A stretch of DNA of 57,211 bases from Acidisoma silvae (lineage in GTDB: Bacteria; Pseudomonadota; Alphaproteobacteria; Acetobacterales; Acetobacteraceae): positions 1 to 57,211 of the forward strand of contig NZ_JAESVB010000019.1 in assembly GCF_020618775.1 (NCBI RefSeq), written 5' to 3'. Made by a program: the position numbers and the translations under genes. Below are positions 1 through 57,211 of this stretch, one piece after another. Under the pieces are notes generated by a model. That model searched no databases, was not told the origin of the DNA, and saw nothing but the letters and a program-made list of their open reading frames with translations. Position 1 is the stretch's first letter. Each line of letters starts with the position of its first letter.

Positions 1-680
1 AGTGAACACCGTCTTGGCACTATTTTATGAGTCCCACGATCCACGACCGTAGTGGTTAATGATGACAATTTCTCGTGGACAGCCGCACTATTTGAAAGCT
101 TGAAGACTGCCGTCGCCTTGATCCGAAGCTTCAGCCGGAAGATATGGTGTTCATACAACTTAAGCTGGTTTGTAAAAATTTGGTATTTATCGTCCAACTA
201 ACGATCCATAGCCGACATTGAATGCGCGACTAAGGTTATGCATGCTTCAATGAAGGATAGCAGAAACTCTTTTTTAAGGGTATTCGCCGGTTCCAGGACG
301 ATCACACGCTTGATAGTAGCATAAGGCCGAAAATGTTCACGCGCGCGTGTGTTCTGATGTCAGAACTCACCATAAGACGCCCCCCCCCCGTTGCTCGGCA
401 GCAGTCTGGATAAGATCGTTTTGGCGATGCCTGTCCAGGACGGTGATCCACGTCAATCATTCATCATGCCGGCCGCTATAATCACCGAAGAAAACGAGCC
501 GCAGAGCCGTCGCGAGTGCTCGGGAAAGCGGCGAAACACGCAGTGATTTCATCGCCCGAGACTGAAAACCCATTTGGCCAACGGGAACCGCGCTCGCGGA
601 ACGCGCCGTTCGCAGAATCACGGGCTACCGAAGTCATGCCGGCAACAGCGCCGGCAATGGCATTGGTAAAGGATTGCCCG
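1..680. other. Intergenic stretch, no gene recognised
   Basis: I see no convincing coding region here. The stretch is less GC-rich than the backbone that follows and contains a run of ten C residues at 380-389. The reading frame open from 516 is continuous with the ATP-grasp gene, but its first 55 codons do not look like that family, and a better start with a ribosome binding site lies at 681. Confidence 0.5.
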
Positions 681-1804
681 ATGAACCAGATTGGAACCGT
701 CTCGGAGATGGGCATGCTGCCCGCGCTCCAGGGAACTCCAAGCCTCGACGTTAACAAAAACACCTTGATGGCGATGCGCGACGGACGCCCAGGCATCGCA
801 TTGCTCGCCGAAGTGGTCCGCCTCATGCGTGACGCCGGTAAGCTCAGCGTCCCAGAATATCTCTATTACCGGCTTTGGGACCGACGCCTTAGCTTAGAGG
901 AAAAGCGGGCCTTCGTCGGCAAGAAGGCGCAGCATTTGATGCACCTCGCTTGCAATGACCGTCACTGGTATCAGACCGCCGCCGACAAAATCCTGTTTCA
1001 AACGATCATGACCGGCGCCGGGCTCCCAGTTCCCGAAACGCTGGCGGTCACGCAGCCGATGCGCTGGCTCCCCCAATCTCTGGCGCTCCCTGGCGCCGAA
1101 GAACTTGCAGGTTGGCTCCGAAATCCCGCGATTTACCCGCTCTTCGCGAAGCCGGCGGCCGGCAAATGCAGCCTCGATGTCCTCTCGATCGACCGCTTCG
1201 ACCCGGACAGCGGTCAACTCGTCCTTCTTGGTGGCGAGACTATCTCTCCGGCGCAAGCTGCCGAGCAGATGAGGGGTCGGAATGGCTACGTCCTGCAGCA
1301 GCGGATGAGCCCACATCCCAGCTGGCGGAGACATTCGGGCCGCGTCTGTGGTCCGTGCGCGTCCTCGTGCTGGTCCGTCCAGATCGGTCGGTCATCCATC
1401 GCGCGCTCGCGAAGATCGCCACGGGCAGCAACCCGGCCGACAACTATTGGCGGCCGGGCAATATGGTGGCCGCCTTGGACACAATGACGGGCCAGATCAG
1501 GCGGGTGGTGCGTGGTGTCGGCGCCGATCTCACCGAATGCGTCGCTCATCCAGACACCGGCGGCGCGTTGATCGGAACCGCGCTGCCCGATTGGATCAAG
1601 CTGCGGAACCTGGTGACGAAAGCCGCCTGCGTCTTTCCAGGCATTCGCACGCAATCCTGGGACATCGCGCTGACCGATCGCGGGCCGGTCTGCCTCGAGC
1701 TGAATTACGGCGGTGACCTCAATCTGGCGCAGCTCGCCGAGGGGCGCGGCGTGCTCGATGAAGCGTACCGGAGCCATCTGTCCGAGTGCGGATACCGCTG
1801 CTGA
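681..1804 (+). pseudogene. ATP-grasp domain protein (sugar-transfer-associated type), frameshifted
   Basis: The start at 681 is preceded by AAAGGA eight bases upstream. The first part reads in one frame to about 1320 and has the ATP-grasp N-terminal pattern, including DKILFQTIMTGAGLPVPET and a LFAKPAAGKCS strand that would bind ATP. The match then continues one frame over (QLAETFGPRLWSVRVLVL onward) to 1804 and ends with the metal-binding strand SWDIALTDRGPVCLELNYGGD. Restoring one base near 1315-1322 joins the halves into about 374 residues, as expected for this family. The protein would ligate a carboxylate to an amine using ATP; the substrate is unknown. It is either a true pseudogene or a base-calling error. 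It lies upstream of the DUF3991 operon and has no structured leader of its own. Confidence 0.7.
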
Positions 1805-1868
1805 TTCCGACGCGCCGTTCGCAACGCGGGTCGGCAGGATGCCGGTATGGAAATGGAATTAAGGGGAG

Positions 1869-1942
1869 GGCCGCTACCGCTCGCGCCAAGCGGGCCACAA
1901 GGGAAGCCGCTGCGCGGCCGCCGCCCATGGCAGCGCCCTTGT
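1869..1942 (+). promoter_or_regulatory. Structured leader element, copy 1 (divergent copy)
   Basis: This is the most divergent of six copies. The outer stem is ACAAGGG (1897-1903) with CCCTTGT (1936-1942). Inside are hairpin GCCGC/GCGGC (1906-1918) and hairpin CGCCGCC/GGCAGCG (1919-1935, one C-A mismatch). An extra upstream hairpin pairs GGCCGCT (1869-1875) with AGCGGGCC (1889-1896), one G bulged. In the other copies the outer stem is GCAAGGG/CCCTTGC, so the first base pair has changed as a pair. It lies 104 nt before the start of the DUF3991 gene. Confidence 0.6.
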
Positions 1943-2046
1943 CCCCCGCAGGCTTCGCGGTCGCCGGGCTTCGAAAGGATCGGATTGAAGGGCAGGCGAG
2001 AAGCTGCCCGGACAGGCGATCTCCCCGAAATCCGGAGCACAATGCC

Positions 2047-2979
2047 ATGACCGAAGATACTGAACTTGACCTGTTCCGAGCGCAGGTGAACTGCGCCGCT
2101 GTCCTCGAAAACATGGGCCAGCCCTGGCGCCTCGATAAAGACGGCAGCACCAAGCGCGCGATGAAGTATCGCCGTGCTCAAGGCGAGATTCTGATCGTCA
2201 CCCATGACGGCCGCGGCTGGTGGGACCCGAATTCCGAGGCCAAGGGCGACATCTTCACTCTGGTCCAGCACCTCGATCCCAGCCTCAACTTTGGCCATGT
2301 CCGACAGGTGCTGCGCAAATTCGTCGGCATCACGCCGCGCTACGAGCCGGCGGAGCGCGCGCGGAAAGGGCAGGGGGCGGACCGTCCCGTGGCCGAGCGT
2401 TGGGCAGGACGAGCGCGGCTTCGCGCCGGTTGCCCGGCTTGGCGCTATCTCCTCGAACAGCGCCACCTCCCGGCCGATATCCTGTTCGCAGCCGGTGAGC
2501 AGGACATCGTTCGGGATGGTGCCTATGGCAGTGCGTGGTTTGCCCATCGCGACCAGGGCCGGGTCACGCATGTCGAGATCCGTGGACCTGAGTTTAAGGG
2601 GGCGCTGAAAGGCGGCGACAAAGCCCTCTTCCTGTTCCGCCGTGGTCTGATTCCGGTGACGCGGCTTGTCATTGCCGAAGCGCCGATCGATGCGCTCAGC
2701 ATTGCCACGCTGGAGGGTAAGCGCCCCGAAAGTCTCTATGCGGCGACAGGGGGCGGCATGGGACCGGGCACGCTTGCCGCGCTTGAGGCGATCTGCGCTG
2801 GCCTCGGCCCGCGCCCCGATACCATCGTCGAGAGCGCGGCCGACGCCAATCGCGCGGGCGACAGGTTCGCCGAGCGCCACGCCGAAATCGCCCGGACCGC
2901 CAGCGTCGCCTTCAGACGACTGCGACCCCCCGATGATCTCGATTGGAACGACGTTCTGAAACAGGGGAGGGGAGCATGA
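2047..2979 (+). CDS. DUF3991 and Toprim domain-containing protein
   Basis: This 310-residue protein has the two-part layout of the DUF3991/Toprim family common on proteobacterial plasmids and integrative elements. An N-terminal zinc-finger-like, primase-type region (RGWWDPNSEAKGDIFTLVQH) is followed by a Toprim-like domain (VIAEAPIDALSIATLEG near residue 220, TIVESAADANRAGDRFAERH near 265). Toprim folds bind Mg2+ in primases, topoisomerases and nucleases, so a role in DNA processing during transfer or replication is likely but not shown. The frame is open from 1786, but ATG 2047 begins the recognisable domain and follows leader copy 1. Its stop overlaps the next start (ATGA), so it heads a four-gene operon. 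Confidence 0.85.
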   Translation: MTEDTELDLFRAQVNCAAVLENMGQPWRLDKDGSTKRAMKYRRAQGEILIVTHDGRGWWDPNSEAKGDIFTLVQHLDPSLNFGHVRQVLRKFVGITPRYEPAERARKGQGADRPVAERWAGRARLRAGCPAWRYLLEQRHLPADILFAAGEQDIVRDGAYGSAWFAHRDQGRVTHVEIRGPEFKGALKGGDKALFLFRRGLIPVTRLVIAEAPIDALSIATLEGKRPESLYAATGGGMGPGTLAALEAICAGLGPRPDTIVESAADANRAGDRFAERHAEIARTASVAFRRLRPPDDLDWNDVLKQGRGA

Positions 2980-3635
2980 CCACGCAACGCGCCTGGGTTC
3001 TTCTGCCTTCCGGTAATCGTCTCAACCTGTTGGCCCCGGACCCGCATGCCTGGACCGATCGCGACCTCGCCATCGGCCTTTCGCGGACCTATCGCTGGTC
3101 GGGTTATTCGGCATGGGATCATCCACTCTCCGTCGCCCAGCATAGCCTCACGGTTTTAGAGCTTCGGCAGCACGCCGCGAAACGTCGTCTCACGCCGGCC
3201 GAAGCCCGCCGGGAGTTGCTGCACGACGCCACCGAAGCCTTACTCGGCGGCTACGACCCGATCACCCCACTGAAGCCGCATCTCGGCGATGGCTACCAGC
3301 GGCTTGTCGCGCTTCATCAGACGGCAGTGGATATCCGTTATCGGCTCCCCGACTGGGACGAAGAGAGCTATCGCGCACACAAGGCGGCCGACCATCTGGC
3401 CGCCGCAAGCGAAGCCGTTTACGTCGTCGGGTGGTCGCGGGCATCGATCCGCGACGACCTCAGAATCACAATCGAACCCGCCACCGAAGACCCACTCGCT
3501 GGCACGGCCGGTTTCTCGCCTTGGGAACCCTGGCCGGCCAGCTACGCGGCCGAGCGGTTCCTCGATGCCCTCCTTCTCCTGACATCAGACATGGCCGGGA
3601 TCTCCGATCTCGCGCGCAACGCGGAGCTTGCCTGA
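2976..3635 (+). CDS. HD-domain phosphohydrolase
   Basis: This 219-residue protein resembles YfbR-type and other HD-superfamily phosphohydrolases. The histidine of WDHPLSVAQHSL (about residues 48-59) and the HD pair of LLHDATEALLGG (about 88-99) are the expected metal ligands. Members of this superfamily dephosphorylate nucleotides or cleave phosphodiesters. On mobile elements such genes are often annotated only as phosphohydrolases, and the substrate here is unknown. The start overlaps the DUF3991 stop by four bases (ATGA), which indicates translational coupling, and the UvrD-like helicase starts one base after its stop. Confidence 0.85.
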   Translation: MTTQRAWVLLPSGNRLNLLAPDPHAWTDRDLAIGLSRTYRWSGYSAWDHPLSVAQHSLTVLELRQHAAKRRLTPAEARRELLHDATEALLGGYDPITPLKPHLGDGYQRLVALHQTAVDIRYRLPDWDEESYRAHKAADHLAAASEAVYVVGWSRASIRDDLRITIEPATEDPLAGTAGFSPWEPWPASYAAERFLDALLLLTSDMAGISDLARNAELA

Positions 3636-3636
3636 C

Positions 3637-5616
3637 ATGCCCAGCATCCTCGACGATCTCACACCGCAACAACACGCCGCCGCCGTTCAGCCTGGCCCGA
3701 CGCTGGTCATCGCCGGCGCCGGCACGGGTAAAACCAAGACCCTTACCGCGGCCGTCGCGCATCGGATCGCAAACCTCAAGATCGAGCCGGCGCGTATCCT
3801 CGCCGTGACCTTCACGAACAAAGCTGCCGCCGAGATGACAGGGCGGATCAAGCTCGCTCTGGGCGAGGCGATGGCGCCGAGATGGGCCGGCACGTTCCAC
3901 GGGCTCGGTGCGCGCCAACTTCGCATCGAGCCCGAAGTCGCGGACCTTCGACCCGGCTTCGACATCCTCGATGCCGACGATACGCGGCGTATGGTCAAGC
4001 GCGTGATGAAGGCGATGAACCTCGCCGGCAGTGACGAAGCGGGCGGCGGCGGTCGAGACCCGATCAAGACCGTGTGCAACCGGATTTCGAAATGGAAGGA
4101 CGAACTGGTCATCCCCCGGGATGCGCCGGCTCTGGCCGAAGCCGCCATCGCCGGCGCCGACCATGATGGCTTTCCGGTCGATCCCAACACGCTGCGCAAT
4201 TGCGCGCGCGTCTATATCGAGTATCAGCGCATCCTCCAGGACGCGAACGCCGCCGATTTCGGCGATCTCCTGCTTTGGCCGGTGCGCGCGATGATGCAAG
4301 ACCGAACCTATCGGGAGCGTTGGGCCGGGCGCTTCGATCGCATTCTCACTGACGAATATCAGGACGTGAACCGCGCTCAATATACCTGGCTCCGGATGCT
4401 CAGCGGTGGGCACAAGGAAATCTTCGCGGTTGGCGACGATGACCAATCGATATTTGGATGGCGCGGCGCGGACATAACCTATATCCGCCGGTTCGCGCGG
4501 GACTTTGCCGGCGCCGCGCAGATCCGCCTTGAGGAAAACTTCCGCAGCACTGGCCATATCCTCGCGGCCGCCAACGGCATTATCGGCCGCGATCACCGCC
4601 GTCTCGGTAAGGTCCTGTTCACGCGCAAGACCCTTGGTACGCCCATCGAGGTTGTCCGATTCACGAGCGGCGAAGTTGAGGCCGCCGAAGTGACGCGCGA
4701 AATCATCCGGCATCACGCCGAGGGCAAGGATTGGGGTGACTTCGCAATTCTTTACCGCAGCAATGCGTTGAGCCGGCTGCTCGAAGAAGCTCTCATGCGC
4801 GGCCGTGTTCCCTATACCATCGTGGGCGATGTCGGTTTCTATCATCGCGCGGAAATTAAGGACACGCTGGCGCTCCTTCGGCTTGTCGTTTCGCCCGAGG
4901 ATCGCCAATCGGACGAGAGCTTCCGGCGCGTCATCAACACCCCGGCACGCGGGTTTGGCGTGAAGGCGATGACCCTCCTGGAGCAGGAGGCCGCATGGCG
5001 TCGCGTCTCGCTCTTGCAGGCCTTGGAAACGGTTCAGCTTCCGCCGAAGACCCGTAGCGCTGGCCTTCAGTTTTCGGACGCCATCCGCAATGTCGGTCGG
5101 CAGACTGGCGCCACGGTTGCTGATCTGCTGTCCCTCGTGCTTGATGCCTCCGGTTATCGCAAAATGCTGCGCGACAGCCAGGCGGAAACGACTGAGGGTC
5201 GGCTCGATAACGTGCAGGAACTCATCCAGCTCGCTGGCAGCTTCCACACGCCGCGGGAGCTTCTCGATCATTCAGCGCTCTCGTCCAATGGCCCCGGGGA
5301 AGACGCGGCAAACACGGTGAAGCTTTTAACGCTGCATCGCGCCAAAGGCCTGGAATTCCCGCATGTGTTTCTGGTCGCGTGGGAGAATGGGCTTTTCCCG
5401 CCGCTCTACGGCGATCACGACGAGGAGCGCCGGCTCGCCTATGTCGGTGTCACGCGTGGCATGAAGCGCGTTACCATTTCCCATGCCAGCTACCGACGCG
5501 GCCCGGCAACGCCTTCCTGCTTTCTCGAAGACATCCCAGACAGCAATCGCGTCGAGGGATGGCACGATCATCGAGCCCTTTCCCGCCCAGCTTTCCGGGC
5601 TGTATCAGCGGCGTGA
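3637..5616 (+). CDS. UvrD/PcrA-like ATP-dependent DNA helicase
   Basis: This superfamily 1A helicase has 659 residues. Visible motifs in order are the Q motif LTPQQ (8-12), Walker A AGAGTGKT (26-33), motif II DEYQD (about 238-242), motif III GDDDQSIFGWRGAD (about 266), motif IV-like LEENFRST (about 299), motif V TLHRAKGLEF (about 565) and motif VI VGVTRGMKRV (about 603). It is a little shorter than chromosomal UvrD/PcrA and lacks the usual C-terminal extension. The role would be ATP-driven 3'-5' unwinding in repair, replication restart or transfer. The start at 3637 is preferred over TTG 3628, because the family begins close to LTPQQ. It belongs to the leader copy 1 operon, and the next gene overlaps its stop (TGATG). 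Confidence 0.92.
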   Translation: MPSILDDLTPQQHAAAVQPGPTLVIAGAGTGKTKTLTAAVAHRIANLKIEPARILAVTFTNKAAAEMTGRIKLALGEAMAPRWAGTFHGLGARQLRIEPEVADLRPGFDILDADDTRRMVKRVMKAMNLAGSDEAGGGGRDPIKTVCNRISKWKDELVIPRDAPALAEAAIAGADHDGFPVDPNTLRNCARVYIEYQRILQDANAADFGDLLLWPVRAMMQDRTYRERWAGRFDRILTDEYQDVNRAQYTWLRMLSGGHKEIFAVGDDDQSIFGWRGADITYIRRFARDFAGAAQIRLEENFRSTGHILAAANGIIGRDHRRLGKVLFTRKTLGTPIEVVRFTSGEVEAAEVTREIIRHHAEGKDWGDFAILYRSNALSRLLEEALMRGRVPYTIVGDVGFYHRAEIKDTLALLRLVVSPEDRQSDESFRRVINTPARGFGVKAMTLLEQEAAWRRVSLLQALETVQLPPKTRSAGLQFSDAIRNVGRQTGATVADLLSLVLDASGYRKMLRDSQAETTEGRLDNVQELIQLAGSFHTPRELLDHSALSSNGPGEDAANTVKLLTLHRAKGLEFPHVFLVAWENGLFPPLYGDHDEERRLAYVGVTRGMKRVTISHASYRRGPATPSCFLEDIPDSNRVEGWHDHRALSRPAFRAVSAA

Positions 5617-5864
5617 TGAATTCACGGCCCAAATCTGACAGGCCGGCCACGCACGCGGGACCGATGCCTGGTTCGATCGAGGAATACGAGCTGCGCCGCT
5701 GTGCCATTTGCGGTTCAAAATATCCCGCCTTCGGTTTCGGGCCGCCGCTCACCCGCCCCGGTCCGATGCTATGGGCCTGTCTTGAGCACCGAATGGAGCT
5801 TGACCGACAACTTCGACCGGAACCCCCGCCGGCTCTGCAAGAGCTTCGGAAAACCCTGTTTTAG
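5616..5864 (+). CDS. Small hypothetical protein with a CxxC zinc-ribbon-like motif
   Basis: This 82-residue protein is not a family I recognise. It has a single CAIC pair (residues about 29-32) followed by a Cys and His (LWACLEH), which could bind one zinc ion. There is no signal peptide or membrane segment. Its start overlaps the helicase stop by one base (TGATG), so it is almost certainly the last gene of the DUF3991-HD-helicase operon. The tight coupling is the main reason to accept it as a real gene. Confidence 0.55.
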   Translation: MNSRPKSDRPATHAGPMPGSIEEYELRRCAICGSKYPAFGFGPPLTRPGPMLWACLEHRMELDRQLRPEPPPALQELRKTLF

Positions 5865-5908
5865 GCCGGTAGACTGGCATTTTTCGGCGAAAAGGAGTAT
5901 AAAACGCC

Positions 5909-6121
5909 ATGGACGACATCGTAAAATCCGCCCGCGCCAAGCTGTCGGCCGCCGAGATCGATCGCCGCCGTGAGGCCGTGTCCGAAGCAGCGGCGAACGC
6001 CCGTCTTGAGGGTCAGATTTCCTCCCCGGAAAGCGAAGCGATCTTCGACCGGTACATCCAGGGCGAGCTGGAGATCAGCGACGTGCTGGGTCTTTTGAAG
6101 GAGCGGCACGGTCTGCGGTAG
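5909..6121 (+). CDS. VbhA-type Fic antitoxin
   Basis: This 70-residue protein matches the VbhA family of small antitoxins that block Fic AMP-transferases. The inhibitory helix is SEAAANARLEG (residues 25-35). The glutamate that displaces ATP (E34) and the following glycine (G35) are present. The usual Ser/Thr four residues before the glutamate is Asn30. The second conserved half (ESEAIFDRYIQGELEISDVL) is intact. AAGGAG lies 17 bases upstream of ATG 5909. The Fic gene begins seven bases after its stop, so the two are co-transcribed as expected for an antitoxin-toxin pair. Confidence 0.88.
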   Translation: MDDIVKSARAKLSAAEIDRRREAVSEAAANARLEGQISSPESEAIFDRYIQGELEISDVLGLLKERHGLR

Positions 6122-6128
6122 GTGACTG

Positions 6129-7043
6129 GTGCCGAACTACACACTTCCAGACGGCGAGACCGTCAAGAATAAGGTCGGCGCTCGGTCGCACGCTGAACTC
6201 GAAACGATCGAGGTCGATTTCGTGAAAGCAAGGCAATTGGAGCATGCGGCTAACCCCCGCATTGCTCGCACCTTCGACGCGGCGCATCTCAAGGCAATTC
6301 ATCGACAACTCTTCCAGGATGTCTACGAATGGGCCGGCCGCACGCGCGACGAACAGGTGCGCCTGTCGGATCGGACCATCGCCTCTGAGCCATTACTCTA
6401 TCGGCCGGGCAGCAAGCCCTTTGCTGCTGGGGCCCGGATCAACGACGGCCTGGACGACCTTGCGGCCAGGCTGCGAGACGCCGACTATCTGCGTGGTCTC
6501 TCACGGACCGAGTTTGCGACCCGCGCCGCCAGCGTGCTGGCCGAGGCGAATGGAATCCACGCCTTCCGGGAAGGCAACGGTAGAACGCAGCGGATATTCC
6601 TGCAGGAGCTGGCCGCGAGCGCCGGACACAAGCTCGAATTCCGGGTCGTGTCCCGCGAACGGATGGTCCAAGCGAGTATTGCCGCGCACGAAGACCGCGA
6701 CATTGGTCCGATGCGGCGGATGTTTGATGAGATCAGCAACCCGAACCGCGTCGCCGCGCTCACACCGGCCATCGCCTTTTTGAACTCTGCAAAATACCCT
6801 TGGAACGATCGTTATGTCGCGACGCTGGAGCCGGGACATGTTCAGGATTTGACGGTCGCCGGCGTCAGTGGCGCCAACTTCATGGCACGCACCGATACAT
6901 CGATCCTCATCGGCCAACGCGCAGATCTTCCCAGCCCCGACACTGCCAGCGGCGCGCGCGTAAAGGTCTTTCCTAGTCGCTGGCCTGAACCGGATGACCA
7001 GCCAACACCCTCGACTAGGCTGGGACCATCATTAGGTCCGTGA
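6129..7043 (+). CDS. Fic-domain protein (VbhT-like toxin)
   Basis: This 304-residue protein carries the full Fic catalytic motif HAFREGNGRTQR at residues 144-155, with catalytic His144 and the anion-binding GNGR. Fic proteins of this class transfer AMP from ATP to a target hydroxyl; VbhT-type enzymes poison topoisomerases. Upstream, DVYEWAGRTRDEQVRLSD (about 64-81) forms the target-docking flap region. The last 90 residues (VATLEPGHVQDLTVAG onward) resemble the OB-fold-like region that follows Fic in VbhT. I see no BID secretion domain, so it is probably a stabilising or defensive toxin rather than an exported effector. The start is GTG. The 3' end overlaps the convergent ligase gene by 12 bases. 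Confidence 0.9.
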   Translation: MPNYTLPDGETVKNKVGARSHAELETIEVDFVKARQLEHAANPRIARTFDAAHLKAIHRQLFQDVYEWAGRTRDEQVRLSDRTIASEPLLYRPGSKPFAAGARINDGLDDLAARLRDADYLRGLSRTEFATRAASVLAEANGIHAFREGNGRTQRIFLQELAASAGHKLEFRVVSRERMVQASIAAHEDRDIGPMRRMFDEISNPNRVAALTPAIAFLNSAKYPWNDRYVATLEPGHVQDLTVAGVSGANFMARTDTSILIGQRADLPSPDTASGARVKVFPSRWPEPDDQPTPSTRLGPSLGP

Positions 7044-8018
7044 AACCTGGTCGAAAGAGCACGCGGCGGCATCCTTGTCCGGCCGCCAGCGAACGAACCG
7101 CGATCCATGCCGAAACCGACCATTTTCGATGTGATCCGCGCTGACCTCTACCACCAGGTCCGGCTCCACCGGGATCGCTTCTCTTTTGCCGCCAGTCCAA
7201 CGGCTCTCGCCGCCTGGTTGCTTGCCGGTGAAACCACCTCGACCAAGCCGAGTCACAAGCCGAGCGGCAAGATCCTCTTGCGGAATTGTCTGGGCTCGGC
7301 ACCTGCCGATGTAGTGAAGCCGGCCCGTTTCATCGTAGAGGCCCATAAGCAAGTATTCGATGACCAATGCGTTTTTCTGGCAATAGACACCACCGACGAC
7401 GCAATCAATACTTTGCCAGAGCTTGTACTTCAGCATTGCCCGCACGCCCGGTCGATACCGCAGATCAAGCCGCTTCGCTACGATGCCATCCAAACCCTTG
7501 CCGAGTTGCTTGAGCCATGTGCGCGCCGTTTTCGACTTGTTGGTCGCTTTAGACAGAAGGAAGGGAGCGCCTCTGTCGATGGTAGCAAAAAGTGCCTCCA
7601 GCGCGGCACGCCGCTCGCTGAACGGCTTGTCCAGCAGCGTTTTACCAGCGTTGTCGGCAAGCAGGTCGAAGGCGACATATTGTGCCGGGGTCTCCCGTGA
7701 TAACCGTTCGGCGCGGGACGTGGCCGGATGAAGCCGGGCTTGTAGCGCGTCGAACGGCTGGCCCGGTATTACCAGCTCGCCGTCGAGCACAAATCGCTTC
7801 CGGTCAAGCGCCTTCGCCGCCGCTGCGATCTCGGGAAAATATCGCTCAAGCGGCTTTTGGTTCTTGGACTGAAGATGGACCTCGTCGCGGTCACGAAAAA
7901 TGATGCAGCGGAACCCGTCCACTTTCGGCTCGTATTGCCACGACTCCCCTGCAGGAGGCAGCGCGTCGACGGCTTCGGCCTCCATCGGCTTGAGAGATAG
8001 CGGCACCTCGATCTTCAT
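7032..8018 (-). CDS. ATP-dependent DNA ligase (LigC/LigD ligase-domain type)
   Basis: This 328-residue stand-alone ligase has the nucleotidyltransferase motif I EPKVDGFR (30-37), with Lys32 as the AMP-accepting residue, motif III FVLDGELV (76-83), motif IV-like DGIVAKR and motif V MLKYKLW. A C-terminal OB domain ends near RFVRWRPDKD. Length and order match the ligase domain of LigD or LigC, which seal nicks in end joining and repair. No Ku, polymerase or nuclease domain is present nearby. It is the only minus-strand gene in this part of the backbone and converges on the Fic gene. It sits between two plus-strand operons, so it may be a later insertion. Confidence 0.92.
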   Translation of the reverse strand: MKIEVPLSLKPMEAEAVDALPPAGESWQYEPKVDGFRCIIFRDRDEVHLQSKNQKPLERYFPEIAAAAKALDRKRFVLDGELVIPGQPFDALQARLHPATSRAERLSRETPAQYVAFDLLADNAGKTLLDKPFSERRAALEALFATIDRGAPFLLSKATNKSKTARTWLKQLGKGLDGIVAKRLDLRYRPGVRAMLKYKLWQSIDCVVGGVYCQKNALVIEYLLMGLYDETGRLHYIGRCRAQTIPQEDLAARLVTRLGRGGFTGKQPGGESRWTGGKREAIPVEPDLVVEVSADHIENGRFRHGSRFVRWRPDKDAAACSFDQVSRT

Positions 8019-8141
8019 GTTCTGGGGTTCCCTTGGTTATCTCTTCATTAGTGGATGTGGGCATCAATGATCCGGAGAGAAGACAGGAAAAAAGGGGCAA
8101 ACAGAGACGACTAAAGAGATGGGGAAAAGACGAAATTGGGT

Positions 8142-8265
8142 GCCGCTTACGCGTGCGGCGCCGCAAGGGTCGCGCGACACGTCGCGCAGCCCGGCTTCGC
8201 CGGCTTCGCCCTTGCCCCGCCTAACCCGCGAAGCGGCCTCCGGAGAGGGTCTTCAGACAAGATCC
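8142..8265 (+). promoter_or_regulatory. Structured leader element, copy 2
   Basis: The outer stem is GCAAGGG (8163-8169) with CCCTTGC (8209-8215). Inside are hairpin GCGCGA/TCGCGC (8172-8187, loop CACG) and hairpin CCGGC/GCCGG (8191-8203, loop TTC). An extra hairpin GCCGC/GCGGC (8142-8159) lies just upstream. A further stem, GGGTCTT (8247-8253) with AAGATCC (8259-8265), ends directly before the AAAGGA ribosome binding site of the 8283 gene. This downstream stem is shared with copy 6. No U-tract follows, so it is not a Rho-independent terminator. Confidence 0.72.
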
Positions 8266-8282
8266 TGAAAGGAAGCCTGAAC

Positions 8283-8420
8283 ATGAAAATCTGTCTTCAC
8301 GGCTTGCGCTTCTGCGGTGTGATCGCGTTCGCCGCCGCTATTTACCTTTTCTTGTGCGCGCCGGGGTTTCTCTCCGATGCGAGCAGCACGGTTCCAGTGT
8401 CATCGGAGGACTCTCCATGA
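8283..8420 (+). CDS. Small membrane-spanning or exported peptide
   Basis: This 45-residue protein has one hydrophobic segment, FCGVIAFAAAIYLFLCAPGFL (about residues 10-30), after a short positively charged start, so it is a single-pass membrane peptide or has a signal sequence. No family is recognised. AAAGGA lies nine bases upstream of ATG 8283, directly after the leader copy 2 stem. Its stop overlaps the next start (ATGA), which makes it the first gene of a six-gene operon. The coupling and the good ribosome binding site support it despite its size. Confidence 0.6.
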   Translation: MKICLHGLRFCGVIAFAAAIYLFLCAPGFLSDASSTVPVSSEDSP

Positions 8421-8866
8421 GCCAGGAGCAATTCCGTTACGACGACTATATCCAACAAGCAAAACTGACGCCGGGAGGTCATCTCCACATTGGCCGCGGT
8501 GGCTTCACCTTGCATCTCGGACGTTCGCGGCTCAGCGGCTACGATCGCGAGACTGTCAAGACCGCCTGCATCGCTGCAGGTGTGCCAGTGATCGACAGTC
8601 GGAACGTCCCGCTCGATCTCGCCGCGAAGCTCGCTGTCAGCGGTCCGATGATCGCCGTGAACAGCGATCCGGACCCGCGCCCTTGGCACGCCTTCGCTTA
8701 TGCCCCGCTTGGTGTGGTTGCCGCCGCCTACCGGAGCGCGGGAGCTGAGGTCTTCAACATCGAGGACGAGGCCTTTGACGAGACAATGTTCCCGGCACTG
8801 TCGGATGGCTCTCCGAAGGCCATCATCGCTGGCTGGCTCGACTACGTGCGCAACGCCGACTTTTGA
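8417..8866 (+). CDS. Conserved-looking hypothetical protein of the backbone operon
   Basis: This 149-residue soluble protein is not one I can assign. It starts at ATG 8417, overlapping the preceding stop (ATGA). It is compact and mixed alpha/beta in appearance (HLHIGRGGFTLHLG, TVKTACIAAGVPVIDSRNVP), without membrane segments or obvious catalytic motifs. It is followed after 11 bases by the DUF6878 gene. Its position among DUF6878, DUF6915 and XF1762 genes suggests an accessory role in the mobile element. Confidence 0.7.
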   Translation: MSQEQFRYDDYIQQAKLTPGGHLHIGRGGFTLHLGRSRLSGYDRETVKTACIAAGVPVIDSRNVPLDLAAKLAVSGPMIAVNSDPDPRPWHAFAYAPLGVVAAAYRSAGAEVFNIEDEAFDETMFPALSDGSPKAIIAGWLDYVRNADF

Positions 8867-8877
8867 AAGGACGGACC

Positions 8878-9333
8878 ATGCAGGACAATCAACTCTCGAT
8901 CATCGAGGCCAATCATGCCCGCTTCGATCGGCTTAGCGCCGAACTTCTTCCACTCAACAAACAGGCGATTTTTGATGCGCTTGCTGCCGCTGGGATCGAG
9001 TATGTGGAGGTCGAATTCGACGGCTATGGCGATGAAGGCTCCTTCCAAGGGATTGTCGCCTACAAGCGCGATAACCAAACAGTCGAGCTTCCCACCTGCG
9101 AGATTAAGCTGAAGACCGTGAATTTTGCCACCGGTTCGATCGAGGTGAAAATCACCACACCTGGCGATGCTACCGAGACGATGGTGAGTGATTTCCTTGA
9201 GGAGACTCATTCTGGCTGGGAGGACGGCGAGGGCGCCTTCGGGCAGTTCACCTTAACGCTGGCCGACCGCAGCATCACACTCGATTACAACGAGCGATTT
9301 ATCGATTCCACGCACCACGACCACGCGTTCTAG
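8878..9333 (+). CDS. DUF6878 family protein
   Basis: This 151-residue acidic protein matches my recollection of the DUF6878 family found on alphaproteobacterial plasmids and islands. Typical features are an N-terminal helix, then IEYVEVEFDGYGDEGSFQG near residue 40 and a C-terminal LTLADRSITLDYNERF followed by a His-rich end (THHDHAF). Function is unknown. ATG 8878 is chosen because AAAGGA precedes it; the upstream TTG at 8863 overlaps the previous stop and is less likely. It is the third gene of the leader copy 2 operon. Confidence 0.78.
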   Translation: MQDNQLSIIEANHARFDRLSAELLPLNKQAIFDALAAAGIEYVEVEFDGYGDEGSFQGIVAYKRDNQTVELPTCEIKLKTVNFATGSIEVKITTPGDATETMVSDFLEETHSGWEDGEGAFGQFTLTLADRSITLDYNERFIDSTHHDHAF

Positions 9334-9342
9334 GAGGGGCAA

Positions 9343-9705
9343 ATGGCGCACGCTTATCACCACGCGGTTTCCTCCGCCAAACGCTTCGGTGGAACGCCTG
9401 AGGACTACCAGGCCATCCATGATTGGATGGACGCCTCGAAAGTGATCCTGGCCGATTTTCGCCACCGCGCGCTAAGGCATCACGCGGAAGGCTGCTACGC
9501 GGCAGAGGCTTTGTTCGGCACCACCATTCGCAACGCCGCTGGTCGTAATGTTCCCGTGCGGCAGATCGCCGAGCAACACATTCTCGAAGATCTAGGCCGC
9601 ATTCCCTCCTTTGCCGATTGGGTGCGGTGCATTCGCCCAGAGCCCTGGATGGCCAGAGCCGGCACAAAGCTCGATGCCGAGGCAGCACGCCATGCAGAAG
9701 AATGA
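9343..9705 (+). CDS. DUF6915 family protein
   Basis: This 120-residue protein fits the DUF6915 family. The start (MAHAYHHAVSSAKRFGG) and the HHAEGCYAAEALFG segment (about residues 46-59) are its recognisable parts, together with an RHRALRHH basic cluster and IAEQHILEDLGRIPSFADW. The repeated histidines suggest metal or nucleic-acid binding, but no function is known. AGGAGG lies just upstream of ATG 9343. The 3' end overlaps the start of the XF1762 gene by 14 bases. Confidence 0.78.
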   Translation: MAHAYHHAVSSAKRFGGTPEDYQAIHDWMDASKVILADFRHRALRHHAEGCYAAEALFGTTIRNAAGRNVPVRQIAEQHILEDLGRIPSFADWVRCIRPEPWMARAGTKLDAEAARHAEE

Positions 9706-10552
9706 CGCTTTTCCCTCGGCAGGCCTGCCCCTCGCTTCCGATTGCCCTCTTCAATGCCTGTTCTGCGGCGAGCCCGAGCAGGCCGAGCTGCTGGAAATCT
9801 GGGGACATGACTTCATGCTGCAGACTTGTTGCGAGGGTCTGCACGAGCAAATCGTAATCGACATGAACGACGATCCAGCCTGGGGCCGCGAGCTCCTTCG
9901 TAGGCTGGAGATCGAGCCGCTGACCGGGCACCGCCTGCGGCGCGTCACGGATGACGGCTGCACCGGCATCATCCTTGACTGGCAGCTTCAGCACGGGACC
10001 GTCAGCGCTGGCGAAGCCCGCCGGTTCATTGCTCGGCACCACGCGCATTGCGGCATGCCGACCGCCTGGCGGTTTCATGGTGCCGTCTTCAACGGTCGCA
10101 CGTTGATGGGTGTCGCGCTCGTCGGAAATCCCGTTGCCCGCGCGCTATCGGGGCGCGGGATCCTCGAAATCAACCGGCTGTGTATCCGACGCGACACGCC
10201 GGCTGCGCTGCGCTGGAATGCCGCCTCGATGCTCTATGGCTGGTGCTCTCGCGAAGCCGAACGTCGCGGCTGGCAGAAGATCATCACTTATACCCGCGTC
10301 GACGAGCCGGGCACCTCGCTGGAGGCAGCAGGCTGGCAACGGGAAGCCTGTGTACGTGGCCGTGGCTGGCATAGCGCCCAACGGGCTCGTTCGAACCGCA
10401 ATGGCTGGATCGACAAGATCCGTTGGAGCCGTTCGCTCGCGCCTCGTCTCCAATCCACCCCGCCACCCAAAAGGAGCAAACCACCATGCGCAGCATCTAT
10501 GTGGACCGGTTGGACGACGGTCGAATCAGCGTTCGGATTTACGCCGGCATGA
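9692..10552 (+). CDS. XF1762 family protein (acetyltransferase-like fold)
   Basis: This 286-residue protein contains a CLFCGE zinc-ribbon-like N-terminus and a central region typical of XF1762 family proteins (ARRFIARHHAHCGMP, LMGVALVGNPVARAL, EINRLCIRRDTP, NAASMLYGWCSREAERRG). The pattern is compatible with a GNAT-like acyltransferase fold, but catalysis is unproven. ATG 9692 is used because it begins just before the Cys motif. The frame runs 67 bases into the next gene; the last 25 or so residues translate that gene's ribosome binding site and start, so the normal stop may have been lost by a small indel near 10430-10480. Confidence 0.78.
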   Translation: MQKNDAFPSAGLPLASDCPLQCLFCGEPEQAELLEIWGHDFMLQTCCEGLHEQIVIDMNDDPAWGRELLRRLEIEPLTGHRLRRVTDDGCTGIILDWQLQHGTVSAGEARRFIARHHAHCGMPTAWRFHGAVFNGRTLMGVALVGNPVARALSGRGILEINRLCIRRDTPAALRWNAASMLYGWCSREAERRGWQKIITYTRVDEPGTSLEAAGWQREACVRGRGWHSAQRARSNRNGWIDKIRWSRSLAPRLQSTPPPKRSKPPCAASMWTGWTTVESAFGFTPA

Positions 10553-10737
10553 GCAAACCCAAAACACGCTTGTTCCTGGATCGGGATGAGGCCGTCGCTT
10601 TTGCCGAGAGCAAGATGGGGCGCAAGGGCATGGTGCTGGATACAACCTTGATGACGGCCGAACAATTGGAGGCTCACAAGGCGCGCGAAGCATGGGCCGA
10701 GGAAATCCTGAAAGCCGCAGAAACTCAGAGCGAATGA
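10486..10737 (+). CDS. Small hypothetical protein, last gene of the leader copy 2 operon
   Basis: This 83-residue protein has no recognised family. It looks like a two-part fold: a short beta segment (SIYVDRLDDGRISVRIYAG), then a helix (DEAVAFAESKM), and a charged C-terminal helix. ATG 10486 follows AAAAGGAG. The gene overlaps the extended end of the XF1762 frame by 67 bases and is followed at once by leader copy 3 and the methyltransferase. Confidence 0.62.
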   Translation: MRSIYVDRLDDGRISVRIYAGMSKPKTRLFLDRDEAVAFAESKMGRKGMVLDTTLMTAEQLEAHKAREAWAEEILKAAETQSE

Positions 10738-10765
10738 AAACCTACCGCGCCATGGCCGCACCGCC

Positions 10766-10813
10766 GCAAGGGTCGCGCTGATCGCGCGTCCGGCAAGCCG
10801 GCTTCGCCCTTGC
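10766..10813 (+). promoter_or_regulatory. Structured leader element, copy 3
   Basis: The outer stem is GCAAGGG (10766-10772) with CCCTTGC (10807-10813). Inside are hairpin CGCGC/GCGCG (10774-10788) and hairpin CCGG/CCGG (10790-10801, loop CAAG). Compared with copy 2, both inner hairpins differ in sequence and loop but stay paired. It is 57 nt upstream of the methyltransferase start and shares the upstream words CTACCGCGC and CACCGCC with copies 4 and 5. Confidence 0.7.
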
Positions 10814-10870
10814 CCCGGACGGCCAGGCCGCGGGGTGCGGGAGGGGTAATCCGAACCAAGGAGAACCCCG

Positions 10871-12964
10871 ATGTCATCACGCCAATCTTCAGCGGTCGAG
10901 CTGAGAGAGATCCGTCATTTCCACCTGTTCTGCGGCCTCGGCGGCGGCGCACGCGGCTTCAATCGCGGCAGTGCCCGGGTCGGCAATATGCAGGCCGTTT
11001 TCCGATGCCTTGGCGGCATCGATGTATCGGCCGCCGCAATCCGCGATTTCGAACGGCTCGCCGGCGTACCCGGCACTGTGCTCGATCTGTTCGATGCAGA
11101 CCAATATGCGGCATTTCACGGCCGGTCGGCGCCGGCCGACTGGCGCCAGGCCACGCCCCAAGACATCCAACGTGCCGCCGGCAACGAACGGCCGCACATC
11201 GTTTTCCTGTCAGCACCGTGCAAGGGGTTCTCGGGACTGCTGGCCGAGGCGCTCAGCCTGACAGACAAATATCAGGCGCTAAACCAGCTCACGCTGCGCG
11301 GTGTTTGGTTGATGCTCGAAGCCTTCCAGGACGATCCGCCGGAGCTGATCCTGTTCGAGAATGTCCCGCGCATCGCCCGTCGCGGCCGCGCGCTGCTCGA
11401 CCGGATCGTCGCGCTCCTTCGTCACCACGGCTACGCGGTTGCTGAGACGACACATGATTGTGGTGAGTTGGGCGGCTTGGCTCAGACACGAAAGCGCTTC
11501 CTCCTGGTCGCGCGCCATCAGCAGAAGGTGCCTCCGTTCCTTTACGAGCCGCCCAAGCGCAGCCTGCGCTCCGTTGGCGACATCCTAGGCCGCCTGCCGC
11601 TACCGGGCGACATTATGCAGGCTGGCCCCATGCACCGTGTCCCGTCTCTGCAATGGCAGACCTGGGTCCGCCTCGCCTTTGTCGAGGCTGGGTCCGATTG
11701 GCGCTCGCTGAAGCGTCTGCGGGTCGAAGATGGGCATCTGGCCGATTATGCCCTGGCACCCGATCAGGCATGGCGCAACGGCGTTCTCGGTGTTGGGTCT
11801 TGGGGTGAGCACGCCGGCACGGTAACGGGAAACAGCCGGCCGGGCACGGGTAGCTTCAGTGTCGCTGATCCAAGATGGGTGTCATCGGAACGCTGGAACG
11901 ACGGCCAGCAATATGGGGTGAGGCGTTGGAACGACACCTCGGGCACGATCACCGGGGTCAAATCGCCGGGTCAAGGCACGTTCGCGGTCGCCGATCCGCG
12001 CCATGGCGGCCCGGCCAAGTTCAACAATGTCTACCGGATCGTTCCCTGGAATCAGCCCTGTACCGCCGTCACCAGCAGCCGTGACGGCTGCGTTGCCGAT
12101 CCACGACCGACATCCGGCTTCGAGGGGCAGGGCAAATATAGGGTGACATCCTGGGAGGAGGCGTCGGGCACGATCATCAGCAGCTCGACCACGGGCAATG
12201 GTGGCTTCGCCGTCGCCGACCCGCGCACCGGATGGCCCGATAGCGCCCATACCAGCAAGCTCCATGTGCATCGCTTCCAAGAACCTGCGCGCACTGTCAC
12301 CGGCTCCGATCGCGTTGCCAGCGGTGCTATGTGCGTCGCCGATCCGCGCACGGACGAACGCCGCTCCGGTGCCTTGGGTGTGGCTTGCTGGTCCGATCAC
12401 ACCGGAACGGTCGCAGGCGAAAGCCTCCCCAGCAATGGCAGCTTCGCCGTCGCTGACCCCCGGCCAAACCTCCATCGCGAGAAGGGCGACGCCTATGTGA
12501 ATGGCGGGCATTACGGTGTCATCGGCTGGTCCGACACCGCAAACACCGTCTCCGGCAGCGGGCAGCACGACAACGGCGCCTGGAGTGTCGCTGACCCCCG
12601 TCACCAGGATGGCAACGATCGGCCGGCCGAGGCCCGCCTTCCGACTGCTCAGGATCGACTGGTCGCGGTCATCCGCAGCCTCGACGGGACCTGGCATCGC
12701 CCTTTCACGACCCTCGAACTCGCGTCTCTGCAGAGCCTTGTCGATCCCGAGGAATACCTCGAACTCGACGGCCTCTCGGACGCAGACTGGCGCGAGAGAA
12801 TTGGCAATGCCGTTCCGCCGGATGCCGCGCAGGCTATCGCCGATACGATGGGCACGACGCTCCTCCTAGCCTGGTCGGGCGAGAGCTTCATGCTCTCCGC
12901 TGTGCCCATTTGGGTCCAGCAGATGGCCGTTGGACTCTCGCTGGATCAGGCTGCCATACCGTGA
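10871..12964 (+). CDS. Orphan C5-cytosine DNA methyltransferase with seven internal repeats
   Basis: This 697-residue protein shows the C5-methyltransferase motifs in order: motif I FCGLGGG (20-26), motif IV SAPCKGFSG (114-122) with catalytic Cys117, motif VI ENVPRI (163-168), motif VIII QTRKRFLLVA (205-214), and motifs IX-X in FTTLELASLQSL (612-623) and RIGNAVPP (643-650). Between motifs VIII and IX, where the target-recognition domain lies, are seven copies of a 35-46-residue repeat. Each ends in VADPR (331, 373, 408, 448, 489, 527 and 573). No restriction enzyme gene is nearby, so it is probably a self-protecting or antirestriction methylase. ATG 10871 follows AAGGAG. Its 3' end is duplicated at 23222. 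Confidence 0.93.
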   Translation: MSSRQSSAVELREIRHFHLFCGLGGGARGFNRGSARVGNMQAVFRCLGGIDVSAAAIRDFERLAGVPGTVLDLFDADQYAAFHGRSAPADWRQATPQDIQRAAGNERPHIVFLSAPCKGFSGLLAEALSLTDKYQALNQLTLRGVWLMLEAFQDDPPELILFENVPRIARRGRALLDRIVALLRHHGYAVAETTHDCGELGGLAQTRKRFLLVARHQQKVPPFLYEPPKRSLRSVGDILGRLPLPGDIMQAGPMHRVPSLQWQTWVRLAFVEAGSDWRSLKRLRVEDGHLADYALAPDQAWRNGVLGVGSWGEHAGTVTGNSRPGTGSFSVADPRWVSSERWNDGQQYGVRRWNDTSGTITGVKSPGQGTFAVADPRHGGPAKFNNVYRIVPWNQPCTAVTSSRDGCVADPRPTSGFEGQGKYRVTSWEEASGTIISSSTTGNGGFAVADPRTGWPDSAHTSKLHVHRFQEPARTVTGSDRVASGAMCVADPRTDERRSGALGVACWSDHTGTVAGESLPSNGSFAVADPRPNLHREKGDAYVNGGHYGVIGWSDTANTVSGSGQHDNGAWSVADPRHQDGNDRPAEARLPTAQDRLVAVIRSLDGTWHRPFTTLELASLQSLVDPEEYLELDGLSDADWRERIGNAVPPDAAQAIADTMGTTLLLAWSGESFMLSAVPIWVQQMAVGLSLDQAAIP

Positions 12965-13086
12965 CCCGACGAGCAGCCGCCATCGGCGCTCGGACACAGC
13001 GATGAGTCGGTGGAAAAGAACCTTCGGGGAAAGAAGAAAAACATGAGGGGGGATGAAGCTCCCTACCGCGCTCTGGGCCCACCGCC

Positions 13087-13134
13087 GCAAGGGTCGCGCT
13101 GATCGCGCGCCCGGCAAGCCGGCTGCGCCCTTGC
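13087..13134 (+). promoter_or_regulatory. Structured leader element, copy 4
   Basis: The outer stem is GCAAGGG (13087-13093) with CCCTTGC (13128-13134), with inner hairpins CGCGC/GCGCG and CCGG/CCGG as in copy 3. It is 56 nt upstream of the ArdC start. Copy 5 is its homologue in the second direct repeat and is almost identical, so copies 4 and 5 count as one independent example. Confidence 0.7.
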
Positions 13135-13190
13135 CCCGGGGGACCAGGCGCGGGGCGAGGGAGGGGTCATCCAAATCATGGAGAATCCCG

Positions 13191-14165
13191 GTGCGAAAGC
13201 AGGAAAAGAACCCGCGCGACCATTACCAGGACGTCACCCAACAAGTGATAGAAGCGCTCGAAGCCGGGGCGCCGCCCTGGCGCCAACCCTGGGATTCCGG
13301 AAGATCCGGCGGCCCCTCCATGCCTCAGAACGCCGTCACGGGCGCGGGCTATCGCGGCATCAACGTCCTCACCCTCGGCATCAACCGAATGGCTTTCATG
13401 ACCGGCGATCCCCGTTGGGCGACCTACAAGCAGGCCCAGGAAAGAGGCTGGCAGGTAAAACAGGGCTCACGCGGCGTCACCGGCTATTTCTACAAGCGCA
13501 TCGAGGTTGATGGCGCAAAGAACGAGGGTGGTTCGACGGGCGAAGGCAAATGGTTTCCCATGCTCCGCTCGTTCAAGCTGTTCCACGCAAGCCAAATCGA
13601 CGGCATTCCGGACTATCTACCCCCGACCATTGAAGAAGCGCCCTGGCGCGCGCCGGAAGCGGTCGAAACCATCTTCGCGAACAGCGGCGCCGAGATCCGC
13701 ATCGGCGGCCCTCGCGCCTTCTATTCGACCGTCACGGATCACATCCAGATGCCGCCGGCAGTGGCGTTTCATTCGCCTGCTGCATGGTCGAGTGTCCAGG
13801 TCCATGAGGGCATCCACTGGGCGGGCGCTAAGCATCGTCTGAACCGCGACATGTCCGGCCGCTTCGGATCGAAGTCCTACGCGCGCGAGGAGCTTGTGGC
13901 CGAATTGGGACAGCTCAACGTGTGCAGCGTGCTCGGCATCTCCGAGTGCGATTTCGTCAACGGCGCCGCCTACCTCTCGCACTGGCTCGACATTTTGCGC
14001 GAGGATAAGCGCGAAATCTTTCGCGTCGCGGCCGACGCACAACGCGCTGCGGATTTCCTATTGGCTTTCCATCCCGACTACGCCGCGCGCATGAAATCCC
14101 CTTCGGCCGACGTCGAGGGCGAAGCCTCCGGCAAAACGGAAATCCCTCTCAAGGCCGCTGCCTAA
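13191..14165 (+). CDS. ardC: ArdC-type antirestriction protein (ssDNA-binding zincin)
   Basis: This 324-residue protein has the ArdC layout: an N-terminal ssDNA-binding domain (DHYQDVTQQVIEALEAGAPPW at 10-30, GYRGINVLTLG, RWATYKQAQERGWQVKQG) and a C-terminal metalloprotease-like domain with HEGIH (205-209). A downstream AREELVAEL supplies the third ligand. ArdC proteins bind incoming single-stranded DNA and protect it from host restriction during conjugation. The start is GTG 13191; the homologous copy at 23718 has ATG at the same place. The open frame continues upstream through the leader, but that part is not protein-like. A broken second copy lies at 23718-24724. Confidence 0.92.
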   Translation: MRKQEKNPRDHYQDVTQQVIEALEAGAPPWRQPWDSGRSGGPSMPQNAVTGAGYRGINVLTLGINRMAFMTGDPRWATYKQAQERGWQVKQGSRGVTGYFYKRIEVDGAKNEGGSTGEGKWFPMLRSFKLFHASQIDGIPDYLPPTIEEAPWRAPEAVETIFANSGAEIRIGGPRAFYSTVTDHIQMPPAVAFHSPAAWSSVQVHEGIHWAGAKHRLNRDMSGRFGSKSYAREELVAELGQLNVCSVLGISECDFVNGAAYLSHWLDILREDKREIFRVAADAQRAADFLLAFHPDYAARMKSPSADVEGEASGKTEIPLKAAA

Positions 14166-14248
14166 TCGACTTTCCCATCCACCCGAAAGAGACGACGAGC
14201 GGTCGAGAGGCTGCGCGCGTCCGTGCAACTGTGAGGAGGCGGAACGCC

Positions 14249-14431
14249 ATGACGAACTTCGACCAGGAACAGGCTCTAGCTGAAGGCTCGGGCCCCTTTG
14301 AATCCGGCCAACGCGAGGAAAGCTCGGCAAGACTCGAATTGCAGCGCTCCGACAATGCCCGGCTCCCGCAATACCAAGTCAACGAGATTAGTGACGTCGG
14401 CCGCCATCGGCTAGGAAGGCACTCCGGTTAG
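14249..14431 (+). pseudogene. Truncated copy of the small gene that follows ardC
   Basis: The first 37 or so codons (MTNFDQEQALAEG onward) match the intact-looking gene at 26108-26359. After about 14358 the match stops and the frame runs into unrelated cargo sequence before terminating at 14431. The shared upstream region, including GAGGAGGCGGAACGCC, matches too. This marks the left edge of cargo block 1. Confidence 0.7.
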
Positions 14432-14652
14432 TTTCATCATTGCCTAGCACAAACATCGTGCCGACGTAGATCGCCGACGTGCGCCACGGTCGATAACTTG
14501 GCGTTGGGACCGGGCTAGGGTGTAAGAACTGGCGGCGTAGATCATCATCCGCTGTCCGGGTGACGGGCGAAGCGGCGCCCCGAGGCATCTTCATGCGCGT
14601 TCCCAACGCCTCAAGTGCCGCTCTGTCCGCTCCAGTTGCAGGGAAAGCCGCC

Positions 14653-15525
14653 TCAGCCGAGCTGCGTCGTCAGGAACGCCTCGAAGCTCTGCAGGCGCAA
14701 ATCGGGATAACGATCGTTCTGTACATCATCGAGCGACGTCTGGCCGTTGGACATATAGAGCGAGTAAGCGAGCATGATCCGCGTACCAAAATCCGCGACC
14801 GCCATTGCTGCGCGAAGATCGGTTTCCATGCCAAGTGAACGACGCTCGAAAGATTTACCAACGACCTTCTCCGCGACATCGGCAGCCTCGTTGAACGAAA
14901 GCCGATCGCCGTAGAAGGCGAATTTGCCGGCGGGGACGGTGCGGTCGAGTGCGACCCGCGCAGTCACCCTTGCGGTGTCTTCGACGCTGGTGGCCTCAAT
15001 TGGCATCTTGCCGTCGCCCCAAAATGTAGCGATTCCTTTATCGTAATCGATCATCGGTGAGCCGGGACCAAACAGGTCAAGGAAAGCGCCCTGTAAAATG
15101 TGAATGCTCTCGAGGCCGAGCGCGGCGATCCGCCCGTCGGCCTGTGCACGCATATTGAACGCAGTATGCTCCCCTGGCGTAGCCTTGAAAACGTCTAGCC
15201 CGAAGTCGGACGGCAAGATGCGGCGAACGCCGTTCCGCTTGCCCGCTTCAGCAAGAGCAACTTGACCTTCGACGATGACGTCGGGTCCGCCCTGGACCGC
15301 GGAAATGATCACGTCGACGCCGGTGGTAGCCCGGTCGAGGGAGCCGCGGTCGGACAGATCGCCCTCAACGAACTCAACGTTCTGGTCCCGAAGCTTGCCA
15401 AGCTTTTTGCTCGTCGTGTCGCGCACAAGCAAGCGCAGACGCGCACCATCGTCATTGGCGAGATGGCTGGCGATCCGTCCTCCGAGCATTCCGGTGGCAC
15501 CGACGAGCAGGACTGTCTGGGTCAT
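14653..15525 (-). CDS. NmrA-family NAD(P)-binding reductase
   Basis: This 290-residue protein begins with a Rossmann motif (VLLVGATGMLGGRIASHL) and has the NmrA/isoflavone-reductase pattern: a short arginine-containing dinucleotide site (LLVRDTTSKK), EGDLSDRGSL, and the proximal SDFGLD segment. Such proteins reduce small aromatic or carbonyl substrates with NADPH or act as redox sensors. The start at 15525 is used because it begins at MTQTVLLVGATG; the frame is open further upstream through the divergent regulator's promoter. It is transcribed divergently from a LysR regulator that probably controls it. Confidence 0.87.
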   Translation of the reverse strand: MTQTVLLVGATGMLGGRIASHLANDDGARLRLLVRDTTSKKLGKLRDQNVEFVEGDLSDRGSLDRATTGVDVIISAVQGGPDVIVEGQVALAEAGKRNGVRRILPSDFGLDVFKATPGEHTAFNMRAQADGRIAALGLESIHILQGAFLDLFGPGSPMIDYDKGIATFWGDGKMPIEATSVEDTARVTARVALDRTVPAGKFAFYGDRLSFNEAADVAEKVVGKSFERRSLGMETDLRAAMAVADFGTRIMLAYSLYMSNGQTSLDDVQNDRYPDLRLQSFEAFLTTQLG

Positions 15526-15540
15526 TTCAAATTCCCTCAT

Positions 15541-15553
15541 TTGGTAAAACCAA
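15541..15553. promoter_or_regulatory. Candidate LysR operator
   Basis: TTGGT-AAA-ACCAA is a perfect 5-bp inverted repeat in the 100-bp gap between the divergent NmrA-type reductase and LysR genes. LysR proteins bind short dyads in such gaps (T-N11-A type), so this is the natural operator candidate. Confidence 0.4.
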
Positions 15554-15625
15554 TTTAGTGATTCCCAGAATGGAGATAAGGTAGATGATGTTGGACAAGG
15601 TGTTCCCGCTGTGGAACGATGAAGC

Positions 15626-16504
15626 ATGCTTGACCTAATCCACTTGCGCGCTTTCGCGCGTGTTGCAGACCTAGGGAGCGTGTCCGGAGCTGCCCGGGCC
15701 CTCGGCATGCCAAAGTCTTCCGTAAGTCGCTCACTTTCGAAGCTCGAGGAGGCGTTGGGCGCTCCGCTCATAGAGCGGTCGAAACGCCATGTTCGGCTTA
15801 CCGATGCGGGGCGTATGTTGCGTCGTCATGCGGCGCGTATTCTCGACGACGTCAGCGAAGCCGAGAATGCGGTGAGCGGATTGATCGGGCGGCCTAGCGG
15901 TACCTTGCGGGTTAGCGTCGGATTTACCTTCGCAGTGGGACCGCTTGCGCCGATGCTTTCGGCCTTCCTTGCCACCTATCCCGATGTCCGGGTCGTGCTC
16001 ACCGTCGACAACCGGCGAAGCGACCTGCTTACCGAAGACATCGACGTCGCTATCCGGATAGGGCAGTTGAATGATTCTGAGCTCATCGCGCGCAAGCTGG
16101 GCACGATCGGTCTCTGGCTGTGCGCTAGCCCCTCGTATCTTTCCGAACGAGGCACGCCCACAACGATCGACGAGCTCACCGGGCACACACTGATTTCACA
16201 TGTAGACCGACGCGAAGCGAGGCGGATCAGGACTCCGTCGGGCGATGTCCAGGAAATCGTGATCGAGCCCGGCACCGTCGTGCCGGAGCCCGCGGTGGCG
16301 AAAGTCATGCTGATCGCTGGCGCAGGCATAGGGTGGCTGCCCGATTTCGAGGCGCAGGACGCCGTCGCCTCAGAGTCGCTTGTGCGCCTGCTAGGGGATC
16401 ATCACGTCGATGGTGTCGTGGTACACGCCCTCTATCCGAGCCACCGGAGCCTCTCGGCGAAAGTGCGGGTCTTTATCGACATGCTTGTCACCCATATGGC
16501 CTGA
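15626..16504 (+). CDS. LysR-family transcriptional regulator
   Basis: This 292-residue protein has an N-terminal winged helix-turn-helix (residues 1-60: FARVADLGSVSGAARALGMPKSSVSRSLSKLEEALGA, split here by hyphen-free prose only for description). The substrate-binding domain has the usual LRVSVGFTFAVGPLAP opening and DVAIRIGQL element. It is divergent from the NmrA-family reductase and likely controls that gene and itself in response to an unknown ligand. ATG 15626 gives the standard LysR length. Confidence 0.9.
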   Translation: MLDLIHLRAFARVADLGSVSGAARALGMPKSSVSRSLSKLEEALGAPLIERSKRHVRLTDAGRMLRRHAARILDDVSEAENAVSGLIGRPSGTLRVSVGFTFAVGPLAPMLSAFLATYPDVRVVLTVDNRRSDLLTEDIDVAIRIGQLNDSELIARKLGTIGLWLCASPSYLSERGTPTTIDELTGHTLISHVDRREARRIRTPSGDVQEIVIEPGTVVPEPAVAKVMLIAGAGIGWLPDFEAQDAVASESLVRLLGDHHVDGVVVHALYPSHRSLSAKVRVFIDMLVTHMA

Positions 16505-16997
16505 GAGGCCGTTGTCCTCCTGCGCCAATTGAGGTGTTTCAGCCACTGGCAAGCCTCTTCTCGAAGACTGCTGTTGGTCCAGTGAGCTGTCACCAGCGTT
16601 CTGGCGGACCGCCGGGGCGAGAAAGCCGTGCACCGTTTAGGCGTTGATGTTGATGCTGCTGTTGCGCCTCTGAGGCGCACCGAGATCGAGCTTCCCGACC
16701 GATGCTGGTCGCAGGAGCCGAGGAATGGGCTGCATTCGGAATTTCAGGCATAGGAGGCCGTGATGGCTATCCGGCTGATCCGTTTCTTGCCCGACTTCTA
16801 AGGCTCATCGATCAATGCCCAGACGCTTATTCCCAACCATTGCGGCCTGTCATTAGAGGGGAGGGTGTTTTTCGACACAATCGCCGCTTACCTAAGCAAA
16901 TAGCTTCCGGCAAGGGTTCATGCCTCGAGCGACACGCCATCCCACACAAATGTGGTGTCCGACGCGTCGGCATCGGTCCGGTCTTACCCAGCCGGCG
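16505..16997. other. Intergenic stretch, no gene recognised
   Basis: No convincing gene is seen. An open frame at 16702-17049 has no family resemblance and overlaps the DUF1330 gene. A 7-bp stem (TGCGCCT/AGGCGCA, 16663-16679) has no T-tract. The stretch is probably degraded intergenic DNA between two divergently acquired cassettes. Confidence 0.45.
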
Positions 16998-17291
16998 TCA
17001 GCTCAGGCCCTCGAAGCTGATCATGACCGGGGTGTCCGCGGAGCGATGACGGAGAGGTATAGCCCTCTGATACTCGGGTGAGTCATACCATCTGCGGAGA
17101 GCGGCCCTGTCGTCAAACTTGAGCAGGATGATGCGATGGCCCGGAAGACCTCCTTCGATCAACTCCAGAGCATCGGTCACGGCGAGCGCCTCGACGTTGT
17201 ATTTGGCGATACTTTCGAAACCTGCCGTTTCGTATTGACCGTAGATGTCGAGGTCTTTGCGGTCGATCGCGGCGAAAAAATAGACGGACAT
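16998..17291 (-). CDS. DUF1330 domain-containing protein
   Basis: This 97-residue protein matches DUF1330, a dimeric ferredoxin-like (alpha/beta barrel) fold. It starts YFFAAIDRKDLDIYGQY and has the family's ALELIEGGLPGHRIILLKF and WYDSPEYQRAIPLRH segments near the end. The fold is related to antibiotic monooxygenases and YCII proteins, but no reaction is established. ATG 17291 gives the family-standard start. It lies 53 bases downstream of the lactonase-like gene on the same strand and is probably co-transcribed with it. Confidence 0.88.
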   Translation of the reverse strand: MSVYFFAAIDRKDLDIYGQYETAGFESIAKYNVEALAVTDALELIEGGLPGHRIILLKFDDRAALRRWYDSPEYQRAIPLRHRSADTPVMISFEGLS

Positions 17292-17344
17292 TGTCGGCTG
17301 CTCCGTTGAAGAATTCAGAGGGCGGCACCGTTCGAGCGGGAGCA

Positions 17345-18169
17345 CTATTCGTAAAAGCCCGCCGTCGAGGCTCGCAGGGTCGCGAACTGGTCGGGGTCGT
17401 GACCGAACCAGACCTGCGCCTTGTATTGGTGGGCAAGGTTGCGCAGGCGCTCGATAGCGCGCTCGGCCCCCAACGTATCGTAGGTGACGCCCGGAAGCCG
17501 GACCGGAGGCCCATAGACGCCGCTGCCGTAGGCGACGTCGGACGCGAGGATGACGCTGCCGAGTTCGCGCGTGCGAACGTGCAGCCCGAGCATGCCGCGC
17601 GCGTGCCCCGAGCCGAAGTTCAGGATCTCGATGTCATCCGCGAGCGCTATGCTACTTGTTTCGCGCGTGACGAGTTGCCAGTCGAGGTCGCACCGAGCCC
17701 AGGCACCGATGTCAGCGAGCACGTATGGTGTACCGTGTTCGCGAAGCCCGAACGTGCGGAAGGCGCCGGCGAACTCGTCCTCATGGACGATGAGCTTCGT
17801 CTTGCGAAAGAACTCGACGCACCCCGCATGGTCGTTGTGAAGGTGGGACAGGACCGCGTAGCGGATGTCGTCGGGTCCCAGTCCGATCTGCTCCAGGCGG
17901 TTCGGCAACTGGCACTCCTCGCCGCCCGAATGGGGGCAGAGGTCCTGCATCTCGGCCGTCCACCGCCCATCCGCTCCCATGGCGTCGGGGTGACAGCCGA
18001 GGTCGAACAAGATGTTCCCGCCGGCGTGCTCAATGCAGTAACCGGAGACAGGCAGGTCGATCCGCTCGGCGGCGGGATGAGGATAGGTCTGCGTCGCCAC
18101 AAGGGCGCCCCCAAGGACCAAGTTCCGGTCGACCGTGAGGCGCCCTAGGTCGAGTACATGCAATTTCAT
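17345..18169 (-). CDS. Metallo-beta-lactamase-fold hydrolase, N-acyl-homoserine-lactonase-like
   Basis: This 274-residue protein has all metal ligands of the AiiA/AttM-type lactonases: HLHNDH (109-114), His189 in GSGHARG, Asp211 in LASDVAYG and His257 in WFGHD. Family members open the lactone ring of acyl-homoserine lactones and quench quorum sensing, but related enzymes act on other lactones. With a DUF1330 gene downstream and LysR genes around it, lactone catabolism is also possible. There is no signal peptide. ATG 18169 begins the usual MKLHVLDLG start. Confidence 0.85.
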   Translation of the reverse strand: MKLHVLDLGRLTVDRNLVLGGALVATQTYPHPAAERIDLPVSGYCIEHAGGNILFDLGCHPDAMGADGRWTAEMQDLCPHSGGEECQLPNRLEQIGLGPDDIRYAVLSHLHNDHAGCVEFFRKTKLIVHEDEFAGAFRTFGLREHGTPYVLADIGAWARCDLDWQLVTRETSSIALADDIEILNFGSGHARGMLGLHVRTRELGSVILASDVAYGSGVYGPPVRLPGVTYDTLGAERAIERLRNLAHQYKAQVWFGHDPDQFATLRASTAGFYE

Positions 18170-18286
18170 CGGTGTTCCCCATTCCGTCCTCAAAGCCTAG
18201 TCAAGGATGGACCGGGAAACAGGACGGAATAAATGGGACCCGCGTCCTCGCTGCGGTGACCACCAGGACGCAATCGCCTTCTTTGG

Positions 18287-19186
18287 TTAGCCGGCGGAAT
18301 GCATACCCTGGCGCAGCATATCGATGAGAATGCGGGCCGCTGGGGAGAGGTGCCGAGAAGGCGGATGGACCACGCTAATGGGCGTGGCAGGTGCTTCGAA
18401 GTCGCGCAGGAGCCGAACGAGCCGGCCCTGGCGAATGAGGTCCGCGACCACGTGATCGGACACCATGATTAGCCCTACCGATTGTAGCGCTGCCGCGACG
18501 AGGGCGTCTCCGTCGTCAACGACAAGCTGCGCCGAAACGTCGATCGCGCGAAGCTGCCCGTCGACCGCGAACCGATACTTGAAGCGGGTGGCAGTGCCCG
18601 GCGTCACGAAGCCGACGAATCGGTGTGCCGCGAGGTCGTCGGGATGGACGGGGACGCCGGCAGCCGCGAGATACCGGGGTGCACCGCATAGCGCCAGACG
18701 GGATTCGCCGACCTTCACGGCGATGAGATCCGAAGCTGGGAGGTGACCGATGCGGATCGCGAGGTCGACATTTTCCTCGACAAAGTCGACGAAACGGTCG
18801 CTCATCCGAGCCTCGACCTCGACCTGCGGGTGCCTCTCGAGGAACGCCGCGACGACGGGCATGACCCGGTTCCCCTCAATGCCGGTCGCGGCGACACTAA
18901 TCGTCAGCTTCCCGCTTGGCAGAACCGCCGCAGCCGCAGTGACACTCTCCGCGTCGGCCAGATCAGCGAGAATGGCCTTGCATCGGGCGTGGAAGGTGGC
19001 ACCGGCCGGCGTCAGGCGCACAACACGGGTGGTGCGGGCGAGTAATTGGACGCCGAGACTCCGTTCCAGTCGGCTGACAGCCTTGCTGACGCCGGAGGAT
19101 GTCATGCCAAGGGTCGCCGCGGCGGCCCGAAAGCCACCCCTGTCTCCAACCGCTACGAAGGTGCCAATCGCCGCAAGGTCGCTCAT
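18287..19186 (-). CDS. LysR-family transcriptional regulator
   Basis: This 299-residue protein has a winged helix-turn-helix (GDRGGFRAAAATLGMTSSGV then SKAVSRLERSLGVQLL) and a LysR effector domain (KLTISVAATGIEGNRVMP, NVDLAIRIGHLPASDLIAVKVG). It lies 117 bases upstream of the lactonase-like gene on the same strand, and a second LysR gene lies 73 bases further upstream, also on the same strand. It may control the lactonase/DUF1330 pair. It differs clearly from the other two LysR proteins of the cassette, so it is not a recent duplicate. Confidence 0.9.
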   Translation of the reverse strand: MSDLAAIGTFVAVGDRGGFRAAAATLGMTSSGVSKAVSRLERSLGVQLLARTTRVVRLTPAGATFHARCKAILADLADAESVTAAAAVLPSGKLTISVAATGIEGNRVMPVVAAFLERHPQVEVEARMSDRFVDFVEENVDLAIRIGHLPASDLIAVKVGESRLALCGAPRYLAAAGVPVHPDDLAAHRFVGFVTPGTATRFKYRFAVDGQLRAIDVSAQLVVDDGDALVAAALQSVGLIMVSDHVVADLIRQGRLVRLLRDFEAPATPISVVHPPSRHLSPAARILIDMLRQGMHSAG

Positions 19187-19259
19187 CGCGCCCTTTTGCG
19201 TCCGAGTGGTCAGCAGATCAACCGTGCCGAGGCGCCTCCGCTAGTGTACTGGCGAGCCT

Positions 19260-20207
19260 TTACGCGCCCGGTTCGGTCCAGCGCCAGGCGTTCTTCCGAA
19301 GGAAGGCGATAGCGGCCCCAGTGCGGCGAGGGACCTGCCGCTCCCGGCGCAGCATCGACATGGCCGTCGTCTCGACGCGAAAGTCTCGGAGCACCTCGAC
19401 GGCCTGACCGGACCGCAGGTCCTCCGCCGCCAGCCAATACGGGGCCCAGGCGATGCCCTGGCCGGACCGCACCATCTCCCATGCCGATAGGCCGTCGTCG
19501 GCAATCACGCGGCCGTTCGGCACGACGCGGATAGGTTCGTCCCCGGAGTGGGCCGCCCTGAACCGCCAAGGCTGGACCCGGCCCGTGCCGCCATTGCGGT
19601 ATCCAATCAGGTCCTTCTGGGCCAGTTCGGCCGGAGTGTGCGGCAGTCCGTCCCGGGCAAGATACCGCGGCGCGGCGCAGGCGACCCAAGGGAAGTCGAA
19701 CAGCGCCTGGGCCACCTGGCCGGGGACCCCGTCGAGCGATCCCGCCCGAATCGCGACATCAACGCCTTGCGACGCGAGGTCGTCGGCGGCGTCGCTGGCC
19801 CGAAGGTCGATCCCGATCTGCGGGTGGGCCTCAAGGAACTCCGGCACCAAGGGAATGAGGCAGGAACGAATGAAGGCGGTCGGGCCACTGATCCGCACGC
19901 GGCCGGCGAACCCGCCGTGAGCCGTCATTGCAAGGGCGGCTTCGAGCCGTTCGACGCTCTTTAACGTCTCGCGCGCTTCGGCAAGCAACGCTTCGCCCTC
20001 TGGCGTCAAGGATTGTGAGTGGGTCGAGCGGTGCAGCAGCTTGATACCGTTGGCGGCCTCGAAGCGTGCGATGGTCTTGGACACGCCGGAGGTGGTCATC
20101 TCCAGGCGCCGCGCCGCTTCCGCGAACGAGCCCGCCTCGACCACGCGCACGAAGCAGAGGAGTTGCAGCAGGGTGGCAGGAGAAACAGGTGTGGACATCA
20201 AGTCCAT
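19260..20207 (-). CDS. LysR-family transcriptional regulator
   Basis: This 315-residue protein has a winged helix-turn-helix (VEAGSFAEAARRLEMTTSGV then SKTIARFEAANG) and a LysR effector domain (GRVRISGPTAFIRSCLIP, VDVAIRAGSLDG). ATG 20207 and ATG 20198 are both possible starts. It is divergent from the NTF2-like/DUF2867 gene pair with an 87-base gap, so it is the likely regulator of that pair. Confidence 0.9.
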   Translation of the reverse strand: MDLMSTPVSPATLLQLLCFVRVVEAGSFAEAARRLEMTTSGVSKTIARFEAANGIKLLHRSTHSQSLTPEGEALLAEARETLKSVERLEAALAMTAHGGFAGRVRISGPTAFIRSCLIPLVPEFLEAHPQIGIDLRASDAADDLASQGVDVAIRAGSLDGVPGQVAQALFDFPWVACAAPRYLARDGLPHTPAELAQKDLIGYRNGGTGRVQPWRFRAAHSGDEPIRVVPNGRVIADDGLSAWEMVRSGQGIAWAPYWLAAEDLRSGQAVEVLRDFRVETTAMSMLRRERQVPRRTGAAIAFLRKNAWRWTEPGA

Positions 20208-20294
20208 ACTGCCTTGCCGGATAAGGTGCCTACAAGCACTCGGATGCGGGGCCTAAACATCAGGGACGCTTCTCCCAAACCTTCGGAGTTCATA

Positions 20295-20711
20295 ATGTCC
20301 CATGCGCACCTCGACGCCTTCCTGCATGCCATCCACGGTAGGGATGCGAATGGCTTGCTGGACCACGTGACGAATGAAGTGACCCTTTGGAGCCCGATCT
20401 TCCCCGAGCCGTTCCAAGGCAAAGAGAAGCTCAGGGCCGTGCTGAGTGTGGTCCTAGGCGCCATTGACAGGTTCGAGGTTGTCGAGGTGATGCACGGTAA
20501 CGCACACAGTGCCGTCGCCTTCCGGCTCGACGCAGGTGGTATCACGCTGGACGGCATGGACTTGTTTGAGTTCGACTCGACCGGGCTGGTCGCGACCTTG
20601 AAAGTCATGTGGCGGCCGCTTCCGGCTATCGTTGCGATGCAGAACCGGATCGCACCGCTGGTCGGCGCACCGTTGATGTCGCTTGTGACCGCCACAGCGG
20701 CAGCTGCATGA
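20295..20711 (+). CDS. NTF2/SnoaL-like small protein
   Basis: This 138-residue protein has the cone-shaped NTF2-like fold pattern: an N-terminal helix (DAFLHAIHGRDANGLLDHV), TLWSPIFPEPFQGKEKLRAVL, and later beta strands ending in VATLKVMWRPL. SnoaL-like proteins act as isomerases, hydroxylases or small-molecule-binding partners; no specific activity can be read here. ATG 20295 is the first start with family-like sequence. Its stop overlaps the next start (ATGA). Confidence 0.78.
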   Translation: MSHAHLDAFLHAIHGRDANGLLDHVTNEVTLWSPIFPEPFQGKEKLRAVLSVVLGAIDRFEVVEVMHGNAHSAVAFRLDAGGITLDGMDLFEFDSTGLVATLKVMWRPLPAIVAMQNRIAPLVGAPLMSLVTATAAAA

Positions 20712-21253
20712 CGCGACTGGCGTTCGGCGGGACCAATCGCCCCACCATGCTCCATGGCATCGTGCGCCGGACTGGCCTGCCGAGGGACAGTGAACTCGCG
20801 CTCCGCTATCGAAATGCTGATCTCGCCGATGCCTTCTGCGTCCTGCTTCCAGCCGACGCGGAGGGGATAGACGTCCTGGCGGACCGTGTTTTTGGACATC
20901 CAGGCCCTGTGTTCCGGACGGCGCTCGGCTTGCGCGATGCGGCCATTGGCCTTTTCGGCGTAAAGACGTCCGGACAATTGCGTAAGCGGCTCGCGCGGGA
21001 CGGGGTAGACCGCATTGACTTCTTCCCGGTGCTGTCACGATCCGCACGGGAGGTCGTGCTGGGTGAGGACGATCGGCACCTCGACTTCCGTACCTCGCTG
21101 CTCCTACGTCAGGCGACGGCAGGTAAAGAACTTGTCGCGACGACAGTCGTGCACTGTCACAACACGCTTGGCCGAACCTATCTCGCCGCCATCCTCCTGG
21201 GGCACGAACTTGTGGTCAGATCTGTCCTGAAACGGGCTCTCGACCGGGGGTGA
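20708..21253 (+). CDS. DUF2867 domain-containing protein
   Basis: This 181-residue protein resembles the DUF2867 family (DAFCVLLPADAEGIDVLADRVFGHP at about residues 29-53, split over two beta-helix units, and GEDDRHLDFRTSLLL later). DUF2867 often occurs fused to, or next to, NmrA/SDR-type reductases, and its function is unknown. The start overlaps the NTF2-like stop by four bases, so the two proteins are translationally coupled and likely form one functional unit. Confidence 0.78.
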   Translation: MTRLAFGGTNRPTMLHGIVRRTGLPRDSELALRYRNADLADAFCVLLPADAEGIDVLADRVFGHPGPVFRTALGLRDAAIGLFGVKTSGQLRKRLARDGVDRIDFFPVLSRSAREVVLGEDDRHLDFRTSLLLRQATAGKELVATTVVHCHNTLGRTYLAAILLGHELVVRSVLKRALDRG

Positions 21254-21861
21254 ATGTCGTGAGTGAAAGTCAGGAAAAGGGAGGTGTTGTCCGAGCGCTG
21301 CAAGATCGCCGCGACACTGGCTCGCTCAGTTCGTAGTGCATCCTGCTTTGTCTCGTTTGATCACGCCCGCCGATGTGCCCGAGAAATCTGAAGCGAAGAC
21401 GTGATCTGACCTGCAGTTGCCTCATCATGCGAACAAAGCGGGCGCGCAGAACACCAATCCACGTTCCGGACGGCGGATGGACGATGTGGACGGGGTTGAT
21501 CAGCACGCATGTCATAGTTTTCGGTGCGACGACGCCAGCACGGCAAGCTGACCGAGTTATCAGCTTCGGCATCGTCGAATAAGCGCAATGCGCAGCGCTA
21601 GCCTTTGCCGATCCCGGCGTCGATCAGGATGGTGCGACGGCCATCGCGAAAGAGGCAGCTGTACACACTGGTGACAAGGTGCCCGGCCTTCCTCCAGCAA
21701 TCTGGTATCAAAAGATAGGGCGCGCTCTTGGCGATCGCGACGTCCTGTGGGGGGCGGGAGTTTCTAGACACAATGAGATCCGCAATCGATAATTATGGCG
21801 ACAACCCGAAACGTTCTACCTGTCCGATCTCTCTTCCGACACCCGCTCTGGGCCGTCCGCG
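21254..21861. other. Intergenic stretch with degraded sequence
   Basis: No intact gene is visible over 600 bases. Open frames at 21270-21588 on both strands show no family features. A short minus-strand piece at 21598-21690 resembles a metallo-beta-lactamase N-terminus and is listed separately. Confidence 0.45.
21598..21690 (-). pseudogene. Remnant of a metallo-beta-lactamase-fold hydrolase N-terminus
   Basis: Read on the minus strand, about 30 codons give LVTSVYSCLFRDGRRTILID followed by AGIGKG and a stop. This is the first beta-hairpin typical of metallo-beta-lactamase-fold hydrolases. No HxHxDH motif follows, so only a fragment remains. The resemblance is short and could be chance. Confidence 0.35.
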
Positions 21862-22272
21862 TCAGGGGTGAAGCTTCGTGCCCTTCGTAGCCCTGTCAAC
21901 GTCCTTCTTCGGGCCGCGCATAGCGATGCCGACAAAGTCGGGAGCGTCGGCCAACTCAGTCAGGAAGGCCTCACGGTTGGCCGCATCGTCGCCCGTCGAG
22001 AACATCGACCGGACGTAGGCAGCACAGGCAAGGTCCCGCTCGCCCGCAATGCGGTGACTACGCCGAAGATCCTCCAAGGTTGCAGCAAAAACGAGCATAG
22101 GTTGGCCCAGCAGCGGCGCGTATCGTCGGCCCGTCGCGCCGATATAGGGCTCTCCCATGGCCTCCGGCGCAGCCCCGGCGATACCGGTGGCGAGGAAGGC
22201 CGTGACGTTCAGCTTCTGCCACACGGCGAGATCTTCGTGTACAAGGATCGCCACCTTTGTATCGAACGCCAT
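21862..22272 (-). CDS. DUF2000 domain-containing protein
   Basis: This 136-residue protein fits DUF2000, a peptidyl-tRNA-hydrolase-2-like fold. Its recognisable parts are KVAILVHEDLAVWQKLNVTA at the start, GEPYIGATGRRYAPLLGQP in the middle, and DFVGIAMRGPKKDVDRATKG at the C-terminus. Function is unknown. ATG 22272 is preferred because AGGAGAAGGA lies just upstream; a start six codons earlier is possible. It is divergent from an Lrp-type regulator, an arrangement often seen for this family. Confidence 0.85.
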   Translation of the reverse strand: MAFDTKVAILVHEDLAVWQKLNVTAFLATGIAGAAPEAMGEPYIGATGRRYAPLLGQPMLVFAATLEDLRRSHRIAGERDLACAAYVRSMFSTGDDAANREAFLTELADAPDFVGIAMRGPKKDVDRATKGTKLHP

Positions 22273-22359
22273 TCCTTCTCCTGCCTTCATCGCCTAAATA
22301 TGTGAGGTGTAGCAGTAAATTGCCCGAACGATTGTCACACGGAAAGGGGTAGAAGTTCG

Positions 22360-22860
22360 ATGTCTGAAGAAACGAACGTGGTTCGGAGAAAGCCCGTCTC
22401 ACCCGCCAAGCTCGATGCGGTCGACCGAAGGCTGTTAGGCTTGCTGGCCGAAGATGCGACGCTTAGCTACGCCGATCTTGGCCACAACCTTCGCCTTTCT
22501 CCGCCCGCCGTCCATGAGCGGGTGAAGCGGCTCAGGCACGACGGCATCATTAAAGGGACGGTGGCGGTGCTTAACGGCGCCAAGATCGGCCGTCCGCTCC
22601 TCACATTTGTGCATGTCGACACGACAAGCTGGGCGGTCACCCGGCATCTGCTCGCCCTCAAGGAGCTACCAGAGGTAGAGGAGATCCACACTGTGACCGG
22701 CGAGAGCGCGATGCTGTTGAAGGTCCGTACTAAGGACACCCAAGCGCTGGAGGACCTGCTGGAGCGCATCCACTCCATCGAGGGGTTCAAGGGGACCCGA
22801 AGCTACATCGCACTTTCCACCTACCTCGAGCGCGGCCCCAGTCCGGTCTTGAGCGCCTAG
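22360..22860 (+). CDS. Lrp/AsnC-family transcriptional regulator
   Basis: This 166-residue protein has an AsnC-type helix-turn-helix (LDAVDRRLLGLLAEDATLSY then ADLGHNLRLSPPAVHERVKR) and a C-terminal ligand-binding RAM domain (LPEVEEIHTVTGESAMLLKV). Such regulators respond to amino acids or similar metabolites. It is divergent from the DUF2000 gene with an 87-base gap and probably controls it. It is the last intact gene of cargo block 1. Confidence 0.92.
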   Translation: MSEETNVVRRKPVSPAKLDAVDRRLLGLLAEDATLSYADLGHNLRLSPPAVHERVKRLRHDGIIKGTVAVLNGAKIGRPLLTFVHVDTTSWAVTRHLLALKELPEVEEIHTVTGESAMLLKVRTKDTQALEDLLERIHSIEGFKGTRSYIALSTYLERGPSPVLSA

Positions 22861-23221
22861 GCTCTACCGTGTCTGGATACCGAGAACTGCTGTCAATCCA
22901 ATGGCGCTCCAGGCCAAGAGGACTTGCAAAAAGACGTCGCCTCAGAGTTGCTCCGACACTAGCAACCTTCGCGCGGTAAGGACTAATGTCTGATATGAGT
23001 CGTTGTCTTCCGACCGGCCCCCCAGATCGATTTGGGTGTGTCATTGACCTGTCGTCTTCCAGCGGCATGGATCGATAAGCGGTCAAATATCATAAAGCGC
23101 AACTATCGAGCGCGGCCATATTCTTTCGTCAGAAACTCGACAAGTGGATTCAGGACAACTTCAATCGTGTTGCCGGCTTATACAACGCCGGAAATCCAAA
23201 TCTCAGCCGTTTATCCAAGCA
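22861..23221. other. Cargo-block junction, no gene recognised
   Basis: This is non-coding DNA between the Lrp gene and the point (23222) where homology to the methylase gene resumes. The sequence just before the junction (23080-23221) has no recognised relative within the window. No inverted repeats, target duplication or integrase mark the junction. Confidence 0.5.
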
Positions 23222-23572
23222 AGCCTCGACGGGACCTGGCATCGCCCTTTCACGACCCTCGAACTCGCGTCTCTGCAGAGCCTTGTCGATCCCGAGGAAT
23301 ACCTCAAACTCGACGGCCTCTCGGACGCAGACTGGCGCGAGAGAATTGGCAATGCCGTTCCGCCGGATGCCGCGCAGGCTATCGCCGATACGATGGGCAC
23401 GACGCTCCTCCTAGCCTGGTCGGGCGAGAGCTTCATGCTCTCCGCTGTGCCCGTTTGGGTCCAGCAGATGGCCGTTGGACTCTCGCTGGATCGGGCGGCC
23501 AGGCCGTGTTCCGGCACGCGGCCGCGCGATGAGCCGGTGGAAAAAAATCTTCGGGAAAAGCTGAAAACATGA
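23222..23572 (+). pseudogene. 3' fragment of the C5-cytosine methyltransferase gene
   Basis: About 95 codons match the C-terminus of the methyltransferase at 10871-12964, including FTTLELASLQSL and RIGNAVPP (motifs IX-X). The catalytic half is absent. The copy has lost the original stop and reads on to 23572. It is a relic of the backbone operon order, not a functional enzyme. Confidence 0.88.
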
Positions 23573-23613
23573 GGGAGGTATGAAGCTCCCTACCGCGCCC
23601 TGGACCCACCGCC

Positions 23614-23661
23614 GCAAGGGTCGCGCTGATCGCGCGCCCGGCAAGCCGGCTGCGCCCTTGC
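23614..23661 (+). promoter_or_regulatory. Structured leader element, copy 5
   Basis: The outer stem is GCAAGGG (23614-23620) with CCCTTGC (23655-23661), with inner hairpins as in copy 4, of which it is the homologue in the second direct repeat. It is 56 nt upstream of the ATG of the broken ArdC copy. Confidence 0.7.
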
Positions 23662-23717
23662 CCCGGGGGACCAGGCGCGGGGCGAGGGAGGGGTCATCCA
23701 AATCATGGAGAATCCCG

Positions 23718-24724
23718 ATGCGAAAGCAGGAAAAGAACCCACGCGACCATTACCAGGACGTCACCCAACAAGTGATAGAAGCGCTTGAAGCCGGGACGCC
23801 GCCCTGGCGCCAACCCTGGGATTCCGGAAAAGCCGGCGGCCCCTCCATGCCTCGGAACGCCATCACGGGCGCGGGCTATCGCGGCATCAACGTCCTCACA
23901 CTCGGCATCAACCGAATGGCTTTCATGACCGGCGATCCCCGTTGGGCGACCTACAAGCGGGCCCAGGAAAGGGGCTGGCAGGTGAAACAGGGCTCACGCG
24001 GCATCACCGGATATTTCTACAAGCGCATCGAGGTTGATGGCGCAAAGAACGAGGGTGGTTCGACGGGCGAAGGCAAATGGTTTCCCATGCTCCGCTCGTT
24101 CACGCTGTTCCATGCGAGCCAGATCGACGGCATTCCGGACTATCTGCCGCCGACCATTGAGGAAGCGCCCTGGCGCTCGCCGGATGCGGTCGAAACCATC
24201 TTCGCCAACAGCGGCGCCGAGATCCGCATCGGCGGTCCTCGCGCCTTCTATTCGACCGTCACGGATCACATCCAATGCCGCCCGCCGTAGCGTTTCATTC
24301 GCCTGCGGCACGGTCGAGCGTCCAGGTCCATGAGGGCATCCACTGGACTGGCGCCAAGCACCGGCTGAACCGCGACATGTCAGGCCGCTTCGGATCGAAG
24401 TCCTACGCGCGTGAAGAATTGGTCGCCGAATTGGGACAACTCAACGTGTGCAGTACGCTCGGGATCGCCGAGTGCGATTTCGTCAACGGCGCCGCCTACC
24501 TCTCGCATTGGCTCGAAATTTTACGCGAGGATAAGCGCGGAATCTTCCGCGTTGCTGCCGACGCACAACGCGCTGCGGACTTCCTGTTGGCTTTCCATCC
24601 CGACTACGCCGCGCGCCTGACTTCGCCGCTTGCCAGCACCGAAGGTGAAGCCGCTGGCGTGACGGAAACGGCTCTCAAGGCCGCGGTGAACCGCGCCGGG
24701 TTTTCCGGAGGCTATTTGGTTTAA
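23718..24724 (+). pseudogene. ardC: Second ArdC copy, frameshifted and hit by an insertion sequence
   Basis: The gene matches the ArdC at 13191 throughout. Compared with it, one G is missing at about 24277-24279 (CCAGATG became CCAATG). The first frame therefore ends at 24290 just before the metalloprotease domain, and the HEGIH part continues in another frame from 24275. The IS3-family element entered one codon before the original stop, so the second frame ends in IS sequence at 24724. The N-terminal ssDNA-binding half could still be made as a 190-residue protein; the full ArdC cannot. Confidence 0.9.
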
Positions 24725-24725
24725 G

Positions 24726-25631
24726 TTACGCGGCTAAAGGTATTGCCTCAAGGCTGGCATAGTAGCGTGCTTCGGCCTCGGCAGGCGGGATATTACCGAT
24801 GGGCTCGAGGATGCGCCGATGATTGAACCAGTCCACCCATTCGAGGGTGGCAAATTCCACAGCTTCAGCGTGGCGCCAAGGTCCTCTGCGATGGATCACC
24901 TCGGCCTTGAACAGGCCATTGATGGTTTCGGCGAGAGCATTGTCGTAGCTGTCACCGACGCTGCCGACGGATGGTTCGATCCCAGCCTCGGCCAAGCGCT
25001 CGGTGTAGCGAATAGACAAGTATTGAACGCCGCGGTCGCTATGATGGATCAACTCATCTTGTCGCGCAGGCCGGCGATCGTGCAGCGCCTGCTCCAAGGC
25101 ATCGAGCACAAATCCGGCCTGGGCCGATCGGGACACGCGCCAGCCGACAATGCGGCGAGCAAAAACATTGATGACGAAGGCGACGTACACGAAGCCTTGC
25201 CACGTAGCGACATAGGTAAAATCGGACACCCACAGAGCATTGGGCTTCGCTGCACGAAACTGCCGGTTCACTTTGTCCCGTGGGCAAGGGGCAGCCGGAT
25301 TGCTGACCGTTGTCTTCACCGGCTTGCCGCGGATCACCCCCGCAAGCCCCATCTGCTTCATAAGCCTGGCCGTCGTGCAGCGCGCGACCGCGCTGCCCTC
25401 CCGGCGCAATTGCCGCCAGACCTTGCGCACACCATAAACTCGGTAATTTTCCTCCCAGACTCGGCGGATCTGTACTCTCAGCACGGTATCCCGTCGTGCA
25501 CGCGGCGGCAGACGCTCCGAATCGCGCCGCCGGGCTGCATAGGCATGATAGGTGGAAGGGGCGATCGGCAGAACGCGGCAGATCGGCTCGACCCCATAGG
25601 TACCCCGATGATCGTCAATGAAGGCGATCAT
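24726..25631 (-). CDS. IS3-family transposase OrfB (integrase catalytic domain)
   Basis: This 301-residue protein has the DDE catalytic residues: Asp137 in WVSDFTYV, Asp199 in HHSDRGVQY and Glu235 in NALAETING, with the D-35-E spacing of IS3. An HTH_21-type segment ([17 protein letters not shown]) precedes the core. It begins at ATG overlapping the orfA stop (AAAAAATGA), so it is made by -1 frameshifting on the A-run as an OrfAB fusion, by coupled reinitiation, or both. Confidence 0.95.
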
Positions 25632-25957
25632 TTTTTGAACGGGCGGTCGAGCTCCGCCGCTGCAAAATAAGCTGACGCCTTGCGCAGAATCTCATTGGCC
25701 TGCCGCAGTTCCCGGTTCTCGCGCTCCAGCGCCTTCATCCGCTCCGCGACCTCCGAAGGAACCCCCGAGGTTCGACCCGCCTCAATATCGGCCTTCTTCA
25801 CCCAGTCCATCAGCGTGTGGGTCGAACAGCCAATCTTCCCCGCAATCGACGTGGCGGCCGCCCACCGCGACGGGTGTTCCCCCTCATGCTCCAAAACCAT
25901 CCGCACCGCTCGGGCACGGACCTCAGGGCTGAATTTGTTCGTCGTCTTGCTCGTCAT
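25628..25957 (-). CDS. IS3-family transposase OrfA (DNA-binding)
   Basis: This 109-residue protein has the usual OrfA helix-turn-helix ([20 protein letters not shown], then [19 protein letters not shown]) and a C-terminal leucine-zipper-like coiled coil ([20 protein letters not shown]). It recognises the IS ends. It ends in the A6 run where the orfB frame begins. Confidence 0.95.
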
Positions 25958-26107
25958 GGCTCCATCCTACTTGGAAGTTGGAGCCTCCGGGAAATCCGGT
26001 GCGGTTCACGGCCTAACGGCCTAACGGGCTTTCCTATCCACCCCAAAGAGACGACGAGCGGTCGAGAGGCTGCTCGCGTCCGTGCGACCGCGAGGAGGCG
26101 GAACGCC

Positions 26108-26359
26108 ATGACGAACTTCGATCAGGAACAGGCTCTAGCGGAAGGCTGGGGCGTCTTTGAAGCAGGCCAGAGCGAAGACGGCTCGGCGCGGATCGAAATC
26201 CAGCGCTTCGACGATGCAAAGATCTTCGCCGACGATCACAAGGCTTGGACCCATGTAGTCGGTCTCGCTCGCCAGGGGTCTCAACTCCATCGCGGGGCGC
26301 TTGAACTCGTCGATGCCCGCGCGCGCCGGGTGATAGAGCATCTGTGTGGCCCGTGGTGA
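26108..26359 (+). CDS. Small hypothetical protein downstream of ardC
   Basis: This 83-residue protein begins MTNFDQEQALAEGWGVFEAG and looks like a compact plasmid-type protein (SARIEIQRFDDAKIFADDHK, then AWTHVVGLARQGSQLHRGAL). No family is recognised with certainty. GAGGAGG lies 11 bases upstream. A truncated relative lies at 14249-14431. A phosphosulfate-reductase-type relic follows at once, suggesting that the original backbone order was ardC, this gene, reductase. Confidence 0.7.
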   Translation: MTNFDQEQALAEGWGVFEAGQSEDGSARIEIQRFDDAKIFADDHKAWTHVVGLARQGSQLHRGALELVDARARRVIEHLCGPW

Positions 26360-26515
26360 CGGCGCTGGCCACCAGCCCGGACCTGCGGAGCTACAACACC
26401 ATCGTCGTGGTTATCGGGCGGGAAGGATTCAATCGGGCGCCTGCTGTCCCTGATCGAGGCCGGGATACCTCCAGAGCGCATCGAATTGCATCATCATGAC
26501 GTGGACGGGCAAGGC
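26357..26515 (+). pseudogene. Remnant of a PAPS-reductase-family (PP-loop) gene
   Basis: Codons from 26357 read as the N-terminus of the PAPS reductase/PP-loop proteins common on plasmids (LRSYNTIVVVI). After one missing base the next frame gives the PP-loop SGGKDS (26414-26431) and then LLSLIEAGIPPERIELHHHD. The match ends near VDGQG at about 26510, where cargo block 2 begins. It is frameshifted and truncated, so not functional. Confidence 0.7.
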
Positions 26516-26586
26516 GCACCCAGCATCGCGGCGCAATGCCATGTTGCGCGGGTTGGACGACAGGAGATCAATGCCCACGCATATGG

Positions 26587-27042
26587 TCAGTCGCCGCAGC
26601 CGAGATCGATCGCGGTAGCCTTCAGTTCGGTCGAGAGCTTGTCGATGAAGCGCAAAGCGGTTTCAAACTCTTCGCTTGTATACTCGTCGAGTAAGGCCTC
26701 GACCCGGTGTGCGTGTGCCGTATAGACGACATCAACTCTCACAATCGCGATTTCTATCGCTCTCAATAACCACCGGCGGCGATCCTTCTTATCCTGCTCA
26801 CGACTGAGGAAATTCCGCGCAACAAGTTTGTCTATAATTACGCTCAACGACGCCGGGGTAAGACCCGTTTCCTTTGCTAAATCGGATGCAATTATCGGAC
26901 CGTCAAGCTGCACCAGTCGAAAGCACCCAAGCTCGGTCGCCGTCAGATCCAGCTGACGAGCCGCCGCCTGTTGGAACAGCAGAGTACGGGTGCCGAAACG
27001 TTGTGCCAGCACGACGTATCGATCGAAACGGGAGCTTGACAT
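26587..27042 (-). CDS. MarR-family transcriptional regulator
   Basis: This 151-residue protein has a MarR winged helix-turn-helix (LDGPIIASDLAKETGLTPAS, then LSVIIDKLVARNFLSREQDK) and the wing KKDRRRWLLRAIE. It is divergent from a VOC-family gene, with a 141-base gap containing a strong inverted repeat. It probably represses both itself and that gene in response to a small molecule. Confidence 0.9.
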   Translation of the reverse strand: MSSSRFDRYVVLAQRFGTRTLLFQQAAARQLDLTATELGCFRLVQLDGPIIASDLAKETGLTPASLSVIIDKLVARNFLSREQDKKDRRRWLLRAIEIAIVRVDVVYTAHAHRVEALLDEYTSEEFETALRFIDKLSTELKATAIDLGCGD

Positions 27043-27051
27043 TGATGTTCC

Positions 27052-27092
27052 ATATGGTTAGGCCGTCTAATAGTTAAGTTAGCTAATCATAT
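27052..27092. promoter_or_regulatory. Candidate MarR operator between divergent genes
   Basis: ATATGGTTAG (27052-27061) and CTAATCATAT (27083-27092) form a 10-bp inverted repeat with one mismatch. A shorter palindrome, TTAGCTAA (27079-27086), overlaps the right arm. The AT-rich dyad sits just upstream of the MarR start, as expected for autoregulation. Confidence 0.5.
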
Positions 27093-27183
27093 ACGCAGCG
27101 TCAATATTACCCGGCTCACTTGCGCCAAATCTTCGTGCTGTTGGGGGATAGCGTTTGCAGGATATCGAGATGGAGCGGAAATC

Positions 27184-27588
27184 ATGATGCCAAGGTTAGG
27201 TTACGTCGTAGTCTACGTCCCTGATGTTCGGAAGACGATCGAGTTTTATGTGGGGGCTTTCGGCCTCGAGCAGCGTTTCATTTCGGATGATGAGGCGTAT
27301 GGCGAGCTCGAGACAGGAGCCACCGCTCTTGGCTTCGTGGGAGAGGCACTAATCTCCAGCGGGAATAAGGTGTTCCGGCCGAATCGCGATGACGAAAATC
27401 CCATCGGCGCTAAAGTCGCTTTTGTGGTTGAAGATGTCGAAGCTGCTTATCGGAAAGCTATAGACGGGGGCGCCTCGGGTTACGAAGAGCCGGAACAGAA
27501 ACCTTGGGGCCAAACCGTCGCCTACGTCCGCGATCTTAACGGGTTCATTGTAGAGCTTTGCAATGAGTTCAATTTTCTGAATTCGTGA
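27184..27588 (+). CDS. VOC-family protein (glyoxalase/bleomycin-resistance/dioxygenase fold)
   Basis: This 134-residue protein has the paired beta-alpha-beta-beta-beta modules of vicinal-oxygen-chelate proteins. The first begins GYVVVYVPDVRKTIEFYVGA; the second is AKVAFVVEDVEAAYRKAIDG, ending in VRDLNGFIVELCNEF with the C-terminal metal-ligand glutamate. Possible roles are glyoxalase-like detoxification, drug binding or ring cleavage. It is divergent from the MarR gene, which likely controls it. Confidence 0.88.
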   Translation: MMPRLGYVVVYVPDVRKTIEFYVGAFGLEQRFISDDEAYGELETGATALGFVGEALISSGNKVFRPNRDDENPIGAKVAFVVEDVEAAYRKAIDGGASGYEEPEQKPWGQTVAYVRDLNGFIVELCNEFNFLNS

Positions 27589-28186
27589 CGATTTTTGCCG
27601 CCGGGTGACAAGCTCGCTCAAGACCAGCAGCGCGTGAATGGCCTCCACCCTCGCGCTCGTCGGTCTGGCTTACGAAGCGTAGCACTCACTGGCTGCCAAA
27701 CCCGCGGCTTTGCAGATCAACCTCGGCGACCAAATCATGCGTTGCTCATGGACGGACCCATAATTTGACGAGAGGCCTAATCAAAGATGAGCGCTGCTTT
27801 CTACGATGTTACGCTACATGCGGAGTTGATCGTTCTTCTGTCTCACCCGGACTTTCTCGGCTGCTAGGTCAGACGGCGAGGGCCGGCGTTCGCGTGTTGA
27901 ACCGCCGAACCGCCCGGTCGCACGACTCCGAGCCTCACCAACCGTCTCCTCGTGCAGACCGAGCTCTTGGATCACGATCGCTCTCATCAGACACCCGTCT
28001 CTAGCCCCAAAAGCCGAGCATGGATGGCCACCCTACTATGTGAGGATCAGCATTTTGGCCAAGTTCGCCGAAGCTTTACAGCATGATCGCCGACTTCATT
28101 GCGGCACAATCCCCGAGGAAGAATAGCTAAGTTCGAACAGCGTCGTATAAACATCAACGTTGTTTCTCCGCGAGCATGAAGGCGTT
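27589..28186. other. Intergenic stretch, no gene supported
   Basis: About 600 bases without a convincing gene. On the minus strand near 27990-27800, a short frame beginning MRAIVIQELG recalls the start of quinone-oxidoreductase-type dehydrogenases, but the match is lost within a dozen residues. The rest looks degraded. Confidence 0.4.
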
Positions 28187-28768
28187 TCAGTCCTCACCAA
28201 CAGCCCGTGCAACCACCTTAGCGAGCCGAGCGATGGCTTCCGTTAGTTCCTGTTCGGTTTGTGTTTCATATTTCAGACCGGATCCTGCCCTCACTAAGAA
28301 CATTGCGAAGCCTTTGGCACCATCGAATGCCGTCAGGTCTGCCCCGTCTTCAGCCGCCTTAACCCCCCGCCTGGCGAGAAGTGCCTCATATTCGCCGCTT
28401 AAACGAGCGGCTTGCACAGAAATGATCTCTGATTGGAGGCCCATCAACTCCGCGCCATGAGGCGTATCCTTGAGCATACGGAAAAATATGAGTTCTTTGG
28501 CGAGCATGGTCTTCGAGAGGTTCGTGGAAAGAGGCGCCTGGATGTCCCAGGCGGCTTCCGCACCCACGATCGCCTTGTCGACCAATGATGACGCCAACGC
28601 TTCGAAGACGGTGCTTTTGTCCGAAAACCGAAGATAAAGGGTTGCCCTAGCAATCCCCGCCTCGCGAGCAATGTCCGCCATGCTGGTACGCTGGAAGCCG
28701 TGCCGACCGAAGAGGGTTGAAGCTGCGGACAAAATTCGCTGCAGTCCGGAATCAGACACATTTGACAT
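28187..28768 (-). CDS. TetR-family transcriptional regulator
   Basis: This 193-residue protein has a TetR helix-turn-helix (ILSAASTLFGRHGFQRTSMA, then DIAREAGIARATLYLRFSDK) and an all-helical C-terminal ligand domain. It is divergent from a dihydroflavonol-reductase-like gene with a 47-base gap and presumably controls it and the following SDR gene. TTGACA at 28763-28768 lies in the gap, on the side of the divergent gene. Confidence 0.9.
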   Translation of the reverse strand: MSNVSDSGLQRILSAASTLFGRHGFQRTSMADIAREAGIARATLYLRFSDKSTVFEALASSLVDKAIVGAEAAWDIQAPLSTNLSKTMLAKELIFFRMLKDTPHGAELMGLQSEIISVQAARLSGEYEALLARRGVKAAEDGADLTAFDGAKGFAMFLVRAGSGLKYETQTEQELTEAIARLAKVVARAVGED

Positions 28769-28815
28769 ATAGTGACCTTTGTGTCCATTCTGAGGCGTTA
28801 GCGAGGTGAAAGATC

Positions 28816-29844
28816 ATGACTGACTTTGATCGAGTTCTGGTGACAGGTGGATCGGGTTATATAGCGACCTTCTGCATCGTCCAGCTTCTTCGTGAAGGCG
28901 CGACGGTGGTGACCACGGTAAGAGATCGATCTCGCGAGACGGACGTTCGCCAGGCCATAGCTAAGGTCTTGCCCGCAGGAGGCCGGCTTGAGGTGCACGT
29001 AGCGAATCTCACCGACGACGCTGGTTGGAATGAAGCGTGCGCAGGGTGCTCAGGTGTGTTGCACATCGCCTCTCCTATTCCCTCGCTTAGTCCAAAAAAA
29101 GATGAGGAATTGGTGCGCCCCGCCCGCGACGGAGTGCTTCGCGTGTTGAGGGCGGCGCGCGACGCCGGCGTGATCCGATTTGTAATGACCTCTTCAACGG
29201 CGGCCGTCTGTTACGGTCATGGCGGTAGATCTAAGCCATTTACCGAAGCCGACTGGTCAGACGCGAGCGATCGGACGGACAGTTCAGCATATGAGCGGTC
29301 GAAGATGGCCGCCGAGCGTGCCGCGTGGGACTGGCACACGCGGGAAGGGTGCGACATGGAGCTCGTAACCATTTGCCCTGGCGCAGTAATCGGGCCGGTT
29401 TTTGGACCTGACTACTCTGCATCAATCGACATTGTGCGTGCGTTGCTGAGGAGTTCAATGCCGGGGTTGCCACGCTTTGGCTGGCCGCTCGTAGATGTTC
29501 GCGACATCGCCGACCTGCATGTCCGGGCACTAAAGACACCCAGCGCCGCCGGCCAGCGTTTTATCGGTGCAGGACCGTTTTACTGGCTGCAGGACGTTGG
29601 CCGAGCGCTTCGAGAGCGGGTACCTGACCTGGCAGATCGTGTGCCTGTGCGCCGCTTGCCGAACTGGCTTGTACGGTTGTCGGCCCTTCGCAATGCAACC
29701 ATTCGTGCTCGATTGTACGAACTAAACAAAACGCGCGACGTCTCGGCGGAAAAGGCGAGGCGAGAGCTTGGATGGACACCTCGACCTAACGACGACGCAA
29801 TTGCGGATACGGCTAGAAGCCTCAGTCTCGAGGGTTTGCTCTGA
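28816..29844 (+). CDS. Extended short-chain dehydrogenase, dihydroflavonol-4-reductase-like
   Basis: This 342-residue protein begins with the GxxGxxA-type dinucleotide motif VLVTGGSGYIATFCIVQLLR. It has the catalytic YERSK pair (about residues 156-160) and an upstream TSSTAAV serine. Members of this family reduce ketones and aldehydes with NADPH. ATG 28816 lies just after the divergent TetR promoter. An SDR gene follows 68 bases after its stop on the same strand. Confidence 0.9.
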   Translation: MTDFDRVLVTGGSGYIATFCIVQLLREGATVVTTVRDRSRETDVRQAIAKVLPAGGRLEVHVANLTDDAGWNEACAGCSGVLHIASPIPSLSPKKDEELVRPARDGVLRVLRAARDAGVIRFVMTSSTAAVCYGHGGRSKPFTEADWSDASDRTDSSAYERSKMAAERAAWDWHTREGCDMELVTICPGAVIGPVFGPDYSASIDIVRALLRSSMPGLPRFGWPLVDVRDIADLHVRALKTPSAAGQRFIGAGPFYWLQDVGRALRERVPDLADRVPVRRLPNWLVRLSALRNATIRARLYELNKTRDVSAEKARRELGWTPRPNDDAIADTARSLSLEGLL

Positions 29845-29912
29845 TGTTAGATCACATGAATCGATTGTAGCACAGCGTGCTTCTCCCCACTCAGAACTCT
29901 CAAGGAAAACCC

Positions 29913-30737
29913 ATGACAAACACTATACTCATCACTGGCGCATCGACCGGCATCGGCCGAGCAACGGCGCAGCTTTTTCAATCGAAGGGCTGGAATGTTA
30001 TCGCTACAATGCGCGATCCAGATAAAGAGACCGATTTGGCTGCGCTCGAGCGCACTCTGGTTGCGCGTCTCGACGTCGAGGACATCGACTCAATTCGTTC
30101 TGCGGTCGAGAGCGGGACCCGCCAGTTTGGTCGTATCGACGCCCTGCTTAACAATGCGGGCTACGGAGCCTACGGTCCGTTGGAGGCGACTCCGCTCGAA
30201 AAGATCCGACGTCAGTTTGACACCAACGTCATTGGCCTTTTGGCGACGACCAAAGCATTGCTGCCTCAATTTCGCGAACAGCGTGGTGGAGTTATCGTGA
30301 ATGTCTCGTCGGTCGGCGGTCACGTGGCCTTTCCACTTGGAACACTTTACCATGGAAGCAAGTTCGCCGTTGAAGGTCTCTCTGAAGCTCTACATTACGA
30401 GCTCGCGCCGATCGGTGTTCGCGTGAAGATCATTGAACCAGGCCGGGTCAAGACCGACTTTGGAGGGCGCTCCTTAGACTTCAGTAATGATAGAACCCTG
30501 AGTGAATATCAACCCATTGTCCAAGCATTTGCCGGTGCGCTCGGCTCGAATCCGGATCAGGGGTCCTCAGCACAAACTGTGGCGGAGGTAATTTTTAATG
30601 CAACAACGGATGGGTCGGATCAGCTGCGTTATGAGGCCACACCGGACGCAGTGCAACTGCTCGGGCAACGCCGAGCTATTGATGACGCGTCTTTCTTCAC
30701 TGGTATCAGGGCTAGGTTCGGCCTTTCCGGTCAATGA
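29913..30737 (+). CDS. Classical short-chain dehydrogenase/reductase
   Basis: This 274-residue protein has the TGASTGIGRA cofactor motif at its start, NNAGYGAYG, catalytic NVSSVGG serine and the YHGSKFAVEGLSEAL active-site helix. It resembles the oxidoreductases annotated as SDR family with a preference for hydrophobic alcohols or ketones. AAGGAAAA lies upstream of ATG 29913. It probably forms a TetR-controlled transcription unit with the upstream reductase. Confidence 0.9.
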   Translation: MTNTILITGASTGIGRATAQLFQSKGWNVIATMRDPDKETDLAALERTLVARLDVEDIDSIRSAVESGTRQFGRIDALLNNAGYGAYGPLEATPLEKIRRQFDTNVIGLLATTKALLPQFREQRGGVIVNVSSVGGHVAFPLGTLYHGSKFAVEGLSEALHYELAPIGVRVKIIEPGRVKTDFGGRSLDFSNDRTLSEYQPIVQAFAGALGSNPDQGSSAQTVAEVIFNATTDGSDQLRYEATPDAVQLLGQRRAIDDASFFTGIRARFGLSGQ

Positions 30738-30846
30738 CGTGGTCAGAACACCGGTGGCCTAGTGCCAAAATTTTCCCTGGGCGACACTCCCCGAAGTGAC
30801 GTCGACTTGAGAGCACAATCGCGCCATATAATTTGTAGAATCGATC

Positions 30847-31491
30847 ATGAGCCGCTATCGCCTTCACTATTTTCCAGAGTCCGGCAACAGTTACAAACTG
30901 GCACTGATGCTAACCCTTTGCGGTGAGAGCTTCGAGCCCGTTTGGACAGACTTCGGGTCCCGAGTAACATGGACGCAAAAGTGGCGCGAGCAAATTAATC
31001 CCATGGGTGAAATCCCTGTTCTAGAAGAAGACGGGGATAAGTTAACGCAGACCGGTCCAATTTTATTAAGCCTTGCCGAGCAAACCGGACTGTTCCAGGG
31101 AAGAGACCAATCAGAGCGATTTGAGGTTCTGCGCTGGCTTTTCTGGGACAACCAAAAGCTTTCAGGTTTTATGGCGAGCTACCGCTTCTTGCGAACCTTC
31201 TCCTTTGACGCAGAACCAGCAGTGCTTAGTTGGCAACGGCGGCGGGTAGATGACTTTCTGAGTATCCTTGAAAGGCGTGTTGATCAAATTCCCTTCATAA
31301 TCGGGGACATACCTACAATAGCAGACCTCTCGGCCAGCGCGTATCTATCGTTTCCACAGGACGAGACGGGATACGACTATTCTACGACTCATCCTGAGAT
31401 TTTTAGCTGGTTGGGTCGATTGCGTGACTTGCCGGGTTGGCGCGCTCCGTATGATCTGTTGCCCGGAAAGCGATTGCGTAGATATACCTGA
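30847..31491 (+). CDS. Glutathione S-transferase family protein
   Basis: This 214-residue protein has the thioredoxin-like N-terminal domain (LHYFPESGNSYKLALMLTLC, INPMGEIPVLEEDG with the cis-proline of the glutathione site, then TQTGPILLSLAEQTG) and the all-helical C-terminal domain ending in PEIFSWLGRLRDLPGW. It would conjugate or isomerise electrophiles with glutathione. It follows the two dehydrogenase genes on the same strand after 109 bases and may be part of one detoxification cassette. Confidence 0.92.
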   Translation: MSRYRLHYFPESGNSYKLALMLTLCGESFEPVWTDFGSRVTWTQKWREQINPMGEIPVLEEDGDKLTQTGPILLSLAEQTGLFQGRDQSERFEVLRWLFWDNQKLSGFMASYRFLRTFSFDAEPAVLSWQRRRVDDFLSILERRVDQIPFIIGDIPTIADLSASAYLSFPQDETGYDYSTTHPEIFSWLGRLRDLPGWRAPYDLLPGKRLRRYT

Positions 31492-31543
31492 CGGATTTTG
31501 CAAATGCTGCCGTCCATTATTGACGCCTTAGATTTGATTTTGA

Positions 31544-31558
31544 TCAAACCTCGTTTGA
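31544..31558. terminator. Possible hairpin after the GST gene
   Basis: TCAAAC-CTC-GTTTGA is a perfect 6-bp stem 53 bases after the GST stop, in a 243-base gap otherwise without features. A modest T-rich stretch follows about 10 bases later. It may be a weak terminator for the upstream genes or for the convergent AraC gene. Confidence 0.3.
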
Positions 31559-31734
31559 GGCTCCTTGGCTTTTATATAGAAGGCAAATATGACGGTCACA
31601 TCCACGCTCCCGCTATGGCTCGAACAAGCGTTTTCCGCTATATGAACCCGCTCCAGCTTCCGGCATAATGAAAGACAGAGCTAGCCTTAATAGGTTATCG
31701 CTTCTGCTTTGTGTGGATGCTTTTGCTACTCTTT

Positions 31735-32658
31735 TCATAATTTGGCATATTGACGGGGCGGATAATTCATCACCCGCTTAAACGCCGTGCCAAACGACTT
31801 TTCGGAGTTATATCCGAGTGAGTGTCCAATCTCTGAGAGAGTTTCCGTAGAGTTGGTTAATCTGTCAGCGGCTAAAATCATCCGCCAACGTGTCATATAC
31901 TCCATGGGCGAGAGCCCGACTTTTTCCTTGAACCTCGTTGCGAATGTGGTCCGTGACATGCCCGCCTTCTTAGCCATCAGTTGCAATGTCCATGGTGAAC
32001 CGGGAGAGGCGTGCATAGCGCTGAGCGCCGCCCTCATCCGTTCATCGCCAAGAGCGAAGAGCCAGCCGACCTCATCCCGGTCTCTAGCCGACAAGTGTAG
32101 TCGCAAGGCCTCCACGAGCACCATGGTAGCCAGTTGCTGAGCGACAACAAAATCTCCCGGCTGCGGGTCACACAACTCCTGCCGCATGCGCTCAACGCAC
32201 CAGCGAATTGTTGCTCGACTGGGCTCGTTACGAATATGAATGAACGGGGGAAGTACGTTAAGTAGCATATCGGCTTGGCCATCCGCCAAAGTAAAATATC
32301 CGCCGATGCTCAGAAACTCGCCTCCCTTATTGTACGTGACGATGCGGCCGTCATGTGTTGGAGGTAGGAGAAATTGAAGACTGATTGGCTCGGCGGCCAT
32401 GTTGCTGGCGAGGCGAACCGGCTTTCCTCTGGCTAGAAGAAAACATTCACCCGCCTTGACCTTCACCGGCGCTTCGCAGTCGACCGCCACCCAACATTCG
32501 CCTGTAACGACGGCATGGAACTTGATCCCCTCATGAGAGCCAAAATGTACCGCCCACTCTCCGCTCGCGTCGAAGCCACCCGACACATAGCTGCGCAATT
32601 TAAGCACCGACAAAATATCCGATAAGGGATCCACGACTACTTTCCGAACGATTGACAA
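31735..32658 (-). CDS. AraC-family transcriptional regulator with N-terminal cupin domain
   Basis: This 307-residue protein has an N-terminal cupin sensor (GGFDASGEWAVHFGSHEGIK, VKAGECFLLARGKPV) and a C-terminal pair of helix-turn-helix motifs (WTLQLMAKKAGMSRTTFATR, then SEIGHSLGYNSEKSFGTAFK). It is divergent from the SDR/molybdenum-hydroxylase operon with a 253-base gap and is the natural candidate for its activator, with an aromatic or aldehyde ligand possible. Confidence 0.9.
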   Translation of the reverse strand: MSIVRKVVVDPLSDILSVLKLRSYVSGGFDASGEWAVHFGSHEGIKFHAVVTGECWVAVDCEAPVKVKAGECFLLARGKPVRLASNMAAEPISLQFLLPPTHDGRIVTYNKGGEFLSIGGYFTLADGQADMLLNVLPPFIHIRNEPSRATIRWCVERMRQELCDPQPGDFVVAQQLATMVLVEALRLHLSARDRDEVGWLFALGDERMRAALSAMHASPGSPWTLQLMAKKAGMSRTTFATRFKEKVGLSPMEYMTRWRMILAADRLTNSTETLSEIGHSLGYNSEKSFGTAFKRVMNYPPRQYAKL

Positions 32659-32911
32659 CTAAATACGGACTTTAAGGGATAGATCGTCCCTGCTCAAGCT
32701 CGTACCTTTGTCAGGTGATTGGCGAGGGGAATAATGGTGGGCACGTTCGTCGTCGGGCAGGGACATGAAGCTTCCGCGTGGCGCGTGGCCAACACGCCCG
32801 TGAACAGGCGACCAATCACAGGCGAGGATGGCCGGGGCGTAACATCGTGTCCGCCGCGGAGCGCTGACTAACCGGCGCCTCCGACTGCATTAACCGAGAA
32901 AGTATCGCTCC

Positions 32912-33892
32912 ATGAGGATCTTTGTCACAGGCTCTTCAGGCTACGTAGGATCAGCCATTGTCAGCGATCTGCTCAAGTCCGGCCACCAGGTCACTGGACT
33001 TGCGCGCTCGGCTGATGCTGCCCAGCAACTTGAAGCGGCAGGTGCGAAAGCTCTGCGTGGCACGATCGAGGATCTCGAAAGCCTGCGTCGGGGAGCGGGG
33101 GCAGCGGATGGCGTGGTCCATACCGCCTTCTTCCACGCCTTTGGGCAGGCTAGAATGACCACTCGTTTGCAGGTTATTCTGGGCGGGAGTCCGGCCAACA
33201 TCGTAAGGCGCTTCATGACTGCCGCCGTTGAGGCGGATCGACGCGCGATTGAGACGCTTGGCGGCGCGCTGCGAGGCCGGGAGCGATGCTTGGTGGCAGC
33301 GTTTCCGACGATGGCCATGGCGCCAAATCGTCAAGCGGTCGAAACTGACGCTGCCGATCCCGGTGCCCCTGGCGGCGTCAGGGCACCATCCGAAACCATG
33401 GCAATGGACCTCGCCACGCGCGGCATAAGGGCGACGATCGTGCGGCTACCCCCGTCGGTGCATGATGAGACCAAGCAGGGCCTCGTCACCCAAGTGATCA
33501 ATATCGCACGCAAGAAGCAGATTTCCGCTTACATCGGTGATGGAAAGAATCGGTGGGCGGCGGTGCACCGGCTCGATGCCGCGCATCTGTTCAGGCTTGC
33601 CCTCGAAAGTGGTGAGGCTGGCGCTCGCTACCACGCGATAGCCGAAGAAGGAATTCCTTTTCGTGACATCGCAGACAGCGTTGCACGCTATCTGGGTATT
33701 AAGGCCAAAAGCCTATCGCCCGAGGAAGCCACAAGGCATTTCGGCTGGCTTGCGCCCTTCATCGGTGCCGACAACCCGGCTTCCAGTCAGGCCACACAGG
33801 CTCGGCTGAGTTGGAAGCCGACGCATCCGCCTCTGCTGGTCGATATCGCGACTGCCCTTCAAAGCAATGCATCGCCAGCCAGACGGCCATGA
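32912..33892 (+). CDS. NAD(P)-dependent SDR-type reductase, first gene of the molybdenum-hydroxylase operon
   Basis: This 326-residue extended-type reductase begins MRIFVTGSSGYVGSAIVSDL (Rossmann motif) and has a VVHTAFFHAF segment and a C-terminal substrate part (VHRLDAAHLFRLALESGEAG). The usual YxxxK is not obvious: the region reads SETMAMDLATRG, so catalysis may differ. Its last bases overlap the next start (ATGA), which ties it to the three hydroxylase genes. Confidence 0.85.
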   Translation: MRIFVTGSSGYVGSAIVSDLLKSGHQVTGLARSADAAQQLEAAGAKALRGTIEDLESLRRGAGAADGVVHTAFFHAFGQARMTTRLQVILGGSPANIVRRFMTAAVEADRRAIETLGGALRGRERCLVAAFPTMAMAPNRQAVETDAADPGAPGGVRAPSETMAMDLATRGIRATIVRLPPSVHDETKQGLVTQVINIARKKQISAYIGDGKNRWAAVHRLDAAHLFRLALESGEAGARYHAIAEEGIPFRDIADSVARYLGIKAKSLSPEEATRHFGWLAPFIGADNPASSQATQARLSWKPTHPPLLVDIATALQSNASPARRP

Positions 33893-34389
33893 TCTTCGTC
33901 AATGGCCTGCCGGCGCAGTTGCCGTCTGATGCCCGTGTCTCTCTGCTAGATTTTCTTCGCGACCATCTGAGGTTGAGCGGCACGAAAAAGGGGTGCAACC
34001 AGGGCGCATGCGGAGCGTGCACGATCTTAGCCGGAAGCGAGCGGATTCTATCTTGCCTCGCGTTCGCGGCGCAGTTCGATGGCCAATCGATTTCGACTAT
34101 TGAAGGCTTGTCCGTCGAGGGTGTGCTGCATCCGCTACAGCGGGCCTTCGTCGAGTATGATGGCTTCCAATGTGGATACTGCACGCCAGGCCAAATCTGC
34201 TCGGCGATTGGCATGCGAGCTGAAGTCAAGCGTGGCATCCCGAGTTATGTCACCGCCGATCTCTTGGCGGCGGCGGCGGTCGACCGGAACGAACTGCGTG
34301 AAAGAATGAGTGGCAACTTGTGTCGCTGCGGCGCCTACAATGGTATTATCGATGCGATCATCGCGGTAGATGTGGAGGTCGAACCATGA
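33889..34389 (+). CDS. Molybdenum hydroxylase, 2Fe-2S subunit
   Basis: This 166-residue protein carries two 2Fe-2S clusters of the xanthine-oxidase family. Cluster II, plant-type: Cys36, Cys41, Cys44 and Cys56. Cluster I: Cys95, Cys98, Cys145 and Cys147 (CGYCTPG and CRCGAYN). It passes electrons from the molybdenum centre to FAD. There is no Tat signal on this subunit, unlike periplasmic PaoA. The start overlaps the preceding stop and its own stop overlaps the FAD subunit start (ATGA). Confidence 0.93.
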
Positions 34390-35387
34390 CCCCTTTCAGC
34401 TACACTAGGGCATCAGACGCCGCTGACGCGGTTCGCCGCGGAGGGAGTGGCCAAAGCAAATACCTTGGCGGGGGTACTAATCTGGTTGACCTGATGCGGG
34501 AGAATATCGAACAGCCTATCACCCTTGTAGATGTCACCGGCGTCTCCACCGGCATTGAGCCCGTTGTTGGCGGCGGCCTGCTGATTGGTGCTGGGGCCCG
34601 GAACACTGCCGTGGCTGAGCACCGTCTGGTCAGAATGAGCTATCCCGTGCTGGCACGTGCCATTCTTTCTGGCGCTTCGGCCCAACTCCGCAACATGGCG
34701 ACCATCGGGGGCAACCTCGCTCAGCGCACTCGATGCGAATACTTTTATGACGACGGCGGATCCCGCTGCAACAAGCGCCGGCCTGGGCAGGGATGCGATG
34801 CGATCGACGGAATAAATCGGGGTCACGCAATTCTTGGCGTCTCCAGCGCATGTATCGCGACCCATCCATCCGATATGTGTGTTGCGCTAGCGGCGCTCGG
34901 CGCCAGCGTGCACCTCCATGGCCTGACCGGAGACCGGCGACTGCCGCTGACTGAGTTTCACTGCTTGCCCGCGGACCATCCTGAGATAGAAAACGTCCTA
35001 GAGCCCGGCGAATTGATCACCGCCGTCGAGCTAGGTCCGCTGCCGGTCGCCTCCCGTTCCACCTATCGCAAGGTGCGCGATCGCTCCAGTCTTGCCTTTG
35101 CTCTTGTCTCTGTCGCGGCCGTCTTGAAGGTGGATGGCGGAATAGTCCGTGTGGTTCGCCTCGCTCTTGGTGGCGTTGCAACCAGACCCTGGCGAGCGTC
35201 TAAAGCTGAAATGATTTTGCTCGGTCAGCCTGCGACCGTCGAGATTTTCCGCGCCGCCGCCGAAGCGGAGTTGAGTGACGCCCAACCTTCTAAGCACAAC
35301 GGATTCAAGATCGAGCTCGCTAAGCGGACCATGGTGGCCGTCCTGACGGAGCTGTCAACAGACCGCGGAGACATCTCACATGGCTAA
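34386..35387 (+). CDS. Molybdenum hydroxylase, FAD-binding subunit with 4Fe-4S insertion (PaoB-like)
   Basis: This 333-residue protein has the FAD motifs of the CO-dehydrogenase flavoprotein family ([12 protein letters not shown] at about 26-37, [12 protein letters not shown] at 106-117). The insert with Cys117, Cys128, Cys137 and Cys156 corresponds to the extra 4Fe-4S cluster known from E. coli PaoB (YagS). This points to the aldehyde-oxidoreductase branch rather than xanthine dehydrogenase. ATG 34386 is chosen because family similarity begins there. The large subunit start overlaps its end by eight bases. Confidence 0.92.
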
Positions 35388-36261
35388 GCCGCCTCGCGAT
35401 CGCCGCCGCTTGATATCCCGGCGCGTGATTATTGGCAGCGTAGGCGCCGGGGCTGCGGCTGTAAGCCTTTATCGCTTGGGACCGATCGGCATTCTCGGGA
35501 AAGTCGCCGAACTTGCGCCGGAAGAATGGATCCCTGGCGGCAAGCCAGACCCTTTGATGGAGGCGCATGGCTTGGTAGGGGCAGCGTTGCCCCGTCTGGA
35601 CGGGCCTTGCAAGGTTAGGGGCGCCGCTGCCTTTGCCGCTGAAGTGGCGATCGATGATATGACCTACGCGGCATTCGCCTTTAGTACTGTTGCCAAAGGT
35701 CGATTGGCGACACTGGACACGAGCGCCGCCGAGCAGTCGCCGGGCGTTATTTTGGTGATGACACACCGAAACGCCCCCAGGATGCGTCCCGGTGCGGCGG
35801 GCGATTTGCCACTGATGCAGGACGACCGCATCCATTGGAATGGACAGCCTATTGCGGTTGTTCTCGCGGAGACACAGGAGCAGGCTGACCACGCCAGTTC
35901 CTTAATTCAAGCGACCTATGATGTCGAACCGGCGGTCACACGATTCGATGCGGCCAAACAACGTAAACGACATGTCCTGTACTTTGGAGAGCCACTGCAA
36001 AACACCATAGGCGATCCTGAGGCCGCGCTTGTCGCAGCGCCCTTCAAGGTCGACCAGTCCTACCGCACACCATTCCACAATCACAACGCGATGGAGCCCC
36101 ATGCAGCTACAGTTGCGTGGCGTGGGGACGCGTTGATCGTCCACGATAGCACCCAATCGGTGCGGCAGTCGGCCAACGCATTTACCAGGGCTTTCGATCT
36201 CAAGGCCGAGCAGATCAGCATCCGATCGCCCTTCGTCGGTGGCGGATTCGGCGCCAAGTAA
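35380..36261 (+). CDS. Molybdenum hydroxylase large subunit, N-terminal part (split gene)
   Basis: This part has 293 residues. A twin-arginine-like signal ([15 protein letters not shown] at about 13-27) suggests periplasmic export. It continues with the hammerhead domain and [17 protein letters not shown], the usual molybdopterin-contact segment, and ends at VGGGFGAK, a core active-site loop. A TAA stop follows directly, where homologues continue without a break. The remaining two thirds is encoded from ATG 36261 in the -1 frame. Confidence 0.85.
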
Positions 36262-37739
36262 TGCAGTGGAAATACAAAATCCTTGCAGCAGCCGCTGCCA
36301 AGCTCGCCGAGCGTCCCGTCCGTATCTCACTTCCACGCAAGGGCGTTTATCGAACGGTTGGCGGAAGGGCGATGACGGAACAGCGAGTCGCCATCGGCGC
36401 ACAGAGCGATGGCCGATTCGACGCCTTGATTCATGAAGGCGTGACAGCGACAGCGCAGTATGGCGAACTCGCCGAGGCGTTTATCGTGTCGACCCGAGCG
36501 CTTTATCAGGCTCGCACTATGCACCTCGATGTTCAAGTCGCCGACATGGACGTAATCGCCAACATCTTCATGCGCGCACCCGGGGACGCTGTCGGTAGTT
36601 TCGCGCTTGAGAGCGCCATCGACGAGCTGGCTGTCGAAATGAGGCTCGATCCGATCGCCTTGCGCGTGCGCAATGAGCCGGACAAGGATCCGACGTCGGG
36701 CCGGCCATTCTCGTCGCGCCATTTGCTCGAGGCTTATCGGATGGGGGCTGAGCAGTTTGGATGGACCGCACGCACGGCTCAGTGTGGCGTCCGCCGCGAC
36801 GGTGAGTGGCTGATTGGCATGGGATGCGCTACCGCTGCCTATCCCTACGTGCGGATACCGGGCGGCGCCGCTCGCATCACCCTGACAAATGATGGGCGTG
36901 CGAAGGTCGAGGCTGCGGCGCACGAGATGGGCATGGGTACGGCCACGGTTCAAACGCAGATCTGCGCCGCACGGCTCGGTCTTCCGTTGGATAAGGTGAC
37001 ATTCTCCTATGGTGACTCCAGCCTGCCCGGAACCATTGATGCCGTCGCCTCGCAACAGACGGCCTCAATTGGCGCGGCGGTGATCGCTGCTCACACCAAA
37101 TTAGTAGCCGAGCTTTTCAAGCTCCTGCCCCAAGGATCGCCACTCACTGGTCTGAGCCCGGCTCAAATCGAGACGGTGGACGGCGCGTTACGGAAACGGG
37201 ACGCACCCCATCAGCGGGAAAGCTATGTCTCGATCCTCCGTCACGCGCGCCGTGACGACCTGAGCGTGGAGGCGAGTGCTCCCCTGCCGCTGGAGATGAT
37301 GCACTGGTCCATGCATTCGTACGGCGCTCTGTTTTGCGAGGTGCGGGTCAGTGCCGTTACCGGTGAAACGCGCGTCACTCGGTTTTTAGGAGCTTTCGAT
37401 TGCGGGCGTATCCTCAACGCCAAAACGGCTGCGAGCCAGTTCCGCGGCGGGATTATCATGGGTTTGGGGCTAGCCCTCATGGAAGTGGCACAAATCGACG
37501 AACGCACGGGGCGCATCATGAACCCGAATTTGTCCGATTATCATATCCCGGTTCATATGGATGTGCCCGAGATCGACGTGATCTGGACCGATCTTCCGGA
37601 TCCCCGTGCTCCGATGGGGGCACATGGCGTCGGTGAGATTGGTATCACGGGGGTTGCAGCAGCAATCGCAAATGCCGTTTTCAACGCCACCGGCAAACGC
37701 GTGCGCAATTTACCGATCACGCCTGATAAATTGCTTTAA
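36261..37739 (+). CDS. Molybdenum hydroxylase large subunit, C-terminal part (split gene)
   Basis: This part has 492 residues and begins [20 protein letters not shown], exactly where the family sequence resumes after VGGGFGAK. The catalytic glutamate lies in the C-terminal GVGEIGITG. The ATG shares its A with the previous TAA (TAATG), so coupled reinitiation could make two polypeptides, or a single lost base has split one gene. The two parts add up to 785 residues, close to the 730-760 typical of PaoC-like subunits. If the break is real, only the N-terminal part has an export signal. Confidence 0.85.
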   Translation: MQWKYKILAAAAAKLAERPVRISLPRKGVYRTVGGRAMTEQRVAIGAQSDGRFDALIHEGVTATAQYGELAEAFIVSTRALYQARTMHLDVQVADMDVIANIFMRAPGDAVGSFALESAIDELAVEMRLDPIALRVRNEPDKDPTSGRPFSSRHLLEAYRMGAEQFGWTARTAQCGVRRDGEWLIGMGCATAAYPYVRIPGGAARITLTNDGRAKVEAAAHEMGMGTATVQTQICAARLGLPLDKVTFSYGDSSLPGTIDAVASQQTASIGAAVIAAHTKLVAELFKLLPQGSPLTGLSPAQIETVDGALRKRDAPHQRESYVSILRHARRDDLSVEASAPLPLEMMHWSMHSYGALFCEVRVSAVTGETRVTRFLGAFDCGRILNAKTAASQFRGGIIMGLGLALMEVAQIDERTGRIMNPNLSDYHIPVHMDVPEIDVIWTDLPDPRAPMGAHGVGEIGITGVAAAIANAVFNATGKRVRNLPITPDKLL

Positions 37740-38301
37740 TACTGGCGCGGGGGGCCACCGTTAAGATCATCCCCCTCGGCAGCGGGATATTAACAAACGA
37801 TCAATTGTGGAAAGGTGGCATTGGGTAATATCAAACCACCCGTCGATGCGAGCTGCGTTGTAAGCCGTTTCTTCCGGCACGATAGTTCATGGTTCAAGGG
37901 ACGAGCAACCCTGGCAACAATCTGCCCCGAGACTGATCTAAACCCGTCTTTTGCTGCCGCATCCTGCTGGTGCGCCCGGACGGATGTTCTGTCGGGACAC
38001 CTCGCGGCTTGTTTGGCAAGGGCGGTTCGATCAAACGCCATCCGAAGCCAGTCGATATATCCGTTCATGTTGATCCCTGCATCAGAGCCCGGAGCAATAG
38101 GAAGACACAAGGCGGTAGGACGACCTACCCGGTCGCTCCGCCTCCACAACGGCGTTCCAATATGGCTGCCTCTGCTACGCGCTTCTCGCCATTCGGAGAC
38201 GACCCAGCAGCCGACTTCCGACCGTCGAAAGCCACGACCGCTCTCGCTTTTGTGGTTGCCAGAATGTATGCGCCGCGCATATTAACGTCTATGCATCTCG
38301 A
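37740..38301. other. Intergenic stretch, no gene supported
   Basis: About 560 bases. A minus-strand open frame (37790-38149, with an internal MNGYIDWLRMAF) has no family resemblance and no good ribosome binding site. No terminator-like hairpin with a T-tract is seen after the hydroxylase operon. Confidence 0.4.
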
Positions 38302-38805
38302 ATGGGAATCAATCGATCTGGTAATCTTCTAGGGGCACTCGCTGTAGCCTTAAGCGATCGGCTCAACCCACGGGGGCCTGGGCAAGATGGACGGTCGGCT
38401 CCGGCCGCCGCTCTCGTGCACCTATCGCATTGCGAGAGACCGACCATTGAATCGCTGCGGGGCGTGCTTGGCCTGAGCCACTCCGCTGCCGTCCGATTGG
38501 CCGACCGTTTGGAAGTAGGTGGGCTTGCTGTGCGGGTGCCTGACAGCCAGGACGCGCGGGCAACAGTGCTGCGTCTCACTAAAAGGGGAGGCCGGCTTGC
38601 CGCAGAGGCCCTTGCCGCCCGCGCCGCAGTGCTTGCCGACGCGCTCTTCGTCTTGGACGAGACGGAGAAGGGACAACTTGAGGTGATCGCGAGCAAGCTT
38701 CTCATTGCTCTAACCGATAGCCCAGGCGACCTCTACCGACTCTGTCGTCTGTGCGACTTCAGCGCTTGCAGCGCTTGTCCTATCGCTAAAGCGTGCCAGC
38801 AATGA
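38302..38805 (+). CDS. MarR-family regulator with Cys-rich C-terminus
   Basis: This 167-residue protein has a MarR winged helix-turn-helix (CERPTIESLRGVLGLSHSAA, then VRLADRLEVGGLAVRVPDSQ) and a distinctive C-terminal tail with Cys148, Cys151, Cys156, Cys159 and Cys165 (CRLCDFSACSACP). That spacing could hold zinc or an iron-sulfur cluster and make the regulator redox-sensitive. The tail type occurs in MarR proteins next to EamA-type exporters, as here: its stop overlaps the transporter start (ATGA). Confidence 0.88.
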   Translation: MGINRSGNLLGALAVALSDRLNPRGPGQDGRSAPAAALVHLSHCERPTIESLRGVLGLSHSAAVRLADRLEVGGLAVRVPDSQDARATVLRLTKRGGRLAAEALAARAAVLADALFVLDETEKGQLEVIASKLLIALTDSPGDLYRLCRLCDFSACSACPIAKACQQ

Positions 38806-39653
38806 ATGTCGCTATAATCCTTGGCCTACTCGCCGCTCTGCTTTTTGGAACAACAGACTTTGCAGCGCGCTTCGCCGTCAGACGGACCGGCACTTTGAGG
38901 ACCATCTTTTACGGCGACCTCGCCGCCGCGTGCATCATGAGTGGGATTGTTATGTGGCGAGGCGTCCCGAGTGCAGACTTGACGACCTGGCTTATCACCA
39001 TCGCGTCGAATCTGAGTGGGTTGGCCGCCAGTGCCTGCCTCCTTCGTGCTATGGCAACTGGAAGTCTGGGCATCGTTTCTCCGATCGCGGCGACATACGG
39101 AGGGGTCACCGCTCTGCTGGCGGCTGCCTCCGGTGAGGCGCTTCATTTGGCTGGGTGGATTGGGGTCGCGTTGACGACAGCAGGTGGCGCCACCGTTGCA
39201 AAACCGCACCAGGGCCCGAAAGTAGGACCGGTAGATCACACGGGAGCGATATTCGCCGCCGCTGCGGCCATTCTTTATGGGACAAGCTTCTGGTTGCTTG
39301 GGCAATTCGTTGTTCCAATGTTGGGGGCGGTTGTGCCCACATGCAGCTATTACGTACTGGGTACGGCCGCCTCTCTTGCCTTCGGGATTTCAGTGGATCA
39401 CCAGTTACGGTTGCCCTCAGCGCCAGCGCTTTCTCTTGTGCTGGGCACGGCGATACTTGGCTGCGGAGCAACATTGGTCTTAGCGTACGGCGAGATTACG
39501 GGACACGTTGCAGTCGTGACGGCCCTCAGCACGCTTGCAAGCGTCGTGACGGTCTTCCTCGCTCGCCTTCTTCTGAAGGAGAAAGTATCGATCTCCGGTT
39601 GGATCGGAGTTACGCTTATTGTGGTCGGATTAACTCTGCTCCACTCGGGTTGA
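38802..39653 (+). CDS. EamA/DMT-family inner-membrane transporter
   Basis: This 283-residue protein has about ten hydrophobic segments in two EamA repeats (the first begins IILGLLAALLFGTTDFAA; the second TGAIFAAAAAILYGTSFWLL). It ends in ISGWIGVTLIVVGLTLLHSG, typical of the drug/metabolite transporter superfamily. It would move small metabolites, usually outward. It is translationally coupled to the upstream MarR gene. Degraded pieces of a second copy lie downstream at about 39995-40150. Confidence 0.9.
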   Translation: MNVAIILGLLAALLFGTTDFAARFAVRRTGTLRTIFYGDLAAACIMSGIVMWRGVPSADLTTWLITIASNLSGLAASACLLRAMATGSLGIVSPIAATYGGVTALLAAASGEALHLAGWIGVALTTAGGATVAKPHQGPKVGPVDHTGAIFAAAAAILYGTSFWLLGQFVVPMLGAVVPTCSYYVLGTAASLAFGISVDHQLRLPSAPALSLVLGTAILGCGATLVLAYGEITGHVAVVTALSTLASVVTVFLARLLLKEKVSISGWIGVTLIVVGLTLLHSG

Positions 39654-39774
39654 ATAGTCCGGTCGCGTGGTACTCACGATCAGGTAATCGCATTTTTGGC
39701 GACCCACTTGCGGACCATCTCGATGGTATCGAAGTGCGCTCCCTAGGCTGTAGACTCGTAATTTTGCGCTAAAC

Positions 39775-39935
39775 CGGTCCGCCATGGGTGCCTTCCAGCA
39801 TTACGTCGTACTCCTGGCCCGTATGGTCCCCCAATACCAAAAGATATCTCTTTCGAGCAGACGGCGGTGTTGCCACTGCAACTGTCGATTGCGGCAACTG
39901 GCCTGTTCCAGAAAGACGGCTTGAGCTAGGCTGAT
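39775..39935 (+). pseudogene. Fragment of an alcohol dehydrogenase gene, inverted relative to the intact gene
   Basis: The plus strand reads SAMGAFQHYVVLLARMV and, after indels, pieces equivalent to FEQTAVLPLQLSIAATGLFQ and KDGL. This matches an internal part of the alcohol dehydrogenase encoded on the minus strand at 40239-41291. The DNA match is obvious, but frameshifts have destroyed coding. Confidence 0.75.
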
Positions 39936-39994
39936 GTATCCGAGATAGTGTCCAATTTAGCGGAATGTGGATACCATCAGTGAGCGATCCTTCG

Positions 39995-40150
39995 ATCCCC
40001 TTGGGACTGTTTTCAGCGCCAGCAGTTGCTCTCGTGCTCGGCACGATGATACTCACCTGCGGGGGGCCCTGGTATTGGCGCTCGGTGATTTTACGGAACA
40101 CGTTGCAGGGCCAAAACGTCCTCAGCGCGCTGGAATCTTGCAAAACACGC
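39995..40150 (+). pseudogene. Fragment of an EamA transporter gene
   Basis: This piece resembles the 3' part of the EamA gene (about 39415-39550): TCAGCGCCAGC, CTCGTGCTCGGCACGATGAT, GGAACACGTTGCAG and CCTCAGCGCGCT recur in the same order with many changes and small indels. It is a decayed partial copy in the same orientation. Confidence 0.65.
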
Positions 40151-40238
40151 TCAAGATCGAAAGCTCTTCGCATGTCGTCGGGGCATGACCATGTCGATGT
40201 CTAATCTTCATTGGCACGGAGGTCACGTGAGATACGTT

Positions 40239-41291
40239 TTAGACCGCGATGACGAGCTTCTTCGCGGAAACACCTTTGCGGAGTTGTTGCAGTCCGGCAG
40301 GGATGGCGTCCAGGCCGGTACCCACGACTTCCGCTGGCGGTTCAGCTCGAAAAGCCCCGGCCGCGAGCGCGGCTGGGAGGAAGTCGGCGTAGATCGCGGA
40401 GCCAACTTTGTTGTCTTTGAGGTTGCCTCCCCAGATGCCGCTTACATGAACGCGCCGAGGCCCGCGCAGCGCGAGGATGCGGGTGACGAAGCCTGGTGCT
40501 GCGGATGAGACGCGCCTGGAGCCATGCACACGGGCGGCGACGCGCATGACTTTCAGCAGCGAGCCCTTGCCGATCGCGAGCGAGCCGGCGAGCGTGCCAC
40601 TGCCTATAGCCGCTATTAGCTCATCGACTGCCGCTCGACTGTTCCGGTCAACCACGGCGTCGGCACCCAAGGCGCGCAAATAATCGAAGTTGCGTGGCGA
40701 GGCAGTCGCAACCACTCGGTACCCCGCATTGCGGACCAGCTGTATGGCGTTGCTGCCGACGCCGGTCGATCCGCCCCATATCAGCACCGTCTCTCCGCGC
40801 TCGGTCGGATTCGCGGTTGGGAGGACCAGTGCCAGGCCATCTTTCTGGAACAGGCCGGTTGCCGCGGTCGATAGTTGCAGTGGCAGCACTGCCGCCTGCT
40901 CGAACGAGAGGTCGTTCGGTATTGGGGAGACCATATGGGCTAAGAGAACGACGTAATGCTGGAAGGCACCCATAGCTGACCGGTTTATCGATCGCTCGAG
41001 GCCAAGCGCATGCCCTAATACCCGGTCGCCGAGTTTGAATCGGTCGGTGCCGGAACCGACTTCGACAATCTCGCCCGCAATGTCCCCGCCAATCACTGCC
41101 GGGAAGGTTAGCCACGGCAGGATAAGCCGATAGGCGATGCCAGGGATGCCATCAACGAGGTTGAGACCGACCGCTCTTGTCCTCACCACAACCTCGCTGG
41201 CGCCCGGACGGGTATAAGGTGCTGGGCCCACTTCGAAAGTGCCGCCGCGCTTAGGCAACCACAGGGCAAAGTTCTCAGGTGTCGTGGGCAT
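40239..41291 (-). CDS. Medium-chain alcohol dehydrogenase/quinone-reductase family protein
   Basis: This 350-residue protein has a GroES-like N-terminal domain (EVVVRTRAVGLNLVDG) and a Rossmann domain with VLIWGGSTGVGSNAIQLVRN. It lacks the cysteine cluster of classical zinc alcohol dehydrogenases and fits the zinc-independent, enoyl-reductase or quinone-reductase branch annotated as zinc-binding alcohol dehydrogenase family. ATG 41291 is preferred over the open frame eight codons upstream because GGGATA precedes it. The SDR gene upstream is on the same strand. Confidence 0.88.
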   Translation of the reverse strand: MPTTPENFALWLPKRGGTFEVGPAPYTRPGASEVVVRTRAVGLNLVDGIPGIAYRLILPWLTFPAVIGGDIAGEIVEVGSGTDRFKLGDRVLGHALGLERSINRSAMGAFQHYVVLLAHMVSPIPNDLSFEQAAVLPLQLSTAATGLFQKDGLALVLPTANPTERGETVLIWGGSTGVGSNAIQLVRNAGYRVVATASPRNFDYLRALGADAVVDRNSRAAVDELIAAIGSGTLAGSLAIGKGSLLKVMRVAARVHGSRRVSSAAPGFVTRILALRGPRRVHVSGIWGGNLKDNKVGSAIYADFLPAALAAGAFRAEPPAEVVGTGLDAIPAGLQQLRKGVSAKKLVIAV

Positions 41292-41453
41292 GGAGTATCC
41301 CTTTATGCAACACAACTAGAAATATAGGGATGGCGGCCTTCACTCCCCCGACTATCGTGTGGCTGAGAAAGGAACTTACAAGAGCGCCCTAAGTCCGCGG
41401 TCAGCGAGATTAAGGCGCCAGCCGTCCAAATGGCGGCGCTCCACCGCACCTTT

Positions 41454-42212
41454 CTAGATCTGAATGCCGCCGGCAACCTCGATGCGCTGGGCATTGACCC
41501 AACCGAATTCATCGGAGAGCAAGGTGGCGATCACCGGTCCGACATCCTCAGGTGTTCCGACGCGGCCGAGTGCTGTGTGATCGGCGACCATCTTGTTAAC
41601 CTGCGGATTGTCCCGGACGATGCCGCCACTGAAGTCGGTTGCGATGGCGCCCGGAGCGACGACATTGGCGGTGATCCTGCGCGATCCCAACTCAACAGCC
41701 ATGTAACGGGTCAGCGCCTCAACGGCAGCCTTGATTGGGCCGTAGCCGACACGCCCGGGCATGGCGACGCGCGCGAGGCCGGAGGAGATGTTTACGATGC
41801 GGCCGCCGTCGTTCAGGAGTGGCAAAAGCGCCTGGGTCAGGAACAACACGCCCTTGAAGTGGACAGAGTAGAGGGCATCCATATCCGCTTCTGTGATCGC
41901 CTCGAGGCCCGCGCTGGACGACGTGCCGGCATTGTTCACCAAATAGTCGAAGCGGTCGGCGCCCAAATCCACGAGCACTGCCCGCAGCTGCTCTACGAAG
42001 CCGGCGAACATTCTCGTATCGCCCGTGTCCAGCTGCAAGGCAATTGCCTGCGCGCCCGCATCCGCAGCCAGCGTTACTACCTTGTCGGCTTCTGCTCGAT
42101 TTGTATTGTAAGTGAAAATTGTGTGGACGCCCCGGCTGGCCAAACAAAGGACCGTGTTACGGCCGATACCGCGGCTGCCGCCCGTGATGATAGCAATTTT
42201 AACGTTTGACAT
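41454..42212 (-). CDS. Classical short-chain dehydrogenase/reductase
   Basis: This 252-residue protein has the TGGSRGIGRN cofactor motif, NNAGTSSSAG, ISSGLARV serine and YGPIKAAVEALT active-site Tyr and Lys. It resembles 3-oxoacyl-ACP-reductase-like SDRs. ATG 42212 (MSNVKIAIITGG) is the likely start. It is divergent from an AraC regulator with an 80-base gap, which probably controls this gene and the downstream dehydrogenase. Confidence 0.92.
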   Translation of the reverse strand: MSNVKIAIITGGSRGIGRNTVLCLASRGVHTIFTYNTNRAEADKVVTLAADAGAQAIALQLDTGDTRMFAGFVEQLRAVLVDLGADRFDYLVNNAGTSSSAGLEAITEADMDALYSVHFKGVLFLTQALLPLLNDGGRIVNISSGLARVAMPGRVGYGPIKAAVEALTRYMAVELGSRRITANVVAPGAIATDFSGGIVRDNPQVNKMVADHTALGRVGTPEDVGPVIATLLSDEFGWVNAQRIEVAGGIQI

Positions 42213-42291
42213 GATTAATCTTTCTCGCTTCCGACGCATCGTAACCCGCGTCTTGTGGCTTGATCATGCCGCTTCTGGCCTCCTGCTTTGA

Positions 42292-43293
42292 ATGCCGAGA
42301 GTCGCCTATTTCTTGCCTGATCCTGGCTTCATGATAGTATCCCCGGATGGATCACGAAACACGATGAGGGCCCTCGCGGAAGCGCTTGCACGCTATACCG
42401 ACGCTCAGCCGGGCAAGGGTCCATTTATAACGGACGTGGACGGCATCGGGTTGGTCATCATGCGGTCGGACTATCCCAAGGCGCCCAGCCACATGATCTC
42501 ACGGCCGGCCATGTGCATCGTTGCCCAAGGCGCAAAATGGGCGACCTTCGGCGGCAGTCACCTGGAGTACAAAGCGGGCCAGGCTCTCATCATTGGCGTA
42601 GAGACCCCTTCGACGGGCCGGGTGGTCGAAGCAAGCCCAGGAGAACCCTGCTTAGTCCTGGCTGTCGAACTTGACCTAGATCTGATGCGCAACGTGGCCG
42701 AAGATATCGACCCGCCGCCCCGGTCCAGCGGCGAGCCCGGACGCGGCGTCTTCATCGCGGACTTCCAAGGGCCGCTGGCCGACTGCGCCTTGCGGCTCGT
42801 ACGCCTGCTGGACAAGCCCAAAGCAATTCGGGCCCTCTATCCCGGCATTATGCACGAAATCTGCTATTGGCTCCTGACAGGACCCCAGGCTGGCGATATC
42901 GCCAGGCTGGCCTTGAGGACCGGCCTTTCTCAACGGATCGTTCAAGCCATGCATAGCCTACGAAGCCGGTTTAAGGAGACAGTTCGGATCGAGGAACTGG
43001 CGGTGATCGCGCATTTAAGCGTCTCGGCCTTCCATCGGCAGTTCAGGGCCCTGACCTCGTTGACCCCTTTGCAATACCAGAAGCAGTTAAGGCTGCTTGA
43101 GGCGCGCCGCCTGATGGCGTCGTGCGCATTCAATGTCGAAGAAGCAGCTTTCGCGGTTGGCTATCAAAGCCCCTCGCAGTTTAGTCGCGAATACGCGCGC
43201 ATGTTCGGCGCGCCTCCCAAGCGCGAGCTAAAGAAACTGCAACCTCGCTCCCACGCCGAACCGCGTCAGCAAGGCATCGAAGCGCCCAACTAG
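42292..43293 (+). CDS. AraC-family transcriptional regulator
   Basis: Up to 333 residues. The N-terminal sensor is of the AraC_N type (ISRPAMCIVAQGAKWATFGG), followed by two helix-turn-helix motifs (IEELAVIAHLSVSAFHRQFR, then NVEEAAFAVGYQSPSQFSRE). The start is uncertain: ATG 42292 lies within the open frame, but ATG 42364 (MRALAEALARY) matches the usual family start better. It is divergent from the SDR gene and probably controls it. Confidence 0.88.
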   Translation: MPRVAYFLPDPGFMIVSPDGSRNTMRALAEALARYTDAQPGKGPFITDVDGIGLVIMRSDYPKAPSHMISRPAMCIVAQGAKWATFGGSHLEYKAGQALIIGVETPSTGRVVEASPGEPCLVLAVELDLDLMRNVAEDIDPPPRSSGEPGRGVFIADFQGPLADCALRLVRLLDKPKAIRALYPGIMHEICYWLLTGPQAGDIARLALRTGLSQRIVQAMHSLRSRFKETVRIEELAVIAHLSVSAFHRQFRALTSLTPLQYQKQLRLLEARRLMASCAFNVEEAAFAVGYQSPSQFSREYARMFGAPPKRELKKLQPRSHAEPRQQGIEAPN

Positions 43294-44048
43294 CCCCCGA
43301 AATGCAATTCGGACGGTAGGTCGTGCAACCCTTTCAGCAGGAGCATACGCCTCGATAAACGTCCTGGAAGGCATCGAAATCGATGTCCTCCGGCAGGTTC
43401 GCCTTTTTCAATACCGCGGAGTCGGTATGGCGCTGCAGGCGGCCTGAATGCAGATGTGTTCCGCCGGCGAGATAACGGCCATCGGCGGCGTGCTGGGCAT
43501 CATACCTGGGAAGCTCGTCGCAAAGACACCCACGGTGCGACCCCGAAAAATGGCTCGACCGAGGTTCTTGACGGCAAAAGGTACAAATTCCCTGACGCAA
43601 CAACGGTTATCTCCTCTGCATCAATGACATCATCGACGCCAGCTGCCGTTACCGAGAACATGGCCCTCATCATGACCCTCACGCGCATAGGCTCAGCGAT
43701 ACTGAGGACAAGCGACGATGCCCGCCTCGTGCCGGAGGAGCTACTGCATATCTGCGATCCGCGTGCTGGTGACTGGATGAAGGCAAGTACATGCCGTCCT
43801 TGACTGCCGTAATCGGCATAAAATTCGAGGACTATCTACGCTCGATCGGCCTCATCACAACCAAGGTGGCGGATGATCATCCGCCACACCACGTCGATCC
43901 CTTGAAGCGGACGACCTATGCCCTTCTGCAATGAAATGATGGTCATACATCAGGGCAGTTGCACCCTATGCACCTCGTGCGGCCACTCGACGTGCTGACG
44001 AAGCGTGAGCGTGAGAAATCAAAAACGAATCTACAGGGGTGAACCGCT
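43294..44048. other. Intergenic stretch between cargo and backbone, no gene supported
   Basis: About 750 bases of apparently degraded sequence between cargo block 2 and leader copy 6. Open frames at 43334-43603 (minus) and 43456-43803 (plus) do not resemble any family I know. No insertion-sequence ends or target duplications were noticed at this junction. Confidence 0.4.
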
Positions 44049-44180
44049 GCCACTGAGCGATGGCCGCCGCAAGGGTCCGTCACGCCAAAGTATGGCGCAA
44101 CGTCCCGGCTTCGCCGGCTCGCGCCCTTGCCCCGTCCTTCGCCCAGAGGCTTCCGGAAAGGGTCTTCGACAGAGAAGATC
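44049..44180 (+). promoter_or_regulatory. Structured leader element, copy 6
   Basis: The outer stem is GCAAGGG (44069-44075) with CCCTTGC (44124-44130). The first inner hairpin is CGCCA/TGGCG (44083-44097, loop AAGTA), quite different in sequence from copies 2-5 yet perfectly paired. The second is CCGGC/GCCGG (44105-44117). A downstream stem, GGTCTTC (44161-44167) with GAAGATC (44174-44180), ends just before TGAAAGGA, as in copy 2. The DUF6876 start is 65 nt after the outer stem. Confidence 0.72.
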
Positions 44181-44195
44181 TGAAAGGAAAGCCGC

Positions 44196-44573
44196 ATGCA
44201 AACGGAAGAGGCAAAAGACAAACGCACCGAGCTGCCGACGGGTCTCGCCATGCACACGGGGACCGAGACCTGGTTCAGGCATTGGGTTGGTTCGATGCTC
44301 TTTACCGAAGGCGTCCATTTTCTCGCCGAACAGGCGAACGCCTTCTGGCTGATCGACAATGTGGCGTGGGGCCGGATGAACGGGCGCGTGAGCCGCGAAG
44401 CGTTCGTCGCTTGGAAGCTCCGGGTCAACGCCGATAAATCGGCCGAGCTAATCGCAGACGACGGCAATGGCGTCGAGCTGCTGCGCCAGCACGTCCCCTG
44501 GACCGATTTCCCGCTCGAGGAAATCACGCTCTACCTCACCGACAACGTGCTGCTGCTGCCCAGCGAATACTGA
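44196..44573 (+). CDS. DUF6876 family protein
   Basis: This 125-residue protein matches my recollection of DUF6876: TGTETWFRHWVGSMLFTEGV (about residues 21-40), then HFLAEQANAFWLIDNVAW and ITLYLTDNVLLLPSEY at the end. Function is unknown; the family occurs on plasmids and integrative elements. AAAGGA precedes ATG 44196. It heads the operon with the giant methylase-helicase, whose start is 108 bases after its stop. Confidence 0.82.
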   Translation: MQTEEAKDKRTELPTGLAMHTGTETWFRHWVGSMLFTEGVHFLAEQANAFWLIDNVAWGRMNGRVSREAFVAWKLRVNADKSAELIADDGNGVELLRQHVPWTDFPLEEITLYLTDNVLLLPSEY

Positions 44574-44681
44574 GCGGTCCATACCGGCGCGCCCGCGCCG
44601 CCAAACCTTCCTTCAATCCGTCCGCCCGCTCCTGGTCCGCTCTGGCGGATGCCGTCGCGCGCGACCACCCCGGAGATATTC

Positions 44682-47600
44682 ATGACAAATGCTGCACAAT
44701 ACAGCTTCGGCCTGTTCGACACGACGGCCCTTGGCTGGACCCTCGATGCCCCACGCGCCACCTCAGCCCAATCGACAGATCCGACCGTCGAACTGACGCC
44801 GTGCGTCAATGCCGCTCGGCCCGCGACACGGATCGCTGCGGGCAAGAATTACCGGCTCGATGGTGAGCGCATTTTGGCGCGCAGTTGGAGCGGTCGCGCG
44901 CACGACAATATTCGGGCCATCGCGCTCTCGAAAGAGATCGAAGACGCCGGCCGCGCAGCATCCCGCGATGAGCAGGAGCAACTTCTGCGATTCATCGGCT
45001 TCGGCGCCACGGACCTGGCGCAGAACGCCTTCCCGCTGCCCGGCGCCGATGGGTTTCGCGATGGCTGGGAACATCTCGGCCAAAGCCTGGTCAACAGCAC
45101 CAACGACGGCGAATACGCGGCCCTTCAGCGCGCGACCCAATACGCCCACTACACCCCCGAGCCCGTCATCCGCGCCATCTGGCGTGTGGCCCAGCATCTG
45201 GGGTATGGCGGCGGCCGTGTGCTGGAGCCCGGCATGGGCACGGGCCTGTTCTTCGCGCTCATGCCCGATGAACTGCGCGCGTCATCGCGCCTGACCGGGA
45301 TCGAGTACGATCCCGTCACCGCGCGCATCGCACGGCTGCTCCACCCCGAGGCGCGCATCCACTGCGAGGATTACACGCGCAGCCGCCTCGGGGGCGGTTT
45401 CGATCTCGCCATCGGCAATCCACCCTTTGCCGACCGCATCGTGCGCGGCGACCCGACGACAGCAGGCCTCGGGCTGCGCCTGCATGACTACTTCATCGCG
45501 CGCTCAATCAGCCGCCTCCGCCCCGGCGGAATCGCCCTGATGGTCACGAGCACCGGAACGATGGACAAGGCCAGCCGAACCGCCCGTGAGCATATCGCCT
45601 CGATGGCCGATCTGGTCGGGGCCGTCCGCCTGCCGGAGGGCAGCATGAAGGCTACGGCCGGCACAGAAGTCGTCATCGACATTCTGGCCTTCCAGCGGCG
45701 CGTTGAAGGTGCGCCCGCAGCAGGCGCGCCTTGGATGGACCTCATCGAACTTCGCCTCGACGGCGACGAGGGCGGGGACTCTAGCGATGCAGGTGCCGAT
45801 GAGAGCAGAGAGCCCGAGCACCGGCATCTGCGCCGTGGCGTGGTACACATCAACGAGTATTTCGCGGCTCACCCCGAGATGGTCCTGGGATCGCACGGCC
45901 AACGTCGGGGCATCTACGGGCCCGGTTGGTCCTACACCTGCCGCCCGAACGCGCCCTTCGCCACGATCGAGGCGCAGCTCGACCAGGCGCTCGGCCGTCT
46001 GCCCGCCGGCATTACGACCCCTCCGAGCGCTGACCATGACCGTGAGGATGACGACGAAATCGCGTCCGTCGGCCTGGCCGCCGATGGCGCCACGGTCAGG
46101 GAGGGCTCCTATGTCGCCGGGAAGGATGGCCGTCTCTGTCAGATCATCGACGGTCGAAGCAGCCCGGTCGCCATCCGTACCGGCAAGGGCGGCGAGGGCC
46201 TGACACCGAAGGCCGCCAAGGTCATCCGCGCCCTCATGCCGATCCGCGACGCGGTGCGCGAGGTGCTGCGCACCCAGGCCGCGGGGCGGCCTTGGATGCA
46301 GGCGCAGGTCCGGCTGCGCACCGCTTATTCGACCTTCATCCGCTACCACGGTCCGATCAATCATACCGTCGTCACCGTCACCCGCGACGCTGAGAGCGGG
46401 GAGGAGAAGGAAACCCATCGCCGGCCGAACCTGGCGCATTTCGCCGACGACCCGGATTGCTGGTTGGTCGCCTCGATCGAGGATTACGACCTGGAAGCCG
46501 GCATCGCGAAGAAAGGGCCGATCTTCGACCAACGCGTGGTGTCGCCGCCGATGACCCCGGTCATCACGTCGGCCACTGACGCGCTGGCCGTAGCGCTGAA
46601 CGAGGTGGGCTTCGTCGATCCGGAGCGTCTGGCCGAGCTGCTGGAATGCGAACCCAAGGACGCGCTCGACCGCCTCGGTGCGACCGTCTTTCGCAATCCT
46701 TTGACCGAAGGTTGGGAGACGGCTGATGCCTATCTCTCGGGGCCGGTTCGCACCAAGCTCGCCGTTGCCCGCGACGCCGCGCTCCTCGATCCTCAGTATG
46801 CCCGCAACGTCGAGGCTTTGCTTGAAGCGCAGCCGCAGGACATCCCCCCCTCGGGGATCACAGCCCGCCTCGGCGCGCCGTGGATTCCGACGAAGGATAT
46901 CGAGGCCTTCACCCTTGAGGTGATGGAAACCGAGACGCGCATCTTCCACATGGAGGAAGTCGCGACATGGACCGTGGACGGCCATCGCTTCGCCACGAGC
47001 GCCGCCGGAACCTCCGAATGGGGCACCCCTCGGCGGCATGCCGGCTCGCTGCTGCACGACGCGCTGAACAGCGCCACCCCGCAGATCTTCGATACCGAGA
47101 TCGTGGACGGCAGCGAGCGCCGGGTGCTGAACCCGGAGGCGACGGAGGCCGCGAAGGAAAAGCTGAACAAGATCAAAACCGCGTTCTCGACCTGGGTCTG
47201 GGCCGACCACGAACGCGCCGATCGGCTCTCGCGGCTCTACAATGATCGCTTCAACAATCTGGTGCCCCGCCATTTCGATGGTGCGCACCTGACCTTGCCC
47301 GGCGCCAGCGACATCATCCGGCTCTATGGCCACCAGAAGCGGGTCATCTGGCGCATCATCACGTCCGGCAGCACCTACATGGCGCACGCAGTTGGCGCTG
47401 GAAAAACCTTCTCGATGGCCGCCGCGATCATGGAGCAGCGCCGCCTCGGGCTCATCTCAAAGGCCATGCTCGTCGTTCCCGGCCATTGCCTGGCCCAGGC
47501 AAGCCGGGAGTTCCTTCAGCTTTACCCGACCGCCCGCATCCTGGTCGCTGACGAGACAAATTTCGCCAAGGATAAACGCGCCCGGTTCCTGGCACGCGCG

Positions 47601-49790
47601 GCCACGGGTTCGTGGGATGCGATCATCATCACGCATTCGGCCTTCCGCTTCATCGGCGTTCCCGCAAATTTCGAGCGCGAGATCATCTCGCAGCAGATCG
47701 ATACCTTCGAGGCGCTGAAGCTCAAGGCCGACGCTGACGATCGCGTCACGCGCAAGCGGCTGGAGGCGATGCGCGAGTGCCTTTCGGATCAACTGGAAGC
47801 GATCAAGGATCGGCGCGACGATATGGTGACAATCGACGAGATCAGCGTTTCGCAGATCATCGTCGACGAAGCGCAGGAGTTCCGCAAACTCTCCTTTGCC
47901 ACCAACCGCCTCAACCTAAAGGGCGTCGATCCCGAAGGTTCACAGCGTGCCTGGGACCTTTACGTCAAGATGCGCTTCATCGATTCGAGGAATCCACGCC
48001 GCGCCCTCATCCAAGCCTCGGGCACGCCGATCACCAACACACTCGGCGAGATGTTCACGCTGCTGCGGTTTCAGAACGAGACGACGCTTCACGACCGCGG
48101 CGTTCACGAGTTCGACGCCTGGGCGGCCTCATTCGGTGATACGCGCACGGAGCTGGAGCTTCAGCCCTCGGGCTCCTACAAGCCGGTCGAGCGCTTCTCG
48201 CGGTTTGTGAACGTGCCCGAGCTGATTGACATGTTCCGGGCCTGTTCGGATATCGTCCTCAAGGACGACCTGCGGCAGTACCTCCGCCTGCCCAAAATCA
48301 AGACCGGTCAGCGCCAATTGGTCACCGCCGACGCCAGCGAAGCCTTCCGCGACTACCAGGCGCACCTCGCCGACCGCATCTCGGAGATCGAAAGTCGCAC
48401 CCGCAAGGTCCAGAAAGGTGACGACATCCTGCTCGCTGTCATCACGGATGGCCGTCACGCCGCCATCGACATGCGCCTGGTCGGCCTCGCCAACGATAAT
48501 GAGCCTGATAACAAGCTCAACAAACTAATCGCCACTGTCCACGACATCTGGCTGCGCACAGCCAATGATCGCTTCAAGAAGCCGGACGGATCGCCTGATC
48601 CCATCCCCGGCGGCGGACAGATCATCTTCAGCGACCTCGGCACGCTGGAGGCGGAAAAGACGCGCGGCTTCTCAGCCTATCGCTGGATCAGGAACGAGCT
48701 TGTCCGTCTCGGCGTCCCGGCGTCGGATATCGCCATTGTCCAAGACTACAAGAAGACCGCCGACAAGCAGCGCCTGTTCAATGAGTTCAACGCGGGCCGC
48801 ATTCGTGTCCTGATCGGTTCGACCAAAAAGATGGGCACCGGGGCCAACGTCCAACGGCGCCTGAAGGCCGAGCATCACCTCGATGTGCCCTGGCTACCCT
48901 CGGAAATCGAGCAGCGGGAAGGCAGGATCGAACGGCAGGGCAATCAATACGACGAGATCGAGATCTTCGCCTACGCCACGCTCGGCTCCCTCGACGCGAC
49001 GATGTGGCAAAACAACGAGCGCAAACAGCGCTTCGTATCCGCTGCCCTTTCCGGTGATCGCAGCATCCGGACCATCGACGATATCGGCGAGGCCGCCAAT
49101 CAGTTCGCACTGGCGAAAGCCATCGCATCTGGGGATGCGCGGCTGATGCAGAAGGCCGGACTGGAAGCCGAGATCGCACGGCTCGACCGCCAGCGGGCAG
49201 CGCATTTCGACGATCAGTTGAACATCCGACGCCGCATCGCCGACGCCGACGCAGAGCATCGCCATGCAACCCGCCGGATTGCCGATATCGGCAAAGACCT
49301 CATCCAGCACGTCTCCACGCGCGGGGATGCCTTCCGCATGGAATTCGAAGGCCAGCTCGTCACCGATCGCCGGGTCGCAGGCACATCGCTTCTGTCCAAG
49401 GTGCGCCTTGCCGAACGCGGAAAGGTCCCGATGGAGAAGGATCTCGGCAGCATCGGCAGTTTCGCGCTCGCCTGCCACGCCGACCGCGGTTGGCGGCGGG
49501 AATTCGAGGCGAGCCTTCTCCTGCGCCGCAACGGGCTCGATCAGGAAATCCCCTTTGACGACGAGCTAACGCCATTGGGCCTGATGTCTCGGATCGAACA
49601 TATCCTCGACCGTCTCGGGATCGACCTGCAGGAGCAGGAACGCCGTGCGGTCGAGGCCCAGAATCGCCTGAACGGCTACCAGGAGCGCAGCGGCCAGACC
49701 TTCTCGCTGCAAGCCGAACTCGACGCGAAGCTGGCCCAACTCGCTCGGCTCGATGCCGACCTCGCGCAGACCGCACAAAAGGCGGCCTAA
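44682..49790 (+). CDS. Giant N6-adenine methylase-like/SNF2-type helicase protein (DarB-like)
   Basis: This 1702-residue protein has two enzymatic halves. The N-terminal half has a SAM-binding motif VLEPGMGTG (180-188) and the amino-methyltransferase motif NPPF (246-249, usual form NPPY). The second half has superfamily 2 helicase motifs: Walker A GAGKT (905-909), DEAQ (1062-1065) and a C-terminal helicase domain (GSTKKMGTGANVQRR, EIEQREGRIERQG near 1413). A C-terminal coiled-coil-like part follows. The layout resembles the large methylase-helicase proteins of plasmids and phages, including the P1 antirestriction protein DarB. A role in protecting transferred DNA is inferred. ATG 44682 starts family-like sequence. 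Confidence 0.9.
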   Translation: MTNAAQYSFGLFDTTALGWTLDAPRATSAQSTDPTVELTPCVNAARPATRIAAGKNYRLDGERILARSWSGRAHDNIRAIALSKEIEDAGRAASRDEQEQLLRFIGFGATDLAQNAFPLPGADGFRDGWEHLGQSLVNSTNDGEYAALQRATQYAHYTPEPVIRAIWRVAQHLGYGGGRVLEPGMGTGLFFALMPDELRASSRLTGIEYDPVTARIARLLHPEARIHCEDYTRSRLGGGFDLAIGNPPFADRIVRGDPTTAGLGLRLHDYFIARSISRLRPGGIALMVTSTGTMDKASRTAREHIASMADLVGAVRLPEGSMKATAGTEVVIDILAFQRRVEGAPAAGAPWMDLIELRLDGDEGGDSSDAGADESREPEHRHLRRGVVHINEYFAAHPEMVLGSHGQRRGIYGPGWSYTCRPNAPFATIEAQLDQALGRLPAGITTPPSADHDREDDDEIASVGLAADGATVREGSYVAGKDGRLCQIIDGRSSPVAIRTGKGGEGLTPKAAKVIRALMPIRDAVREVLRTQAAGRPWMQAQVRLRTAYSTFIRYHGPINHTVVTVTRDAESGEEKETHRRPNLAHFADDPDCWLVASIEDYDLEAGIAKKGPIFDQRVVSPPMTPVITSATDALAVALNEVGFVDPERLAELLECEPKDALDRLGATVFRNPLTEGWETADAYLSGPVRTKLAVARDAALLDPQYARNVEALLEAQPQDIPPSGITARLGAPWIPTKDIEAFTLEVMETETRIFHMEEVATWTVDGHRFATSAAGTSEWGTPRRHAGSLLHDALNSATPQIFDTEIVDGSERRVLNPEATEAAKEKLNKIKTAFSTWVWADHERADRLSRLYNDRFNNLVPRHFDGAHLTLPGASDIIRLYGHQKRVIWRIITSGSTYMAHAVGAGKTFSMAAAIMEQRRLGLISKAMLVVPGHCLAQASREFLQLYPTARILVADETNFAKDKRARFLARAATGSWDAIIITHSAFRFIGVPANFEREIISQQIDTFEALKLKADADDRVTRKRLEAMRECLSDQLEAIKDRRDDMVTIDEISVSQIIVDEAQEFRKLSFATNRLNLKGVDPEGSQRAWDLYVKMRFIDSRNPRRALIQASGTPITNTLGEMFTLLRFQNETTLHDRGVHEFDAWAASFGDTRTELELQPSGSYKPVERFSRFVNVPELIDMFRACSDIVLKDDLRQYLRLPKIKTGQRQLVTADASEAFRDYQAHLADRISEIESRTRKVQKGDDILLAVITDGRHAAIDMRLVGLANDNEPDNKLNKLIATVHDIWLRTANDRFKKPDGSPDPIPGGGQIIFSDLGTLEAEKTRGFSAYRWIRNELVRLGVPASDIAIVQDYKKTADKQRLFNEFNAGRIRVLIGSTKKMGTGANVQRRLKAEHHLDVPWLPSEIEQREGRIERQGNQYDEIEIFAYATLGSLDATMWQNNERKQRFVSAALSGDRSIRTIDDIGEAANQFALAKAIASGDARLMQKAGLEAEIARLDRQRAAHFDDQLNIRRRIADADAEHRHATRRIADIGKDLIQHVSTRGDAFRMEFEGQLVTDRRVAGTSLLSKVRLAERGKVPMEKDLGSIGSFALACHADRGWRREFEASLLLRRNGLDQEIPFDDELTPLGLMSRIEHILDRLGIDLQEQERRAVEAQNRLNGYQERSGQTFSLQAELDAKLAQLARLDADLAQTAQKAA

Positions 49791-49825
49791 GCCGCCCAAC
49801 GACATCTCAATCAGGAGATTTACCG

Positions 49826-50254
49826 ATGCCGATCATCATCGACACGGGCGCTTTGCTGCGCCCGCTTTTCACCGCAGACCAGTTTATCGCGACCAAATGG
49901 GAAACGGCGGAAGGCAAGGCCCACTTCGGGAATAAACTCTGCAAGTTCATCGCAGCCGACTTCAAGCAGAGCCTTTTCACCAAGACCCTCTACGGGTGGC
50001 TCAGTAACTGCTTCGGGCACATTGCGCACTATAATATCCATGGCTTCTTCGAGACATTCTTTCAGAACCTAACCGGCAAGATTGAGTTTCTAGAGCTTAG
50101 CCTTCAATGGCCCTGTTACGGCGACCCCACCAGGTACCAATCCGCGGCAAAATGCTTCGCCTCGGCGAGCTGCTCTTCCTTGGTACTGACCCGGCGCTGC
50201 TTGCCGCCCACCGAGGTCGAACATTGCCAGACGCGACCATCGCCGCGGCGGTAG
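49826..50254 (+). pseudogene. Small backbone gene truncated at the element edge
   Basis: The first 100 or so residues (MPIIIDTGALLRPLFTADQF onward, to LQWPCYGDP) form a coherent, plasmid-type hypothetical protein, with GFHI-like aromatic repeats (FGHIAHYNIHGFFETFF). From about 50128 the frame reads through antisense sequence of an integrase gene, so the natural C-terminus is missing. AGGAG lies upstream of ATG 49826, and the gene follows the giant methylase-helicase by 35 bases, in its operon. Confidence 0.7.
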
Positions 50255-50304
50255 AGCTGGACCTTGCCATCCATCAATTCGTAGCTGGTCATGACGTGAC
50301 TCAT
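50131..50304 (-). pseudogene. N-terminal remnant of a tyrosine-type site-specific integrase
   Basis: The minus strand reads MTSYELMDGKVQLYRRGDGR, VWQCSTSVGGKQRRVSTKEE and LAEAKHFAADWYL, the typical N-terminal part of integrases of genomic islands in alphaproteobacteria. The match stops at WYL (about 50131), where the small backbone gene ends from the other side. No catalytic domain remains. It reads away from the tRNA fragment at 50445-50496, as integrase genes do when they sit beside their attachment site. Confidence 0.75.
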
Positions 50305-50444
50305 GGGACAGTTTCGGAAGCGAATGACGGGTAGGCTATCAGGTTTCAGCCTGAGGTCAAATTTGTGTTAGGGGTGTGCTAGCACGTCTAGCCGCCCTGA
50401 AGGTATCCAGGGACGGCGAGGATTGGCAGATTTGCTTAGGATTT

Positions 50445-50496
50445 TGGTTGCGGGGGCACGATTTGAACGTGCGGCCTTCAGGTTATGAGCCTGACG
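50445..50496 (-). other. 3' fragment of a tRNA-fMet (CAT) gene, probable attachment site
   Basis: On the minus strand this is the anticodon arm TCAGG-CTCATAA-CCTGA with anticodon CAT, a variable loop, a perfect T-arm (GCACG/CGTGC around TTCAAAT), the 3' acceptor strand CCCCGCA, and ACCA. The acceptor and T-loop match initiator tRNA rather than elongator tRNA-Met. No 5' half is present: the sequence beyond 50496 cannot pair with the acceptor strand. Such 52-bp 3' duplications are made when islands integrate into tRNA genes. Confidence 0.8.
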
Positions 50497-50860
50497 AAGG
50501 ACTCAGCGACTCCTTGATTCTGAATAATAAATTCTCCTCCTTGTTAGTATGTGGGTCAGAAAGTGGGTCAAATACCACGGCGAAATTGTGCGAAAGCTAT
50601 ACAACTCGTTTCATCATAAAAATGAATAAGTGGCACACCCACTTTTACTGCATGGTAGCCCACTTTTGGAATACATTAAATTGTGCAAAATGCCAATTTT
50701 TTGAGTGGCTAAACCAGCTGTTTTGCCGATGGATTTGGTCAACCCTGCGCAATTATGTCCACCCCTGTCGATGGTTTGCCGACGCCGCCGGCGCCATCAA
50801 AGCCGTCACTGGATCGAAGGGCCGATGTCTCCGACTTCGGAGAGTGGCATGTCAAAGACA
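50497..50860. other. AT-rich stretch next to the attachment site
   Basis: No gene is supported here. The base composition is much more AT-rich than the backbone. It contains the AAGTGGG repeat cluster described separately. The plus-strand open frame through it (50376-50864) runs across the antisense tRNA fragment and is not a real gene. Confidence 0.55.
50551..50667. repeat. Cluster of GTGGG/CCCAC repeats beside the attachment site
   Basis: GTGGGTCA (50551-50558) and AAGTGGGTCA (50561-50570) occur as direct repeats. CCCACTTTT occurs twice in the opposite orientation (50638-50646 and 50659-50667), 21 bp apart. Such spaced direct and inverted repeats next to a tRNA attachment site could be arm-type integrase or excisionase binding sites. 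Confidence 0.5.
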
Positions 50861-51604
50861 TTAAAGTCGCTCCCGAAGCGTGCGGTCGAAAAAGGCCAGC
50901 ATCTCGCGCCAGCCACGTTCAGCGGCAACCTCGTTGTAGACAGGGAAATCCGGCTTCATCCAGCCATGCGCTGCAGGATAGGTCTCAGCGCGATAGCGGA
51001 TGCGCGCTTCGTCCAACGAGTTTTCAAATCGCTCGGACATGGCTAGCGGGTAGCTTACGTCATTCTCAGCTGCGGCGATGTATAACTCGGCTTTCAGCTT
51101 AGAGGCGTACGCATGGGGGCTGTCCGGCGTGTCGGTCGCCAGATTCCCGCCGTGGAAACTGGCCACGGCGGCGAAGCGATCCGGCCAGGTGCCCGCCGCG
51201 GCAATTGCCATACCGCCACCCATGCAGAAGCCGACCCCGCCAACCTTGTTGCCTTTGACGTCTGAGCGGGTGTCGAGATAGGCGAGGATTGCCTCAGTAT
51301 CCTCGGCAGCTTTCGTGTTATTCGTAGTCGCCATCAGGGGACCGAGGATTGCTTTAACATCGCCTTCAAACACCTTTTTGGGGTCGAGCGGACCATAAGC
51401 GCCGTAGCGATAGAAAATATCTGGTAGCAGCACGACATACCCAGCCTTTGAAAGCCGCTGTGCCATGTCAAGCACAGCCGGCCGAATGCCTCCTGCATCC
51501 ATATAGAAGATGATTGCCGGTCCGTTCAGATCAGCCCCGGTGGAAAAAACATGGGTCGGACATTCGCCGTCGCGGGTAGTGATGATGGTCTGCTCATGAG
51601 ACAT
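50861..51604 (-). CDS. Dienelactone hydrolase family protein
   Basis: This 247-residue alpha/beta hydrolase has the dienelactone-hydrolase nucleophile elbow GFCMGGG with catalytic Cys (about residue 127) and a His in PAAHGWM near the C-terminus. These enzymes open dienelactones in chloroaromatic degradation; many paralogues act on other esters or lactones. It is divergent from a MarR gene with a 107-base gap. Confidence 0.92.
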   Translation of the reverse strand: MSHEQTIITTRDGECPTHVFSTGADLNGPAIIFYMDAGGIRPAVLDMAQRLSKAGYVVLLPDIFYRYGAYGPLDPKKVFEGDVKAILGPLMATTNNTKAAEDTEAILAYLDTRSDVKGNKVGGVGFCMGGGMAIAAAGTWPDRFAAVASFHGGNLATDTPDSPHAYASKLKAELYIAAAENDVSYPLAMSERFENSLDEARIRYRAETYPAAHGWMKPDFPVYNEVAAERGWREMLAFFDRTLRERL

Positions 51605-51667
51605 AATGTGCTCCCTCGGCTGAGCGTGGCGTTTTGGTTTCGAAGCTTGTCGGAAAACCTATTTTAA

Positions 51668-51687
51668 ATACATATGCACATATATAT
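51668..51687. promoter_or_regulatory. Candidate MarR operator
   Basis: ATATG-CA-CATAT (51672-51683) lies within a longer imperfect dyad (51668-51687) in the AT-rich gap between the dienelactone hydrolase and MarR genes. MarR proteins bind such AT-rich dyads, so this is the likely site of repression for both directions. Confidence 0.5.
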
Positions 51688-51711
51688 CTGTCAATGATTT
51701 ATGGAGCCATT

Positions 51712-52164
51712 ATGCAGCTTGACGTTCTTGCGACGCCTGGACACCTGATCAGCCTTGCAGCACGAGGATTTGCCCGACTGAGCGAAGCACGGCTGAAGCC
51801 GCTGGGCTTTGGGGTGGGGCATCTTCCAGTCCTCATTGCGCTTCAAGATGGCAGAGCGGACACGCAGCGTGATTTAGCCCGCTTCGCCAAGGTGGAGCAG
51901 CCACCGATGGCGCAGATGCTGGCTAGAATGGAACGCGATGGATTGATCAGCCGTACCCGGGACACTGCTGACGGGCGCAGTTGTCACATCGCGTTGACCG
52001 AGTTGTCCAAGGCGCGACTGCCGGAGGCATGCGTAGTTTTATTTGAGGGCAATCGTGAGGCTCTTATCGATTTCACCGATGAGGAAAGCGATCTTTTCAT
52101 CCGCTTGCTCACGCGTCTAATCTTGAATCTTGATCGCATTGTGACACGCGGGGCGACCGAATAG
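51712..52164 (+). CDS. MarR-family transcriptional regulator
   Basis: This 150-residue protein has a MarR winged helix-turn-helix (ADTQRDLARFAKVEQPPMAQ, then MLARMERDGLISRTRDTADG) followed by the wing and C-terminal dimerisation helices. ATG 51712 is preferred because GGAG lies nine bases upstream; ATG 51694 is also possible, and the frame open from 51634 runs through the operator. It likely represses the divergent dienelactone hydrolase gene. Confidence 0.9.
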   Translation: MQLDVLATPGHLISLAARGFARLSEARLKPLGFGVGHLPVLIALQDGRADTQRDLARFAKVEQPPMAQMLARMERDGLISRTRDTADGRSCHIALTELSKARLPEACVVLFEGNREALIDFTDEESDLFIRLLTRLILNLDRIVTRGATE

Positions 52165-52440
52165 GAAATCCGTAAGGGAAGCATCCGCCGCGAAGCCCTC
52201 ACCGCGGACCAGCCCTTCGGCGAGGCAACGGACAAACAATGCTTTCACAAAGACGACAGCGGATGGCGCTGTCCCGGAACTGCCCGTACCGATTACGCGA
52301 GAAGTCGGGTGATCCAGCACTTTTCCATTCAACCAATGCGGCAGAACCACGATAGTCAGGCTCAGATGCACCTTCTCACAAAGCCGGGGGTTCGGACCTA
52401 ATCGCCAGGCAATGAAAAAGTTCTGTTCCAACAAGATCGG
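52165..52440 (-). pseudogene. Remnant of an IS1182-like transposase
   Basis: Across several frames of the minus strand, pieces of an IS1182-type DDE transposase can be read: LAIRSE and RLCEKVHL, DFSRNRYGQFRDSAIR, then VRCLAEGLVRGEGFAADASL. The order matches the N-terminal third of such transposases, but frameshifts separate the pieces and the catalytic core is missing. It abuts the MarR stop. Confidence 0.7.
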
Positions 52441-52937
52441 CCTTACTCGGGACATTGACCTCGACGCGTCCGGAATTTGACGCTCCAGTCGGTGAGTTAT
52501 TAAAATATCCGAAACGATGCAGTATTGTTGATTATTAAGCCGTCATCTCGTCACGGCCTTATGGCTAAAATTTGCGTGGCGGTTGCTGGCGCTTTGGCAA
52601 GGGTGACAACGATTTGCACATTCCCAAGCTACGCATTCGACTTCTCCTGTCGCAAGCAGTTCACTGAAAGACCTTACTTGGACATAGACCAAGCAAGATA
52701 GCCCCCTGTTGCAATGCTATGCTGCACGAGCTTTTTCTCGCGGGTAAACCGGATCGCCAAGCGTTTAGATAAATTGAAAATAGGGCCGGCACCGCGCCCT
52801 AAAGGCATAGCCTCCGTCATGAAGCGCTGCCGCGGTGACGTTGACGCTACGGAAATGCTATCAGGGTCACCCCTCCTATACGCAATATTTCTGTCACTCG
52901 CAGTCCAGGCTGGTTCGCCAGCAAGTTTGTTAACATC
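52441..52937. other. Intergenic stretch, no gene recognised
   Basis: About 500 bases with no supportable gene between the transposase relic and the TetR gene. The composition is relatively AT-rich. A plus-strand open frame at 52714-53019 has no family features and overlaps the TetR gene. Confidence 0.45.
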
Positions 52938-53507
52938 TCATATCTTTTTACGCATCCGCAGGCCAGAATCTAAATTCTTCAATAGTGTGTCGAAGCTGAC
53001 GTCGACGTCTTCGGGATAGCCAAAGCCGCCTCCTAACTCCAAATCAATAAATCCCTTGAGAGATGCGCGTATGACCCGAGCTGAGTGAATCGCAGCGTCA
53101 TCTGTGATTCCATATCCACGAAGTACCGCCAAGACCAAGCCGATGTAAACGTTCGCGACCTTTTGCGTAGCTTTACTCCAACCGGCAACCGGCATCTGCG
53201 CTCCCGCCCATAACCCCGGATGATCTCTCGCGAAGTTCCGTTGCGCATGCCCTAAAGCCTCAAGGGCCTTTCGTGCCTCGACGCCAGCCATTGCGTCACG
53301 GGTAATATCCAGGAGCAGCAGCATCCCTTGTCGGGTCAAATCATCTTTAACCATGTCCAAACTTAGGATGTGGTTATACAGAGATGGGGCCTTCACACCA
53401 AGGACAGCAGCGAGCTTCGCTATCGAGAGTGAAGCAAGCCCCTCAGAGTCGGCAATTGAAATTGCGGCCCGCACAACAATCTCCTTGTCCAGTCCCGCAC
53501 GTACCAC
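52938..53507 (-). CDS. TetR-family transcriptional regulator (WHG-type C-terminal domain)
   Basis: This 189-residue protein has a TetR helix-turn-helix (ISIADSEGLASLSIAKLAAV, then LGVKAPSLYNHILSLDMVKD) and a C-terminal domain like the TetR_C_33/WHG type (HAQRNFARDHPGLWAGAQMP, then ASLKGFIDLELGGGFG). The start is GTG 53507, which shares its first base with the TAG stop of the upstream alpha/beta hydrolase (TAGTG), so the pair is translationally coupled. Confidence 0.88.
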   Translation of the reverse strand: MVRAGLDKEIVVRAAISIADSEGLASLSIAKLAAVLGVKAPSLYNHILSLDMVKDDLTRQGMLLLLDITRDAMAGVEARKALEALGHAQRNFARDHPGLWAGAQMPVAGWSKATQKVANVYIGLVLAVLRGYGITDDAAIHSARVIRASLKGFIDLELGGGFGYPEDVDVSFDTLLKNLDSGLRMRKKI

Positions 53508-54409
53508 TATGCCTTACCTGTCCCAAGAAAATTAACGATGGCTGGCCCCACCTGCTCTGGCATTTCAGTATGCGGGTAGTGCCCCGCCCCCTTGATAATT
53601 AATAGTTGCGCGCCGATGCGATCTGCGACCCAATTTGCTTCAAAGGCGGGATCTGGAAAATCTGCATCTTTCGTTCCCATAACGACGAGAACGGGCATTT
53701 CCACCTTGTGGAGCATTCGTTCTGTATCCGATTTGGATAAATTGAGCATATTCTTCAATGCGATCATCCGGCCGGGTTCGCGTAGGTTTTCTCCCAACGC
53801 CGTGCAATATGAGGCAAAGTCGGCGGGCTTGCGCATGGGGAATAGGCTCTTGAAATACCAAAGCCAAAATCTAACCCTCCAGGGCCCGCTAAAGCCAATT
53901 GATAGCACTGCTCGTAGGTACCAGGGAATTCCGTTGGGAGGATCGCGCAGCACCGGCCCAATCAGGATCGCAGCCTTCACTTTCGTCGGTGCATCATTCG
54001 CCGCCCACATCGCTGCACCTGCCGTGAACGAATTGCCGATAATGATGGCCTCTTCGCTCCCAAGATGTGCCATCAGTGATAGCAAATCCCCTCCAATTGA
54101 GCGGGCCGAGTAGTCGCTCCAGCGGGGACTGCTGGCACCGTGCCCTCGTAGATCGACCGTTACTACGCGGTAGCATGCTCCGATCAGATAAGGAGTGAGA
54201 TAGCGGTACTCATTGCGGACGTCTCCCATGCCGGGAACTGCGATCACCAACGGCCCTGATCCGCCCGTATCATCAAAAGCAATGGCACCGGAGCCCACCT
54301 TCATCTGAAGAGTAGGGCGCATTTCTGCCGGAACTGCTGTTGCTGCAGTGACCGATTGTGCTGAAGAATCTTGGTCGTGAACGGGGATTGAATGTGGGTT
54401 TCCTGACAT
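53507..54409 (-). CDS. Alpha/beta hydrolase
   Basis: This 300-residue protein has the alpha/beta-hydrolase core: oxyanion segment VIAVPGMGDVRNEYRYL, VDLRGHGASSPRW, nucleophile elbow GNSFTAG (Ser about residue 126), LVVMGTKDADF with the acid, and GAGHYPHTEMP with the catalytic His. The N-terminal 30 residues are low in complexity and not a clear signal peptide. The substrate is unknown. It is the first gene of a two-gene unit with the coupled TetR gene. Confidence 0.9.
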   Translation of the reverse strand: MSGNPHSIPVHDQDSSAQSVTAATAVPAEMRPTLQMKVGSGAIAFDDTGGSGPLVIAVPGMGDVRNEYRYLTPYLIGACYRVVTVDLRGHGASSPRWSDYSARSIGGDLLSLMAHLGSEEAIIIGNSFTAGAAMWAANDAPTKVKAAILIGPVLRDPPNGIPWYLRAVLSIGFSGPWRVRFWLWYFKSLFPMRKPADFASYCTALGENLREPGRMIALKNMLNLSKSDTERMLHKVEMPVLVVMGTKDADFPDPAFEANWVADRIGAQLLIIKGAGHYPHTEMPEQVGPAIVNFLGTGKA

Positions 54410-54660
54410 GCTTTTCTCTTGACTAACGGTACTAGTTTGAAGACTACTACACTTAGTTTCCGCGCGCTACTAATCGTAGCGGCAGGATCCAGAGACAGGC
54501 TGATGGCTTAGGAAGCATTTAAATGGAGGATTTATAGGAAATACTGGGCCATGATCGGGGATGCGCCTTCTATTGCTTCCTTTGGAGTCGTCTGCGTGTT
54601 TTGACACCAAACTCGCAGGCAATGAGTTCACTGCAAATTGGTGCCATGAAGCGAGGTCAA

Positions 54661-55631
54661 ATGCATGTTATCCATCTAGTTGATCCGGAACTTATTCCGC
54701 CATCTGGAGCAATCTCGTCTCCAAACTTTCAAGAGAACTTACTAGCGGGGCTGCGAGCACGCATGTTGGAAAAAGCCATTGCGGCGTTGCCGACGGAGTC
54801 TCCTTCCGTGCTCGTGGAGACCGTCTACGTTCCAGGGTTGAATGGCGCTCCCGACGTGCGTGTTCTCGCATATCGGCCCGCTGCCACCGAAGGCTCACTT
54901 CCTGTATTGCTTCACCTCCATGGCGGCGGGTACGTCATTGGCTCGCCTGAACGGAAGGGTGCCGAACACCGCAAGCTTGCTGTCGAATTGGGATGCGCCA
55001 TCTATTCGGTAGACTACCGGCTGGCGCCGGAAACCCCATACCCTGAGCAATCGAAGATTGCTATGCCGTCCTGCAATGGTTGCACGGTAACGCTTCTCAG
55101 CTTGCTATAGATACATCGCGGATTGGAGTGATCGGTGAGAGTGCAGGTGGCGGCCTTGCCGCTAGTCTCGCCTTGATGGTTCGGGACCGTGGTGAATTAA
55201 CCCTTGCGTTTCAACATTTGATTTCGCCGATGCTTGACGATCGAACAGCCGTTAGGACGGACATTCCCGACACAAGTAGGGACGTCGCCTGGACGTTCGA
55301 GGACAACGCGTTTGGTTGGTCAGCCCTACTTGGATCGGCACTTGGCAAGGAGGAAGTTTCTCCATACGCCGCAGCTGCGCGGGCACAGAATCTCGAAGGA
55401 CTTCCACCTGCATTTCTGTTAATCGCTCCACTCGACCTGCTCATGGAAGAAGAATTGGAATATGCTCGACGCCTTGTTCGTGCCGGAGTGCCGCTTGAAC
55501 TTCATATGTATCCAGGCACCTATCATGGATTCGTTCCTGCTTGCCCGAACGCTCGCGTTTCTTTAGCTGCGGAAAATGATAGTCGCGAGGCCTTACGTAG
55601 AGCTTTTCAAGAAAAAAAGGCTTCGTTATAG
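54661..55631 (+). pseudogene. Hormone-sensitive-lipase-type esterase, frameshifted
   Basis: The start at ATG 54661 (MHVIHLVDPEL) matches the family's usual beginning and has GAGG upstream. The first part contains the oxyanion motif HGGGYVIGSP and DYRLAPETPYPEQ. At about 55050 one base is missing, and the match continues one frame over (EDCYAVLQWLHGN) with nucleophile GESAGGG, LLIAPLDLLMEEE carrying the acid, and TYHGFVP with the catalytic His, to 55631. Restoring one base gives an enzyme of about 323 residues, normal for the family. It is a pseudogene or an assembly error. Confidence 0.88.
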
Positions 55632-56033
55632 GAATGTGGTAGAGAGTTACGGAGGTGCGCTTCCCCTGCCATCGCCAGACAAGCCGAATTGCAAAACTAA
55701 TCTTGAACTCACCGTTAGGTGTTCCGGCTTTGGAGCACGGTCCGGTCGGTCGGAATTCCACCGTGTTTAACCGGGTAAAGGCCGTGGCGGCACATGTTAC
55801 GCTAGGCAAGCCGACTATTGTCCCGCCATAGGGGCTAACGTCCTCATCCAGCAGATGACGGCCAAGACCACACACACGCTAACATCAGTTCGAGGTAGAT
55901 ACTTCGCCGTAACGCCGTGACGACGGCAAGCTGAGGACGCCAATGCCACGATCAGGCTGGCGCATAACGCGCTTTCCAATTCGCACTTGCGCGAATGGGT
56001 GACCGTACTGTCGGGCTCGGGTCACGTCGGCAG
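55632..56033. other. Intergenic stretch, no gene recognised
   Basis: About 400 bases between the esterase relic and the convergent aldo/keto reductase. No family resemblance was found in any frame and no hairpin with a T-tract was seen. Confidence 0.45.
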
Positions 56034-57065
56034 TCAGTTCGCCTTGCGTTCCGCGATTGGACGGCGGCGTAGGCTTGCCTGGGTGACGGGCGGCGGCTCA
56101 TAAAGAGCGCCTACTGGTCCGGCATCGGTTCCCGGTGCCACGACAGCATCAATCTGGTCCAAAATCTCATCACTCAGTATAATCGCTGCGCCCGCGAGCA
56201 GATCATCTAGCTGCTGCACGGTGCGCGGGCCGAGGATTGCTGAAGTCACTCCAGGATGAGCCATCACAAAGGCTACGGCCATGTGTGTCAGCGACAACCC
56301 GGCCGCTTCCGCAATCGGAATAAGGCACTCGACAGCATCCAAGTTGCGCTCGTCAGACATCTGCTTGGCGAACACTTTGACGCGCAAGCTATCGGGCAGC
56401 GTCTGACCCTTCCGGTAGCGGCCCGTGAGCATGCCCTTGGCCAGCGGACTCCAGACGAGCGCGCCCAAACCGTACTGCTGACAGATCGGCAGGACCTCCT
56501 GCTCGATGCTGCGGTTAAGGATCGAATATGGCGGCTGCTCGGCTCGAAAGCGGGCCAGGCCACGGCGTTCCGCGACCCACTGCGCCTCTACCATTTGAGA
56601 GGCAGGAAAAGTCGATGATCCGATGGCGCGCACCTTGCCCGCCCGCATCAGGTCGGTGAGCACGGACAGCGTCTCCTCGATATCGGTGTCGGGCGCTGGT
56701 CGATGGATTTGGTAGAGGTCAATATGATCGGTCTGCAACCGCCGCAACGAGGCCTCGACCGCCTGGATGATCCAACGGCGCGAATTGCCCTGTTGGTTGG
56801 GATCGTGCCCCATGGGACCATGCACCTTGGTGGCTAGCACGGTTTTGTCACGCCGGCCCTTCAATGCCTTGCCGATGATCTCTTCGGACTCGCCATTGCT
56901 GTAGCGGTCGGCCGTGTCGACAAAGTTAATCCCGAAGTCCAGCGCTTTGTGAACGATGCGAATGCAGTCGTCGTGATCGGCGTTGGCTAGACTTCCGAAC
57001 ATCATGGCGCCCAGGCAATAGGGACTGACTTTGATGCCGGTTCGGCCGAGCGTGCGATATTGCAT
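56034..57065 (-). CDS. Aldo/keto reductase
   Basis: This 343-residue protein is a typical AKR of the YajO/GPR69-like type. It has MQYRTLGRTGIKVSPYCLGA at the start, catalytic Asp-Tyr in FVDTADRYSNGESEE, Lys in LATKVHGPMG, and His in YQIHRPAPDTDIEETL. NADPH-binding residues are in the C-terminal ILGPRTVQQLDDLL. It reduces aldehydes and ketones; the substrate is unknown. The upstream gap carries a perfect palindrome, and a partial divergent gene begins at the window end. Confidence 0.95.
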   Translation of the reverse strand: MQYRTLGRTGIKVSPYCLGAMMFGSLANADHDDCIRIVHKALDFGINFVDTADRYSNGESEEIIGKALKGRRDKTVLATKVHGPMGHDPNQQGNSRRWIIQAVEASLRRLQTDHIDLYQIHRPAPDTDIEETLSVLTDLMRAGKVRAIGSSTFPASQMVEAQWVAERRGLARFRAEQPPYSILNRSIEQEVLPICQQYGLGALVWSPLAKGMLTGRYRKGQTLPDSLRVKVFAKQMSDERNLDAVECLIPIAEAAGLSLTHMAVAFVMAHPGVTSAILGPRTVQQLDDLLAGAAIILSDEILDQIDAVVAPGTDAGPVGALYEPPPVTQASLRRRPIAERKAN

Positions 57066-57149
57066 GGTGTTTCTCCTGCAGTCGAAGATCTGTTGTCACT
57101 CCCACCGACTTGCGATAGCAAAGCCAACCGGAACATGGCTCCACATAAT

Positions 57150-57166
57150 ACGGAACTGCGTTCCGT
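57150..57166. promoter_or_regulatory. Palindromic operator, TetR type
   Basis: ACGGAAC-TGC-GTTCCGT is a perfect 7-bp inverted repeat in the gap between the aldo/keto reductase and the partial gene at the window end. The form is typical of TetR-family operators, and a divergent regulator gene would be expected to bind it. Confidence 0.65.
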
Positions 57167-57184
57167 TTATCAAGAGGGGCTTAA

Positions 57185-57211
57185 ATGAACGCCGGTGCGG
57201 GCGAAAAAAAG
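57185..57211 (+). CDS. Start of a divergent gene, cut by the window end (possibly a TetR regulator)
   Basis: GAGGGG lies nine bases upstream of ATG 57185. Nine codons (MNAGAGEKK) are visible. A basic, disordered N-terminus of this kind is common before the helix-turn-helix of TetR regulators, and the palindrome at 57150 fits that idea, but the identity cannot be established from this fragment. Confidence 0.4.

Follow-up and report, generated by a model that had tools for sequence, protein, structure and literature searches.

Work on single-strand promoters of the Frpo/ssi kind was reportedly done by Masai and Arai in 1997, and hairpin promoters are also used by the virion RNA polymerase of phage N4. 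According to the available text of PMC9849209, F and ColIb-P9 have Frpo/ssi promoters at work in their leading regions, single-strand promoters have been tested in F, where one lies upstream of ssb, and the tested downstream genes lose their early signal in recipients when Frpo1 or Frpo2 is deleted. Samuel et al. used BLAST to collect Frpo homologues and identified new candidates from their -35/-10 consensus, UP element and structure, and in the main text of their paper, as far as accessible, the word 'alphaproteobacteria' is absent (PMC11541004); a later survey, in its accessible part, reuses the sequences of that paper (PMC12826799).

The window, by which we mean the whole stretch of 57,211 nucleotides of Acidisoma silvae analysed here, contains six copies of a structured element, and in our best reading these may belong to a new family of Frpo-like single-strand promoters, unrelated to Frpo in sequence and situated in plasmid leading regions. 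Like Frpo/ssi, the element appears to form a long interrupted stem in the template strand, precedes the methylase, anti-restriction and ParB-like genes of leading regions, and is present in more than one copy, the copies being directed towards the transfer genes. F itself carries its methylase, antirestriction, ssb, ParB, psiB and DUF932 genes on a single strand, directed to the traM-J-Y side. The hairpin upstream of ssb of F carries, in our own fold, TTGTGG, followed at 17 nt by GACAGT; the last bases of TTGTGG are where a 2x2 loop opens. This resembles the TTGCGG of our element, the GG of which sits in a 2x2 internal loop. In Frpo1, the second copy of F, TTGCGG is present, but the -10 is less clean and the 2x2 loop was not reproduced in the shorter segment folded. 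In both F segments folded, the minus strand was the more stable one, by 2.5 and 0.8 kcal/mol.

With Frpo, for which the F sequences were compared, the element has nothing in common at the sequence level apart from short matches (best blastn E 0.021, an 11-base core match on the other strand; best E 2.7 on the F stretch with R1, a model built from 64 sequences of the element). It folds into a GC-rich three-way junction with small hairpins, whereas the F stem is A/T-rich, it carries no TATAAT, and it occurs mainly in Acetobacteraceae. Since both similarity to the Frpo of F and a TATAAT are lacking, the element would, in the best reading, work like Frpo and not be a member by sequence; for the same reason, searches by BLAST and consensus, as described in the available text of PMC11541004, are expected to miss the family. 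As in phage N4, the promoter would be read from a DNA hairpin whose loop is small, whereas the N4 enzyme is phage-encoded and its hairpin is short and not conjugative.

Architecture and occurrence of the element

Comparison of the pattern matches with one another revealed that the element is larger than first described. It measures 93-108 nt and consists of an interrupted stem ending in a three-way junction. From outside to inside, an outer stem of about 18 positions, variable in sequence and complementary (48-98% Watson-Crick paired per position), is followed by a symmetric 2x2 CC/CC loop, by the near-invariant GCAAGGG/CCCTTGC stem and, in most folds, by two small hairpins. GCAAGGG/CCCTTGC, taken for the outermost stem in the original prediction, is therefore the middle of the element, and the variable complementary stem runs about 20 nt further out on both sides. 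The foot of the 5' arm bears a conserved TRCC, the 3' arm is followed by a G-rich stretch, often GGGAGGGGTCTTC, and a small hairpin in the 5'UTR is often located between the element and the start codon. A small ORF through the element was considered and rejected, as the element lengths are not multiples of three. In many copies (e.g., at loci L028 and L059), about 40 nt of the upstream flank are strikingly purine-rich on the coding strand, which may perhaps keep this strand unstructured.

Direct inspection of the sequence bore out the positions and the plus-strand orientation that had been given for the six copies (Table 1). The distances from the core to the start codon, claimed to be 56-104 nt, are 104, 67, 57, 56, 56 and 65 nt for copies 1 to 6, and the near-identity of copies 4 and 5 is in line with the claim that they go back to one shared event. 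The pattern GCAAGGG-N25..55-CCCTTGC gave five matches in the window versus none in 100 dinucleotide shuffles; copy 1 is the variant ACAAGGG/CCCTTGT, in which A and T retain pairing at the outermost position. No further copy was detected in the window with R1 at E<=0.5, so that ten further sampled ORFs (LysR, transposase, epimerase, molybdopterin enzyme, AraC, aldo-keto reductase and hydrolase among their products) lack the element. Rfam likewise contained no family matching at any copy (whole window at gathering scores; E<=1 around copy 2), in agreement with the earlier failure to recognise a named family. The only Rfam match in the window was an ALIL pseudoknot at 25557-25673 (minus strand), at the start of a transposase gene with rve and HTH_21 (24729-25631, minus strand).

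Table 1. Element copies and the genes that follow them. Copy coordinates are given in gene orientation; the minus strand is the proposed folding strand, on which the T of TRCC is an A.
Feature	Position	Strand	Details
Element copy 1	1873..1965	+ (gene orientation)	core ACAAGGG 1897 to CCCTTGT 1942; T of TRCC 1875; 40.7 bits, weakest copy
Element copy 2	8139..8238	+	core 8163-8215; T of TRCC 8141
Element copy 3	10741..10837	+	core 10766-10813; T of TRCC 10743
Element copy 4	13062..13157	+	core 13087-13134; T of TRCC 13064
Element copy 5	23589..23684	+	core 23614-23661; T of TRCC 23591; near-identical to copy 4
Element copy 6	44046..44153	+	core 44069-44130; T of TRCC 44048
Seventh copy, same genome	contig C27, stretch L016 8245-8341	-	precedes 557-aa ParB-like gene (matches plasmid ParB-like proteins)
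DUF3991 + Toprim gene	2047..2979	+	first gene after copy 1 (Pfam); UvrD-like helicase gene further on at 3628
45-aa ORF after copy 2	8283..8420	+	no Pfam match
DUF6878 and DUF6915 genes	8863-9333 and 9343-9705	+	further on in the 8283 operon (Pfam)
C5 cytosine DNA methylase-like gene after copy 3	10871..12964	+	Pfam
ArdC (ArdcN + zincin-like metallopeptidase) after copy 4	13191..14165	+	single ORF, Pfam
Second ArdC after copy 5	23718..24724	+	two overlapping ORFs: 23718-24290 (ArdcN), 24275-24724 (metallopeptidase)
DUF6876 gene after copy 6	44196..44573	+	Pfam
1713-aa gene next after DUF6876	44649-49790	+	weak SNF2/helicase/Eco57I matches

The genome to which the window belongs (5.4 Mb, 82 contigs) contains the loose pattern CAAGGG..CCCTTG at 18 places, seven of which are the element, and R1 gave seven matches at E<=0.1, namely the six window copies and one on contig C27. 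Five of these seven copies are in the R1 alignment and match it by construction, so the informative part of this search is the absence of other matches. On the upstream side of the C27 copy, ORFs were seen that resemble IS ATPase and transposase genes, as read by eye from the translations.

Among 250 genomes of the order, 24 (including that of A. silvae) gave R1 matches at E<=0.001, some of them by construction because the model was built partly from those sequences, and all belong to the same family, Acetobacteraceae. The exact pattern was present in 2 of 385 genomes of the class (A. silvae and one other), and a reversed-pattern control in none of the 385. Such a patchy occurrence is expected of mobile DNA. 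Acetobacteraceae also make up most of the 80 record titles listed from the pattern scan, the others listed being Rhodoblastus, Methylosinus, Sinorhizobium and metagenome-assembled contigs labelled Burkholderiales, Acidobacteria and Granulicella. In the titles and abstract openings listed, which covered mostly open-access papers, no prior description of the element was recognised.

The exact-pattern scan of genome contigs yielded at least 117 stretches with at least 133 matches, at least 127 of them distinct. From 127 distinct matches and the six window copies, 132 sequences with enough flank were folded, and 117, falling into 41 clusters, were kept as members. Membership was decided by an exact core and by pairing energy, symmetric for both strands, and independence was approximated by clustering at 80%. 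Fifteen folded sequences were dropped, eight being judged chance matches, several of them actinobacterial (L018, L033, L049, L052, L074, L080, L108 and L133), and seven having a symmetric energy above -20 (L035, one of L038, L040, L056, L057, L083 and L131), although several of the latter are probably true members.

Downstream genes and position relative to the relaxase gene

The original prediction placed every copy before a backbone gene. By Pfam this applies to the DUF3991 gene, the methyltransferase, both ArdC copies and DUF6876, whereas the ORF at 8283 itself has no match and the recognisable genes of its operon, DUF6878 and DUF6915, lie further on. Over the whole family, a first ORF was found for 113 of the 117 members in a search confined to the strand of the element, at a median of 66 nt from the core (41-170 nt, 10th-90th percentile). 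Out of 104 non-redundant downstream ORFs, 85 were scanned with Pfam, the rest being short, cut or near-duplicates, and copy 2 being represented by its DUF6878 ORF. The most frequent domains were ArdcN (23) and ParB_N (16), followed by DUF3991 (5), DUF6876 (4), DUF5983 (4) and DUF6878 (3); a C5 methylase, DpdA and a ribonucleotide reductase were single cases, and many ORFs had no match at 1e-5.

Furthermore, 29 genome handles (28 distinct genomes, picked for carrying the element) comprised 117 R1 matches on 48 contigs, again partly by construction, with up to eight copies per contig, and in all 26 contigs with two or more copies every copy points in one direction. G022 was left out of this orientation count, its matches being identical to those of G252. 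These data support the view that one cis-element is common to the backbone operons, and they do not fit a scattered REP-type repeat.

A gene for a relaxase of the TrwC type (MobF) was present on 17 of the contigs with copies. It lies downstream of the copies in 15 of 17 (at 8-45 kb) and on the same strand in 15 of 17, both being true for 14. The relaxase gene is on the opposite strand in G119:C3 and in G250:C10, which comes from a close relative by element sequence; the contig ends of G250:C10 overlap by 103 bases, so this contig is probably circular, and its copies still point to the coupling-protein/relaxase end. In the third exception, G254:C6, in which no end overlap was found, the relaxase is downstream only if the contig is circular. 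The setting is thus of the Frpo type, with copies co-oriented before establishment and anti-defence genes, the leading-region position being judged by the relaxase gene. The contig of the window itself gave no relaxase match, and we infer the direction of transfer of its element from the position of the relaxase in these relatives.

On plasmid plas4 of Acetobacter sp. AC2005, two copies and the genes for ssb, UvrD, DUF3991, zincin, DUF6876 and ParB all share the strand of the MobF relaxase gene, which lies downstream of them. As judged by R1, only the ParB gene and one hypothetical gene of this plasmid are preceded by a copy. The ssb gene, on the leading side (L146 24141-24629, minus strand), has no R1 match in front, in contrast to the ssb gene of F with its upstream single-strand promoter (PMC9849209, available text). 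Two Rhodovastum plasmid stretches have a single weaker R1 match each, before DUF3991 and not before the ParB gene, and in RHOApb a mobF gene follows further on, on the same strand as the element.

A different long hairpin precedes a related ParB-like gene on plasmids of Hyphomicrobiales, where 349 plasmid records match (L158 1276-1450; L159-L162, L163-L169) and, among the matches listed, no annotated feature lies under the match in 28 of 30. The two leaders have in common a long hairpin before a ParB-like gene, annotated as such in 11 of 12 Hyphomicrobiales stretches, and a similar GTCTTC..GAAGAC hairpin after it. They differ in their conserved core, and R1 found no match at E<=1 in the five Hyphomicrobiales sequences tested. 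Their GCAGGGC..GCCCCGC stem contains an A.C mismatch that is A-T in 2 of 8 aligned sequences, 4 of 12 loci without the anchor motif having been left out of this alignment. An exact pattern for the hairpin, probably over-strict, gave no match in 289 genomes of the class. This hairpin is possibly a second class of single-strand promoter.

The strand that folds

RNAalifold, applied to the plus-strand alignment, gave only 7 pairs, and a symmetric fold, in which G.T and A.C are scored alike, was therefore adopted for the 117 members and their 41 clusters. An RNA stem on the coding strand takes G.U and rejects A.C, whereas a stem on the other strand reads reversed, so the type of mismatch discloses the folding strand. 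Among single non-Watson-Crick pairs between Watson-Crick neighbours, read on the coding strand, A.C outnumbered G.T by 73 to 15 in the outer stem and by 19 to 7 in the inner one. When counted by cluster, 25 showed an excess of A.C and 6 an excess of G.T, with 10 ties (sign-flip p=4e-5), and the asymmetry was spread over many stem positions. Base composition, or A-richness, was rejected as its source, because the composition of the arms predicts slightly more G.T (0.087) than A.C (0.078) and because T prevails over A among the other single mismatches (33 versus 3). In the nearby 5'UTR hairpin, the G.U excess predicted for it was not seen, a crude stem finder counting 82 G.T versus 80 A.C.

Loops and stability point the same way. 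GNA triloops with a C-G closing pair have unusual stability in DNA. When the 41 cluster representatives are read on the minus strand, GNA accounts for 19 of their 35 triloops, and on the plus strand for none of them. The minus strand is also the more stable one in 37 of 41 clusters with DNA energies and in 30 of 41 with RNA energies. As the downstream genes have the minus strand as their template, the folding strand appears to be the template strand and not the mRNA. It would also be the transferred strand. If this reading is true, mismatch asymmetry can reveal which DNA strand was selected to fold.

Proposed promoter geometry and competing explanations

In the stem, TTGCGG and an A at the distance of -11 are conserved. 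The strict form TRCCRC keeps a spacing of 17-19 nt to GCAAGGG in 82 of 117 members, and just two cases with another spacing were met within the 60 nt upstream; 34 members lack the strict form, most of those listed having a variant. TRCC itself stands at 17-19 nt in all six window copies, and its T (A on the folding strand) is present in 60 of 64 aligned rows. With a looser motif, 99 of 117 members are covered, the T being unpaired in 56, opposite G in 32 and Watson-Crick-paired in 11, while 18 of 117 have not even the looser T motif at this spacing. For spacers of 17-19, the A after TTG falls at the -11 A of a sigma-70 promoter. No TATAAT-like -10 hexamer was found, only the A of that box being conserved. 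The G-rich run ends about eleven bases further along the template from this A, and its end is a plausible candidate for the transcription start.

Folding strand, geometry and setting together lead us to read the element as a single-strand promoter for protective genes, used from the entering strand; we consider it probable that all copies are Frpo/ssi-type promoters of single-stranded DNA, situated in the template strand as it enters the recipient. The mobile element would enter as one strand, the minus strand of the window and template of these genes, and this strand would fold back at each copy into the long interrupted stem. The other arm would act as non-template, presenting CCC-TTGCGG, i.e. 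CCCTTGCGG, and then GGYA 17-19 nt past TTGC. The folded arm would thus mimic a double-stranded promoter, with TTG as the -35 core, the next GG within the 2x2 internal loop, and the highly conserved, mostly unpaired A in the -11 position. RNA polymerase would bind the hairpin and start close to the foot of the stem, where GGGAGGGGTC is conserved; for the six copies, this would place the start an estimated 20-70 nt ahead of the start codon. Anti-restriction and establishment genes would then be transcribed until second-strand synthesis removes the hairpin.

Alternatively, the element might be an ssi site for complementary-strand synthesis, with the folded T-strand either loading a primase or priming by means of RNA, and with control of the genes as a secondary effect. 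The same folding-strand evidence applies to this explanation, and the DUF3991-Toprim gene, the product of which we take to be primase-like, is among the targets. Frpo transcripts serve both purposes according to the accessible text of PMC7736820. Priming, however, requires neither a position at a median of 66 nt before an ORF start nor up to eight copies per contig, and the -35/-11 spacing is conserved, so that we regard a mere priming site as unlikely.

A structured mRNA leader, in which the plus-strand RNA folds and a protein, a ligand or the ribosome regulates the backbone operons, would agree with the same-strand ORF start at 41-170 nt past the core (10th-90th percentile, n=113, same-strand search only), with the small hairpin often found before the start codon, with the purine-rich upstream flank of many copies and with the 32 of 99 members in which the conserved T faces a G, a combination pairable in RNA. 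It was dropped as first choice because the stems carry A.C instead of G.U, the reverse of what RNA tolerates. The GNA triloops, a preference of DNA, and the lack of an Rfam match at the copies speak against it as well, as does the recovery of nothing but the 7-bp core by RNAalifold, from an alignment that is poor in the outer 3' arm; we hold a leader to be rather improbable. The original prediction of a regulon-wide cis-element is thus upheld in that the backbone operons share it and it is not of REP type, whereas its form as an mRNA leader is disfavoured by mismatches, loops and stability.

In a third explanation, the inverted repeat CGCCGCAAGGG/CCCTTGCCCC serves in duplex DNA as the operator of a plasmid regulator, for which the near-invariant palindromic core and the shared gene set may be adduced. 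The distance between the arms of the core varies widely (a gap of 20-50 was allowed and is used), the outer arms vary yet stay complementary, which duplex binding does not need, and the two inner hairpins are kept, all of which makes a duplex operator very improbable. A REP- or attC-like hairpin spread by a transposase, suggested by its repetition within mobile DNA, is largely refuted and scarcely credible, given that the genome-wide model search found no REP-type scatter, 7 of 7 matches preceding the start codon of a backbone-type or ParB-like gene, and that 26 of 26 multi-copy contigs are co-oriented.

Returning to the single-strand promoter, a broader proposal, which we put forward tentatively and with somewhat less than even confidence, is that an independently evolved class of three-way-junction promoters, unrelated to Frpo, drives a multi-operon zygotic programme of up to eight copies per contig in alphaproteobacterial plasmids and related mobile elements, with a second class on Hyphomicrobiales plasmids. 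If true, the use of single-stranded DNA for transcription during entry would be a general solution, one that evolved more than once. If the reading as a single-strand promoter is right, the element would show which genes are expressed first in a large set of alphaproteobacterial mobile elements and, as each copy points at one operon, would offer a handle for new anti-restriction genes.
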